From Apteryx mantelli (lineage: Eukaryota; Chordata; Aves; Apterygiformes; Apterygidae), in NCBI RefSeq assembly GCF_036417845.1, contig NC_089981.1, positions 1,009,501-1,073,500 on the forward strand: a stretch of 64,000 nt of DNA. The letters are read 5' to 3'. Shown piece by piece: positions 1-64,000 of the stretch. The first letter of the stretch is position 1. Every line of letters starts with the position of its first letter. A program made the position numbers and the translations under genes. A model generated the notes under the pieces. That model did not search any database and had not been told where the DNA came from. It was given only the letters and a program-made list of their open reading frames with translations.

Positions 1-123
1 GGCGCTGCCATCCCAGGCGAAGCCGCCGCGCCACTGCTGGCACCAGGCGCTCACGAAGGCCACGCACGCGACGCCCAGGCCGCCAAGCAGGGCGCAGAAG
101 GGCAGGAAGGGCAGCTCCAGCAT
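1..123 (-). CDS. CYB561A3: CYB561A3, first main coding exon (gene runs off the left edge)
   Basis: The complement of 1-123 begins with ATG at 121-123 and reads MLELPFLPFCALLGG, then a hydrophobic stretch, then QQWRGGFAWDGSA. This lines up with the N-terminus of the lysosomal ascorbate-dependent ferric reductase CYB561A3, whose human form has YWRGGFAWNGS at the same place after its first membrane segment. The family is a six-helix, two-haem cytochrome b561 that passes electrons across the late endosome/lysosome membrane; the haem-ligating histidines would lie in later exons outside the window. The exon's acceptor (ctctccccag, read on the minus strand) puts its 5' edge at 145, leaving 22 nt upstream of the ATG. 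The gene is head to head with TMEM138, as in human. Only about 41 residues are visible. The name is inferred from this segment plus synteny. Confidence 0.8.
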   Translation of the reverse strand, partial: MLELPFLPFCALLGGLGVACVAFVSAWCQQWRGGFAWDGSA

Positions 124-145
124 CCCTGCTCCGGAGGGACAGCGC

Positions 146-1508
146 CTGGGGAGAGCGAGGTGCCCGCTGAGCCTCTGCCGGGGCTGTGCACCCACGCCGG
201 CGCTCTCCTGCCGACAGGCACCCACCGGGGAGGAGCCAGCCTGAAAGGGGAACTGGCCGCTTGAGCGCCGTTCCCAGAAGGGAGGCCGCAAGGAAGGGGC
301 GGCCGCCAGCCCCACCGCTGACCAGGCCGGGGGACGATGCCCGGGACCCAGGGCCGTTCGGCAGGGGACGCACGCGGAGTGACACACAGCCACGTGCCCC
401 CGGCAGTGCTCTGTCGTGCTGCACTGGTGCGCAGCCCAGCGGCCAGGGCCTCGCCGGGGCGGTGGGGGGATTTGGGTCCTGTCCCTGCTCCCCCAAACCC
501 CCAGGTCTGTACCCCCAGCACCCACCTCCACTCTGCCAGCCCCACACATCTGCACCCCACTTCCGACACCGGGGCGGCGGGCTCACGCAGTCCCAACCTG
601 CTCCCCATCTCCCCCTGCCCCTCCTCCTGCCATGCCAGCCCTCACCCCACCTGCTCCGCCAGGGTCGGGGGCCCTGCCAGCCCCGCCGGTGTCACCCACG
701 GAGCCCCACAGCCCTGCCTTGGGGTGCGGGGAGAGGCTGGCAGGGCCCCTGCCCTCGGGGCGCTTCTCTCACCCACAGGGGCCGCGCAGGGTGAGCGGGC
801 GACTGACAGGGACGGGGCCCTTGCCCATTTGCATAGCGTTTTGCATCTGCCTCCACAAATAGAGAGTTCTGCCCCGTGCCGGCGTGGGGGGCAGCCCCGT
901 CCCTAGCAGGGTGGATGCTCACATGCGCTGCGACAGGCCTGCCCGGGCGGCCCCCGCCGGCTCTGCCCGCCCCGGGGGAGCACGAGGCTCCGCGTGGCCG
1001 GGCAGCGCGCTGGCAGCGGGCGTCACCGCCCGCCCGCAGCGCCCACGCAGCGCCCACGCAGCACGGGGGATCACGAGCTGGGCCACGCGCTGCCGCCGAG
1101 GCCTCGCAGAGCTCCCGGCGGCGCTGCTCGCGACACCCGAGCAACGCGCCAGGCGGGCCAGGCTCACGCCAAGGGGAAGGAGCTGGACGCCGCCGGGGCT
1201 CCCGGCGTCACCAAGAGCCAAGCGGGGAAGCAGCGCCCGGAGCAGCCCCCGCTGCTGCAGGGAGAGCGGCGCCTCGCACCTCCGCCCTCTCCGCCACCAC
1301 CGGGGCGCCGCGCACGCGCAACGGGGGGACGACAAGGGCCACGTCCTCAAAACCGCCGGGCCAGCGCCACGGCGCCCGGCGCCACGGCTCCCCCCACACG
1401 CAGGAACAGGGCGCCCGGCCCCACGGCTGCCCCCCGAGCCCGCGACGGGGCCGCGGCGGCCTCGGGCCCGCGCCCGCGCCCGGCTGGGCCTGCGCCGCGG
1501 CCCCGTAC
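146..1508 (-). other. CYB561A3 intron 1, GC-rich
   Basis: Sequence between the two proposed CYB561A3 5' exons. It is CpG-rich from about 900 onward and several frames are open only because of base composition. No repeat family, RNA gene or conserved protein was recognised here. Confidence 0.4.
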
Positions 1509-1620
1509 CTCCGGCCGGCGCGGGGCATGCCGGGCCTTCGCGGCCGCTCTAGCCGGTCGTCTCGGTGCCGCCCCGGGCCCACCGCCCGCCGCCCCCCCCC
1601 GCCACAGAGCGCGTGGCAAA
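1509..1620 (-). other. CYB561A3: Probable first (mostly 5'-UTR) exon of CYB561A3; right limit approximate
   Basis: On the minus strand a good donor (GGAG followed by gtacgg) ends an exon at 1509 inside the CpG island shared with TMEM138. An ATG at 1526-1528 opens MPRAGRR and, spliced to the acceptor at 145/146, stays in frame through 14 codons into the MLELPF start at 123. The transcript could therefore make an N-terminally extended protein, or the upstream ATG could be skipped. The transcription start is not visible, so the outer boundary is a guess. Inferred from splice signals only. Confidence 0.42.
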
Positions 1621-1654
1621 CCGCGGCTAGAGCGGTGCCCGCGCGCTTCCTCTG

Positions 1655-1722
1655 CCCCTTCACTTCCGCCGTCGCCTCAGTGGCTGGGCCGTTTCCATGG
1701 AGATGGAAGATGGCGGCCGCAG
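1655..1722 (+). promoter_or_regulatory. TMEM138: TMEM138 core promoter: ETS-like site, X-box-like palindrome and TISU/YY1 element, then a short noncoding first exon
   Basis: CpG-island promoter lying between CYB561A3 (minus) and TMEM138 (plus). It holds a CACTTCCG ETS-like core near 1660, the palindrome-like GTTTCCATGGAGAT at 1691-1704, and GAAGATGGCGGCC around 1710, which fits the TISU/YY1 consensus SAASATGGCGGC. TISU elements set transcription starts a few bases upstream and work with very short leaders. The exon ends CCGCAG at 1722 before gtgggc. The TISU ATG (1710-1712) does not start TMEM138; it opens a 10-codon upstream frame. Positions 1694-1715 are identical to 6397-6418 at TMEM216. 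Confidence 0.6.
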
Positions 1723-2838
1723 GTGGGCGCGCCGCCGCTCGCAGGGGCCCCGGCGGGGACGGGGGACACGGGGATGGCGGCACCACCGGCACCGGCAGCC
1801 CGGGGGACAGGGGGTACTGCGGCCTACCTCGGCCCGGCGAGCAGGGGCCGGGGAGAGCCGTGGGGAGCGGGCCTGGGGGCAGGAGGCCCGGGGGCGCTGC
1901 GGCCTGCTTAGGCGCTGGGGGGGGGGAGGTGGGCGAGGGGCCGCCGGGGGAGCCCGGGGCTTGGGGAGCCCTGGGGAGGGGGGGGTAACGGCTGCGTGGC
2001 GGCCAGGCGTCGGCCTTACCCGTGCTCCTCGGGGACGACGTGCTGCTTTCTCGGAGCGGCGCAGGCCCTGGCCTGGCTGTCGGCGGTGGGAAAGCCGTGC
2101 AGGGGGGCTGCGTCCCCTCGCTCGGCCCCAGGCAGCCCTGCTGCTTCGCCCTGTCCTCGGCGCTCTCTGACCGGCCGCCTCGGACTGGGTGCAGGGTCCA
2201 AGGGTGGAGCGAAAAAGAGCGATGCTGGGTCACAGCATGCCCAAACCTGCTCCCCTAGCGTGGCCTGCCCTGGACTGCCCATGAGGCTGTCTGTGGCTGT
2301 GGGATGTGGCTTCCACTCGCTTGTCCACCATGACAAGGGTGAACAACCTGCCTGGACTGTCCTCCGGTTTCTGCCCCAGGGCTCATGCATCTTCCTCATC
2401 CCTGAATTTCCTTCTATCTGTTCCCTGAGATTAGGGGCTGCTGTAAGGCTTAAGAGTGGGAGAGAGAGACTCAGTCTGAGTCTGCTGCACGGTGAGAGAA
2501 AGCAGAGGGGAGACAGCTCATTCATAAGAGCCCCAGCTTGCGGAGTAAGGGCAGGAGCACGGCTCTGCATAGGAACCTGTGGGTGTCTCTGCTTGGGGCA
2601 GAGAACTGGGACGCTCGTTGCTATGTATGTGCAGCATGAGAGGAGCCTGGCACGTTGTTCCCTGAGCTGGGCCTGGCTGCAGAAGTGCAGAAACCAGCAG
2701 GCTCCTCTTCGGATGTGCTTTGGATTTCCTCACGGTGGGGTGCAGGAAGAGCTGAATTCTCTTTCAGTTGTGGGGTTTGTGTCCGGCCCTGCTGAGCTGT
2801 GTCTCTGCTCCCTTCTAGGTTCCAGGTCCTGGCTGTAG
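1710..2838 (+). other. Upstream ORF in the TMEM138 leader, split by intron 1
   Basis: Exon 1 supplies ATGGCGGCCGCAG (1710-1722). Exon 2, starting at 2819 after the acceptor ccttctag, continues it as MAAAGSRSWL and stops at TAG 2836-2838. The main TMEM138 ATG lies 110 nt further on at 2949. If transcription starts at the TISU, ribosomes would meet this 10-codon frame first and would have to reinitiate or leak past it. Inferred from the splice sites; no transcript was consulted. Confidence 0.45.
1723..2818 (+). other. TMEM138 intron 1
   Basis: Bounded by donor CAG/gtgggc at 1722/1723 and acceptor ttctag at 2818. The first 300 bases are still CpG-rich and then composition falls. No repeat family or second gene was recognised. 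Confidence 0.5.
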
Positions 2839-2948
2839 GGAGAGGCTGTGGTACGAGAGGCGACGCTGAGCCCCTCGGCTCCGGAGCATGAGCCGGCCCT
2901 GCTGCTTGGGATGCCGGGGCTGAGGGCTCACACCTCTGGCGAAGGAAG

Positions 2949-5202
2949 ATGCTCCAGACCAGTAACTACAGCCTGGTGCTGTTCCTGCAGTTCCTGCTGC
3001 TTTTCTACGACCTGTTTGTCAACTCCTTTTCTGAGCTGCTCCGCACAGCTCCTGCTGTCCAACTTGTCCTCTTCATGTGAGTGCCAGGCAGACCTAGCGG
3101 GGTGAGCGGGGGCATGGGAGGGCGGGGGTCTCCCGTGTACCGCAAGGGTGCTTACAACGTCTCTGCCCTCCTGCAGTATCCAGGACATCGCCATTCTCTT
3201 CAACGTCATCATCATCTTCCTCATGTTCTTCAACACCTTCGTCTTCCAGGCCGGTCTGGTCAACCTCCTCTTTCACAAGTTCAAGGGGACCATCGTCCTG
3301 TCAGCGGCCTACCTGGCGCTCAGCATCTCCTTCCACGTCTGGCTCATGGTAGGGCCATGGCTGGGCCCCGGGCTGCCCGCTTCCCCCCGAGGGCGCGCAG
3401 GCAGGGCCCTGGCGCGCAGGCAGGGCCCCGGCGCCCTGCTGTGCCGGCCATGACCCCTGGCTCCCTTCAGCCCCTCTCCGCTGTGCTGGGCGTCAGGGCA
3501 GGGCAGGAGCCTCCCACCACGCATTTTGTCCCGCACAGGTTGGAAACAACTGCTCTCCCGGGTGATTTGGGAAAGACTTAGTCTGTGTGAGCAGCTTTTC
3601 CGTAGGGGGGTGAGTGTCTCCGGGTAAACCCTCTGCTCCCAAGAGGGCAGTGAAGGCAGGAGCAGTGGGAGATTTAGCAGTAGAGACGGGGAGCTCTTCT
3701 CTTAGCCTCTGGCCGCGACCCCCCTCCTCACGGTTCCTTGTCCCCGTGCGATCGCACACTTGCCACCGGCCGCAGTCACGGGCTTTTAGGCTGCGGCAGT
3801 GACGCAGCAGACGTTCCGGAGCCGTGCTCAGCCCAGGAGGCGAAGGCAGGTCGTTTCAGAGGCAGGCGCCGAGCTGCGAGAAGCGTGGACCAGCCTGAGG
3901 GCCTGCTCGGCGCTTCCCTGCCGCATCCCAGCCCCCTCCCCGTCGACCTGCTGGACAATCCTCTTTCCCCACAGAAAGCCCTCTGGCTCTGGCTCTGTTC
4001 TGGCACACGCTGCCCTGGGTAATCCCCAGCCTGAAGGTCGTGACAGCAGCACCTGGGATTACCTGGGATTAATCCCCAGCAAATGCCAGCGCCCGGACGC
4101 TGCCAGCAGCCTCCCGTCTGTGGGTATCTGGCAGCACAGCGAGCTGCCAGGGTTCCCTGCTCGTCTGAGAAGCGTCTTCCCCTTCCGCCCCTTCCTCAGC
4201 CCCCCTCTGTCCCGGGCACCAGACCCCAAAAGGAGCAGCCCCCAGCCCCCCCCCGGCCCCTGAGCACCCCCCTGCGTAGCCCCAGCTCTCCCGGGCGCGG
4301 GGCAGGGCAGCGCCCCAGCTCCGAGGGTGCCGTCGCCACCCCGCTCCCGGGAGCGCTCCGGTTCCCCGGGAGAGTCGGTGCTCGAGGGCTGGGAGCTGCC
4401 CGAGCGCACGGCCGGGCTTGCGCTGCCCACACGCCGTCCGGGCAGGGGCTTGCCAGGGATTTGCAGGGATCCGAAGTCTGAAGCTAGAAGAGGTCCTGGC
4501 TCGCTGTCGAAATCCCCTGAGCCGCTTAACCTTTGGGGCAGGGGGCTGCCCCCGGCCGCAGGCTGCTGCTCGGAGCCAGCCCCCCTGCCCGTGGGTCCTT
4601 GCCCGGGCGGTGAAGGACCTCGCTCTCCCCCGGTGGGGAGAGCCTCAAGGCAGCCACGGTCCTCGGGGCGCGGGGACAGCCCTCTCCCGCTGGCATCCCC
4701 AGCGCCCCGGGCTGGGGGAGCCGGAGGTGCAGGGTGCTGAGCTCTCGTGGCCCCCGGGGCAGTTTGTTTCTTGGCGCTGACACCCGCCATGTGCGTTTGC
4801 CCACCTCAGAACCTGCGGTGGAGAGACTCCAGCCGCTTCGTGTGGACCGAAGGCCTGCAGACGCTTTTTGTCTTCCAGCGACTGGGTAAGGGCTCGCCGT
4901 CGCGGGGTGCTGCCTGCCTCGCGGGCCGTGCTGGGGCAGCCCCGAACCGGGCACGCAGCTTGGCACCCGCACCGGGGTGCCTGGAGGCACCGGGACCCCG
5001 TCTGGGAGCCTGTGGGACCTGACTCCGGAGGGAGGCAGGTGGGGGTGGACGCGGCCCTCACCTCCCTCCCTCCCTCCCTCCCCCCGCAGCGGCCGTGCTT
5101 TACTGCTACTTCTACAAGAGGACGGCGGTGCGCCTGGGCGACCCCCTCTTCTATCAGGACTCGCTGTGGCTGCGCAAGGAGTTTGCTCAGCTCCGCGGCT
5201 GA
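2949..5202 (+). CDS. TMEM138: TMEM138, ciliary transition-zone tetraspan membrane protein
   Basis: Coding exons 2949-3076, 3177-3348, 4810-4885 and 5090-5202 join without a frame break into 162 residues, the human length. The start [14 protein letters not shown] and the end [16 protein letters not shown] match TMEM138, as do [21 protein letters not shown] and [19 protein letters not shown]. All junctions are GT-AG. Four hydrophobic segments lie at about 7-27, 38-66, 80-100 and 115-135, and there is one N-glycosylation sequon (NYS) at residue 6. In mammals the protein sits at or near the ciliary base/transition zone and its loss causes Joubert syndrome. TMEM216 follows 1.2 kb downstream on the same strand; the two genes are unrelated in sequence but act in the same process. 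The start was chosen because it matches the human N-terminus. Confidence 0.96.
3349..4809 (+). other. TMEM138 third intron
   Basis: The longest TMEM138 intron (donor ATG/gtaggg, acceptor ccacctcag). It is GC-rich with no gene. A short direct duplication containing CCTGGGATTA occurs near 4050-4075. No transposable element was recognised. Confidence 0.5.
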
Positions 5203-5605
5203 CGGCTCTGCTCGGCCTTTCAGCTGCCCGCTGCCTCGCCTCGGCGTCCGCAGGCAGCTCCTGCGCCGAGCGACACCCTCGCACGCCGGATCGGCGCTCG
5301 CCCGTGCCGGCTCCGCTGGGGTCCCCTCCGTTCCTCCTCGTCCGTGGGCCCGGCTGCTGCCTCGTCGGGGAGGGATCCAAGAGGCCAGAGGGCTTGTCCT
5401 GGCCCTGTGCCTCCAGCCCAGCCATGTTCCTCCTCTTCCTTCTCCTCCCGGGGATCAGTCCTTCCACCTGCTCCAGCGCGGCTCGTGCTCCAGTGGCAGC
5501 AGGAGCCGCAGGATGCACGCGGCGGGCCCAGCCCTCCAGCGGCCGGGCTCTGTCCTGGCGTTACATCCCCTGCTGGGACTTGGGAGTTTTTGTAAATTGT
5601 AAAGA

Positions 5606-5611
5606 AATAAA
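5606..5611 (+). terminator. TMEM138: TMEM138 poly(A) signal AATAAA
   Basis: AATAAA about 400 nt after the TMEM138 stop, followed by the T/GT-rich run gtcgtgtgtctgtgtgtg at 5634 on, a typical downstream element. It sets the 3' UTR at roughly 5203-5630. Confidence 0.85.
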
Positions 5612-5631
5612 TTGGCTGTGTTTTCCAGAGG

Positions 5632-6380
5632 CTGTCGTGTGTCTGTGTGTGCCGCAGGCACCCCTGGGCCTCTCCTGTTCTTCTTTTCCTCCCTTGGACT
5701 GCGATGCCACGTTGACGGCAAGCTTCGTGGGTGACTGTTACGGAGAGAACTGAACTGATACCGTTGCTTGCACAGTAACACACAGACAGTGTGTTTTCAG
5801 CCACAAAACTGGGCCTGTTTGCACCTTGCAGCACCCCCACAGGGTCGTGCAGGCCACGGGTCCCAGTTGGGGACCCTCAGACGGACATAGAAGCAGCGTG
5901 GACTCCGGGTGGCACTGGTTTGTCCCCGAGCTGTCTTGTGCAGAGTTGGGAGGGTGGTTGATGCGGTGCGTATCCGAGAGCTGGCGAGATGCGACCTCTG
6001 CGCTCCCGTCCCCAGGCACAAGAGCAGGTTCCCCGCGTCCGGGCTGGCGACAAGGGCTGCAGGACACGTGAGAGCAGGAAGGGAAGCGGCTCTGGGTGGC
6101 CGGGGGAACGCAGGGGCCAGCTGCTCACCTGTGAAAACACAGTTTCCCTGCCAGTCTTTGTGCTCCAGGAGGAAGCGCTTGAACAGAGGGGGCCCTGGAG
6201 GGCGGCCGGGGCTCCCCGTCCTGCCGCCAGCAGCCGCCGGCGCCGCGGCGAGCCCCGAGGGCCGGGCCGGGGCCGCGAACCCGCGGACGATGGGAGGCCC
6301 CCTCCAGTCCTCCTCGACCATAGAGGTGGGCGGAGAGAGCGGCCTGGCGCATGCCCCTCCGAGCACTCCCGGCAGCGAGG
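5632..6380. other. TMEM138-TMEM216 intergenic spacer
   Basis: About 0.75 kb separates the TMEM138 cleavage site from the TMEM216 promoter. It becomes CpG-rich after about 6180. No coding exon was recognised. In human the corresponding interval is reported to hold a regulatory module co-ordinating the two genes; here it is very short. Confidence 0.5.
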
Positions 6381-6382
6381 GC

Positions 6383-6425
6383 GGCTGTGGCCGGTCTCCA
6401 TGGAGATGGAAGATGGCGCCCAGGA
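6383..6425 (+). promoter_or_regulatory. TMEM216: TMEM216 core promoter: X-box-like palindrome joined to a TISU start element
   Basis: GTCTCCATGGAGAT at 6394-6407 runs into GAAGATGGCGCCC, a TISU/YY1-type element whose ATG (6413-6415) is the TMEM216 start codon. The human gene also has its MAPR methionine in an AAGATGGCG context, as far as I recall. The 22 bases 6397-6418 are identical to 1694-1715 at TMEM138, and the preceding GGCTG..GGCCGG also matches with small gaps. Two ATGs inside the palindrome are out of frame with the protein, which fits transcription starting just before the TISU. Confidence 0.6.
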
Positions 6426-7445
6426 GTGAGTGCGGGGCCGGGGCCGGGGGGCGGCGGGAGTCGGACCGGGGGGGGGGGGGGGGGCCGGGCCACCCCCCCC
6501 CGCCGACGGCCGGTGTGCGCCCGCAGGCCGGCAGCTCTCCTCGGCGCCGCTGCAGATCCTGCTGTTCCTCAACGGCTGGTACTGCGCCACTTACTTCCTC
6601 CTGGAGGCCTTCATCTTCGTCTACAAGGGTGAGCCCGGCCCCCCCCCCCCCCCCGCCCCGGCCCCGCCGCCCCCGGGCCGCCCCCGGGCCCCGACACCCC
6701 CGGGCCGCGGCGGCGCCAGCGCTGAGGGCGGCGGCGGCTGTGCCCGCAGTGCTGCTGCTGCCCTACCCCTCCGCCAACCTGGCGCTGGACGTGCTCCTGC
6801 TCTTCCTCTACCTGGGCGTTGAGGCCACCCGCATCTTCTTCGGTAAGTCGCGGTGGCCAGGGCTGAGCCGGTGGCCGGGCTTTGCTCAGCGCCCCGGCGG
6901 GTAAGCGCTGGGGCTGCGGCAGCACCGTTTGCTGTGTGGCCCCCCCCCCCCCCCCACGGCGGGGTCCTGGCCGCAGGTGAGCACGGCCCCGGCTGGGGGG
7001 GACCTCGCTCCCCTTGCGCTGCGTGAGGCGGAGGTGGGGGCCGCAGTAACGGTGCGCTGCGCAGGGTCGAAGGGCAACCTGTGCCAGCGGAAGGTGCTGC
7101 TCTCCATCAGTCTGGCCCTGACCCTCCCGGCGGCCACGATGGCAGCCTACTACCTGCTGCTCCAGACCTACGCCCTGCGCCTGGAAGCCATCCTCAGTGC
7201 CATCCTCCTGGTCTTCTACGCTGCAGAGCTGCTGCTCGGCATCCTCACGCTGGTCTCCTTCTCCAGGTACGGCGGCGGCCACCGGAAGCCGCACCGCGCG
7301 GTGCAGGGAGGGAAAGAACCCCCCGGCACGGGGGGAACCGGGCAGGGCGAGCCGTGGGGCGCAGCCCCCACCCTGGCCCGGGGGCCTGCCGCCGCCTGCC
7401 GCCGCAGCCCCGTCTCCCCTTCTCTGCAGCAGGGATTCGTACTGA
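6413..7445 (+). CDS. TMEM216: TMEM216, ciliary transition-zone tetraspan membrane protein
   Basis: Coding exons 6413-6425, 6527-6628, 6750-6842, 7065-7266 and 7430-7445 join to 141 residues: MAPRSRQLSSAPLQ, then FLNGWYCATYFLLEAFIFVYK, LLPYPSANLALDVLLLFLYLGVEATRIFFG, SKGNLCQRK and a last hydrophobic helix, ending FSSRDSY. These match human TMEM216 from its second methionine. Four membrane segments are evident. The arginine in VEATRIFFG corresponds to human Arg73, the residue hit in the Joubert/Meckel founder allele. The product works at the ciliary transition zone with the MKS-module proteins. The start codon lies in a TISU element. The last coding exon is only 16 nt, chosen because cag/CAGGGATTCG gives a human-like short C-terminus; shifting the acceptor by one CAG would give a long unrelated tail. 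Confidence 0.95.
6469..6483. repeat. Homopolymer G tract in TMEM216 intron 1
   Basis: About 15 consecutive G. It belongs to a wider pattern of long G or C runs in this window (for example 6642-6655 and 6943-6957). Prone to sequencing error and length variation. Confidence 0.8.
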
Positions 7446-7852
7446 GGCACGGCGCCACACGGGACGGCACGAGGGGCGGCAGGGAGCCTGCGGCTGCGCC
7501 GGTGGCTCCTTCGCCCAGTGCGCGCCCTGCCCCGGGCTGGCTGCGGCGGGAGGAACGGGACCGTGCCACCGGGCTGGCTCCGCTCCGGGCGCTGGGCTGA
7601 GCCCACCTTGGCGCTGGTGGGCACCCGCGGCTCGGCCTCGTGGGGCAGGGCAGCCTCCACCCTGCGCCTTCCTCTCCGCTCCGCCTGCGGCACGTGCAGG
7701 TAACTCGCCGGGCAGCGCCCACGCTGCTGCCGCCCGGCACTCCAGCCCCACGCGGCGGCACCCGGACCCCACGGCTTGTGATGCACAGGTCAGTTTGAGA
7801 TATGGAGAATTATTTTTTTCTACTGCATCCTCAAAAAAATTTACTATTTTCC

Positions 7853-7858
7853 AATAAA
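7853..7858 (+). terminator. TMEM216: TMEM216 poly(A) signal AATAAA
   Basis: AATAAA in an A/T-rich pocket about 410 nt after the stop, giving a 3' UTR of roughly 7446-7880. It is the first strong signal after the gene. Confidence 0.85.
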
Positions 7859-7879
7859 TATTTATTTTTACCTGGTGCC

Positions 7880-8437
7880 TGGGCATCTAGCTTCCCCCAG
7901 GGCAGCAGGCCGGACACGAAGTGCTTGCGAGCCTCCTGTGCCGCACCCCGCTGCCTGCGCTAACTCCCCCCCCCCATGGCTGCCCCACGGCGCTGCCTGG
8001 AGCCAGCGCAGGGGGCAGAGAGGCCACGTGTGCCTGCGTGGCCACGTGCCTGCAGGACCAGCGCAGAAACCCCTCCGGCATGTTAGAGGCCAAGTACCAC
8101 CCTGCCTGCGCTTCTGGTAGCCCCAGCGCGTCGGTACCGGCCGCTCAAACAGGAGCGCTGTCCCCGCGGGGGCACCGGTGCAGCCCCGAGCCCTGCTCCA
8201 CTCCTGCTGGGGAGCGGCAGGCAGCGGCGTTATGAGTCGCCCTGGTCCCTAGCTGCACAAATAAGCCAGGCCTGGGAGTCACCTGCATTAGCAGGGAGCT
8301 GTGCTCATCCCTCATGTCGGAGCCTGCCGTCAGCACCCACCCGGGTGCCGGGAGCACCCCAGGGAGTCTCCCATGCTGCCCTTCCCTTCCCCCCACAGCC
8401 TCACGCCACACAGGGTCCATAAAACACTCACACCCCA
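7880..8437. other. Spacer between convergent TMEM216 and CPSF7 3' ends
   Basis: About 0.55 kb between two convergent poly(A) signals. No coding exon or repeat was recognised. Confidence 0.5.
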
Positions 8438-8443
8438 TTTATT
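8438..8443 (-). terminator. CPSF7: CPSF7 poly(A) signal (AATAAA on the minus strand)
   Basis: TTTATT on the plus strand is AATAAA in CPSF7 sense. It would end a 3' UTR of about 2.2 kb (8,420-10,632), plausible for this gene family. Other signals may also be used. Confidence 0.6.
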
Positions 8444-10632
8444 ATTAGAAGAACTTGTTACAAAGGAAACCCAAGAGAAGAGCCGTACAGCGCCATATAA
8501 AAGATTGACAACGTCATCAATTTTATTACACAATTTCCAACCTATCAGAAAGACAAACAAATCTAGTCACTGCGAGCAGGAGGGGCAGCACCTCGCTGGG
8601 TGGTTAATCGGGGTTTGCTCTGCACTTTTCCCCACTATTCGGAAAGAAACTAAAAATTTGTGTCATTAAGTAAAAAACAACGCTTCTGCTGTGAGCTCCC
8701 CTGGCACTCACCCTCTTAGCTGGCGCCTCACGGTACTTTATACATTTTTTTTTTGTTTGTTTTTGGTGATTTCTCTCTAAAAAGACCTCCAGAGCCAGGT
8801 TGCTTCATGTCCAGCCACAGTTCAGAGGGAGATGCCACCCAGCCAGCAGCCCCGTGGGCTGGGCACCCTGCCCTGGAAGTCACCCTGTGTCCTCGGCTCG
8901 CCCCCGCCCTCCTCCAAAGCCGTTGCCCTCGGCCCTGGAGCCCAGCACGCAGCCTCTGCCGGAGAGCGCTCACGCTGGTGCTAGCGCTGCGCGCTGGGGT
9001 CGCGCTGCCCCCGTGGCCCCAGCGCCGCTGCCCGAGGGGTGCGGCGCTGCGGCGGCTCCTGCCCCAGCTCAGAACGGACGTCCTGCTTCTCTGCCCTCTG
9101 CGCGCTGCCTGGCGCAGCCCCCCCCCGCCCCCCAGGCTCCGAAACGCCCTCGTCGAGAGGCGGAGGACTCCCCGCCACCTCCTGCCCGGCTCAGGACCGT
9201 GGGGCAGAGCCAGGGCGCCATGGTGCGCAGATCAGCTGTGCCGCTCCAGGATGGAGCTCTCCTTCCCCCCCCTTACCCAAGGGCAGTGGGGGAAGGCAGG
9301 GATGGAGCTGCAAAGGGACAGGCCGGGACACCGGCCACCGCCACCCAGGAGGGACACGCGGCCCCCGGAGGCCAGTGGGACAGGCGGGCAGCTCCAGCCT
9401 GCCCTGCCTCCGGCTCGCTGGGGCTCTGCCTCCGTCGCTTCCTCTAAAACAAGGAAGGCACTGCGGCAGCGAGGCCTCCGCCGGGCACCCAGGAGCCAGA
9501 GCTGCTGCTGCTGCTGCGCGAGCCAGCGACCGCGAGCCAGCGGGGGAGGAGGAAGGGCGAAGGGAGATGGTAACCCCCGGCCCAGCTCCAGCCCCCACAG
9601 GGGACAAGATTCTCCAGGCACGCTGCCCGCGGGAGCAGCCAGGCAGACCGGAGAGGGCAAGGAGGAAGGCAGCAGGGAGCAGAGCCACAGAGGGCATCAG
9701 CCGCGCGCTCTCTCCTACGGAGAAGGGAAAGCACGAGTACGGAGTGGTGTCCTACGGGCTGGAGCGCCCCGTGCTGGGACCGCTGGGGCAACGAAGACAG
9801 GAGTCTGCTGCCCTGGCAAGGTGAGAAGATGACACACAGCAGAAGAGCCCATACTGCTTCCAGTGAGCCCAGCCCGGAGAGCGGGCCAGGAGCTGCGCGC
9901 CCCCACGCTGCGCGCGCGCGCAGGAGGATCCGTCCCCTTCCAGCCACCCCAGGAGGGCAAGAGGGAGGAAAGGGCTCACAAACCTCCCTCCATGGAAAAA
10001 AAGCACCATTTCTCTTTGGGTCCGAGTATCCATGGAGCGGAGCGGCGGCTGGGCCCGGTGGCCCGGGCCCAGGCATTCCCTGGCTCCACAGCTTCCAGCC
10101 TCTCCCCAGGAAGCAGAAGTAGCAGTGAGCGCGGGCAAGGGCTCAGGCCCCAAGGCCACGAGGTGTCAGCGGGAGTCCCCTTGGGGGCACAGCATGGCTT
10201 TCCTTGGGCGCCCAGAGAGAGCTGGGGGTGGCAGGGAAGGGGTGGGGGCGGAGCGGCCTCAGTCGTGTAGTCCTGGTCGAGGCGAAGAGATACGAGTCCA
10301 TTAAAAACCACTTACTGCCAAACTCCTGCGGGGTCAGAGGAGAGGGACAGTCAGAGCAGCCCCAGGCCCTGCACTTCCACGCCCAGCCGGAGGCAAAGCC
10401 TCTCCCCGCCACCCTGCCCCTCCAACACCCTTCCCGTTAATTCAGTACAGCCAGGCAGGGGAACCCCAGAGATCCCACACCTCCTCGTCGTTCCCCAGCT
10501 GGCGCACGGGGAAGGGGAGCCGGCGTCTCGGGGCACGAAACCCATAGCCCGAGCTGGTCAGGGTTTGCCCCAGAGGCGCAGCCGGGGCACGTGGCACGTG
10601 CGTGTCAGCACCCCAGCGCCGGCTCACCCGTC
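8444..10632 (-). other. CPSF7: CPSF7 3' UTR (inferred)
   Basis: Continuous sequence between the CPSF7 stop codon and the distal poly(A) signal. There is no splice-supported coding exon. It contains a T-rich run near 8738-8765. Long open frames on both strands follow base composition and have no recognisable domain. Confidence 0.5.
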
Positions 10633-13600
10633 TCAGTGGTGCCGGTCCCGCTCTCTGTCCCTGTCCCGATGTCGATCATGCTCCCGGTTCCGCTCTTGGA
10701 AATAGTCCTCGTGCCGATCCTCACTGTGGAGCAGGTCCCGGTGCCGCCGGCTGCTCTCGCGGGACCGGCTGGGAGAGCGCTCCCGAGAACGGTGTCTTTT
10801 CCTGGAGAACAAGAGGAAAGCTTTCAGTCCCCTCCAGGGAGGATCCCACTGCCCGGCCCCCTCACGCCCCAGGGATGGAGGGGACAGGGCTGCCAGGTGA
10901 ACCATGCTCTCCCCCCATCCGCTATCAGAGGACAGACCGAGACCCTAGCTCCAAGTCCAGGTACAATCCAGCCATCTCCAAACGGCTCCAAGCCCCGGAG
11001 CCCCGCTGGTCGCCTGAGGACACGCTACCTGGAGGAGCTGCTGCTGGCGCCTGTGCTGTAAGACTTGGCTTCGATCCCATGCAGACAGTCTTTGAGGGAA
11101 GAGAGGAGGACGCGGCATCGCTCATCGTTCGCCACACGGGACTGCTTGATAACGGCGATGGCCGTGAGGAGGGTCTCGATAGCGTCACTGTAATCACCTG
11201 CGGAGAAAACGAAGGTCCAAGGGGTGCAGATCAGCCGGGAAGGGAGCGCAGTGGGCAGGAGGGAAGCAATGGCCGGTACCTGCACTGGCTCCGGACACTG
11301 CCTTAGAAATGGCGCTGCTGGAAATCGCCCGGTTCCTGTTCATGATCTCCTCAAACTCCACTTCGCTCACGGGGGGAGGTGGCGGGCCGAGCTCTCGGCT
11401 GCGCAAGACACGGCACACACGGGGGTCAGCGTGGCGGGCAGCGCAGCCCTCCCCCGCCGGCTGCTCCCGGCCAGCGACACGGCTTCCCTCCAGCCCCAGC
11501 TCACCTGCTGTGGTTGTAGGGCGCCATGGCCTTGCCGTAGGTATCCGGCGGAGGACCCAGGGCTGCACTGGGCGGGGGGAAGAAGGCGGGGTTGAGGTGC
11601 AAGGCAGGGGGGACAGCCCCCGGCGGGGGCACGGCCAAGTGGGGGGGCAGTCGAGGCGGTGGGGGCATGAGATGCTGATAGTGGATGCCGGGCGGAGGCG
11701 GGGGGACACCAAAGCCAGAGGAGAGGGGCGGAGGGGGCGGCATCGGCGGTGGGGGCAGCCCCATGAGGGGCAGGGCAGCTGGGGGGCGGTTGAAGAAGGG
11801 CAGGACAGACGGGGGTTTCTCCACGCGCGTGGGCGGCAGGGCATTCTCCGTCGGCGTGGCGCGGCCATCCACCGAGTCCACAGAGTCCCGAGAGTGGGCC
11901 CTCGGCGGCACGCCTGCAAGCAGCACAGGAGAAAGAAAGAGCCGTGAGCGTCCAGGCGGACGGAGGAGGGTCTGCAGGCCTTGGAGACCTCCTCTTCCTC
12001 CCCACCCACGGCAAATGGCGCACTGGGCCATCCTCTCCCACAGCCCCCACGCATTCAGTCCGATCTCAGCAGAGCTCAAGGTGCCCAGAGAAAGATCCAG
12101 CCAGCCAAACGTAGCCTCCGCTTCCACACGCCTCAGAGAGGGTGCCGCGCTCTCCAGCAAGACACGGTCGCCTGAACGGCGTCCCGGCGACGCTCTTGGC
12201 CAGCAGGACTCTGCAGTAGTTGCAGAGCGAGTTACACAGACAGAAGCCAAAAGCCACAAGAAGTGGCGAGAGATCCCAGTGGAGAGGCCACCGGGTCCTG
12301 TGGCCCAAAGTCCGAGCCCCAGAAGACATTAAACGACCCAGAGAGCCTGTGATCTGCTCACGGGAGCGGGTTCAAAAAGGCCTGAGCGTGAAGGAGCACA
12401 AGGGGACAGAACCCAAGTGCCAACGGTGCCGGAGCTTCTGGAGGAAGGAAAACTCGGTGCGCATCTGCGCTCAAAGAGACTGATAGAGGCCCCCGCTGCG
12501 TCCAAAGAGGGTGAGCCAGGAGAAGTACACGGGAGGGCATTTCCCCCGCCCGAGCCCCTCGGAGAGCCGGCGGCTCCCTGCCAGGCCTTGCCTCTCTGAT
12601 CAGGCCTGTCCTGGCGCGTGCAGGGCAGGCAGCGGGGACGGCCACCAAGCAGAGCACCGACACACGTTCCGGCCCCTGCGCTCCCGCCAGGCAGACAGGG
12701 CCGCCGAGTCTGCGGCGAGGGCTCGCGTGAGCTCAGTCACGCCAACGGCAAGGCCCCTCCGGGCAGACCAGACCTTGGCTTCCCCGCATCCCGCGGGGCG
12801 AGGGCAGGAAAGGGGGAACACCCACCACTCCGCTGAAACGCAGCGGCGGCAAGGGCAGGCTGGGGCAGGGTCTTACAGCACACAGCGCCGCTGAGCAGCG
12901 GATCAACGCACGCGCTGGGGGACTCGGTGCCTAGCTGGAGCTGAAGGGAGGGCGTGAAGGACAGCTACCCCCCTGAAACTTGGCCATGGCATTTAGAAAG
13001 AAGGACTTTCCTTTAATGAAACGGGCCACGGGATCTACAATGACCACAGCTGGCCAAGACCTCCTCGTACACATTCCTGACAAGACAGTCTCTCCGGCTC
13101 CACAGAGCCCCCCAGCACGGGGCTGGAGCGTCACATCGCTGCGGAGTGAGGCAAGGACCACCTATTGCCATTGTAGAAAGCCCACGGCCAGGCCCCAGCT
13201 GGAATACTGCGTCCAGTGTTGGGCACCTTACCTCCGCAGGGATGGACAAATTCTGGAGGAGATCCAGAGAAGAGCTACTAATAGATATGGAGGGTCTTAG
13301 CTATGTTGATAGGCTGAAGAGCTTAAGCCCATTCAGTTTGGAGAGGAGGAGGAGGAGGCTACGAGGGATCTTCGCAGTGTGTGAGCACCTAAAAGGGGAT
13401 CATAAAGACTCGGGTCAGGATCTAATCAGACTCAGCAGCAATAGGAAATAACCCACAGAGTCTCCTGGCAGTGTCCCCCCACCCCAAGCTCTCAGCGGGT
13501 TCGGCCTGATAGCTCTGCTGGGGATCTCCAGGGCCCACGGGAGCCGGCTGCACAGCGCGGAGGTCCCTCCCCACCCGTGGCTTGCCTTCACATCACTTAC

Positions 13601-16600
13601 GTTTGCGAGCCTGGGCCTCAAACTGTGACAGGTTCTGCCGTGTTGCCAGCCTCACCTCCACCTTGTCCCCGTTGAGGACTTTGCCGGGAAGCAGCTCCAG
13701 GAGCTTGTGGACCGAGTTCTCAGAGGCGACTACCACCTCTGCGTACCTGTGAGAAAGGCTGGCAGTGAGCAGGCAACAGCAGGCTTCGAGCAGTTCACCC
13801 ACCCGTGAGATCCCTTATCAAGCCCTAAAAAGTCTCCCTCTGTCCTTGTTGTGCCCCCCTGGCAGGGAGCATCCACCACCACCCCCGCTGCCTTTCCCGG
13901 CAGCTGAACCCAGCCTGGCGTTTACTTGTCTCCCAGCGGTTCCCTCCTTGCTTTCCAGGCACTTGCATCGTTTGCGCAAACCCTTTGGGAGTCTCCACTT
14001 CACCATCCCACCTCCGGACGGGCTGCGCACCACCGCACCAGCCAGGAAAAGCACTGCCTGCCTCCTCACTCCCCCAGGCCATCACCCAAAGCACGGGACG
14101 TGGCTACAAGGGCCTGGCTCTCCGTTCCCTCCACGTTCCCCTTAGCTCTCACCCTTTGGACTGGCCATTGGCTCGGTTCTCTGCAAATTTCAGCTCCACT
14201 ACATCGTAGACACCCACCGAGCGGATGGTCTGGATCAGCTGCTGGTCAGTCGTCCACTGAGGGGAACAGGGGAGAGGCCAGTGTCAGCTCACGCAGCCCT
14301 TTGCAGGGCCTTGGCGCCCCCCAGCCAACCCTCCAGCTGGGGCCAGTCTCGGCGCTCGGAGGCCTAGGGCGGTGGACTTGAGCGCAGGCGCTCTTAAGAG
14401 GCCACAAAGCCCCTACAGGGACGTCAACATCAGCCTGGAGCCTGAAGCAGACCCCAGCCGTGGCTATGAGAGGTCTCTGTCCCCAGCGCAAGACAGAACT
14501 GTCCCAGAACTGTCCCAGTATCCGCAAACAGGATCGCCGACCCAGGGCAGAGAAAGGGACTTGCCCACACGTTCCCAGCGGAGACGCCAAGGGAAAGCCA
14601 GGCTGGGGCAGCAGCCAGCGCAAGGGAGACGCTAGAGGTGACAAAGGCAGCCCGGTGCGACCAGATCAGAGCCGCAGGCCACTTGTCTCAGTTTGAAGCC
14701 TCGCAGGGCTCCGAATCCCTTTTCCCTTCGGATCACAAGGTCAAGCCCAGCTCAAGACCCAACTTGGGGCACTGGGTCAGCGCGGACAGCGCCCCACGGA
14801 GCCCTGCAGCCCGTCAAGAGAATGGGGGTTGCTCTGGAGCAACCTCATCTCCGTACGCACCACAGGAGCCCTGAACTGCCCGTGGAGGTGCCCCGGAGAC
14901 GCCCTCCGCAGGAAAGCGCCGGCGGGCAGCAGGGGAGCGCCACGCCACGACCCCACTCACCCAGGAGAAGCTGCCCACGTAGACGGCAGCCCTCTTGTTG
15001 CGCAGTCCGCTGTAAGTATACAGGATGGCGGGAGATTTGTTGTTGGGCTTGGGGGACGGCTCCTGGCGGATCTCCGGAGGCGCCTCGGAGCTGCTGGTGC
15101 GGCTTTCGGTGGGCTGCGAGCTGGCTGCTAGCACGTCATCGTACAGGTCCATCTGGTCGGCATTACTGAACTCAGAGTCCTGGGAGGGAAGAGACTGTCA
15201 GCATCTTTACAAAACGGACATCCCGCGGGTGAAACTGCCGCTCGGAGAGCAGTCGCCGGGCTGTTAAGAGCATATTAGGGGCTCCAGAGAAACGCCCCAT
15301 TCCGAAGTCCTCCCGCACACCCCAGGGCACTCAACATCCTGCAGAATGCAACTCTCTGCCCCCTCCTGGGGCTGCGCATCCAGGAGGCTCCGGTCATGCC
15401 CAGGGCCACCGCCAAGGCAGGGTGCAGAATTAACCTGCCCAGCCTCAGGGCACCCACCTTGCCTCTAAAAGCCCCAGCACGCAGCTCAGAATAGCCCAGT
15501 TCCTCCTTCTAGGACTCAATTCATTTCTCTCAGGTCTACTCAGAGTTAGCAGAAGGTGCTAAATCACTGCTATGAATGAAGCTACAGCAAACAAATCCGG
15601 CTCCTGTTATGTTTCGCAAGCCAGTTCCTCTTGCCCAGAGCCTCGTCTCCCCGCCCCGCTCCTCCTCTGCGCGCTGCCGTTTTTTTGACGGCGCGCTCTC
15701 TTTCAGCGCTTCGTTATTTCGGAGGCAACTCCGTCCGCTTCCTCTCTGGCCCAGTAACTGCCGCTCAGCGCTGAACTGCTTTTCTGTGCTGCTCCACTGC
15801 CCTGCAAAAGCACACAGCGCCCCAGGCTTATGACAGCCCCTCACTTGTGGAATCTACCGTAGCGTTTGCTCTTCCTCCCAGCTGACACGGAAATCCCTTT
15901 CGTTTGCGTTTGTGCTGAGCTAGCTGCCCTCTCGGGCCGTTTCTCTCCATCCGAGTCCAGCTGCGCGGCTCTCCAACTGGCCAAGCGTTAACAAAATCCC
16001 AAAACAACGGGATCAGTCTCCTTTCCCCAGCAACGAGGGAAGCAGGATTACCCCAAAGAAGTGACGGGCTCTTCCTTTGCGATGCCTGACATAACCTTGG
16101 GAGTATTTTTACATGCAAGAAGGTGGAAAAGAGAGGAATATTCCAAAATACAAAGCCTCCTCATGGCTTTGCCTCACTGGCAACCTGTGCTGACTTTCAA
16201 AGATCTTGCTTGATTTTTCTCCCTGCGACTTCAGCTACAAACACTTCGCTCTCTTCCATCCCCTCCTCCGTTTAGCTCCACCACATGCCACGCACCCCCC
16301 AGGAGAACGGAGGGGGCTCGCGCACCGGGACGTGAGCTTTCCTGAGCGACAGGGCAAGACTCAACTTGCTGCTCTAAGAGGCAACCGGGAAACAGCTTAC
16401 CTTTTATAAACGCGCCAGGGCAAAAGTTCAGTGGCGGAAAACACCTCCGCAGGTCAAACGCCCTAGACGAACTTGTCACTCCTTGGCAGGCATGTACTTC
16501 GCCAGTCCCACTGTGACTTAGGCATCCCTCCTCAAATTTTACCAGTCGAGTTTTCCCGTCACCTCAGAAACACCAGCGTAGCCTCATTTATTTTCAGTGT

Positions 16601-19600
16601 GATCACAATCTCATTCCTTTTTAGGCCAACTGAGCTCTCTTCAGGGTAAGAGTTTTTTTATACAACGTCTTTACACACACGTTTATACTCTTTACTCTCC
16701 TCAGCAGCGCAGCCTTTCACAAAGTGAACCAGTCAACAAGGCAGCTTCTTCGCTGCAAACTCAAGTGTCCTAGATCTGCCTTCCAATTCCCACTCCTATT
16801 CTAGGCTATATTTAATCTGGAGCATACAGCGAATGCTGTGTTTACTACGTATTTTCATACTAATTGCTTACACAAGTCCAACATACACGGAGTATCATCT
16901 CATGCGATGAATTGCTATGTTAGCGTTTGTCCCGTGGGAGCGAGGCACAGACCCGACACAGCACGAAGAACAGAGACCCTGCCCCAGCGACCCGGGGAAC
17001 CCAAATGACCCAGGTCTTCAGCGGAGGGCCAGGGAAACACCAGGGCTGCGTAATTCTGGGTGAAGGACGTCACCCAGCTACGCGCGCTTCCTAGTTGGGC
17101 TGCCGCAATCGAGGCAGCACAGCAGAGCTTCGCCAGAGCCTTCTGAAAGCACCCACCTCCCCACCGCTCCCAGGGAAGCCTTTCGCCTTGCCCTTCAGAA
17201 TCACAGCAGCCAGCCAAACACCCCTCCACCCAGCGGGTGCTTTGCAGAAAATACCATTTTCACTAGGGCCTTTAGAAGTTTGCTGCTGACGCGCAAGGAC
17301 AACACATCCAGCTCTATGTTCAAGACTTTCAAGGCAGTGCAGATGACACCTTCTATTAGAGATAGCATGATGCAGTTAAATCCCCTGTGGTCTGAGGGTC
17401 GGGGAATTACACACATGCAACACGTCACTTCATGAGCTCGTGGGAGAGAAGAGGAATGGTGCTCAGCACACAACTTTCAAAGGGTCACCGAAACGGTAAA
17501 GGGAATTATTTTTCCCCAGACACCCTCAAGCCCCTTCTTGACAGCAACAGCCATTTCCAAGTCACATTTTAACTTTTGGCATTCAGCTACTTCAGCTGCG
17601 GAGCTGATAAAAGGTTACAAGAATTTCAACGGGGAGAAGTATTTTTGTACTCATTCTCAAAACAGCTCAACTGTTTGCTTAATCTGCCTCCCACACTCCT
17701 ACCCCCACCAGTTGCCTTTGGACAAGGCCCAAGACTGGAAAATTTCAGCCTGAAAGGTAAGTTTCAAAAACTTGAGGAGAACAAGAATACGGGGCTAGAA
17801 CAGAAAGCGTTTGGAAGCCTTCAATTATGCTACTTAGCTGCTGTTTCAGCTCAGAAGTTTTCAGAGATCCTCCTGGCTCTGCTCATTTTTGACACTCTGC
17901 TTTAAAAACCAACACCCTCAAGGGAAGATGATGTAGAGGTACTCACGGTTCATTCTGCTGGTCTCTGCCTGTCGTCTCACGTAGCACAGAATTTGCAGAC
18001 CATCACTGGAAATGCACGCTAACAAGATGCTTTCTGCACTACCTATCTACCTGCTAGCTAACATCTTCCCTGCAATTCAGACCCCAACTTGGTGAACACA
18101 TCACTCACTCTGAACCCTCGTTCAGCGCTTTACAAGGTGCACACTGATTAAACGATGCGTTTTCAGCTTTAATTATGTGTGCTGTGGAATTCGGGACCAC
18201 ACTTGAACTTCTGGTGTGCCACAGGAACCGCAGGGCAGAAGTGGTGTCTTCCCACAGCACTTTGATCCCATGCGCTGCAGCTTACAGGACTCCTGGCTCT
18301 ACCGCCCACCAGTGCACGCAGACGACTCTCCGGGTTTCTTCCTGCCGCCGCACATGATGCCTCACAGCCCGAGGCATGCCTGACGCTGGAGTTGACGAGT
18401 CTTGATAACCACTTCCAGCTTTAAGAGCCCTCTATCTCCTTGGCCGTGTCAAAGATCTTGTGTCCTGTCCCCCAAATTCACCAGTTAAATCTTTCCACAT
18501 TATTTCCTGCCGTGTTGTGCACAGTCATGTTTGCTCTGCCTGCTGCTCTGTCCTTCCTCTCAACGCTGCTTAACTTCTTTACTCCATGAAGATTTCCAAG
18601 ACTCGACCAAGACAAGACCAGACCCATCAAAGATCTTCTCAGCTTCCCAGCAGACATTTCCCCCTCAACCCAATCCACTGCTCTCATCGCTCTTCCTTCT
18701 TCAGGCCTTCCAGCACACGAGCCTTCTCTGCCAGGCCAGCCTGAACGCACGGGCAGGACAGGCAGCATTGACCATCTAAGCAGAAAGTCAGAGGTATGAC
18801 AGCAGTTTTCCTTTTAAACCCTCCCACCTGTTAGTTACTCACTAGTTAACCTCCAAGACGTTCAGGGACTTTCCAACTCGCACCTACCGATGCCACGTTT
18901 CTCCTTCTGTAGACAAAGATACCTTATTTACTTTCTTTTAGCTCTTTCACTGGTTTCCCCTGGCATTTAAGGTAATTGTCGTAAATGATGGTTGCTAGTT
19001 ATTTTCCATTTAACGTCTTTCTAAATTCCAGCCCAGCAACTTCCACACATTTTCTTTTTCCAGACTTTCCGTCTTTATTCCTTCAGTTATTCAACTCTAT
19101 CTTCTGCCTCCCAAGTTCAGGTATATTTTCTTGATTCTGACTACTAAACGTTATTTTCAAGGAAATATAGAAATCGAGACTATTTCTAACCCAGCCTAAC
19201 AGTCCAGTCTGGTCACATTATAGTATTAGATTGTAGAACACACGGGCAATCTGACTTCTAGGAGTTTTTCAGAAGAATCCAGGTCTGAAGGGAGAAGTAT
19301 TTCAGAGTTTGAGGATATCTGTGCAGGGCAGCCTGGCTTCTATAGGCAGCACAAACACCACGTATTTGTTTTGCAACTCACCCTTACAGTGAGATTTCCA
19401 TTATTTTGGCAATGCTAGGACCAGCTGTGACTCTGTCCTTCTCTAATGCAATTGCTTTCAGTGGAGAACTCCTGCTTCTTCCCAGACAGCTGAAAGCATC
19501 TCACAGTCCCCTCATCTCTGAGGCAATTAACATGCTTTTCTGGTGTTTCACTTTTCCTGAAGGTTTAACTTACGGCATATTCTCACTTGATAACCTTCCG

Positions 19601-20633
19601 CCTTTTCAGAACAAAGGATTTGTTGCCCTCGACTCCTCTTCAGCCCTCTGGGAGCTCTAGCCAACTGGCAATTCCTTCTTCCTTGTGATTTGTTTCTAGT
19701 TCTTGCAGCTTACCATCTAGTGAGAACCAACTTTCCTCCATGGTCTTTCCATGGCAGTTTTTAATCTTCCAAGATGTGCACTCACACCCGCTCTCCTCAG
19801 CTGTCCAGATCCCTGAACTCTCTAAAATCCGCTTCTCTAGAAGCTGCGCACACACGTTCTCCCCCATTTCTTTCGGCGGGTCCCTGACAGCCTCGGCCGC
19901 TGGCACCTGAGGCAGATGACCTCGAACCGGCGCCTCTCTGACTACAGCAGGTTTCCACGCAGGTCTCCACGCAGCACCTCCCCAGAGAGCTCGCCACCCG
20001 GCACGCACGTCCGCAGGCTCGGTGCTTTGAGAAGCCCTCGCTACGCAGTTCCTCTCGCAGTTACCTGGTGCAGCTCTCTTCCAGTTTGGATGTCTTCCTT
20101 CTCCAGCCAGAGCAGGTCACAACCATCCACTTCTATCCCCGGTCACCAACGCCTCAGTAAGTGTTTTGGTGGAAATCCTGCCTCCCTCTCAACCCTGCCA
20201 ACTGCCTGAGTATTTTGTAACCATCCACACGTTGAATCCCCTGTGAAATCTATACAAACGCTTTTTTTTCATGACTCTGAATCACAGCTGCCATGATTTA
20301 ATGACAGTCCCAGTCCTTGGTTTCCCAGAAGGACTCTTCAACGTTGTCCCACTGTATTCCTTGCACACAGCCACCTCTTCTACCTCTGCCCAGTGAGTAC
20401 ACACCAGAGCACGCTAACACTAGCCACTTTAGCGCCGTGCCGGCGAGTTGGCCAACTCTGCTTCATGTGCTCTTGCCCGCAAAAGGGTGGACTGCCCCCC
20501 CCAGCCACCCTCCCTTCCCCCCGCCCGCTGCCACAGCGGCCCCAGCACGGGCAGCGCCACGGCCTGGCGCTCCGCTCACCTGATTGAACTCTTCGTCGGC
20601 GTAGATATCAATCAGATCCACTCCCTCAGACAT
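10633..20633 (-). CDS. CPSF7: CPSF7, cleavage factor Im 59-kDa subunit (pre-mRNA 3'-end processing)
   Basis: Eight coding exons on the minus strand: 20580-20633, 14961-15179, 14153-14256, 13601-13746, 11505-11913, 11280-11398, 11029-11197 and 10633-10801. They join to 462 residues (human 471). Order: acidic N-terminus [18 protein letters not shown]; an RRM from about residue 82 with RNP2-like AVYVGSFSW and RNP1-like SKGYAEVVV; a proline-rich block, about 175-310, with PPPPP and [20 protein letters not shown]; the helical [30 protein letters not shown] region; and an RS-like tail with [15 protein letters not shown] ending DRHH. With CPSF5/NUDT21 it binds UGUA elements and influences poly(A) site choice in the nucleus. 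All junctions are GT-AG. The human ECVRVPR alternative segment was not seen after the RRM exon. Confidence 0.95.
13146..13451 (+). mobile_element. CR1-type LINE fragment (ORF2 C-terminal part), inside a CPSF7 intron, antisense to CPSF7
   Basis: Plus-strand translation gives [31 protein letters not shown] and, in another frame, [27 protein letters not shown]. These are the hallmark end of the CR1 retrotransposon ORF2 in birds and reptiles (typically QLEYCVQFWAP..., LFSLEKRRLRGDLI). The two blocks lie in different frames, so the copy is frameshifted. It is truncated at 5' and lacks the typical short 3' terminal repeat. It is a decayed, immobile fragment about 0.3 kb long, and it supports a sauropsid origin for the window. 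Confidence 0.85.
15180..20579 (-). other. CPSF7 large intron between coding exons 1 and 2
   Basis: 5.4 kb, clearly more A/T-rich than the rest of the window, especially 16,000-20,000. No coding exon, tRNA or recognisable full-length transposable element was seen. A masker search is needed for diverged repeats. Confidence 0.5.
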
Positions 20634-20651
20634 ATTTCCAGAGACAGGACT
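20634..20651 (-). other. CPSF7: CPSF7 5'-UTR part of the first coding exon
   Basis: On the minus strand the sequence before the ATG shows the acceptor ggttctcag followed by TCCTGTCTCTGGAAAT and the start codon at 20631-20633, so 18 nt of leader are in this exon and the rest lies in an upstream noncoding exon. Confidence 0.55.
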
Positions 20652-20879
20652 GAGAACCCGGGACGGGACCGGGGCGAAGCAGGAAGACCAAAGGTGCACT
20701 GCAGCAGGGCAACGGAGGGGAGGGGGTCGCCTTAGTGCCGGGGACCCCCTGCGCGTGTTCCCCCTCCGCCTCTCCCAACAGGGTTTTGGCCTTCTCCTCC
20801 CGGCAGGCAGCAGCCGCGCTGCGCCCAGGGCCAACACCGACTCCCCTTCTCCTAGGGGAGCCCATGTCTAGGGACAGCA

Positions 20880-21560
20880 CACCCCCCTGGGGGGGGGGGC
20901 CACCTCACACCCACCCCCCGACAAGATCCAGGCCCTGGGGCCAGTATCACCCTGCTCCCCCAAATCGAGACCGAGCCCTGGGGGCAACGTGGCCCTGCTC
21001 CCCCCATCCTGAGGGCAGCGCGACCCCCAGCCCCAGCCCAGCTTCCTCCCCTGGGGGCCACCTCACCCCAACCCCCCTGCTGCAATCCCGGGGGCGAGAA
21101 GTACCCCAGCTCCCCCCCCAACCCAAATTCCCATTAACACCCCCCCCCCCAAAATCCCGCTCTGGACCCTTCCCCGGGGGCGCAGGGCCCCCCCCCCCCC
21201 CCGGTGTGGGCACCCCACGGCCGCCCCCCAGCCTGGACCCCTCTCCGGGGGCAGCACCCCCCCCCCCCGAGGGGGGCACCGCCGCCCCCCGCCCCCAGCC
21301 CAGCCCCGTCCCGTCCCGGCGGGCGGCGGTCCCCCCCCCGACCCCCCCTCCCGGGGGGCAGCCCCCAAACCGCCGCCCCTGGACAGCGCTACCGGCCCGG
21401 CCCGGCCGCGGCCCCCCGCGCCGCCCCTCCCCCAACGGCCGGCCCCGGGGGGGGGGGGGAAGGGGAGGAAGCAGCCGGTCGCGCGCCCCCCCCCCTCCGC
21501 TCCCGTCCCGTCCCCGGTGGCGCCAACCGGGCGCCCCCCCCCCCCCCCGGCCGCGGCGCG
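20880..21560. other. C-rich, homopolymer-dense segment between CPSF7 and SDHAF2 5' ends
   Basis: Many runs of 8-15 C on the plus strand (for example 21140-21150, 21190-21202, 21536-21548). It probably forms CPSF7 intron 1 (G-rich in CPSF7 sense). No coding exon is supported; the Pro- or Gly-rich open frames are compositional. Confidence 0.5.
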
Positions 21561-21633
21561 GCCCCGCCCCGCCCGTTACCGCGCGCGCGGCCCCGCCTGG
21601 CGAGCAGGCCCCAGCGCGCGCGCCGCCCGCGCT

Positions 21634-21636
<3 letters not shown>

Positions 21637-21666
<30 letters not shown>

Positions 21667-21720
21667 GCCCCTTCCGGCCTCCGCCCCGCCCCTTCCGGCC
21701 CGCCCCGCAGCCCGCGGCAA
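21637..21720 (-). other. CPSF7: Probable noncoding first exon of CPSF7, carrying a (CGG)10 repeat; right limit approximate
   Basis: Minus-strand sequence ends in GGCGGCG and the donor gtgagc (complement of 21631-21636). Plus-strand 21636-21665 is ten CCG triplets, so in CPSF7 sense the leader would end in a CGG tract that runs right up to the splice donor. Two CTTCCGGC motifs (ETS/GABP-like) at 21671-21678 and 21692-21699 lie just upstream. The transcription start is not directly visible. Confidence 0.5.
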
Positions 21721-21819
21721 CGCGCCCCGCCGGGCCATAGAGCTGGGCCGCCCCGCTTCGCAGAGCGGCCCTGCGGGGCGCCGTAGGGAGCGCGGCTGCT
21801 CGGCGGGACGCTAAGAGCG
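21668..21819. promoter_or_regulatory. Bidirectional CpG-island promoter of CPSF7 (minus) and SDHAF2 (plus)
   Basis: About 150 bp separates the proposed CPSF7 first exon from the SDHAF2 ATG. It is dense in CpG, has two CTTCCGG ETS/GABP-type cores and several GC boxes (ccgccccgcc), and lacks a TATA box. GABP-type promoters are common for nuclear genes of mitochondrial proteins, which suits SDHAF2. Confidence 0.6.
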
Positions 21820-24800
21820 ATGGCGGTGGCCAGGGTGACGGTGGGGGGGCCTGGGGCAGGGCTGGGCTGGGCTTGGGGGGCGAGGGGCAGCGGTCCTGGT
21901 CCTGGCCCTGGCGGAGCAGCCGGGGGGCAGCCAAGGGCCTGGGAGAGGGATGGAGCCAGAGGGATCGAGGAGGGTCCTGGGGCAGCGGGGCCTGCGGGGC
22001 CGTGTCTGGGCCCGGGGGGTCTGGGGGGGGCGGTGTCTGGGCCCGGGGGGTCTGGGGGGGCGGTGTCTGGGCCCGGGGGGTCTGGGGGGGCGGTGTCTGG
22101 GCCCGGGGGGTCTGGGGGGGGCGGTGTCTGGGCTCGAGGGTCTGGGGGGGGGCGGTGTCTGGGCCCGGGGGTCTGGGGGGGGGCGGTGTCCGGGCCGGGG
22201 GTCTGGGGGGGGCGATGTCTGGGCCCGGGGGTCTGGGGGGGGCGGTGTCTGGGCTCGGGGGTCTGGGGGGGGGCGGTGTCTGGGCCCGGGGGGCCTGGGG
22301 GGGGCGGTGTCTGGGCCCGGGGGTCTGGGGGGGGGTGTCTGGGCCGGGGGATCTGGGGGGGGCGGTGTCTGGGCCCGGGGGTCTGGGGGGGGGTGTCTGG
22401 GCCGGGGGATCTGGGGGGGGCGGTGTCTGGGCCTGGGGGTCTGGGGGGGGGCGGTGTCTGGGCCCGGGGGTCTGGGGGGGGGCGGTGTCTGGGCCCGGGG
22501 GTCTGGGGGGGGGGCGGTGTCTGGGCCCGGGGGTCTGGGGGGGGGGCGGTGTCTGGGCCCGGGGGTCTGGGGGGGGGCGGTGTCTGGGCCCGGGGGTCTG
22601 GGGGGGGCGGTGTCTGGGCCGGGGGGTCTGGGGGGGCTGTGTCTGGGCCGGGGGATCTGGGGGGGGTGGTGTCCGGGCCCGGGTGTCTGGGGGGGGGCGG
22701 TGTCCGGGCCCGGGGGTCTGGGGGGGGGGCGGTGTCTGGGCCCGGGGGGTCTGGGGGGGGGCGGTGTCTGGGCCCGGGGGGTCTGGGGGGGGCGGTGTCT
22801 GGGCCGGGGGGGCTGGGGCTGGGGGGCCTGGGGGGGGCGGTGTCTGGGCCCGGGGATTCTGGGGGGGGGCGGTGTCTGTGCCTGGGGGTCTGGGGGGGCG
22901 GTGTCTGGGCTCGGGGGTCTGGGGGGGGGGCGGTGTCTGGGCCGGGGGGTCTGGGGGGGGCTGTGTCTGGGCTCGGGGGTCTGGGGGGGGGCGATGTCTG
23001 GGCCGGGGGATCTGGGGGGGGCGGTGTCTGGGCTCGGGGGTCTGGGGGGGGCGGTGTCTGGGCCGGGGGATCTGGGGGGGGCGGTGTCTGGGCTCGGGGG
23101 TCTGGGGGGGGGGCGGTGTCTAGGCCCGGGGGTCTGGGGGGGCGGTGTCTGGGCCCGGGGATTCTGGGGGGGGGCGGTGTCTGTGCCTGGGGGTCTGGGG
23201 GGGCGGTGTCTGGGCCCGGGGGGTCTGGGGGGGGGCGGTGTCTGGGGCCGGGGGGTCTGGGGGGGGGCGGTGTCTGGGCCCGGGGGGTCTGGGGGGGGGC
23301 GGTGTCTGGGCCCGGGGGTCTGGGGGGGGGCGGTGTCTGGGCCGGGGGGTCTGGGGGGGCTGGGGCTGGGGGGCCTGGGGGGGGTGGTGTCTGGGCCCGG
23401 GGATTCTGGGGGGGGGGGCGGTGTCTGGGCTCGGGGGTCTGGGGGGGGGGCGGTGTCTAGGCCCGGGGGTCTGGGGGGGCGGTGTCTGGGCCCGGGGATT
23501 CTGGGGGGGGGCGGTGTCTGTGCCTGGGGGTCTGGGGGGGCGGTGTCTGGGCCCGGGGGGTCTGGGGGGGGGCGGTGTCTGGGGCCGGGGGGTCTGGGGG
23601 GGGGCGGTGTCTGGGCCCGGGGGGTCTGGGGGGGGGCGGTGTCTGGGCCCGGAGGTCTGGGGGGGGGGGCGGTGTCTGGGCCGGGGGGTATGGGGGGGGC
23701 GGTGTCTGGGCCCGGGGGTCTGGGGGGGGGGCGGTGTCCGGGCCGGGGGTCTGGAGGGGGGCGATGTCTGGGCCCGGGGGTCTGGAGGGGGGCGGTGTCT
23801 GGGCCCGGGGGTCTCGCGGGCCCCCCTGCCCTGGGGCAGACAGGCCTGCAGTCTGCTGCGTGCCGGGGCGTGACGCTCATGCTGTCCGTGTCCCCTCCAG
23901 CGGCTCTGCTCGCTGTCCGGATGGGCGCTGTGCCGGCCCGTTTTGGGGCACGTGTCTGTGCAGCGCGGCTATCGTGGCAGCTCCCCCACGGACTCGGGGA
24001 AGGACGTCCTGGAGATCCCCTTGCCGCCCTGGCAGGAGCGCCCGGATGAGCCGCTGGAGACCAAGCGTGCCCGCCTGCTGTACGAGAGCAGGAAGAGGGG
24101 CATGCTGGAGAACTGCATCCTGCTCAGGTGAGGCGCGGGGCGCTTGCGCTCCCGCTGGAGCTGCGGCACACGTGCCCGAGCCGCGTTCCCTCCCGGCTTT
24201 TCGGCAAGCCTCCTGCAGCTTCGTCTGCCTCCCCTGCGTCAGGACGTCCGGGCTGCTGTGTCCTGGCGGTATTCGTTTGTCCTCCGCACGTGGGGGTGGA
24301 CAGGGATGGAGCACGGTTTGCAGGAGAGACAGTGTCAACGCTGGCCACGCCAGAGAGATCAGGGAGGAGGTGAGAAAGGCTGGCCAAGAGGTCGCTCCCT
24401 GAAGAAGTCGCAGGTTTTTAATTAACAGGGAAGAGCTGCAGGCGTTGCATTAGCGCGCAGCCATAATCTAAAACCTAACGAGGTGTGAGGTTGCTTAGTG
24501 GACGGAAGGCGAATATCTGAAGATCTGCTCGTGAGCCATTAGGTAACCCGCTGCGAGAGTGTTGCTTGTACGGGTCTGCGGTGCCGTGGTTAGCGCTGCT
24601 GCAGGGCAGGATGGGACAGAGCTAGAGGCAGCCTGAGGCAGGTGAGGTGTAAAGGAAGCTCCTCCTAGCGGAAGGCCGAGTCAAATCCTTTGGGAAGTAT
24701 GTATGCTAGATCTGGGACGTATGAATGATGCAGGGGAGGGGAGTGTCTCGGCTCCGGTGTCGTGAGTACCGAAGGAGCAGTGTGAGCCTGAAGGCAGTGA

Positions 24801-25593
24801 TGAAGGGAACTGTTTCCCGTGCTCTCCCAGGCTGGAGGTAGCTCTTTGAGCTCAGAACCTCATGGGAAGTGAGCACGGCTGGAAGCGGCCGGCTTCCAGC
24901 AGGGGTTTGGTAATTGGTGAGTGAAGTCCATTAGCCCGTTCAGCAGGGCTAGGGCCTCTTGGACTGCAAGACTAAAGTAGTGGTTAATGGCCGGAGGGCA
25001 GGCTGGGACTTAAGGCAGAAGGCAGGTCACCTTGGACCCGGCTCCTCTGTGTCTTGCAGCGTTTAGAGATCTGGGCACCAGGCAGCGTCAGGAGCGGCAT
25101 GCCAGCCCAGCTCTCCCTCCGGCCACCGTCGCTTGTGTTCATGTATCTTCTCTCCTCCAGCCTCTTTGCGAAGGAGAACCTGAGCCGCATGAGCGAACGG
25201 CAGCTGAACCTCTACGACCGGCTCATCAATGAGCCCAGCAACGACTGGGACATTTACTACTGGGCCACAGGTACTGGGCGGCCGCCCGTTGCCCTGCTGG
25301 CTCTGACTGCGGTCTCCTACCCTGGTTTGAGGCTCGGGGCAACAGAGAAGGCCGGGATCGCTCTGGGGTGCAGGAAGCCGGGCTTGGCGTGGCTGGCGTT
25401 GCGCTGAGCCCTTTGGGAAAGGGGAGAGCCACCGTTGTCACGCTGCCCCTTTTTTACCTCAGAAGCGAAACCCACGCCAGCCGTGTTTGAGAACGACGTC
25501 ATGGCCATGCTGAGGGAGTTTGCCAAGAACAAGAACAGGGAGCAGAGGCTGCGGCAGCCAGACCTGGAGTATCTCTTTGAGTCGCCGCGCTGA
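21820..25593 (+). CDS. SDHAF2: SDHAF2, succinate dehydrogenase assembly factor 2 (mitochondrial)
   Basis: Exon 1 is 21820-21840 (or 21820-21834, both in phase), then 23901-24127, 25161-25270 and 25463-25593, giving 162 (or 160) residues; human has 166. The N-terminus MAVARVT plus [17 protein letters not shown] is a basic, acid-free mitochondrial presequence. The mature part has [58 protein letters not shown] and [16 protein letters not shown], all typical of the SdhE/SDHAF2 family. The protein assists covalent attachment of FAD to SDHA in complex II. The RGMLEN glycine (about residue 74) matches human Gly78, mutated in familial paraganglioma. Exons 2-4 are certain. The exon 1 donor is ambiguous: GTGGGG at 21841 is slightly better placed than GTGACG at 21835. 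A G-rich minisatellite occupies nearly all of intron 1. Confidence 0.94.
22001..23815 (+). repeat. G-rich minisatellite, unit about 29-33 bp, roughly 60 copies, in SDHAF2 intron 1
   Basis: The unit reads GGTGTCTGGGCCCGGGGG followed by TCT and a G run of 7-10, repeated head to tail. Units differ in G-run length and in small changes (GGGCTCG, GGGCCGG, GATCT, GATTCT, a CTGTGTCT form). Some runs of units are themselves duplicated: 23105-23320 resembles 23451-23650, including the rare GGGGATTCT and GTCTGTGCCTG forms. The coding strand of SDHAF2 carries the G side. Every frame stays open on both strands, which explains the long false ORFs here. Confidence 0.95.
24128..25160 (+). other. SDHAF2 intron 2
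   Basis: Donor AG/gtgagg and acceptor tctcctccag. Mixed composition with no repeat or gene recognised. Confidence 0.5.
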
Positions 25594-25726
25594 TGGAGGG
25601 CTGCCTCCTCCCTCCTCGTCTCTTGGAGCCGTGCGGGGTCTCTGTGGCAACCTCAGTGCTGCCGCCGTCCCCTGTGGCCCTTCTCCTCTGGCGGTGGCTG
25701 CTCTTTCGGACTCTCAGGGCACAACA

Positions 25727-25732
25727 AATAAA
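25727..25732 (+). terminator. SDHAF2: SDHAF2 poly(A) signal AATAAA
   Basis: AATAAA 134 nt after the stop, with a T/G-rich region following; 3' UTR about 25594-25750. Confidence 0.85.
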
Positions 25733-25749
25733 GCTATGGCTGCTAGCCC

Positions 25750-27120
25750 TGGCGCTCGCGCGTTCTGGCCAGGCTGCTCCCATCCCGCTCCGTTGTGTGG
25801 GGAGGTGTCTGCTCTTTGGTGGCACCGGGAGCAAGGCACCCGGAGGAGGCAGCAGCAACCCATGAGTTTGCTGCGGCAGACGCCGGCTCGCTGCTGGCCG
25901 GGACAGTTATGGTCCCTTAGAGGTTCCTTCTGAACCCTCCTCTAGGGGCCTCGGGGAGGTGGGCCTCAGCAGGAGGTTGGAAGTGAGGCAGGGCAGAACC
26001 CGCGCTGGCGAGACGACCCGCAGACCCTCGCTGGGTGAGCAGCAGCGTGAGAGCGGGGGGACCGGTGCGGGGCCCAGCTGCGCAGCCCTGCCCCAGCGCG
26101 GAGCTGGAGACCACCGCTCTCCAGGCGAGCTGACGGCTGGAGCTGCTGGTTTTGAGCCTGTAGCACGTCCTCGTGGAAGGTGGCAGCTCCTGGGCTGCTG
26201 CCAGCCTTGGCCTCTTCCTTTTCTGCTCCTCCAGCTTCTCCTGTGGCAGCCGTAGCGGTTTGCTGGGGGGGAAGGGGAGCGCGCACCCGGCCCGTGCTGC
26301 CCGTGCCCCGAGAAGCAGCAGGGAGAGTGGGGAAAAAATCGCCGTGCAGCCATCTCAGGCAGTTCTCCGTGATGTGGCGAACAGGGGCAGCAGCTGGCCC
26401 CCGATACAGGGTCTCCTGCTGCCCCTCCGCCACCGAGACACCGGGGCGGTTCCTGCTGCCGCTGGGGGCGAGCGGCTCCCCCGCGGAGCGTCGCCTGGCC
26501 TGGCCCTGCGCCTCGCTGCAGCTCTTGCCGCGTGCCCGGGTTGCGAGGCGCAGTGGCGGGTATCGGGGGGCCCCCGGCTCCCCCTTGGCTGCGTGGGGCC
26601 AGGCCCTGCAGCCGCCCAGCATTGGGGCTGGTGTTTCGCTCCGGGGCGCCTGGCCGCTTCCTGTGGGAACGGGGCCCGAGCTGTGCCGGTGCCGTCAGTG
26701 GGCACTGTTGGGGGGGGTCATCGTTGGGTGCTATGGGGCCAGTGCTTTCGATGGGTGCCATCTGGGTGCCAGCCGCTGGAGGGCTGTACGAGCCCGGCTT
26801 GGCGGTGCGGCTTTTGCATGACACAGCTTATCTGCAGCAGGGAAAAACAGCTAGGGCTGCAGCACCAGGCTGGGGGCGGAGGAGGAGGAGGAGGCGTGCA
26901 GCATGCATTTGTGCACGCACACGTGCACACATCCAGGCGTGCAGTGGGCCGGTGCAGGCATGCAATGTATGTGTGCACACGTGCACGCGTCTGGGTGTGC
27001 AGGGGGCCCGTGCAGGTGTGTGCACATGTGTGCCCACGTCTGGGCGCTTGTGCACGCCTGTGCAGCGGGCAGCCTGCGCCTGTGCCGTGCCACCGGCTCC
27101 CGGGCCTCACGCTGCCCCCA
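25750..27120. other. SDHAF2-LRRC10B gap; no SAXO4/PPP1R32 gene seen
   Basis: No splice-supported exon with recognisable protein was found. 26900-27060 is rich in alternating purine-pyrimidine GTGCACACGTGC-type sequence, low complexity and possibly Z-DNA forming. In human this interval holds SAXO4 (PPP1R32), which is not apparent here. Confidence 0.5.
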
Positions 27121-27124
27121 CTGG

Positions 27125-28502
<1,378 letters not shown>

Positions 28503-29168
28503 GCCGCCGGCCGGGGTTCGGTTGCCTCCCGCCGGGGCTGCGGAGGGCGAGGGACCGTGGGGACGGGCGGCCCCGCGGGGCCTTTTCTTCTGCAGGGACG
28601 GTCGCCGGCGGAGGACGTGGCGCCGCTAAAAGAAGGGAGCTGCCTGCGGCCGCCCGGCCTCCGCGGGGGACCTTCGCTCCCGGGCCCGACGGCTCCGCCG
28701 CCGCCGCCGCCGGGCAAGGCAGGGAAAAGCAGAGCTGCCGCCGTTCGTTTCCACGTGGGACGCCGGGCCCGGAAGAGCAGCCAGGTTTGGGAACAAACCT
28801 TCCCTCGTCCCCGAGGTTCCCATGCCGCCACCGGACTTGACTTGGAGAGAAATCCCCCCCCCCCCCCCCCCAGCTCCTCCTGGGAGGTCGCAGGTCGGAG
28901 AAGCAGCCGCCGGAAAACTTTGCATGTGCGCGCGGTGTCCGGCCCCGAGGCCAGGCCGGGCTTCACCTCGGCTCCGCGTGCAGCGGGAAGAGGAGCCCCG
29001 TGCGCCGCCTCGACTTTCCGGCCCCGTAAATGGGCGCGGAAGCGGAAGCTGGGCCGGGCCGGGCCGGCAGCACGGCTCGCTGCGGGGCGGCAGGGCGTCC
29101 GCCGCCGGGCTTTCCGCCCCGCCGCCCTTCTCGCCCTTCCTTGAGCTAGGCGCGTGCCGAATCCTAGC

Positions 29169-29174
29169 AATAAA
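29169..29174 (+). terminator. LRRC10B: LRRC10B poly(A) signal AATAAA
   Basis: AATAAA about 670 nt after the stop codon. It is the first canonical signal downstream, so the 3' UTR would be 28503 to about 29195. Confidence 0.6.
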
Positions 29175-29194
29175 AAGCACAAACCCGCGGAAAT

Positions 29195-30494
29195 CCGGCG
29201 TGAGAGAACCAGGCGCCGGGGTCGGCTCTCGGGGAGGCTGCCGCAGCGGGGGGGGGGGGGGGGGGGGTCGTTCTGGAAGCGTCGTAAACGGAGCGATGAT
29301 TCCCGCTGCGGGAGAGCCGGCCTCTGGGGCGCTTGCGTTGCTTTTAACGCCCGAGGGAATCCCTTCTCCTCGGCCCGTCTCCGAGCAGCGCCGCCGCTCT
29401 CCCTCGGCGCTTTCCGCTCCCTCCTCTCATCCCAGAGGAAAGTTCCTCTCCGCTCGGCGTTGGGGCCGCCCGGTGCCCCCCGCTTCCCCCCCGCCCCCGT
29501 CGGCTCGGGAAGGGCTCCCCGCCTCTCCGTGTGCCGTTTCCCGGCTCCCACCGCCAACCTCGGGGGACGGGCAGGGGCATCGCGGGCGCAGGGGGAAGGC
29601 GGGCCGGGGTCCGGGCGTTGCGGATACGGCAACGAGGCGGATGAGGAAAGAGCCCCCGCGCCAACGTTGCGCCGGGGGTGTGCGCGGCGCATCATCCATA
29701 CGTGTGTCTTGCTATATATATATATATCTCTATATCTATATATATCTCGCTGCCTGCTCGCGGAGCCCCCGCGTACGACGCTTTGAGCCCTCGCCGCAGC
29801 TGGGAGCAGGCTGCTCTTTCCATCTGCTCCTGCTGGCTTCAGGCGCGGAGGGCCGGGCTCCGGGGAGCGGTGCGGCTGCAAAAAAGCCTGCGCGACGCTT
29901 CCCTTGCCCTCCGTGCTCAGCGATGCCGACTCCGCTCCCTGCGCTTGGAGTTTCTTTTACTTATTAAAGACCGATGTTCTCTGAATTATTTACGCGTGCA
30001 ACCCGAGCCTCTGCCATCCCCGCCAGCGCTCGACGGGAGCATTGCTCAGGCCGGGCTGCTCAGCACGCTTGTGGGAGCCAGGACAGCTGGGAAGCGCTGC
30101 TGAGCTTCAGCCCCCTCCGGCACAGCCGCTGCCACCCCCCCCCGGCCCCCCGTGTGTCCCCCCCAGGCTGGAAAAGCCTGGACACGCTGTGCCCCAAGGC
30201 CGGGCCACCCCAGAACCCGCTCTGCACCCTGTGCCCGGCACAGACCACCGGCCGTCTGGGAGCGAGGTGCCGGCGACGGCAGTGCAACCCCTGCGTTGGA
30301 CGGGTGCTGTGGGCGGTGCCCCCCCCCCCCAGGTTCACAGCACCCAGCGATGCCCAGGAATGGGGGTTTCCTGCCCTGCCCCTCCCTGAGGGGCTTTGCT
30401 CCGCCGGCTGATCCCAGCCTCTGCTTCCCCCCCTTAACGCCGAGCATAACCTCGCCAGGCCTGCGGGTCCCTGCTCCAGGCCGGGGGGGACCAG
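29195..30494. other. Spacer between LRRC10B and the 16-bp array
   Basis: GC-rich with an 18-G homopolymer near 29250-29267 and an A/T dinucleotide patch (tatatatata with tctc interruptions) at 29712-29750. No exon or known element was recognised. Confidence 0.5.
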
Positions 30495-33400
30495 GTGCTG
30501 GGGATGCTCAGGGCCGGGGATGCTCAGTGCTGGGGATGCTCAGTGCTGGGGATGCTCAGTGCTGGGGATGCTCAGTGCTGGGGGTGCTCAGTGCTGGGGA
30601 TGTTCAGTGCTGGGGATGCTCAGTGCTGGGGATGCTCAGTGCTGGGGATGTTCAGTGCTGGGGATGCTCAGTGCTGGGGATGTTCAGTGCTGGGGATGTT
30701 CAGTGCTGGGGGTGCTCAGTGCTGGGGATGTTCAGTGCTGGGGATGCTCAGTGCTGGGGATGTTCAGTGCTGGGGATGTTCAGTGCTGGGGATGTTCAGT
30801 GCTGGGGATGCTCAGTGCTGGGGATGTTCAGTGCTGGGGATGCTCAGTGCTGGGGATGCTCAGTGCTGGGGATGTTCAGTGCTGGGGATGTTCAGTGCTG
30901 GGGATGCTCAGTGCTGGGGATGCTCAGTGCTGGGGGTGTTCAGTGCTGGGGATGCTCAGTGCTGGGGATGTTCAGTGCTGGGGATGTTCAGTGCTGGGGA
31001 TGCTCAGTGCTGGGGATGCTCAGTGCTGGGGGTGTTCAGTGCTGGGGATGCTCAGTGCTGGGGATGTTCAGTGCTGGGGATGCTCAGTGCTGGGGATGCT
31101 CAGTGCTGGGGGTGTTCAGTGCTGGGGATGTTCAGTGCTGGGGATGTTCAGTGCTGGGGATGTTCAGTGCTGGGGATGCTCAGTACTGGGGATGCTCAGT
31201 GCTGGGGATGTTCAGTGCTGGGGATGTTCAGTGCTGGGGATGCTCAGTGCTGGGGATGCTCAGTGCTGGGGATGCTCAGTGCTGGGGGTGTTCAGTGCTG
31301 GGGATGCTCAGTGCTGGGGATGCTCAGTGCTGGGGGTGTTCAGTGCTGGGGATGCTCAGTGCTGGGGATGTTCAGTGCTGGGGATGCTCAGTGCTGGGGA
31401 TGCTCAGTGCTGGGGATGCTCAGTGCTGGGGATGTTCAGTGCTGGGGATGCTCAGTGCTGGGGATGCTCAGTACTGGGGATGCTCAGTGCTGGGGATGCT
31501 CAGTGCTGGGGGTGCTCAGTGCTGGGGGTGCTCAGTGCTGGGGATGCTCAGTGCTGGGGATGTTCAGTACTGGGGATGCTCAGTGCTGGGGATGTTCAGT
31601 ACTGGGGATGCTCAGTGCTGGGGATGCTCAGTGCTGGGGATGTTCAGTGCTGGGGATGTTCAGTGCTGGGGATGCTCAGTGCTGGGGATGCTCAGTGCTG
31701 GGGGTGTTCAGTGCTGGGGATGTTCAGTGCTGGGGATGTTCAGTGCTGGGGATGTTCAGTGCTGGGGATGTTCAGTGCTGGGGGTGTTCAGTGCTGGGGA
31801 TGTTCAGTGCTGGGGATGTTCAGTGCTGGGGATGTTCAGTGCTGGGGATGTTCAGTGCTGGGGATGCTCAGTGCTGGGGATGTTCAGTGCTGGGGATGCT
31901 CAGTGCTGGGGATGCTCAGTGCTGGGGATGTTAAGTGCTGGGGATGTTCAGTGCTGGGGGTGCTCAGTGCTGGGGATGCTCAGTGCTGGGGATGCTCAGT
32001 GCTGGGGGTGTTCAGTGCTGGGGATGCTCAGTGCTGGGGGTGTTCAGTGCTGGGGATGCTCAGTGCTGGGGGTGTTCAGTGCTGGGGATGTTCAGTGCTG
32101 GGGATGCTCAGTGCTGGGGATGCTCAGTGCTGGGGATGCTCAGTGCTGGGGATGCTCAGTGCTGGGGGTGCTCAGTGCTGGGGATGCTCAGTGCTGGGGA
32201 TGCTCAGTGCTGGGGATGCTCAGTACTGGGGATGCTCAGTGCTGGGGATGTTCAGTGCTGGGGATGTTCAGTGCTGGGGATGCTCAGTGCTGGGGATGTT
32301 CAGTGCTGGGGGTGTTCAGTGCTGGGGATGCTCAGTGCTGGGGATGTTCAGTGCTGGGGATGTTCAGTGCTGGGGATGTTCAGTGCTGGGGATGTTCAGT
32401 GCTGGGGATGTTCAGTGCTGGGGATGCTCAGTGCTGGGGGTGTTCAGTGCTGGGGATGTTCAGTGCTGGGGATGTTCAGTGCTGGGGATGTTCAGTGCTG
32501 GGGATGTTCAGTGCTGGGGATGTTCAGTGCTGGGGATGTTCAGTGCTGGGGGTGCTCAGTGCTGGGGATGCTCAGTGCTGGGGGTGCTCAGTGCTGGGGA
32601 TGTTCAGTGCTGGGGATGTTCAGTGCTGGGGATGTTCAGTGCTGGGGGTGCTCAGTGCTGGGGCTGTTCAGTGCTGGGGATGTTCAGTGCTGGGGATGCT
32701 CAGTGCTGGGGATGCTCAGTGCTGGGGCTGTTCAGTGCTGGGGATGTTCAGTGCTGGGGATGTTCAGTGCTGGGGGTGCTCAGTGCTGGGGATGCTCAGT
32801 GCTGGGGGTGCTCAGTGCTGGGGATGTTCAGTGCTGGGGATGCTCAGTGCTGGGGATGTTCAGTGCTGGGGGTGCTCAGTGCTGGGGCTGTTCAGTGCTG
32901 GGGATGTTCAGTGCTGGGGATGCTCAGTGCTGGGGATGCTCAGTGCTGGGGCTGTTCAGTGCTGGGGATGTTCAGTGCTGGGGATGTTCAGTGCTGGGGA
33001 TGCTCAGTGCTGGGGATGCTCAGTGCTGGGGATGTTCAGTGCTGGGGATGTTCAGTGCTGGGGATGCTCAGTGCTGGGGATGCTCAGTGCTGGGGGTGTT
33101 CAGTGCTGGGGATGTTCAGTGCTGGGGATGTTCAGTGCTGGGGATGTTCAGTGCTGGGGATGTTCAGTGCTGGGGATGCTCAGTGCTGGGGATGTTCAGT
33201 GCTGGGGATGTTCAGTGCTGGGGGTGCTCAGTGCTGGGGATGCTCAGTGCTGGGGATGCTCAGTGCTGGGGGTGTTCAGTGCTGGGGATGCTCAGTGCTG
33301 GGGGTGTTCAGTGCTGGGGATGCTCAGTGCTGGGGATGTTCAGTGCTGGGGATGCTCAGTGCTGGGGATGCTCAGTGCTGGGGATGTTCAGTGCTGGGGA

Positions 33401-36400
33401 TGCTCAGTGCTGGGGATGCTCAGTGCTGGGGATGCTCAGTGCTGGGGATGCTCAGTACTGGGGATGCTCAGTGCTGGGGATGTTCAGTGCTGGGGATGTT
33501 CAGTGCTGGGGATGCTCAGTGCTGGGGATGCTCAGTGCTGGGGATGCTCAGTGCTGGGGATGCTCAGTGCTGGGGATGCTCAGTGCTGGGGATGTTAAGT
33601 GCTGGGGATGTTCAGTGCTGGGGGTGCTCAGTGCTGGGGATGCTCAGTGCTGGGGATGCTCAGTGCTGGGGGTGTTCAGTGCTGGGGATGCTCAGTGCTG
33701 GGGGTGTTCAGTGCTGGGGATGCTCAGTGCTGGGGGTGTTCAGTGCTGGGGATGTTCAGTGCTGGGGATGCTCAGTGCTGGGGATGCTCAGTGCTGGGGA
33801 TGCTCAGTGCTGGGGGTGCTCAGTGCTGGGGGTGCTCAGTGCTGGGGATGTTCAGTGCTGGGGATGCTCAGTGCTGGGGATGCTCAGTGCTGGGGATGCT
33901 CAGTGCTGGGGATGTTCAGTGCTGGGGATGCTCAGTGCTGGGGGTGCTCAGTGCTGGGGATGCTCAGTGCTGGGGGTGCTCAGTGCTGGGGGTGCTCAGT
34001 GCTGGGGATGCTCAGTGCTGGGGATGTTCAGTGCTGGGGATGCTCAGTGCTGGGGATGTTCAGTTCTGGGGATGCTCAGTGCTGGGGGTGCTCAGTGCTG
34101 GGGGTGCTCAGTGCTGGGGATGTTCAGTGCTGGGGATGCTCAGTGCTGGGGATGCTCAGTGCTGGGGGTGCTCAGTGCTGGGGATGCTCAGTGCTGGGGA
34201 TGTTCAGTTCTGGGGATGCTCAGTGCTGGGGGTGCTCAGTGCTGGGGATGCTCAGTGCTGGGGATGCTCAGTGCTGGGGATGCTCAGTGCTGGGGATGTT
34301 CAGTGCTGGGGATGTTCAGTGCTGGGGATGCTCAGTGCTGGGGATGCTCAGTGCTGGGGATGTTCAGTGCTGGGGATGTTCAGTGCTGGGGGTGCTCAGT
34401 GCTGGGGATGCTCAGTGCTGGGGGTGCTCAGTGCTGGGGATGTTCAGTGCTGGGGATGCTCAGTGCTGGGGATGCTCAGTGCTGGGGATGCTCAGTGCTG
34501 GGGATGTTCAGTGCTGGGGATGTTCAGTGCTGGGGGTGTTCAGTGCTGGGGATGCTCAGTGCTGGGGATGCTCAGTGCTGGGGATGCTCAGTGCTGGGGA
34601 TGTTCAGTGCTGGGGATGTTCAGTGCTGGGGGTGTTCAGTGCTGGGGATGCTCAGTGCTGGGGGTGTTCAGTGCTGGGGATGCTCAGTGCTGGGGATGCT
34701 CAGTGCTGGGGATGTTCAGTGCTGGGGGTGCTCAGTGCTGGGGATGTTCAGTGCTGGGGATGCTCAGTGCTGGGGATGCTCAGTGCTGGGGATGCTCAGT
34801 GCTGGGGATGCTCAGTGCTGGGGATGCTCAGTGCTGGGGATGCTCAGTGCTGGGGATGCTCAGTGCTGGGGATGCTCAGTGCTGGGGATGCTCAGTGCTG
34901 GGGATGCTCAGTGCTGGGGGTGTTCAGTGCTGGGGATGCTCAGTGCTGGGGATGCTCAGTGCTGGGGATGTTCAGTGCTGGGGATGTTCAGTGCTGGGGA
35001 TGTTCAGTGCTGGGGATGCTCAGTGCTGGGGATGCTCAGTGCTGGGGATGTTCAGTGCTGGGGATGCTCAGTGCTGGGGATGTTCAGTGCTGGGGATGCT
35101 CAGTGCTGGGGATGCTCAGTGCTGGGGATGCTCAGTGCTGGGGATGTTCAGTGCTGGGGATGTTCAGTGCTGGGGGTGTTCAGTGCTGGGGATGCTCAGT
35201 GCTGGGGATGCTCAGTGCTGGGGATGCTCAGTGCTGGGGATGTTCAGTGCTGGGGATGTTCAGTGCTGGGGATGCTCAGTGCTGGGGATGTTCAGTGCTG
35301 GGGATGTTCAGTGCTGGGGATGTTCAGTGCTGGGGATGTTCAGTGCTGGGGATGTTCAGTGCTGGGGGTGTTCAGTGCTGGGGGTGTTCAGTGCTGGGGA
35401 TGCTCAGTGCTGGGGGTGCTCAGTGCTGGGGATATTCAGTGCTGGGGATGCTCAGTGCTGGGGATGTTCAGTGCTGGGGATGCTCAGTGCTGGGGATGCT
35501 CAGTGCTGGGGATGTTCAGTGCTGGGGATGCTCAGTGCTGGGGATGTTCAGTGCTGGGGATGCTCAGTGCTGGGGATGCTCAGTGCTGGGGATGCTCAGT
35601 GCTGGGGATGTTCAGTGCTGGGGATGCTCAGTGCTGGGGATGCTCAGTGCTGGGGGTGTTCAGTGCTGGGGATGTTCAGTGCTGGGGATGTTCAGTGCTG
35701 GGGATGTTCAGTGCTGGGGATGCTCAGTGCTGGGGATGTTCAGTGCTGGGGATGCTCAGTGCTGGGGATGTTCAGTGCTGGGGATGCTCAGTGCCGGGGA
35801 TGTTCAGTGCTGGGGATGTTCAGTGCTGGGGATGCTCAGTGCTGGGGATGCTCAGTGCTGGGGATGTTCAGTGCTGGGGATGTTCAGTGCTGGGGATGCT
35901 CAGTGCTGGGGATGCTCAGTGCTGGGGATGTTCAGTGCTGGGGATGCTCAGTGCTGGGGATGCTCAGTGCTGGGGATGTTCAGTGCTGGGGGTGTTCAGT
36001 GCTGGGGATGTTCAGTGCTGGGGGTGCTCAGTGCTGGGGATGTTCAGTGCTGGGGATGCTCAGTGCTGGGGGTGCTCAGTGCTGGGGATGTTCAGTTCTG
36101 GGGATGTTCAGTGCTGGGGATGTTCAGTGCTGGGGATGCTCAGTGCTGGGGATGCTCAGTGCTGGGGGTGTTCAGTGCTGGGGATGTTCAGTGCTGGGGG
36201 TGCTCAGTGCTGGGGATGTTCAGTGCTGGGGGTGTTCAGTGCTGGGGATGCTCAGTGCTGGGGATGCTCAGTGCTGGGGATGTTCAGTGCTGGGGGTGTT
36301 CAGTGCTGGGGATGCTCAGTGCTGGGGATGCTCAGTGCTGGGGATGCTCAGTGCTGGGGGTGCTCAGTGCTGGGGATGCTCAGTGCTGGGGATGTTCAGT

Positions 36401-39400
36401 GCTGGGGATGCTCAGTGCTGGGGATGCTCAGTGCTGGGGATGCTCAGTGCTGGGGGTGCTCAGTGCTGGGGATGCTCAGTGCTGGGGATGTTCAGTGCTG
36501 GGGATGTTCAGTGCTGGGGATGCTCAGTGCTGGGGATGCTCAGTGCTGGGGATGTTCAGTGCTGGGGGTGCTCAGTGCTGGGGATGCTCAGTGCTGGGGG
36601 TGCTCAGTGCTGGGGATGCTCAGTGCTGGGGATGTTCAGTGCTGGGGATGTTCAGTGCTGGGGATGCTCAGTGCTGGGGATGCTCAGTGCTGGGGATGTT
36701 CAGTGCTGGGGGTGCTCAGTGCTGGGGATGCTCAGTGCTGGGGATGTTCAGTGCTGGGGATGTTCAGTGCTGGGGATGTTCAGTGCTGGGGGTGCTCAGT
36801 GCTGGGGGTGTTCAGTGCTGGGGGTGTTCAGTGCTGGGGATGTTCAGTGCTGGGGATGTTCAGTGCTGGGGATGTTCAGTGCTGGGGGTGTTCAGTGCTG
36901 GGGATGCTCAGTGCTGGGGGTGTTCAGTGCTGGGGATGTTCAGTGCTGGGGATGTTCAGTGCTGGGGATGTTCAGTGCTGGGGGTGTTCAGTGCTGGGGA
37001 TGTTCAGTGCTGGGGGTGTTCAGTGCTGGGGATGTTCAGTGCTGGGGATGCTCAGTGCTGGGGGTGTTCAGTGCTGGGGGTGTTCAGTGCTGGGGATGCT
37101 CAGTGCTGGGGGTGCTCAGTGCTGGGGGTGTTCAGTGCTGGGGATGTTCAGTGCTGGGGATGTTCAGTGCTGGGGATGCTCAGTACTGGGGATGTTCAGT
37201 GCTGGGGATGCTCAGTGCTGGGGGTGCTCAGTGCTGGGGATGCTCAGTGCTGGGGATGTTCAGTGCTGGGGATGTTCAGTGCTGTGTGTGTTCAGTGCTG
37301 GGGATGCTCAGTGCTGGGGGTGCTCAGTGCTGGGGATGCTCAGTACTGGGGATGTTCAGTGCTGGGGATGCTCAGTGCTGGGGGTGCTCAGTGCTGGGGG
37401 TGCTCAGTGCTGGGGATGCTCAGTGCTGGGGATGTTCAGTGCTGGGGATGCTCAGTGCTGGGGATGTTCAGTGCTGGGGGTGTTCAGTGCTGGGGATGCT
37501 CAGTGCTGGGGATGTTCAGTGCTGGGGATGCTCAGTGCTGGGGATGCTCAGTGCTGGGGATGTTCAGTGCTGGGGATGCTCAGTGCTGGGGATGCTCAGT
37601 GCTGGGGATGTTCAGTGCTGGGGATGTTCAGTGCTGGGGATGCTCAGTGCTGGGGATGCTCAGTGCTGGGGATGCTCAGTGCTGGGGATGTTCAGTGCTG
37701 GGGGTGTTCAGTGCTGGGGATGCTCAGTGCTGGGGATGCTCAGTGCTGGGGGTGTTCAGTGCTGGGGATGTTCAGTGCTGGGGATGTTCAGTGCTGGGGA
37801 TGCTCAGTGCTGGGGATGCTCAGTGCTGGGGATGCTCAGTGCTGGGGGTGCTCAGTGCTGGGGATGTTCAGTGCTGGGGGTGCTCAGTGCTGGGGATGTT
37901 CAGTGCTGGGGATGTTCAGTGCTGGGGATGTTCAGTGCTGGGGATGCTCAGTGCTGGGGGTGCTCAGTGCTGGGGGTGCTCAGTGCTGGGGATGCTCAGT
38001 GCTGGGGGTGTTCAGTGCTGGGGGTGTTCATTGCTGGGGATGCTCAGTGCTGGGGATGCTCAGTGCTGGGGATGCTCAGTGCTGGGGATGTTCAGTGCTG
38101 GGGATGTTCAGTGCTGGGGGTGTTCAGTGCTGGGGATGTTCAGTGCTGGGGATGCTCAGTGCTGGGGGTGCTCAGTGCTGGGGATGTTCAGTGCTGGGGA
38201 TGTTCAGTGCTGGGGATGCTCAGTGCTGGGGGTGTTCAGTGCTGGGGATGTTCAGTGCTGGGCATGCTCAGTGCTGGGGATGCTCAGTGCTGGGGATGCT
38301 CAGTGCTGGGGATGCTCAGTGCTGGGGATGTTCAGTGCTGGGGGTGTTCAGTGCTGGGGATGTTCAGTGCTGGGTGTGTTCAGTGCTGGGGATGTTCAGT
38401 GCTGGGGATGCTCAGTGCTGGGGATGCTCAGTACTGGGGATGTTCAGTGCTGGGGATGTTCAGTGCTGGGGATGTTCAGTGCTGTGTGTGTTCAGTGCTG
38501 GGGATGCTCAGTGCTGGGGGTGCTCAGTGCTGGGGATGCTCAGTACTGGGGATGTTCAGTGCTGGGGATGCTCAGTGCTGGGGGTGCTCAGTGCTGGGGG
38601 TGCTCAGTGCTGGGGATGCTCAGTGCTGGGGATGTTCAGTGCTGGGGATGCTCAGTGCTGGGGATGCTCAGTGCTGGGGATGCTCAGTGCTGGGGATGTT
38701 CAGTGCTGGGGGTGTTCAGTGCTGGGGATGCTCAGTGCTGGGGATGCTCAGTGCTGGGGGTGTTCAGTGCTGGGGATGTTCAGTGCTGGGGATGCTCAGT
38801 GCTGGGGGTGTTCAGTGCTGGGGATGTTCAGTGCTGGGGATGTTCAGTGCTGGGGATGTTCAGTGCTGGGGGTGTTCAGTGCTGGGGATGTTCAGTGCTG
38901 GGGGTGCTCAGTGCTGGGGATGTTCAGCGCTGGGGATGTTCAGCGCTGGGGATGCTCAGTGCTGGGGATGTTCAGTGCTGGGGATGCTCAGTGCTGGGGA
39001 TGTTCAGTGCTGGGGATGCTCAGTGCTGGGGATGTTCAGTGCTGGGGATGCTCAGTGCTGGGGATGCTCAGTGCTGGGGATGTTCAGTGCTGGGGATGCT
39101 CAGTGCTGGGGATGTTCAGTGCTGGGGATGCTCAGTGCTGGGGATGCTCAGTGCTGGGGATGCTTAGTGCTGTGGATGTTCAGTGCTGGGGATGCTCAGT
39201 GCTGGGGATGTTCAGTGCTGGGGATGCTCAGTGCTGGGGATGTTCAGTGCTGGGGATGCTCAGTGCTGGGGGTGTTCAGTGCTGGGGATGTTCAGTGCTG
39301 GGGATGCTCAGTGCTGGGGATGCTCAGTGCTGGGGGTGTTCAGTGCTGGGGATGTTCAGTGCTGGGGATGTTCAGTGCTGGGGATGCTCAGTGCTGGGGG

Positions 39401-42400
39401 TGCTCAGTGCTGGGGATGTTCAGTGCTGGGGATGTTCAGTGCTGGGGATGCTCAGTGCTGGGGGTGTTCAGTGCTGGGGATGTTCAGTGCTGGGCATGCT
39501 CAGTGCTGGGGATGCTCAGTGCTGGGGATGCTCAGTGCTGGGGATGCTCAGTGCTGGGGATGTTCAGTGCTGGGGATGTTCAGTGCTGGGGGTGTTCAGT
39601 GCTGGGGATGTTCAGTGCTGGGGATGTTCAGTGCTGGGGATGCTCAGTGCTGGGGGTGTTCAGTGCTGGGGATGCTCAGTGCTGGGGATGCTCAGTGCTG
39701 GGGATGTTCAGTGCTGGGGGTGTTCAGTGCTGGGGATGTTCAGTGCTGGGGATGTTCAGTGCTGGGGGTGTTCAGTGCTGGGGATGCTCAGTGCTGGGGA
39801 TGCTCAGTGCTGGGGATGTTCAGTGCTGGGGGTGTTCAGTGCTGGGGATGCTCAGTGCTGGGGATGCTCAGTGCTGGGGATGCTCAGTGCTGGGGATGTT
39901 CAGTGCTGGGGATGTTCAGTGCTGGGGGTGTTCAGTGCTGGGGATGTTCAGTGCTGGGGATGCTCAGTGCTGGGGATGCTCAGTGCTGGGGATGCTCAGT
40001 GCTGGGGATGTTCAGTGCTGGGGATGCTCAGTGCTGGGGATGTTCAGTGCTGGGGATGTTCAGTGCTGGGGATGCTCAGTGCTGGGGATGTTCAGTGCTG
40101 GGGGTGTTCAGTGCTGGGGATGCTCAGTGCTGGGGATGCTCAGTGCTGGGGATGTTCAGTGCTGGGGGTGTTCAGTGCTGGGGATGCTCAGTGCTGGGGA
40201 TGCTCAGTGCTGGGGATGCTCAGTGCTGGGGATGTTCAGTGCTGGGGATGTTCAGTGCTGGGGGTGTTCAGTGCTGGGGATGTTCAGTGCTGGGGATGCT
40301 CAGTGCTGGGGATGCTCAGTGCTGGGGATGCTCAGTGCTGGGGATGTTCAGTGCTGGGGATGCTCAGTGCTGGGGATGTTCAGTGCTGGGGATGTTCAGT
40401 GCTGGGGATGCTCAGTGCTGGGGATGTTCAGTGCTGGGGATGCTCAGTGCTGGGGATGTTCAGTGCTGGGGATGTTCAGTGCTGGGGATGCTCAGTGCTG
40501 GGGATGTTCAGTGCTGGGGATGTTCAGTGCTGGGGATGCTCAGTGCTGGGGATGTTCAGTGCTGGGGATGCTCAGTGCTGGGGATGTTCAGTGCTGGGGA
40601 TGTTCAGTGCTGGGGATGCTCAGTGCTGGGGATGCTCAGTGCTGGGGATGTTCAGTGCTGGGGGTGTTCAGTGCTGGGGATGTTCAGTGCTGGGGATGTT
40701 CAGTGCTGGGGGTGTTCAGTGCTGGGGATGCTCAGTGCTGGGGATGTTCAGTGCTGGGGATGTTCAGTGCTGGGGATGCTCAGTGCTGGGGGTGCTCAGT
40801 GCTGGGGATGCTCAGTGCTGGGGGTGCTCAGTGCTGGGGGTGCTCAGTGCTGGGGATGCTCAGTGCTGGGGATGTTCAGTGCTGGGGATGCTCAGTGCTG
40901 GGGATGTTCAGTTCTGGGGATGCTCAGTGCTGGGGGTGCTCAGTGCTGGGGGTGCTCAGTGCTGGGGATGTTCAGTGCTGGGGATGCTCAGTGCTGGGGA
41001 TGCTCAGTGCTGGGGGTGCTCAGTGCTGGGGATGCTCAGTGCTGGGGATGTTCAGTTCTGGGGATGCTCAGTGCTGGGGGTGCTCAGTGCTGGGGATGCT
41101 CAGTGCTGGGGATGCTCAGTGCTGGGGATGTTCAGTGCTGGGGATGTTCAGTGCTGGGGATGCTCAGTGCTGGGGATGCTCAGTGCTGGGGATGTTCAGT
41201 GCTGGGGATGTTCAGTGCTGGGGGTGCTCAGTGCTGGGGATGCTCAGTGCTGGGGGTGCTCAGTGCTGGGGATGCTCAGTGCTGGGGATGCTCAGTGCTG
41301 GGGGTGTTCAGTGCTGGGGGTGTTCAGTGCTGGGGATGTTCAGTGCTGGGGATGTTCAGTGCTGGGGATGTTCAGTGCTGGGGATGCTCAGTGCTGGGGA
41401 TGTTCAGTGCTGGGGATGCTCAGTGCTGGGGATGTTCAGTGCTGGGGATGCTCAGTGCTGGGGATGTTCAGTGCTGGGGATGTTAAGTGCTGGGGATGCT
41501 CAGTGCTGGGGGTGTTCAGTGCTGGGGATGCTCAGTGCTGGGGGTGTTCAGTGCTGGGGATGTTCAGTGCTGGGGGTGTTCAGTGCTGGGGATGCTCAGT
41601 GCTGGGGGTGTTCAGTGCTGGGGATGCTCAGTGCTGGGGATGCTCAGTGCTGGGGATGTTCAGTGCTGGGGATGTTCAGTGCTGGGGATGTTCAGTGCTG
41701 GGGATGTTCAGTGCTGGGGATGCTCAGTGCTGGGGATGTTCAGTGCTGGGGATGCTCAGTGCTGGGGATGCTCAGTGCCGGGGATGTTCAGTGCTGGGGA
41801 TGCTCAGTGCTGGGGATGTTCAGTGCTGGGGATGTTCAGTGCTGGGGATGCTCAGTGCTGGGGATGTTCAGTGCTGGGGATGCTCAGTGCTGGGGATGCT
41901 CAGTGCTGGGGATGCTCAGTGCTGGGGATGCTCAGTGCTGGGGATGTTCAGTGCTGGGGATGCTCAGTGCTGGGGATGCTCAGTGCTGGGGATGCTCAGT
42001 GCTGGGGATGTTCAGTGCTGGGGATGTTCAGTGCTGGGGATGCTCAGTGCTGGGGATATTCAGTGCTGGGGATGCTCAGTGCTGGGGATGCTCAGTGCTG
42101 GGGATGTTCAGTGCTGGGGGTGTTCAGTGCTGGGGATGCTCAGTGCTGGGGATGCTCAGTGCTGGGGATGTTCAGTGCTGGGGATGCTCAGTGCTGGGGA
42201 TGTTCAGTGCTGGGGGTGTTCAGTGCTGGGGATGCTCAGTGCTGGGGATGTTCAGTGCTGGGGATGTTCAGTGCTGGGGATGCTCAGTGCTGGGGATGTT
42301 CAGTGCTGGGGGTGTTCAGTGCTGGGGATGCTCAGTGCTGGGGATGCTCAGTGCTGGGGATGTTCAGTGCTGGGGATGCTCAGTGCTGGGGATGTTCAGT

Positions 42401-45400
42401 GCTGGGGATGTTCAGTGCTGGGGATGCTCAGTGCTGGGGATGCTCAGTGCTGGGGATGTTCAGTGCTGGGGATGTTCAGTGCTGGGGGTGTTCAGTGCTG
42501 GGGATGTTCAGTGCTGGGGATGTTCAGCGCTGGGGATGTTCAGTGCTGGGGATGTTCAGTGCTGGGGATGTTCAGTGCTGGGGATGCTCAGTGCTGGGGA
42601 TGTTCAGTGCTGGGGATGCTCAGTGCTGGGGATGCTCAGTGCTGGGGATGCTCAGTGCTGGGGATGCTCAGTGCTGGGGATGTTCAGTGCTGGGGGTGCT
42701 CAGTGCTGGGGGTGCTCAGTGCTGGGGATGCTCAGTGCTGGGGATGTTCAGTGCTGGGGATGTTCAGTGCTGGGGATGTTCAGCGCTGGGGATGTTCAGT
42801 GCTGGGGATGTTCAGTGCTGGGGATGTTCAGTGCTGGGGATGCTCAGTGCTGGGGATGTTCAGTGCTGGGGATGTTCAGTGCTGGGGATGCTCAGTGCTG
42901 GGGATGCTCAGTGCTGGGGATGCTCAGTGCTGGGGATGCTCAGTGCTGGGGATGTTCAGTGCTGGGGGTGCTCAGTGCTGGGGGTGCTCAGTGCTGGGGA
43001 TGCTCAGTGCTGGGGATGCTCAGTGCTGGGGATGTTCAGTGCTGGGGATGTTCAGTGCTGGGGATGTTCAGTGCTGGGGGTGCTCAGTGCTGGGGATGCT
43101 CAGTGCTGGGGATGTTCAGTGCTGGGGATGTTCAGTGCTGGGGATGTTCAGCGCTGGGGATGTTCAGTGCTGGGGATGTTCAGTGCTGGGGATGTTCAGT
43201 GCTGGGGATGCTCAGTGCTGGGGGTGCTCAGTGCTGGGGATGTTCAGTGCTGGGGATGTTCAGTGCTGGGGATGTTCAGTGCTGGGGATGTTCAGTGCTG
43301 GGGATGCTCAGTGCTGGGGATGTTCAGTGCTGGGCATGCTCAGTGCTGGGGGTGTTCAGTGCTGGGGATGCTCAGTGCTGGGGATGTTCAGTGCTGGGGA
43401 TGTTCAGTGCTGGGGATGCTCAGTGCTGGGGGTGTTCAGTGCTGGGGATGCTCAGTGCTGGGGATGCTCAGTGCTGGGGGTGTTCAGTGCTGGGGATGCT
43501 CAGTGCTGGGGATGTTCAGTGCTGGGGATGCTCAGTGCTGGGGATGTTCAGTGCTGGGGATGTTCAGTGCTGGGGATGTTCAGTGCTGGGGATGCTCAGT
43601 GCTGGGGATGCTCAGTGCTGGGGATGCTCAGTGCTGGGGATGTTCAGTGCTGGGGATGCTCAGTGCTGGGGATGTTCAGTGCTGGGGATGTTCAGTGCTG
43701 GGGATGTTCAGTGCTGGGGATGTTCAGTGCTGGGGATGCTCAGTGCTGGGGATGTTCAGTGCTGGGGATGCTCAGTGCTGGGGATGCTCAGTGCTGGGGA
43801 TGTTCAGTGCTGGGGATGCTCAGTGCTGGGGATGTTCAGTGCTGGGGATGTTCAGTGCTGGGGATGCTCAGTGCTGGGGGTGTTCAGTGCTGGGGATGCT
43901 CAGTGCTGGGGGTGTTCAGTGCTGGGGATGCTCAGTGCTGGGGATGTTCAGTGCTGGGGGTGCTCAGTGCTGGGGATGCTCAGTGCTGGGGGTGTTCAGT
44001 GCTGGGGATGCTCAGTGCTGGGGATGTTCAGTGCTGGGGGTGTTCAGTGCTGGGGATGCTCAGTGCTGGGGATGTTCAGTGCTGGGGGTGTTCAGTGCTG
44101 GGGATGTTCAGTGCTGGGGATGCTCAGTGCTGGGGATGCTCAGTGCTGGGGATGTTCAGTGCTGGGGATGTTCAGTGCTGGGGATGCTCAGTGCTGGGGA
44201 TGTTCAGTGCTGGGGGTGTTCAGTGCTGGGGATGCTCAGTGCTGGGGGTGCTCAGTGCTGGGGGTGCTCAGTGCTGGGGGTGCTCAGTGCTGGGGATGTT
44301 CAGTGCTGGGGATGTTCAGTGCTGGGGATGCTCAGTGCTGGGGGTGTTCAGTGCTGGGGATGTTCAGTGCTGGGGATGTTCAGTGCTGGGGGTGTTCAGT
44401 GCTGGGGATGTTCAGTGCTGGGGATGCTCAGTGCTGGGGATGCTCAGTGCTGGGGGTGTTCAGTGCTGGGGATGTTCAGTGCTGGGGATGTTCAGTGCTG
44501 GGGATGCTCAGTGCTGGGGGTGTTCAGTGCTGGGGATGTTCAGTGCTGGGGATGTTCAGTGCTGGGGATGTTCAGTGCTGGGGATGCTCAGTGCTGGGGA
44601 TGTTCAGTGCTGGGGGTGTTCAGTGCTGGGGATGCTCAGTGCTGGGGGTGCTCAGTGCTGGGGGTGCTCAGTGCTGGGGGTGCTCAGTGCTGGGGATGTT
44701 CAGTGCTGGGGATGCTCAGTGCTGGGGGTGCTCAGTGCTGGGGGTGCTCAGTGCTGGGGATGTTCAGTGCTGGGGATGTTCAGTGCTGGGGATGCTCAGT
44801 GCTGGGGGTGTTCAGTGCTGGGGATGTTCAGTGCTGGGGATGTTCAGTGCTGGGGGTGTTCAGTGCTGGGGATGTTCAGTGCTGGGGATGCTCAGTGCTG
44901 GGGATGCTCAGTGCTGGGGGTGTTCAGTGCTGGGGATGTTCAGTGCTGGGGATGTTCAGTGCTGGGGATGCTCAGTGCTGGGGGTGTTCAGTGCTGGGGA
45001 TGTTCAGTGCTGGGGATGTTCAGTGCTGGGGATGTTCAGTGCTGGGGATGCTCAGTGCTGGGGATGTTCAGTGCTGGGGGTGTTCAGTGCTGGGGATGCT
45101 CAGTGCTGGGGGTGCTCAGTGCTGGGGGTGCTCAGTGCTGGGGGTGCTCAGTGCTGGGGATGTTCAGTGCTGGGGATGCTCAGTGCTGGGGGTGTTCAGT
45201 GCTGGGGATGTTCAGTGCTGGGGATGTTCAGTGCTGGGGATGTTCAGTGCTGGGGATGCTCAGTGCTGGGGGTGTTCAGTGCTGGGGATGTTCAGTGCTG
45301 GGGATGCTCAGTGCTGGGGATGCTCAGTGCTGGGGATGTTCAGTGCTGGGGATGCTCAGTGCTGGGGATGTTCAGTGCTGGGGATGCTCAGTGCTGGGGG

Positions 45401-47147
45401 TGTTCAGTGCTGGGGATGTTCAGTGCTGGGGGTGTTCAGTGCTGGGGATGTTCAGTGCTGGGGATGCTCAGTGCTGGGGATGCTCAGTGCTGGGGATGCT
45501 CAGTGCTGGGGATGTTCAGTGCTGGGGATGCTCAGTGCTGGGGATGTTCAGTGCTGGGGGTGTTCAGTGCTGGGGGTGTTCAGTGCTGGGGATGTTCAGT
45601 GCTGGGGATGCTCAGTGCTGGGGATGCTCAGTGCTGGGGATGCTCAGTGCTGGGGATGTTCAGTGCTGGGGGTGTTCAGTGCTGGGGATGTTCAGTGCTG
45701 GGGGTGTTCAGTGCTGGGGATGTTCAGTGCTGGGGGTGTTCAGTGCTGGGGATGCTCAGTGCTGGGGATGTTCAGTGCTGGGGATGTTCAGTGCTGGGGA
45801 TGCTCAGTGCTGGGGATGTTCAGTGCTGGGGATGCTCAGTGCTGGGGATGCTCAGTGCTGGGGATGCTCAGTGCTGGGGATGTTCAGTGCTGGGGATGTT
45901 CAGTGCTGGGGATGCTCAGTGCTGGGGATGCTCAGTGCTGGGGATGTTCAGTGCTGGGGGTGTTCAGTGCTGGCGGTGTTCAGTGCTGGGGATGTTCAGT
46001 GCTGGGGATGTTCAGTGCTGGGGATGCTCAGTGCTGGGGATGCTCAGTGCTGGGGATGTTCAGTGCTGGGGATGCTCAGTGCTGGGGATGTTCAGTGCTG
46101 GGGATGTTCAGTGCTGGGGATGCTCAGTGCTGGGGGTGTTCAGTGCTGGGGATGCTCAGTGCTGGGGGTGCTCAGTGCTGGGGATGTTCAGTGCTGGGGA
46201 TGTTCAGTGCTGGGGGTGCTCAGTGCTGGGGATGCTCAGTGCTGGGGATGTTCAGTGCTGGGGGTGTTCAGTGCTGGGGATGTTCAGTGCTGGGGATGTT
46301 CAGTGCTGGGGGTGTTCAGTGCTGGGGATGTTCAGTGCTGGGGATGTTCAGTGCTGGGGATGTTCAGTGCTGGGGATGTTCAGTGCTGGGGATGCTCAGT
46401 GCTGGGGATGCTCAGTGCTGGGGATGCTCAGTGCTGGGGGTGCTCAGTGCTGGGGATGCTCAGTGCTGGGGATGTTCAGTGCTGGGGGTGTTCAGTGCTG
46501 GGGATGTTCAGTGCTGGGGGTGTTCAGTGCTGGGGATGCTCAGTGCTGGGGATGCTCAGTGCTGGGGATGTTCAGTGCTGGGGATGCTCAGTGCTGGGGA
46601 TGTTCAGTGCTGGGGATGTTCAGTGCTGGGGATGCTCAGTGCTGGGGATGTTCAGTGCTGGGGATGTTCAGTGCTGGGGATGCTCAGTGCTGGGGATGCT
46701 CAGTGCTGGGGATGTTCAGTGCTGGGGATGTTCAGTGCTGGGGATGTTCAGTGCTGGGGATGTTCAGTGCTGGGGATGCTCAGTGCTGGGGATGTTCAGT
46801 GCTGGGGATGCTCAGTGCTGGGGATGTTCAGTGCTGGGGATGCTCAGTGCTGGGGATGCTCAGTGCTGGGGGTGTTCAGTGCTGGGGATGTTCAGTGCTG
46901 GGGATGTTCAGTGCTGGGGATGCTCAGTGCTGGGGGTGTTCAGTGCTGGGGATGTTCAGTGCTGGGGATGTTCAGTGCTGGGGATGTTCAGTGCTGGGGA
47001 TGCTCAGTGCTGGGGATGCTCAGTGCTGGGGATGCTCAGTGCTGGGGATGTTCAGTGCTGGGGATGTTCAGTGCTGGGGATGCTCAGTGCTGGGGATGTT
47101 CAGTGCTGGGGATGCTCAGTGCTGGGGATGTTCAGTGCTGGGGGTGC
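30495..47147 (+). repeat. Giant minisatellite: 16-bp unit, about 1,040 copies, 16.65 kb
   Basis: Unit GGGRTGYTCAGTGCTG repeated head to tail without interruption. Nearly all variation is at two transition sites, A/G (GGGATG or GGGGTG) and C/T (GCTC or GTTC), so each unit is one of four types. Rare forms include GTACTGG, GTTCTGG, GCGCTGG, GGGCATG, GCTGTGTG and TTAAG. Rare forms separated by up to 7,888 bp keep exact 16-bp register, so no partial unit lies between them. The plus strand has no stop in any frame except at TTAAG units, because neither the unit nor its common variants contain one; each frame reads the same 16-residue peptide MLSAGDAQCWGCSVLG. The minus strand meets TGA (from CACTGAGC) and is closed. 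It lies between the convergent 3' ends of LRRC10B and SYT7. Confidence 0.98.
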
Positions 47148-47205
47148 CCCCCCCGCCGCCGCCCCTCCCCCAGAGACGAGGCAGGCTGGGAGATGCTGAC
47201 TGTCC

Positions 47206-47211
47206 TTTATT
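47206..47211 (-). terminator. SYT7: SYT7 poly(A) signal (AATAAA on the minus strand), next to the 16-bp array
   Basis: TTTATT on the plus strand is AATAAA in SYT7 sense, 2.74 kb after the SYT7 stop. Cleavage would fall near 47180-47195, only 35-50 bp before the array ends at 47147. Other signals in the UTR may be used, so the exact end is inferred. Confidence 0.6.
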
Positions 47212-47605
47212 ACTGAGAGCGGCGGCTGCCTCCAGAAAACGAGGGGCCCCGCTCCCCAAAAATAGGATTCTGCGAAGAAACCCCCCCCCACCTCCGCTGC
47301 GGCCGGGCCGGGTCGCCCCCTCTGCCCTCCCGCGCCTCGCATGTGCCATGTGAGTGCGGGGGGGTGGAATTTCTCCTCTGTTTTTTAGTTATAAAATGCA
47401 CCAGGCCGCCACGTCGTGTCGTGTGAGCAAAGCCAGCAGCAAGGAGGTGGCAGCCGACGCCAGCCGGGCTGCCCTGCCTCTGCTCCGGCCGCCTGCCGTC
47501 CGCAGTTCAGTCCGGGGGGGTTTGTCCTTTTCCGTGTGGCTTTTGTTTGCTTTTCCCCCCGTTTTTTCCCGTGTTTTTGTACACCAGTTGGATGTTACCG
47601 TCACA

Positions 47606-47632
47606 TGAAGAAGAAGAAGAAGAAGAAGAAGA
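47606..47632. repeat. (GAA)n microsatellite, about 9 units
   Basis: Uninterrupted GAA triplets after atgaa, in the SYT7 3' UTR; UUC repeats in the transcript. Confidence 0.85.
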
Positions 47633-48349
47633 GCGATACCTGAACAAGATACGGCTAAGATCTCTAGAGGTTAAAAATGAACACACAACTCCCGGGAAGC
47701 CGGCCGGCCATCCGTAGAAAAGAAACGGTGCCCGGAGGAAGGGGTCACCCGGGGGTGCTGCGGCGGCAGGGGGGGCGAGGGAAACGGGACCCCCGCCCAG
47801 CGGGACGCGGTGGGACAGGGCGACCCGGGGACGCTCCGCCGCAGCCGAACGCCACGGTTTGGCGCGTGAGCCCAGCGCCGGCGTCACAAATCTCTTCTTT
47901 TAGGTTAAAAAAAGAGAGAGAATAGGCTAAAAATACAAATGTCCCTAAAAGCGTTATTATTACTGTAGTAGCGGTATTATTACTTCTCTCCGGGTCGTCG
48001 GGAACTCTCTAGCAAGGGGCTGGGGTTGTCGCTGGCCAAGCCGTCCCCGGCTGCCCAGGCCGGTGCCCGGTTAGCTCACGAGGGTGCCGACGGCTCTCCG
48101 AGGCGGCTGCTCCGCTCCCACTTTTTTTTTTTGGGGGGGGGGATTTGGCGAGAAAACCCCCCCTCGCCCTTGCCCAGCTGCTCCCGCGGCAGGGGGAAGC
48201 GGCGCCGCGAGGCCCCGTCGCCCCAAAGAGAGCTACGGCGATGCTTGTAAAAACGTGCCTATCACAAAGAGCGCTAGGTGCCCTGCACGCGGGCTCGAAA
48301 ACACTGGAGCACAGGGACGACAGCGACGAGATAAAAGGCTCTTATGCTC

Positions 48350-48405
48350 TAAAAAAAAAAAAAAAACCCCAAAAACCAAAAAAAAAAAAACCAAAAACAA
48401 AACGG
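48350..48405. repeat. A-rich low-complexity tract
   Basis: Runs of A broken by CC (aaaaccccaaaaaccaaaa). It may be an old poly(A) tail or simple expansion; no retroposed gene is visible beside it. Confidence 0.7.
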
Positions 48406-49950
48406 GCTTGCAACTGTACACGGCGTCCTCGCCTCGCGCCGGGCGCCCATGGCTTGCTCCAGGCTGCGGGATGCGCAGACCCCCCCCTCCCCAATCCATC
48501 GCTGCCACCGGCGAGGCCCGGGAGAGCAGGAAGACTAGTGATTGGGGGGGGGGGGAGCGCTTTGGGCTTGCTCCGGGTGTCCCGGCGCCGCCGGTGAGGG
48601 CGCAGGGGTGTCCGTGCCCCCCCCCCCCCACCCCCGCAGGGCCCCTACCTGAGATCCCCTGAGATCCGGACGCCCCCGGCGAGAGCTCGGCGGATGCCCC
48701 CCCCACCCCCGGCACGACGTGCCTCCATCCTCGAGGCCCGGTGCTAACGGGTGCCCCTTCCCCAGCCGCGTCCGGCTCCGTGTCCCCCCCGCCGATGCCC
48801 GGTGGGGGACGCGAGGGCTGGTCGGCATCCGCAACAGCATCCTTCTTGTCCGGGTGCCGGTCCTGGCGGAGCATCGCGGAGCAAAGCAAGAGGCAGCGAT
48901 GTCACCCGCCGGAGATGGGGACGGGTCCGGGCAGGCGTGTGTCGCATCCGGCGCTGCTGCGGTCCCGCTGGACCTGTCCCACCGGCAGCCGGCCCCCTCG
49001 GCACGGGGATCTGGCACACGAATCCAGGTGGGAGTCGAACCGGGGGGTGTGGGGGACAGGGGGGGCTGGCACCAAGCGGGGGGCGAGGATGGGACACGGG
49101 CAACGGTGCCGGAGCTGTCCCCCTCCTCCAGCAGCGCCCAGCACCGGGACCCCGGCACAGTGCCCGGCGAGGCGCCTGGCGTGGGGATAGCGAATGGCTG
49201 CCCGGGGGCTGCGGAGGGCGCAGGACGCAGCGGGCATCCCCAGGGGCGCGCGGGGTCCCTGGCCCGGGGACGGCTGCCGTTCGCCTCCCACCGCCGGCCG
49301 GGCGAGGACGGACGGACGGACGGATGGGGGGGGGGGGTGTCCCGAAGTCCTGCTCTCACCGAGCCCGAAGAGAGAAGTAAAGCGACAAAACCCGACCGAG
49401 GGAAATAACTAAACGAGCCCGCTTTGGCTAACGCACCGTGTGTCATGGCTTCCGATCCCAGGAGCCGCCGTGCGGCTGGGGCTGCCGGCTCTGCCGGGGG
49501 GCCGCCCGGCTCGTCCTGCCGGGACGGGGGGGGCACCGCTGCCACCGTGCCCCCCCCCCCCCAAACCGCGGGCAAGCAGGACGCAGGCTCCGGCTGCCCT
49601 GCTGGGGTTAACACCGGCAGCTCGGCAAGGTTTTACGGAGCGGGAAGGGGATGGGGACAGGGTCCCCTCTCATGCAGGGAGGGACCACGGGGGCAGAGGG
49701 GCTCCGGGGTGGGGGGCGGGCGGAGGCTGGAAGCACTCGGAGAAGTCCTGCACGGCGGCAGGGACGGGGTGGGGGTGGGGGGGGGCGTCACTCCTCGCGC
49801 CGCGTCCCCAAGCACCGTGCCGTCACGGCCGCCGCGGTCCTGGGAGCCTCTGGGAGCTGCCGCGTCCCGCCGGTGCCTCGGCTCCTCGCCCGCACCGGGA
49901 GCCCTGCGGAGCCGCAAGCCGGGGTCCGGGCAGCGCTCAGGCGCCGGCGC

Positions 49951-52900
49951 TCAGGCCTTCAGCTGGTGCCACTGAGCCACCGCCTGCCGCGGGCGGGCGA
50001 TCATGTCCTTCCAGTGCTTCACCTCACCGGGGCCGCTCTTCCAGGACAGGTAGATCTGCAGGGGGGGGGACGGATGGACATAGGGCCTGTGGGACCTGCA
50101 CTGCAGTGCCGGTGTCCCGCGACCGCCCCGTCCCTCCGCATGCCGCTCCCAACGTGCACCCGGCGCCTCTCGCCTCCCCGTTTTGCACCCTCCGCTTTGC
50201 CCCTGCCCCGTTTGCAGACAGCTTCACTGGCCGCACGGCCGGCGGCGGTGGCACCCGCGTGCGTTAGTTAGCCACGAGGCACAGCCGGCGCGAGCCTCTC
50301 CACGCAAGGCAGGTTATTTTTATCCATCGATTTTCCATACGGCGACGCAGCAAACGCGCGTGTCAACCTTCTCCGCAGCTGACAAGCCGAGACGCGTGTC
50401 ACCCGGGCGGCTAATGGAGCCTGTGGCTGCCGCGCCGGCTAAGGGGATTGCGGGGCCTGATCTGAGCTTGCACGACGCTGGTAATTATTCACTCGAAAGT
50501 TATTAGCCCGTTGCCAGCCGCGGTGCCGCGGCCGGGCCCGTGAAGGGCACTCTCCTCTCCTTCCCGCTTGCCGCACTCGGCTGTTTGCAATGTCGCTTTG
50601 CTCCGCCGCTGTGACGCTGCCAGCGGGGTTAATGCAAAGTCAAGGCGACACGGACGCTGTCCGTCTGTCCTCACGGCCAGAGCGGTGCGCTCAGCGTGGT
50701 GCTAGAAATACCTCCTGGTGGCGGGCGCCTGGGCTGGCTCAGCCCGGCGGTGTCCCCCCGCGACGTCCCCGCCGGGGCCGTGCCCGCGGCAGGGCCGGGA
50801 CCTCTGCCCCTCGGCCGTGCACTGTGCCGAAACGCTCCGGCTGCCTCCTCCCGGGTTTAATTCAATGTACATGTTTGCTTTATTACAACGCTGCGTTTGG
50901 GAATAATTGACTCTCTGCGGTGAGCGGTAATAACGGAGATTACTGCGCTCGTTTATCATCGTTACGATAACGAGTGGAGAGCGGTATGGATTTAACGTAA
51001 ATCAGATCGAGAGCGGATTAATTTTCCCGTCGTTATTGTCACTGGGATGCACCGTGCAATCCTGTCGCCGCTGAGAACGGCACTGGGGCCCCAGCTGGGA
51101 GCCGCGGGGCCGGGACGCGGTGCGGCACGGGCACCCACGCCGCTGGGCGCTGCGACCGCGAGGCTCTGCTGCCACCTCCCGGCTGATGAACTGTTGTTCG
51201 TGCTAACTAGCTCCACGGCCTGTCTCCACCAGGGTTTGAACCAGCCCTTGTCTGGCCGGGAACGGCAGCTAACTCTCACCAGAGAGCTGGTTGGTGGCCT
51301 CCGCCTCACTTCTGATGAAGGAATCCTCGCTCCAGACACCACAGCTGGTGGTGGTCTCAGAAGAGTCTCAGCCTGGGCCAGACACGGAAGGGAAAGTCCA
51401 ACCGTGAAGGGATCCATACGGGCTCCATCTTCCTCTCTAGCTTGCCTTCTCCAGAGAGGCAGGATGGGGACAGAGCAGAGCAGTGGGGACCCTAATGCCT
51501 GCCCAGCCTTGGGGCTTGGTCCTTCACAACAACCTTCCTCCAGAGCACCAACATGGCAATTCCTGCTGCTTCCCCCTTGACTGAGGAACGATTGCTCCAG
51601 ATTTCACCACAGCATGAGAGCTCCTCTCTCAGGCAGATCCTGACTGCTGCCAAAATCCAAAGCAGCTCCTAACCCAGCACCTGGGTCCAAAATCCTGGAG
51701 TGGTGGCCAAAGGAAGGTGGAAGAACAGCTAGATGAGCACGAGGGGTGCTTTAAATCCCCATCCAGACAACAAGCAGGGTGAGCATGGGGAAAGGCCATG
51801 CAGGAATAGTTCCGGGAAGACACAGGAACTCTCTGCTGCCCTTTTTTTTCCTCTTGGCAGACGCGCTCTGGACCACACTGCCTCACTCAAGTGATGCTGA
51901 GCCCACAGAGACAGCACCAGTTGTATCCAACAGATCTGCCCGCGCTCTTCAGGTCAACGTGTGGTCTTGGATGCTCCCCAGATGCTGCCCCTTGGCAGGA
52001 TACGTATTGTCTAGGGGCCTGATCTTCTATGCTGAGCTGATGGTGCCTGGCGTTGTCTTGCTGGACCTGTGGGATGTCTCTGCAGCCTCCAGGAGGACTG
52101 CAGTGTGCTGAATCCTGCTGGCCATGCAATTCCTGCTCAGAGACCACACGGGTGAATGGCCAAACTGGTGCTGAGCATGTCCAGGTGGAGAGAGTTTGAG
52201 GAAAAAAAAATGCTTGGCACATTGGGTCACCATAACTGTGGCGTTGCACCAGGCTCAGACCTCCCGTCCCACCACATGCTGGTGGTAGTGCGATGCCTGT
52301 GTCCATTGGCAGTGGCAGGTCTAGCTGAGGGCCGTTGCCCACGACCCACCTCTGTGACACGTGCTCCGGAGCACGGCAGAGGCGCGTGGCCTGTGATCGT
52401 CGTGTGACCCTGTGGTGCTTTGGCAGAGGAACGGCATGAGATGTGGGCATGCCCGTGGCCCGAGTCAGCGCTGCTTCGCAGGGGAGATAAGGCTCCGCAG
52501 CCAGCAGCGACGCTACCATGGACCTGTACTGCACGTGGTGTCTGCAGGGAGGGCAGCGGGCCTCCCTCTGGTTCGTACTAACCACCCTGCTCCAAACAAC
52601 CACCGCGTTTCGAAGCCCCTTTCCCTGTGCCCCCAACGTGGGAACTCGGGTGGCAGCCAGCTGCAGTCTCTCCTGCCTTCCTGGTGCCTTGCTTCAGTGG
52701 CAGCTGGGCCATGAGCTCCTGCCTCCCCGCCACGGCCCCCTCCAAACTGTGCCCTCACCCCACGCGCAGCACGACAAGCCCCGGCAGGACCCACCTTGCC
52801 GATGACATCGTTCCGGCTCAGCCTGTCCTTGTCCATGACAGTGATGACAATGGTCGTCTCGCGCAGCCGCTCAGTGGGGATGTCAAAGGCGAAGGACTCA

Positions 52901-55900
52901 TTGAAGACAGGGTTCAGGCACCGCTTCATGACTACTGTCTTCTTCTTCTCCACCCGCTTGTCCTTGTACATCAGCCACACCTTCACGTAGGGGTCTGGGC
53001 GGGGGGGGACAGCACACTGCTCTCAGGCCCTTAGCCAGGCCCTTCCTTGACTCCTGCAATGTGCAGGCGAGCAGGGCGGCATCCCTTCCCACCCAGGAGA
53101 CTTCGCGGCAGTGACCGAGACAGCAGGACACTGGCCATGCCCAGAGGCGGGGGCTGGTGCTCGTACCTGAGGTCCCCCCGATGTCCATGGCTTTGAGGTT
53201 CCGCGCTTTGATGATGTTCACGACGATGGAGTTGGCAGAGGGGTTGTAGCACAGGGACAGGAGCAGCTCTCCCCGGCTTCCCTGTGAGACAGAGAGGCCA
53301 TTAGGGCACAGCCCAGCACCCGGACGGGCTGTTTGGGATACTTAAACCCTTTCTTTAATTTACAGGTAAAAAGTGGCGATCGATTTGGGAAGAAAAACAC
53401 AAGCTCCTCCTTAAAAGTCAAACCTTTTCCTTGAATAAACAGGAAAACAGAAGCCTTCTTTGTCGTGGTAACAAGCAGATGACACAGGCAGGACAGCAAA
53501 CACAAGGGGACAGCATGTTAATCCCTCTGTGCCCCAGCGCTCGTCACCCGAGCTCAGGTGGATTTGCTCCCTCAGAGCCGTCTTTTGCAGGGGCTCCTGC
53601 CAGATGACAGCACGTCAGGCAGCTGAGCTCACCGGCGACCCATTCCCGGACTGGTGAGGCCTCCGGGGACTGGGGATCTGGCCAGAGCGCTCCCACCTGG
53701 GAACTCCATAGGGCCACCCTCACCAGCATGCGTTCCCGGTGTGGCCCAAAGGCCCGGCTCTGCTGGGATATCACGGCAACCTGGGGTATTCCTTCCTCAA
53801 GAACTGTCCCTGAGGACAGTGGGGTAGGACGAGGGGCATAGCTAACTCCCGCCACATCCTTGGCCCGGGAGGCCGTGGCGGACAAGCAAGGGCCTTACGC
53901 TGCCATCGCTGCAGGGCTTCAGGTCCTTCCAGAAGGTCTGCATCTGGGTGAGGTCCACTTTGTTGAGGGGGATGGACACCTCCCCGATAGGGTCATTGCG
54001 GCTGAAGCGATCGTAGTCCAGGACCTGGAGGTACAGCACTCGCTGCACCACCTTCTCATAGGGGAAACCTGCACCGAAGACGGAGGCAGAGGAGATGAGG
54101 AGGGAACTTGGCAAGGGGCTGGAGAGCAAGCCCGGTCAAAACGAGCAGCATATACACGTGCTGGTGCCCACAGGGCTGTCCAGCACCTCTCTGCCTTGCT
54201 GGTGCTTAGGTGGGGGGAATGTTGGCATCAGACAGCGGATGAAGAACGGATTACGGCCCTGGGCATTCATCATGCTTTGGAGGAGCTGCATGGCTTCAAG
54301 CCATTGCTGTAGCTCTTCACAACAGAGTAAGTCACCCATGTGCTTCCACAGGTGCCCGTGTGGCCCCAGGCACACATCAGGCCCTACCCGGGTTGGGAAG
54401 GAGCCTCCCCCCCCCCAGCACTGGCTGGACACAGAGCAAACACCTTCAGTGACAGCCTGGCCTCTGTGGCTCTGCAAACTCTGCTCGTCACTGGTGGCCC
54501 CTGCACTGGCAGCTCAGGCTGAGCCAGTCCTGCCCTGACCACCTCATCCCTGGTGGGTTCTCCAGCCCGGGTGCGAGGTGGAAGCTAGCTGGGGGCACCT
54601 CGGGAAGGGGAAATGGCAGTGCGGAGGGTCTTTCCCAGGCCACGAGGACAAGCCCAGTCCAGCCCAACCCAGCCTGCCCTTACCTTCAAAGAGGAAGGTC
54701 TCGTTCCAGTGCGGGTTCAGGTTCTTCCGCTTCACCTTGGTCTCCAGCTTGTGCTTCTTGTCAGGCAGCAGGTAGATCTTGACAAAGGGGTCGCTTGTGC
54801 CACTGAAGTCCTTGGCTGGCAGCTCCTGGGCCTTCATGATCTTGACGGTGAGGGTGGACTCCTGGAAGTTGTAGCCAACGCTGAACTGGATGCGGCCCAA
54901 GTTCTCCCGGCTGGAGCTGTCATGTCCCTCATCATCCTCGGAGCCTGGGGAGAGCTGTGGCATGGACAGAACGGGCTGTGAGCACAGGGCTGCGAGCGCA
55001 GACGCGGCGTGCCCTGACAGAGGGCTGTGCCGCCCGTGCCATGGGGCGGTCAGCGTCATGCCCCCCCCTTTCCGCTCCGTGGAAGAAACAAGCCCATCCC
55101 AACCTACTCCGGGCCTCAGGCCCTCACAGCTGTCTGGGGAGCTGTCAGAGGGCATCAGCTTCTCCCTGTCTCCCTGCCACGGGCATCTCCTTAGATGACT
55201 CCTGGCTCCGCTCCACGCGTCCGCTTCCCAGGGACTGGGAGCACCAATTAGCCAAATTCCTGCTGACAGCCTGTCCGTCACGTCTCTGGAGTCGGCTCCC
55301 TCGCGCCCTCGGGCTGCATCATCTCGCAGGTGCCTCGGCCGACCCAGAGGCACGTTGGTCGCAGCACCTGGGTGCAAGGGGGCCCGGGGGCTCGGCGGAG
55401 CGGGCCTGGGACGTGTCGAGCCTCCCGTGGCAGAGGATGGGAGCAAGGAAGAGCCAAGGGGGAGTGCAGCGGGACGCCCAGGCTTGTGCGCAGAGAGGGA
55501 GAGCTCAAACCATCCTGGCACCAACTCGCAGCGGGGATGGGGTCTAAGATGCCGCCATCCCGCAGGGTACAGCTGCCCAGAACATGCTACCAGCATCCCA
55601 GAAAGACCTGGGAGCCGATACTCGCAACCTGCCCCAGCGGCACTGCCAGTCTAGACCATTGCATCAAAGCAACTGGGATGGCACAGGGAGATGGAGCAAC
55701 TCAGAACACCTCGGCACTGACCTGCCATGAAGCAAAACAGCCTGCTCTGACAGCCTGCTCCCCACCCCACGCTGAGCCATAGCCCAGAAGGGCTCAGTGA
55801 TGACCGAGGATGAAGCCAGGACCCTGGGAGGAGCTGCCCACCCCTCATTAGAGTAGTGTCAGCCTAAAACATCTCCAAAACAAATCAGAAAGGGAAGCAA

Positions 55901-58900
55901 GCAGCAGGAACAGGCTGTCCCGCTCGCCAGGACAGCCAGGGCAGTTGGTGGGACGGCGTGGGTGTGCGGGACGTGGGTGGTCTGGCTGCGCTGAGGCCAG
56001 GAGCGAGACCTCCAGCCATCGCTCACCATGAGCATCTCGCTGGTCAGGGAGTTGACGAGGTCCGAGACGGAGGAGCGCGGCTCGGTCTTCCGGTCGGACT
56101 CATCTTGCTGCTGGGTCTGCCCTGGCACGGGGGCTGTGTTCACCGCCTTGCCACCGGCCGGTACCCTGGGGAAAGAGACGCAGCACCTTAGAGAGGGGCT
56201 GAGCGCAGCGAACGAGACAGTGAGGGTCTCCCTCAGGCACCTGGAGCCCTGCAGAGGCTTCGGCTCGCACCCACCCAGCCAAGAGCTTGGAGCATCCTTT
56301 GCGCCTCCGAGGAGCCACTCTACCTTTGGCCTTCAGGCTGCATCTCCCCAGGCGCTGCCGTGCGCTTCGCCGACGGGCAGGGCTGGGTGCCCATCCGCCA
56401 GCCTGGGTGCGCACAGCGCCCGGGGCACGCTGGCTGGAGCCGTGATGGCATCCAACAGCAGCTCCAGCGCAACCCCAAACCAACCAGCCGGCTCGCAGCT
56501 TACAGCCTGCAAACCTCCAGGCCAGCACAGAAGGTCCAACGCAGCCTGCAACCACGTCCGCTTCCCACCGCCTCGCCACCTGGCAGCTGCGGCACCCTTG
56601 GCGGTGCCGTACTGCAGCCGCAGGGCGACGTCAGGAAAGCCACGGGCTGCCCCGACCCGTCAGCTCTCCCTTGGGGGCCTGGCTGTAGCTCGCCAGCCCA
56701 CCAGCCCTTCCCCGTGCTCAGCTCTGCATCCACCTGCCCGTCCCTGACCCTCGGGTGCTGCCTGCTGCAGCGGTGGTGGCTCAACGCACCACGGCTAAAA
56801 ACCCTTCCCCGCTTCCTCGCTTGCTCCGTCAGCCCGGGGCCGTCTCCTCTTCCCCGTACGTTTCAGCCCGCAGCATCGCCCAGCGCCAGCGCGCTGCTGG
56901 AGCCGGGGCTCGGGGCTGGCAGGGGCAGGCGGTGCCGGTCCTGGCTGCTCCGCCGGCTCGCGGTCCCGCACGGCGGGGATGGGGGGTCCGGCAGGCGCGG
57001 TGCTGCGGGAGGACTGCGTGCAATGCGCCGGGAGGAGGGAGCAGCCCTGCGGGGGGGGGGGGGGGGCAGGCGGAGAGGGGGACACGCGCTGGCCCGCATG
57101 GCAGAGCGGCGATGGAGATGGGCAGGCACAGAGTGGGGGGGGGGGCCGCGCTGCCGCAAGGCGTGGGGACGACGGGACGCGCAGGCACGCGCCGGCGGGG
57201 AGGAGGGCAGCGCACGCGCACCCGGACAGCCCTCGCCGGCTCCCGTGGCAGAGGCAGACCCCAACTCACCCCAGAGAGGAGGGCACGTGGTGCACGCAGA
57301 CGCAGCTGGCACGGACGGACACACACACACACACACACCCCAATGCACAAACGCAGGAGAGATGCCCACGCTCACAGGTGCACTCGCTCCGGTGCTCGGA
57401 CAGCTCTCAGCCGACATTCCCACAAAAGCCAAGGCAGCGACAAGTCAACGGACAGGCGCACCAACAGGATCCAAGGGCCCCAACCCACGGCGTGGCAGAG
57501 CACCGCTGGCGCGACACAGACGCCACACTGAGCACCAGGCACAGCCTCCGACCGACACGAGCGCACACGGACCCAGGACACACGCAGAGACTCCCACAGC
57601 GAGCTCGAGACACGCAAGACACCTGCAGCCAGGCGCACGACGAGCGCGCGCGTACGCTGGTGGAGACGCACCAAAAAACCCTCAGCGCGATGGGGGACGG
57701 CGGCACACGCACGGCACCCCCCCCCCCGAGGCGCGCACGCACGGGGGTGACCCACGCAGCGAGATGCTCGCAGGAGCGGCAGCAGTGCCCACACACACAC
57801 ACACACACGTGCACACACATGCACACCCACACGCACGCACGCAGCTTGCCCGCGCAGGCGGGATGGTGCACAGAGATAAAGGAGGAGACCGAGCTAGCTG
57901 GAGAGGCAAAGTCAGGTTAGAAACAGAGCGAGAGCAAACGCAGAGGAGACGATGGCCAGCGGCAGGGACCGCTCGGTGATTTGTCTGCGAAGCAGCCTGG
58001 GAAATGGAGCGCGTCGGCGGAGGTCACGGGACAGCGGGAGAGAGCGCGCGAGAAAGAGAGCGCGAGAGAGGAGGCGCCGCACCGTCCACCGCAGGACCAC
58101 CAGCCCGCCGCCTGCGGGGAGGGAAGGGGAGAAAAAGAGAGGAGCAGGGCGGATGGAGAGAGGTTAGTCGATGGAGGACAGACAGGACGAGGCATGTGGC
58201 TGGAGCCACCGGGGCCGGGCTGCAAGGAAGAAGCAGAGACGTGGGGACAGAGGAGACGTTCCACAGCGGAGCAGCACACGGTGACCAGGAGCGCTAGGCA
58301 GGGAGGCGAGAGCGCGGAGGACGCTGAAACCAGCCCCGCGTCCTCGGAGCCCAGCCTACCCCTCCGCCGCCGGCTGAATCCCACCCGCATCCCGCTGGGC
58401 CGCAGGGGGCTGGGGTGGTGGGGACCAGGGAGGGAGATGGGAGCGTGGGGACAAGCTTGGGCTGAGGAAGGTGGGAGAGGACGCTGAGATGCTGAGGGTC
58501 CGCATGGGGATGGGACCTTTCAAACCAGAGAGCAGGACTAGCGGAGGAGCGGAGGGAAAGGGAAGCAGGGCCTTGCTGCAGCCCTCAGCCACCGCCGTCC
58601 AGCCCCCCCCGAGTGCCGGGGAGGTGCCGGGGGCCCGGACGCAGGCGCCGGGGAGGTCCGGCCGTGCCGGCACACGGGGGCCGCGCTCCGCGGGCTCCTG
58701 GTGCTCCCGGCGGGGGGGGACAGGCTGCGCGATGCGACGCCGGGGAGGGAAGCGCTAAAACATGGAGCGAAACGCAACCCGAGCGAGCGAGGTAAAAATA
58801 GTCGGCGGGCGAGAACGGTGCCAGTTCGTTAACACGCCGATCACGCGGGGCGCAGCCGGCGCCCGCCTGCTTCGCACCTCCTCCCCGCTCGAGAGGGGCT

Positions 58901-61900
58901 TAGCGCCCGCTCCCCGCGGCTCGGCGCCCCGCGGCTCCTGCCAGCCCTTTCGTGGGCTCCCCAGGCTCTGCCACCGGCGCCGGCCGCTCCGCTGCCCCGG
59001 GGTGTCGGTGTGTGTGTGTGTGTGTGGGGGGGGGGGTTCCCGTTGCAAGCCCCGGCAGTGGCCGGAGCAGCCCGGGGGGCTCACGGCACCCCAAGGCAAG
59101 GGCCCCGAGGCGTGGGGCTTGGCGGCCGCCCGCTACCCCGGGGCAGACAAGCAGCTGCCGTGGGCAGCTCCGTGGGGCTGAAGGAGACCCGGCCCCACGG
59201 CAGGTGAGGGGCAGACAGCCTCCACCGGGCTTCAGAAGCACGGTGCAACGCTTGGGGGGGACAACGCACGACTCAACCTCAAGGCCGGGGGGGGGGGGGG
59301 GTCTCCTGCAAGACCAGCCAGCCCGCGGCCAGGTTGTCCCTTGATCTCGCTCCTGTCCCGCTCCCTCCCTCCACGCTCCCCTCCGTGCTGCCCCCAGGCA
59401 CGCATCCCCACCAGCATGCATGCACACAGCGCAGGGCGAGATGGAGGTGGATGAGGACGGGGAAGGGAGGAAGGGAAGGCGGGGAGGGAGGAGAGGGTTG
59501 GGGTGGGGGGGGGGTCTGCTCGGCGTAGCGGCTCCGGAGGGAGGAAGGAGCGCCTCCCCCTCGCGGGCACCGACGGGTCGGGGTGTGTGGGGGGGGAGCT
59601 GCCAGCGTCTGCAAACGTCACCGTGCCCGGTGCCCAGGGCTGCCTGATGTGCCACCCTCTGCCGCTCCAACCTTCGCGCTCCGTGAGGCCAGCCTCCTCC
59701 TCCTCCTCCTCCTCCTCCAACCCTGGGTGAGGCCCTCGTCGCCTCCTCCTGCAGGACTGCCCTCTTCCTTACTCATACCTCTTGTCCCCCTGAGCGTTCA
59801 GCTGGTTCGGCTCTGTCCCAGCGGGCTGCAGGTCGGGGATATTGGCAAAGTCATCTTGCTCTGAGAGTCCCAAAACCAGGGATAGCACGACCATCCGGCC
59901 TTCCCTGCCCAGGCGGTCCCGCACGCGGGGAGGAGGAAGCAAAACAGGAGAGAAAGAGAGAAAGAGGCGAACAAAGCATCAGACAGGGAAGCCGGAGGAG
60001 CACCAGCAGCAAAGCCTCACCGTGGAGGGTGGAAGGGGAGAGCGTGCGAGAGGCTGGGCGGGGAGGAAGGCTGGAGGCTCCCAGGAGGCAGCGTTAGGGG
60101 CCCGGGCCAGCCACATCCCTTCCTCCACCCCCCGAGGCGAGGATGCCCGGGACCCAGCTGGACCGCACGGGATAGGGCTGCATGCCCAGAGGCTGCTGGC
60201 CCCGGCCCAGCAGGACAGCGAGCCCCCCCCCCCCCCCCCCGGCAGCGTTTCGCGGTCTCACGTGCCCGCGGCCACCCCTCTGCCCTGCCCGCAGCGTCCG
60301 TGGCGGGAGGCGAGTCCCGGCCGGGATCCGGGCAGGCGCTGCCCTAGCTGGAAAGGCTGCACACCGCGTTCCTCAGCCCTGGAACGGCACTTGTGGGCTC
60401 TGCCCTGCTTGGAGACGTCACTGGGACGAGGGGATGCCAGAGTTTTACCAAGGGGGAAACGGTGCCAAGAGAGGCGGGGAGCGTGACCAGGGATGAGGGA
60501 TGATGCTCGCATGAAGCCGGAGGAGGGACAGGAGTCCGCCTCCCGAGAGAGGAGCCGTGGGAAGACACGGGAGAGACACGAAGGCGGAGCGGTGCGAAGG
60601 AGCAGCAAGGGAAAGGCAGGGCTTCGCCGCGGGGCCCCCAGGAGCACCGGGGATCCCTCCCCGCAGGGCGCTGCGAAGGGCTCCGAGGCAGCGCCGTAGC
60701 GAGACTAGGGAAATTCCTGGTGGAGATGGCTACCAGCAGCCAGCGAAGCCGGGGGAGAGGCCCTCCTCCCAGCTCTAGAGGGAAGCAGAGCTGAGTATAT
60801 CGGGGACAGGCGCCTCCCAAACGCTCTCCCTTCTCCTTCAAGCATCCTCACTGCCTGCCGGTGGAGGCCGGATGCAGGACCCGCTAGCAAAGGGGTTGCT
60901 TCGGTGGTGCAAAAAGCGCCGGGGCTGCACCCGACCCCTTTCCTCCCACAGACGGAGCATGGGGCAGGGGCTGGAGGCACCCGGCTCCCCCCCCCCCCCT
61001 CGCTCCTGGAGCGTGCACTGCCCTATTTTCACCCTCCGGAGGCTCTGGGACACGGCCTTGCCCCCAAGGAGCGCCTCGCGGATGACGCCACCCAGCTAGC
61101 GCGGCCTCCCCGGGCTCGCGGCTGCATTTGCACCGCAGCACAGGGGAGCGAGGCAGGCTGGTAAACAGAATAAAGAGCAAGAGCAAAGTTAATGGCTTTG
61201 GAAAGCGATGGTGGTAAACGGCAGCGGCTCCTCCGCGGGGAAACGGTGCAAGCGCTCTGCACATCCCTGCTCTGCGGCTGCTCCCCCCCCCCCCGCCACC
61301 AATTAAGGCTGGAACCGGCGGTGACGCTGGGTAAACAGAGAGGAATATGACCCTCAGGATGGCTAATGAGATTCAACCACAGAGCAGGAAGGCAGCAAAT
61401 GGAGCTTGCTATGAACGTCTCTCGGGGAGAGGCCGGGAGGCAGAGGCTCCACCGCGACACGCACGTGGAGGAGAAGAGGGGGTGCGAACAGTCCGGGAAG
61501 GGGCTGTGATTAATCACGCACCGGCTAACGACCAGGGAGGTGGCTGCCAGCGTTAGCGTTAGCGAGGCCGGCGCGACGGCAGAGATAGCCGGTGCGGGAT
61601 GATTTGGGCCGTCCCCGCAGACAGGAGGGAGGTTAAATGATTTTTTACCAGGGCTGCCCGGGGGAGTCAGTAGCAGGGTGGATAACCGAACGCACGCCTC
61701 CCAGCGCCTCGTCTTTCCGACTTAGCCCCGCTGCCAAAGGAGCTGCGCGGACTGACACGAGGACGGGATCTGGCCTGCTGCCCCTCACCCCTGCAAGAAG
61801 TGCAACCGTGACCTGGGGCATCTCCGTTCCTGCGGTCCCGGGGAGCGAACGGAGGCCAGCGGGAAGGGTGGGGAGCGGAGGACACGCTCTGGGAAGGAGC

Positions 61901-63151
61901 GACAGTGTCATGTGCTGAGATACGGTGACAGCAAGGGACCCAGATGAGCCCCCAGCGTTTGAGATTTAAAAGCCGCCGCTGATAGGAGATGCGTTTAAGA
62001 CAGATTAAAGATCACACGCTTCAAGCAGCTCCAGCCAAGCGGCATTTGCAGATCGCAGCAGAGGCGGACCAGAGGCCGATAGGCAGCGATATCGGGGCCG
62101 AGCAGCCACCCCGGCGCTAGGGGCACCGCCGGCAAGGCTGCCTCCCCCTCCCGCTCCAGGGACGCGGCTTTCACAGCCCCGGGGACGTGTGCCCGGTGGC
62201 TGCCCCACGAGGCGGAAAAATTCCTCCCCGGGGGCAACGTCTCACCCCGCCACGGGCAAGGCTGCGGGAAGGGCACCTAGGGACGGCCCGGCTTCTTGGG
62301 CACGCAGCTCGAACGCCCTGCCGGGCTGCGATTCGTCCCATTTTCACACTACCAAGGCAGCCAAGGAGCCTGAGGACAGATCTGAGCCTCCCTGTTGTTT
62401 TCTGGGGGGGGGGGGCGAGGTAAGACCTTTCCCGCTTTGCCCGCGGGGTGAGGACTCCACACCTTGTCCCGCAGTCCAGGAGACGCCCCTGGCCCCACCA
62501 CGGACCAAAAGGGACCCCCGAGAGCACCAAGCCCCTTCCGCAAAGGCAGCCGCGCTGCTCGGTGACGCGGCGGGCGACTCGCAGCCGAGTCCCCCACGCA
62601 AAGCAGGCAAGACCCGGCTAACGAGGGGAGCGCACCAAACATCTCCCCGACCACGGATGGTGGGGGAGACCCATCCCACAACGCGGGGCGCTGCCGCTAG
62701 CTGAGGGACCGACCCCCCCCCCCCCCAGGGAGGAGGAGAGAGCAAAGGATGGAGAAACAAGAGAGAGAGAGAGAAGACTTACAGAAAGGACTTCATGTCC
62801 AAGCCTCGGTTCCGAATTTGCCCCACCACATGGTCCCAGCTGCCGGGATTGGAGCGGCTCTGGCCGGCCGCCGTCCGATGCTTGGAGCCGGCGGCGATGC
62901 CCGGGCGCGCCTGGCCGCTGCGGTAGCCCCGGGGGTTGCCAGCGCCGGAGGAGGAGCCGCTGTGGGCCTGGAGGTGGCCCAGGCTCTGGCTGGTGGTGGG
63001 CTGGCTGTGGTTGGCCCGCTGGTGCTGGCTGAGGGGCTGCTGCAGGCTTTGCTGGCGCATGAGCGTGCAGGGCCTCTGGCATTTGGGGTCGCCTGCTGAG
63101 GTGGGGATATACTCAAGGGTAGTGGCTGTGGACAAGGTGGAGTCCTCGAAA
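49951..63151 (-). CDS. SYT7: SYT7, synaptotagmin-7, 3' part (N-terminal exons off the right edge)
   Basis: Minus-strand exons: 56027-56165 (linker, [15 protein letters not shown]...SEMLM), 54684-54954 ([10 protein letters not shown] and most of C2A), 53899-54068 (rest of C2[10 protein letters not shown]...CSDGS), 53167-53281 ([13 protein letters not shown]...DIGGTS), 52795-52994 ([12 protein letters not shown]...NDVIGK) and 49951-50055 ([12 protein letters not shown]...QWHQLKA stop). Phases agree at every junction and all are GT-AG. Calcium-binding aspartates are present in both C2 domains: DFSGTSDPF and [10 protein letters not shown] in C2A, DIGGTSDPY and [10 protein letters not shown] in C2B. 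Synaptotagmin-7 is the high-affinity Ca2+ sensor for asynchronous release, facilitation and lysosome exocytosis. The transmembrane and N-terminal exons are not in the window. Two further linker exons lie at 59779-59860 and 62783-63151 and are listed separately. Confidence 0.95.
50056..52794 (-). other. SYT7 last intron
   Basis: 2.74 kb between the last two coding exons. 50,270-51,050 is mixed in composition; 51,180-52,540 looks like ordinary single-copy sequence or a very old repeat that I cannot name. No gene. Confidence 0.45.
57310..57340. repeat. (AC)n microsatellite
   Basis: About ten AC units in a SYT7 intron. A second run occurs at 57787-57812, and a (TG)n run at 59007-59027. Confidence 0.85.
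59697..59721. repeat. (CCT)n microsatellite
   Basis: About eight CCT/TCC triplets, just downstream (in SYT7 sense) of the 82-nt linker exon. Confidence 0.8.
59779..59860 (-). CDS. SYT7: Candidate 82-nt alternative linker exon of SYT7
   Basis: Minus-strand acceptor (gggactctcag) and donor (AAGAG/gtatga) enclose an open frame reading [26 protein letters not shown]. It ends with two bases of a codon that join the next exon (56165) as AGG, continuing VPAGGKAVN. It starts needing one base from upstream, so it is not phase-symmetric and cannot be spliced in frame after the 62783-63151 exon. I do not recall this peptide with certainty from SYT7 isoforms, so the call rests on splice signals, open frame and position. 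Confidence 0.5.
59861..62782 (-). other. SYT7 linker intron between the two alternative exons
   Basis: GC-rich with C homopolymers (60225-60241, 60989-60999). No gene recognised. Confidence 0.45.
62783..63151 (-). CDS. SYT7: 369-nt alternative linker exon of SYT7 (long isoform)
   Basis: The minus-strand acceptor after a pyrimidine-rich tract (ccctaag) and donor CT/gtaagt enclose [44 protein letters not shown]... to [18 protein letters not shown], ending CT, which joins 56165 as [16 protein letters not shown]. It starts and ends in the same phase (a multiple of 3), so it can be included or skipped. The peptide is Ser/Gln/Gly-rich, apparently disordered and basic. Long synaptotagmin-7 isoforms are known to differ in linker length between the membrane helix and C2A. 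Confidence 0.7.
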
Positions 63152-64000
63152 CTTAGGGAGAGGAAGGGCAGAGGAGAGGAGAGAAAGGAGAAGAAGGTGA
63201 AGGGGCAAAATTGGAGGAAGGAAAAGAAGAGCGTTAGAGAGAAGATGCCCCAGCGCAGGGAGCGCTCCGACAGGGGCCAGCGGATGCAGCGACCGGCGTC
63301 TCCGGCTCTCGGCCCCGTCTCGGCCTCTCGGGAAGCGTGAGGCTCTTGCGCCACGGCCATCTCGCCCCGTTCTGCCCTGCCTGCGCCTCCGGGGCGCCGT
63401 CCGATCCTGGCGGGCCGGGTCCGCGGCGCCGCTGCGCCCGTCCGGCTGGGCGCCCTCCCGCTCCCGCCGCTGGAACGCGCGCGCCCGGCGCCTTCCCGGC
63501 GCGCCGGCTGGCCGACCTCGTTTGAGAGCTAGCTAACTAGGCTGCTGCGTGAAGGCGACTCCCTCGGCGGCCGCGCGGCTCCCGCTCACGTGCCGCCCGC
63601 CCCGCGCCGCCGTCCCTCCCGCCTCCGTCGCGCGGCCCCGCGGCAGGGCGTGTGGCGTGACCGCTTAAACCCAGCCGGACGGGGGGGGGGTGTGTGCAAC
63701 GCGGCGGCTGGAGCGGGGCCTGCGATAAAACGCATTGCCGGACCCTCCCGGGACCGCCATCCCTGCCCGGCACGGGGGGGGAATCGCCTTCACTAGCAGC
63801 AGCCCGCTCTCCTTCCGCTGCCCCCAGGACCGGGCCGCGGCAAGGGCTGAAACCAAACGTGGCAAAGAGCACGGAGAGAGAGAGAGAGAGAGGAAGAAAG
63901 GGGAAAAAAAATAAATAAATAAAAGAGGTGAAGGAAAAAAAAAAGAAAAAAGAACAAAAGAGCGAGAATGAGAGTGAGAAGGGAGGGGAGTTCGGAGGAG
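63152..64000 (-). other. SYT7 intronic sequence with CpG-dense patch at the window edge
   Basis: 63,280-63,800 is dense in CpG; the last 150 bases are A/G-rich ((GA)n at 63872-63890). The canonical SYT7 N-terminus (extracellular part plus transmembrane helix) was not found. The CpG patch may be an internal promoter or simply composition. Confidence 0.4.

Follow-up and report, generated by a model that had tools for sequence, protein, structure and literature searches.

Near-identical X-box-like and TISU elements in the core promoters of the adjacent kiwi genes TMEM138 and TMEM216

Described systems and the kiwi gene pair

TMEM138 and TMEM216 help to build the gate of the cilium, and the X-box consensus reads GTTNCC-AT-GGNAAC. 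RFX4 binds a conserved region between human TMEM138 and TMEM216, and co-regulation of the two genes has been reported (PMC3631122). In mouse testis, RFX2 binds Tmem216 and Tmem138, and transition-zone genes often carry RFX sites (PMC4498915); RFX co-regulation of the human pair, which the earlier note had put forward, is in print. The TISU element lies at +5 to +30 from start sites and is bound by YY1; in genes where translation does not begin at the element, its AUG either lies out of frame or runs into a stop, and this upstream-frame form is a 36% minority (PMC2518114).

In the window (the whole stretch of 64,000 nucleotides that was analysed), TMEM138 was identified by Pfam PF14935 (E 4.8e-47) and TMEM216 by Transmemb_17 (E 3.3e-29), and a Pfam scan of eight other frames in the window returned 0 families. 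The two genes are adjacent, head-to-tail and non-homologous, as in a co-regulatory module; their different Pfam families agree with the earlier statement that they are not paralogues. With the TMEM138-TMEM216 RFX4 module (Lee et al. 2012, as described in PMC3631122 and PMC12148096) the kiwi locus has in common the same head-to-tail neighbours and, as predicted for kiwi, RFX co-regulation. A single conserved intergenic region is described there, whereas in kiwi a near-identical unit is present in both core promoters. The published RFX4 region, described as intergenic, may be other than the kiwi TMEM216 core-promoter site, which was weighed against the mechanism proposed below. Half-site-like words were present in the kiwi region between the genes (5626-6390), and besides the TMEM216 core-promoter site none there qualified in full as an X-box.

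Both kiwi elements share with described TISU (Elfakess and Dikstein 2008, PMC2518114) the AAGATGGC core, CpG-rich DNA and a position at the predicted start; TMEM216 starts at the element and TMEM138 has the upstream-frame minority form. The kiwi copies differ in having an X-box one base upstream, and 0/78 CpG-like TISU loci score as high. With RFX2-target X-box promoters (PMC4498915) the kiwi copies share an imperfect palindrome of 14 nt close to where a transition-zone gene starts; the kiwi X-box differs in lying 1 nt from TISU and in being common, near letter-for-letter, to two unrelated neighbours. No X-box/TISU fusion or TMEM138/TMEM216 common unit was found described in the literature consulted; Lee 2012, Venkatesh 2013 and Malka 2024 may contain one.

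The shared unit

The 22-mer TCCATGGAGATGGAAGATGGCG is present in two copies on the + strand, at 1694-1715 and 6397-6418, and the 22 identical bases given for these positions in the earlier note were exact in both. With the left X-box half included, the match extends to 25 nt with one difference (table 1). Both copies consist of an X-box-like palindrome, a 1-base gap and the TISU/YY1 element; the earlier note had placed such a palindrome, with a degenerate right half, ahead of TISU in both core promoters. Each palindrome is a 14-nt imperfect inverted repeat, all 14 positions of which fall within the loose class, and the right half, GGAGAT in both copies, is two letters off the consensus. The AAGATGGC core lies inside a CpG-rich start region at both loci.

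The claim that the ATG stands at the same offset in the two genes holds for its position in the motif and fails for the TMEM138 protein start. TMEM216 alone begins translation at the TISU ATG; in TMEM138 the start codon of the protein lies in exon 2, at 2949, and the TISU ATG opens a ten-codon upstream frame instead. Both genes follow the TISU AUG rule (start codon, else out of frame or stop after). Exon 1 of TMEM138 ends at 1722 with a donor at 1723, as predicted from the sequence, and both predicted first exons finish 13 nt past the A of the TISU ATG. Over the whole unit, from the X-box through the splice donor, 30/38 letters are alike between the copies.

Table 1. Positions of the shared elements and of the coding parts of the two genes in the window.
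Feature	Position	Strand	Remarks
Shared 25-mer, copy 1	1691..1715	+	TMEM138 core promoter
Shared 25-mer, copy 2	6394..6418	+	TMEM216 core promoter
X-box-like palindrome GTTTCCATGGAGAT	1691..1704	+	10/12 consensus letters; left half equals the consensus
X-box-like palindrome GTCTCCATGGAGAT	6394..6407	+	9/12 consensus letters; self-complementary at 12/14 positions
TISU/YY1 element GAAGATGGCG, TMEM138 copy	1706..1715	+	ATG at 1710; TISU as defined in PMC2518114
TISU/YY1 element GAAGATGGCG, TMEM216 copy	6409..6418	+	ATG at 6413, the TMEM216 start codon
TMEM138 upstream frame MAAAGSRSWL*, first part	1710..1722	+	remainder 2819-2838 after splicing; donor and acceptor predicted
TMEM138 coding exons	2949-3076, 3177-3348, 4810-4885, 5090-5202 (span 2949..5202)	+	reading frames and Pfam PF14935
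Probable TMEM138 poly(A) signal AATAAA	5606..5611	+	791 nt ahead of the second 22-mer
TMEM216 coding exons	6413-6425, 6527-6628, 6750-6842, 7065-7266, 7430-7445 (span 6413..7445)	+	reading frames and Pfam

The human TMEM216 protein is listed with a start some seven codons upstream of the position matching the kiwi TISU ATG, so the TISU site may not be letter-for-letter conserved in human. In human, the variant c.-69G>A upstream of TMEM216 has been linked with retinal degeneration and reduced accessibility (PMC13394472), so the letters of the TMEM216 promoter matter, although position -69 may lie outside the unit described here.

Rarity and origin of the likeness

The 22-mer was searched in the bird's own genome (1,504,198,195 bases; very common words were skipped, so that repeat counts are lower bounds). 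Among the 30 places listed, 2 were exact, 0 had 1-2 mismatches and 28 had 3 mismatches, 22 of the latter on a single contig (C142) and the remaining six (L003-L008) CpG-poor; the reversed-pattern control gave 1. With two exact copies and none at 1-2 mismatches in 1.5 Gb, the 22-mer is not common genome-wide, which was the check set by the earlier note. Exact copies in IMG/VR and prokaryote contigs numbered 0. A dispersed repeat was rejected, as queries of 141 and 121 bases around the copies each matched themselves only. These matches, together with the differing flanks and the position of both copies where intact reading frames begin, make a dispersed repeat or an assembly artefact, in favour of which no evidence was found, extremely improbable as the source of the likeness.

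Within the window, AAGATGGCG occurs twice, each time with an X-box one base ahead of GAAGATGGCG, and four sites qualify as X-boxes. The X-box scores of 10/12 and 9/12 compare with a maximum of 8 among 78 CpG-like GAAGATGGCGGC loci, a score reached by 5/78. An equally good X-box within 100 bp upstream was obtained in 3/20,000 shuffles for TMEM138 and 5/20,000 for TMEM216, and 7/3000 shuffle pairs reached a run as long as the 12 bases that the copies share ahead of GAAGATGGCG.

CCATGG lies at most 24 nt before AAGATGGCG at 40 places in the genome, of which 30 were read and scored. The two study copies included, 15/30 scored at least 9/12, and 10/30 qualified in full as X-boxes: the two study copies and eight copies of one CpG-poor tandem repeat on contig C1, with a 15-nt spacing. 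Two CpG-rich starts (L029 and L021) had an X-box score of 9 without a proper right half. A score of 9/12 is thus not rare once CCATGG is required; this, and the departure of GGAGAT from the consensus, were counted against the mechanism proposed below.

Chance, by which a frequent TISU match would have met an accidental palindrome with no RFX function, gains from the abundance of TISU (genome count of GAAGATGGCGGC 178, against 14 for the reversed control), from the imperfect right half and from 9/12 scores around CCATGG in repeats. The shuffles, the genome search, which found the 22-mer nowhere else, and the occupancy of both genes by RFX2 in mouse (PMC4498915) speak against it, and we consider it unlikely.

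Under a copied cassette, a duplication or template switch would have set some 38 nt of one gene's start, from the X-box and TISU to the end of the first exon with its splice donor, in front of the other gene, and selection would then have kept 25 nt. The letters agree at 22/22 positions, among them two in the right half at which both copies leave the X-box consensus; the 1-nt spacing is equal; and the copies lie on the same strand, 4.7 kb apart, with no others found. Two independent X-boxes would agree at these 12 letters with p ~4e-4, a rough value from an assumed X-box profile. An equally scored donor-like site at +13 was found at 0/78 background loci (the nearest was at +15). The off-consensus letters and the first-exon end at +13, common to both copies, are hard to obtain by convergence. 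Against copying, the agreement of the donors was spotted only in hindsight and that of TMEM138 is a prediction, and the outer flank from -16 to -70 has 20/55 identities, as attained by 1204/3003 background pairs. Flank local alignment scores were likewise attained by 2232/3003 and 2048/3003 background pairs, and the upstream likeness GGCTG..GGCCG claimed earlier was, over GGCTG..GGCC, not above the background of other TISU loci. Likeness beyond the functional motifs was confined to the +13 splice donor, the sole extra common feature seen. The outer flanks resemble each other no better than flanks do at other TISU loci, so any recent copying did not reach beyond about 38 nt. We place a copied cassette only a little short of an even chance.

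The lack of flank homology fits convergent assembly, in which each promoter would have gained an X-box on its own, beside a TISU already present, and selection favouring closely set RFX and YY1 sites would have made the promoters alike. RFX sites recur among transition-zone genes (PMC4498915), and partial parallels exist: an AKAP9-like start (L064) has GTTTACGTGGAGATGAAGATGGCGGC, an 8/12 X-box-like word abutting TISU, and L029 has GTTTCCATGG three letters ahead of AAGATGGCG. However, the spacing in L064 differs, and L064 is itself one of the five loci that reach 8/12. GGAGAT at most 12 nt upstream of TISU was found in 1/90 loci read (L064); among these loci, the fused form is therefore no common consensus. 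Convergent assembly is a serious possibility, towards which we nevertheless lean slightly less than evenly.

Inheritance of the unit from TMEM216 paralogues was rejected, because PF09799 marks three gene places besides TMEM216 and no fused X-box/TISU unit was seen in the 10 kb read at each. One of them, presumably TMEM17 from its N terminus, has an X-box 21 nt ahead of the ATG in a promoter island, with AAGATGGCG ~240 nt past the X-box. The place at C4:18.73 Mb has an island and no X-box above threshold. The C17 place has X-box-like words in CpG-poor DNA only and no island in its 10 kb, so its promoter probably lies outside the stretch read. B9 domain matches numbered six, grouped as three gene places; the one read (L139), which we take to be B9D2-like, has an X-box ~520 nt before the ATG in a CpG-rich stretch and no fused TISU. 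The X-box-like sites upstream of TMEM17 and the B9D2-like gene fit RFX targets, as expected. That they stand without a fused TISU indicates that an RFX site does not need the fusion, and was also counted against the mechanism proposed below.

Proposed regulation and its meaning

Each gene is probably served by a separate core promoter made of one and the same unit, and both are predicted to receive common RFX and YY1 input. Sequence, rarity, motif scores and reading frames were computed; we infer start sites, binding and a joint response in kiwi. In this unit, which lies in CpG-island-like DNA, the X-box would act as an RFX dimer site and precede a YY1-bound TISU by one base. With YY1 at TISU, transcription would begin 5-30 nt ahead of the ATG, within or next to the X-box, and activity would be broad, and RFX on the X-box would raise both genes in ciliated cells. 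The predicted starts fall at about 6383-6408 in TMEM216 and 1680-1705 in TMEM138, and would best lie past the out-of-frame ATGs at 6406 and 1703. One unit at one spacing would give an equal response of both genes with no shared enhancer required. In TMEM216 translation would begin at the TISU ATG, behind a very short leader; the TISU of TMEM138 would serve transcription, and the ten-codon frame opened by its ATG should damp translation.

A further reading, which we hold tentatively and doubt rather than favour, is that the whole start unit, RFX site and TISU together with the first-exon splice donor, was copied between unrelated neighbours and kept because it locked their expression together, so that the functional gene pair would have arisen by duplication of a promoter and not of a gene. 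The almost identical 25-nt start switch could make both genes answer to one pair of regulators. For a known case of co-regulated, non-paralogous ciliopathy genes, it would offer a mechanism at the level of single bases, with the same core promoter present twice in place of one shared enhancer. It is also a clean case for asking if promoters spread as copies or arise by convergence.

The shared start unit and its genes

The joined TMEM138 exons encode 162 aa with a match to Pfam PF14935 (E 4.8e-47) and the joined TMEM216 exons 141 aa with a match to PF09799 Transmemb_17 (E 3.3e-29). The genes are neighbours on a common strand, and their separate families bear out the earlier note's view that they are not paralogues. 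The 22 identical bases reported there (TCCATGGAGATGGAAGATGGCG) were located exactly, as two plus-strand copies in the window, and the match grew to 25 letters with one difference when the left X-box half was included.

The genome (1,504,198,195 bases, 408 contigs) was searched for the 22-mer with up to 3 mismatches; very common words were skipped and counts for repeats are lower bounds, and 30 places were returned, two exact and 28 with 3 mismatches (22 of these on contig C142), against one for the reversed-pattern control. Since only two copies are exact, no place with 1 or 2 mismatches was found by this search and all six 3-mismatch places outside C142 are CpG-poor, the 22-mer is not common at unrelated promoters. 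On contigs C142 and C271, parts of the search patterns have numerous satellite-like matches that are nearly identical.

Features of the window and their positions
Feature	Position	Remark
22-mer, TMEM138	1694-1715	plus strand
22-mer, TMEM216	6397-6418	plus strand
25-letter match	1691-1715; 6394-6418	
TISU ATG, TMEM138	1710	
TISU ATG, TMEM216	6413	
Protein start, TMEM138	2949	143 nt beyond the TISU ATG along the inferred mRNA
ATGs within X-box part	1697/1703; 6400/6406	out of frame with TISU ATG
Probable poly(A) signal	5606	791 nt before second 22-mer
Exon reading MLELPFLPFCALLGGLGVACVAFVSAWCQQWRGGFAWDGSA	1-123	minus strand; presumably CYB561A3-like
Looser X-box-like site	8457	10/12, class 13
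X-box GTTGCCGTGGCGAC	27584-27597	10/12; 56 nt before ATG 27654
Leucine-rich-repeat-like frame	from ATG 27654	taken as LRRC10B-like by synteny
Single open frame, 5559 aa	30520-47199	taken as AHNAK-like by size and position

X-box and TISU against the genome

TISU is common, GAAGATGGCGGC occurring 178 times in the genome against 14 for the reversed control. For the comparison 90 of the 178 loci were read, out of 100 that were listed, TMEM138 itself and one locus 54 nt from another (within locus L117) being set aside, and 12 of the 90 were dropped as not CpG-like, leaving a background of 78. The best X-box scores in the 70 bp upstream of TISU were 5, 6, 7 and 8 of 12 in 13, 40, 20 and 5 background loci, respectively, against 10/12 at TMEM138 and 9/12 at TMEM216. 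Each copy is an X-box-like palindrome followed by TISU, as described in the earlier note. Equally good X-boxes arose in 3 and 5 per 20,000 shuffles, respectively. The 15 bases directly before TISU agree at 14 positions between the two genes, a value matched by 0 of 3003 background pairs, which are not fully independent, some loci being near neighbours (L052/L053); by the same count, agreement over 40 bases (25/40) was matched by 13 pairs and that over 30 bases downstream (17) by 78. AAGATGGCG occurs twice in the window, in both cases closely preceded by an X-box, and four sites in the window pass the full X-box criterion.

CCATGG lies at most 24 nt before AAGATGGCG at 40 genome places, 30 of which were read and scored. 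Ten passed the full criterion: eight belong to a single CpG-poor tandem repeat (L013-L020, G000:C1:221666805-221667254), whose units carry the X-box-like word 15 nt before AAGATGGCG, and the other two are the copies at TMEM138 and TMEM216. Two CpG-rich starts, L021 and L029 (G000:C17:15863829), reach 9/12 without a proper right half, and L029 has GTTTCCATGG three letters before AAGATGGCG. Because 15 of the 30 score at least 9/12 at that CCATGG and the repeat copies pass the criterion, the pair is not alone in having an X-box-like word close to AAGATGGCG; what sets it apart is the exact unit, with its 1-nt spacing and its promoter setting.

Genes that we take to be TMEM17 and B9D2-like have an X-box without TISU fusion, and in the stretch read at the remaining transition-zone gene places examined in this genome no X-box was found. 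Upstream of the B9D2-like gene, six AAGATGGCG lie within approximately 380 nt (G000:C35:879800-881300), possibly a local repeat.

Copied or convergent origin

Flanks beyond the X-box were at background level (20/55 identities, matched by 1204 of the 3003 partly dependent pairs; local alignment scores matched by 2232 and 2048). This excludes a recent duplication reaching much beyond approximately 38 nt, but is silent on one confined to that length or on an ancient one with decayed flanks. Duplication of the approximately 38-nt start unit from one gene to the other, to which we give slightly less than an even chance, is opposed by these ordinary flanks but favoured by two shared features: the right halves of both X-boxes are off consensus at the same two letters, and both inferred first exons end at +13 counted from the A of the ATG (donor scores 6.3 each). 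An equally scored donor-like site occurred at +13 in 0 of 78 background loci and at +15 in one, in a test that used an assumed donor table and was devised after the match was noticed. Convergent assembly of X-box and TISU in each promoter, a serious possibility although distinctly below even, is supported by locus L064 (G000:C2:143971804), a start presumed AKAP9-like from its N terminus MEDEERLKKLEAGKAK; there GTTTACGTGGAGATGAAGATGGCGGC forms a similar fusion with other spacing and a weaker X-box, the X-box-like word abuts TISU, and the TISU upstream frame closes before the protein start. Against convergence, GGAGAT within 12 nt upstream of TISU was found in one of the 90 loci read, L064 alone.

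Translation starts and proposed promoter function

The ATG had been placed at the same offset in both copies; it begins the TMEM216 protein, whereas the matching TMEM138 ATG starts the upstream frame MAAAGSRSWL*, which spans the inferred first splice. According to PMC2518114, TISU is the translation start in 64% of TISU genes; in the remainder the leader has a median length of 192 nt, and the TISU AUG either lies in another reading frame or has a stop after it. The start-codon form described there fits TMEM216 and the upstream-frame form TMEM138. Because the ATGs in the X-box part are out of frame and in TMEM216 would open a long overlapping frame, productive transcripts are expected to begin 3' of these ATGs or to depend on leaky scanning.

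In published work, RFX2 occupies Tmem216 and Tmem138 in mouse testis, among many transition-zone genes, and in the authors' view seems not to dominate their expression (PMC4498915); RFX4 binding is reported at a conserved region between human TMEM138 and TMEM216 (PMC3631122; PMC12148096); and TISU is bound by YY1, which supports transcription (PMC2518114), focused promoters preferring YY1 motifs (PMC3820735). Given these reports, we infer RFX and YY1 binding, start sites and a joint response in Apteryx mantelli: each copy would be a core promoter of the focused type, in which YY1 acts at TISU and RFX factors act at an X-box that overlaps the start site or immediately precedes it.
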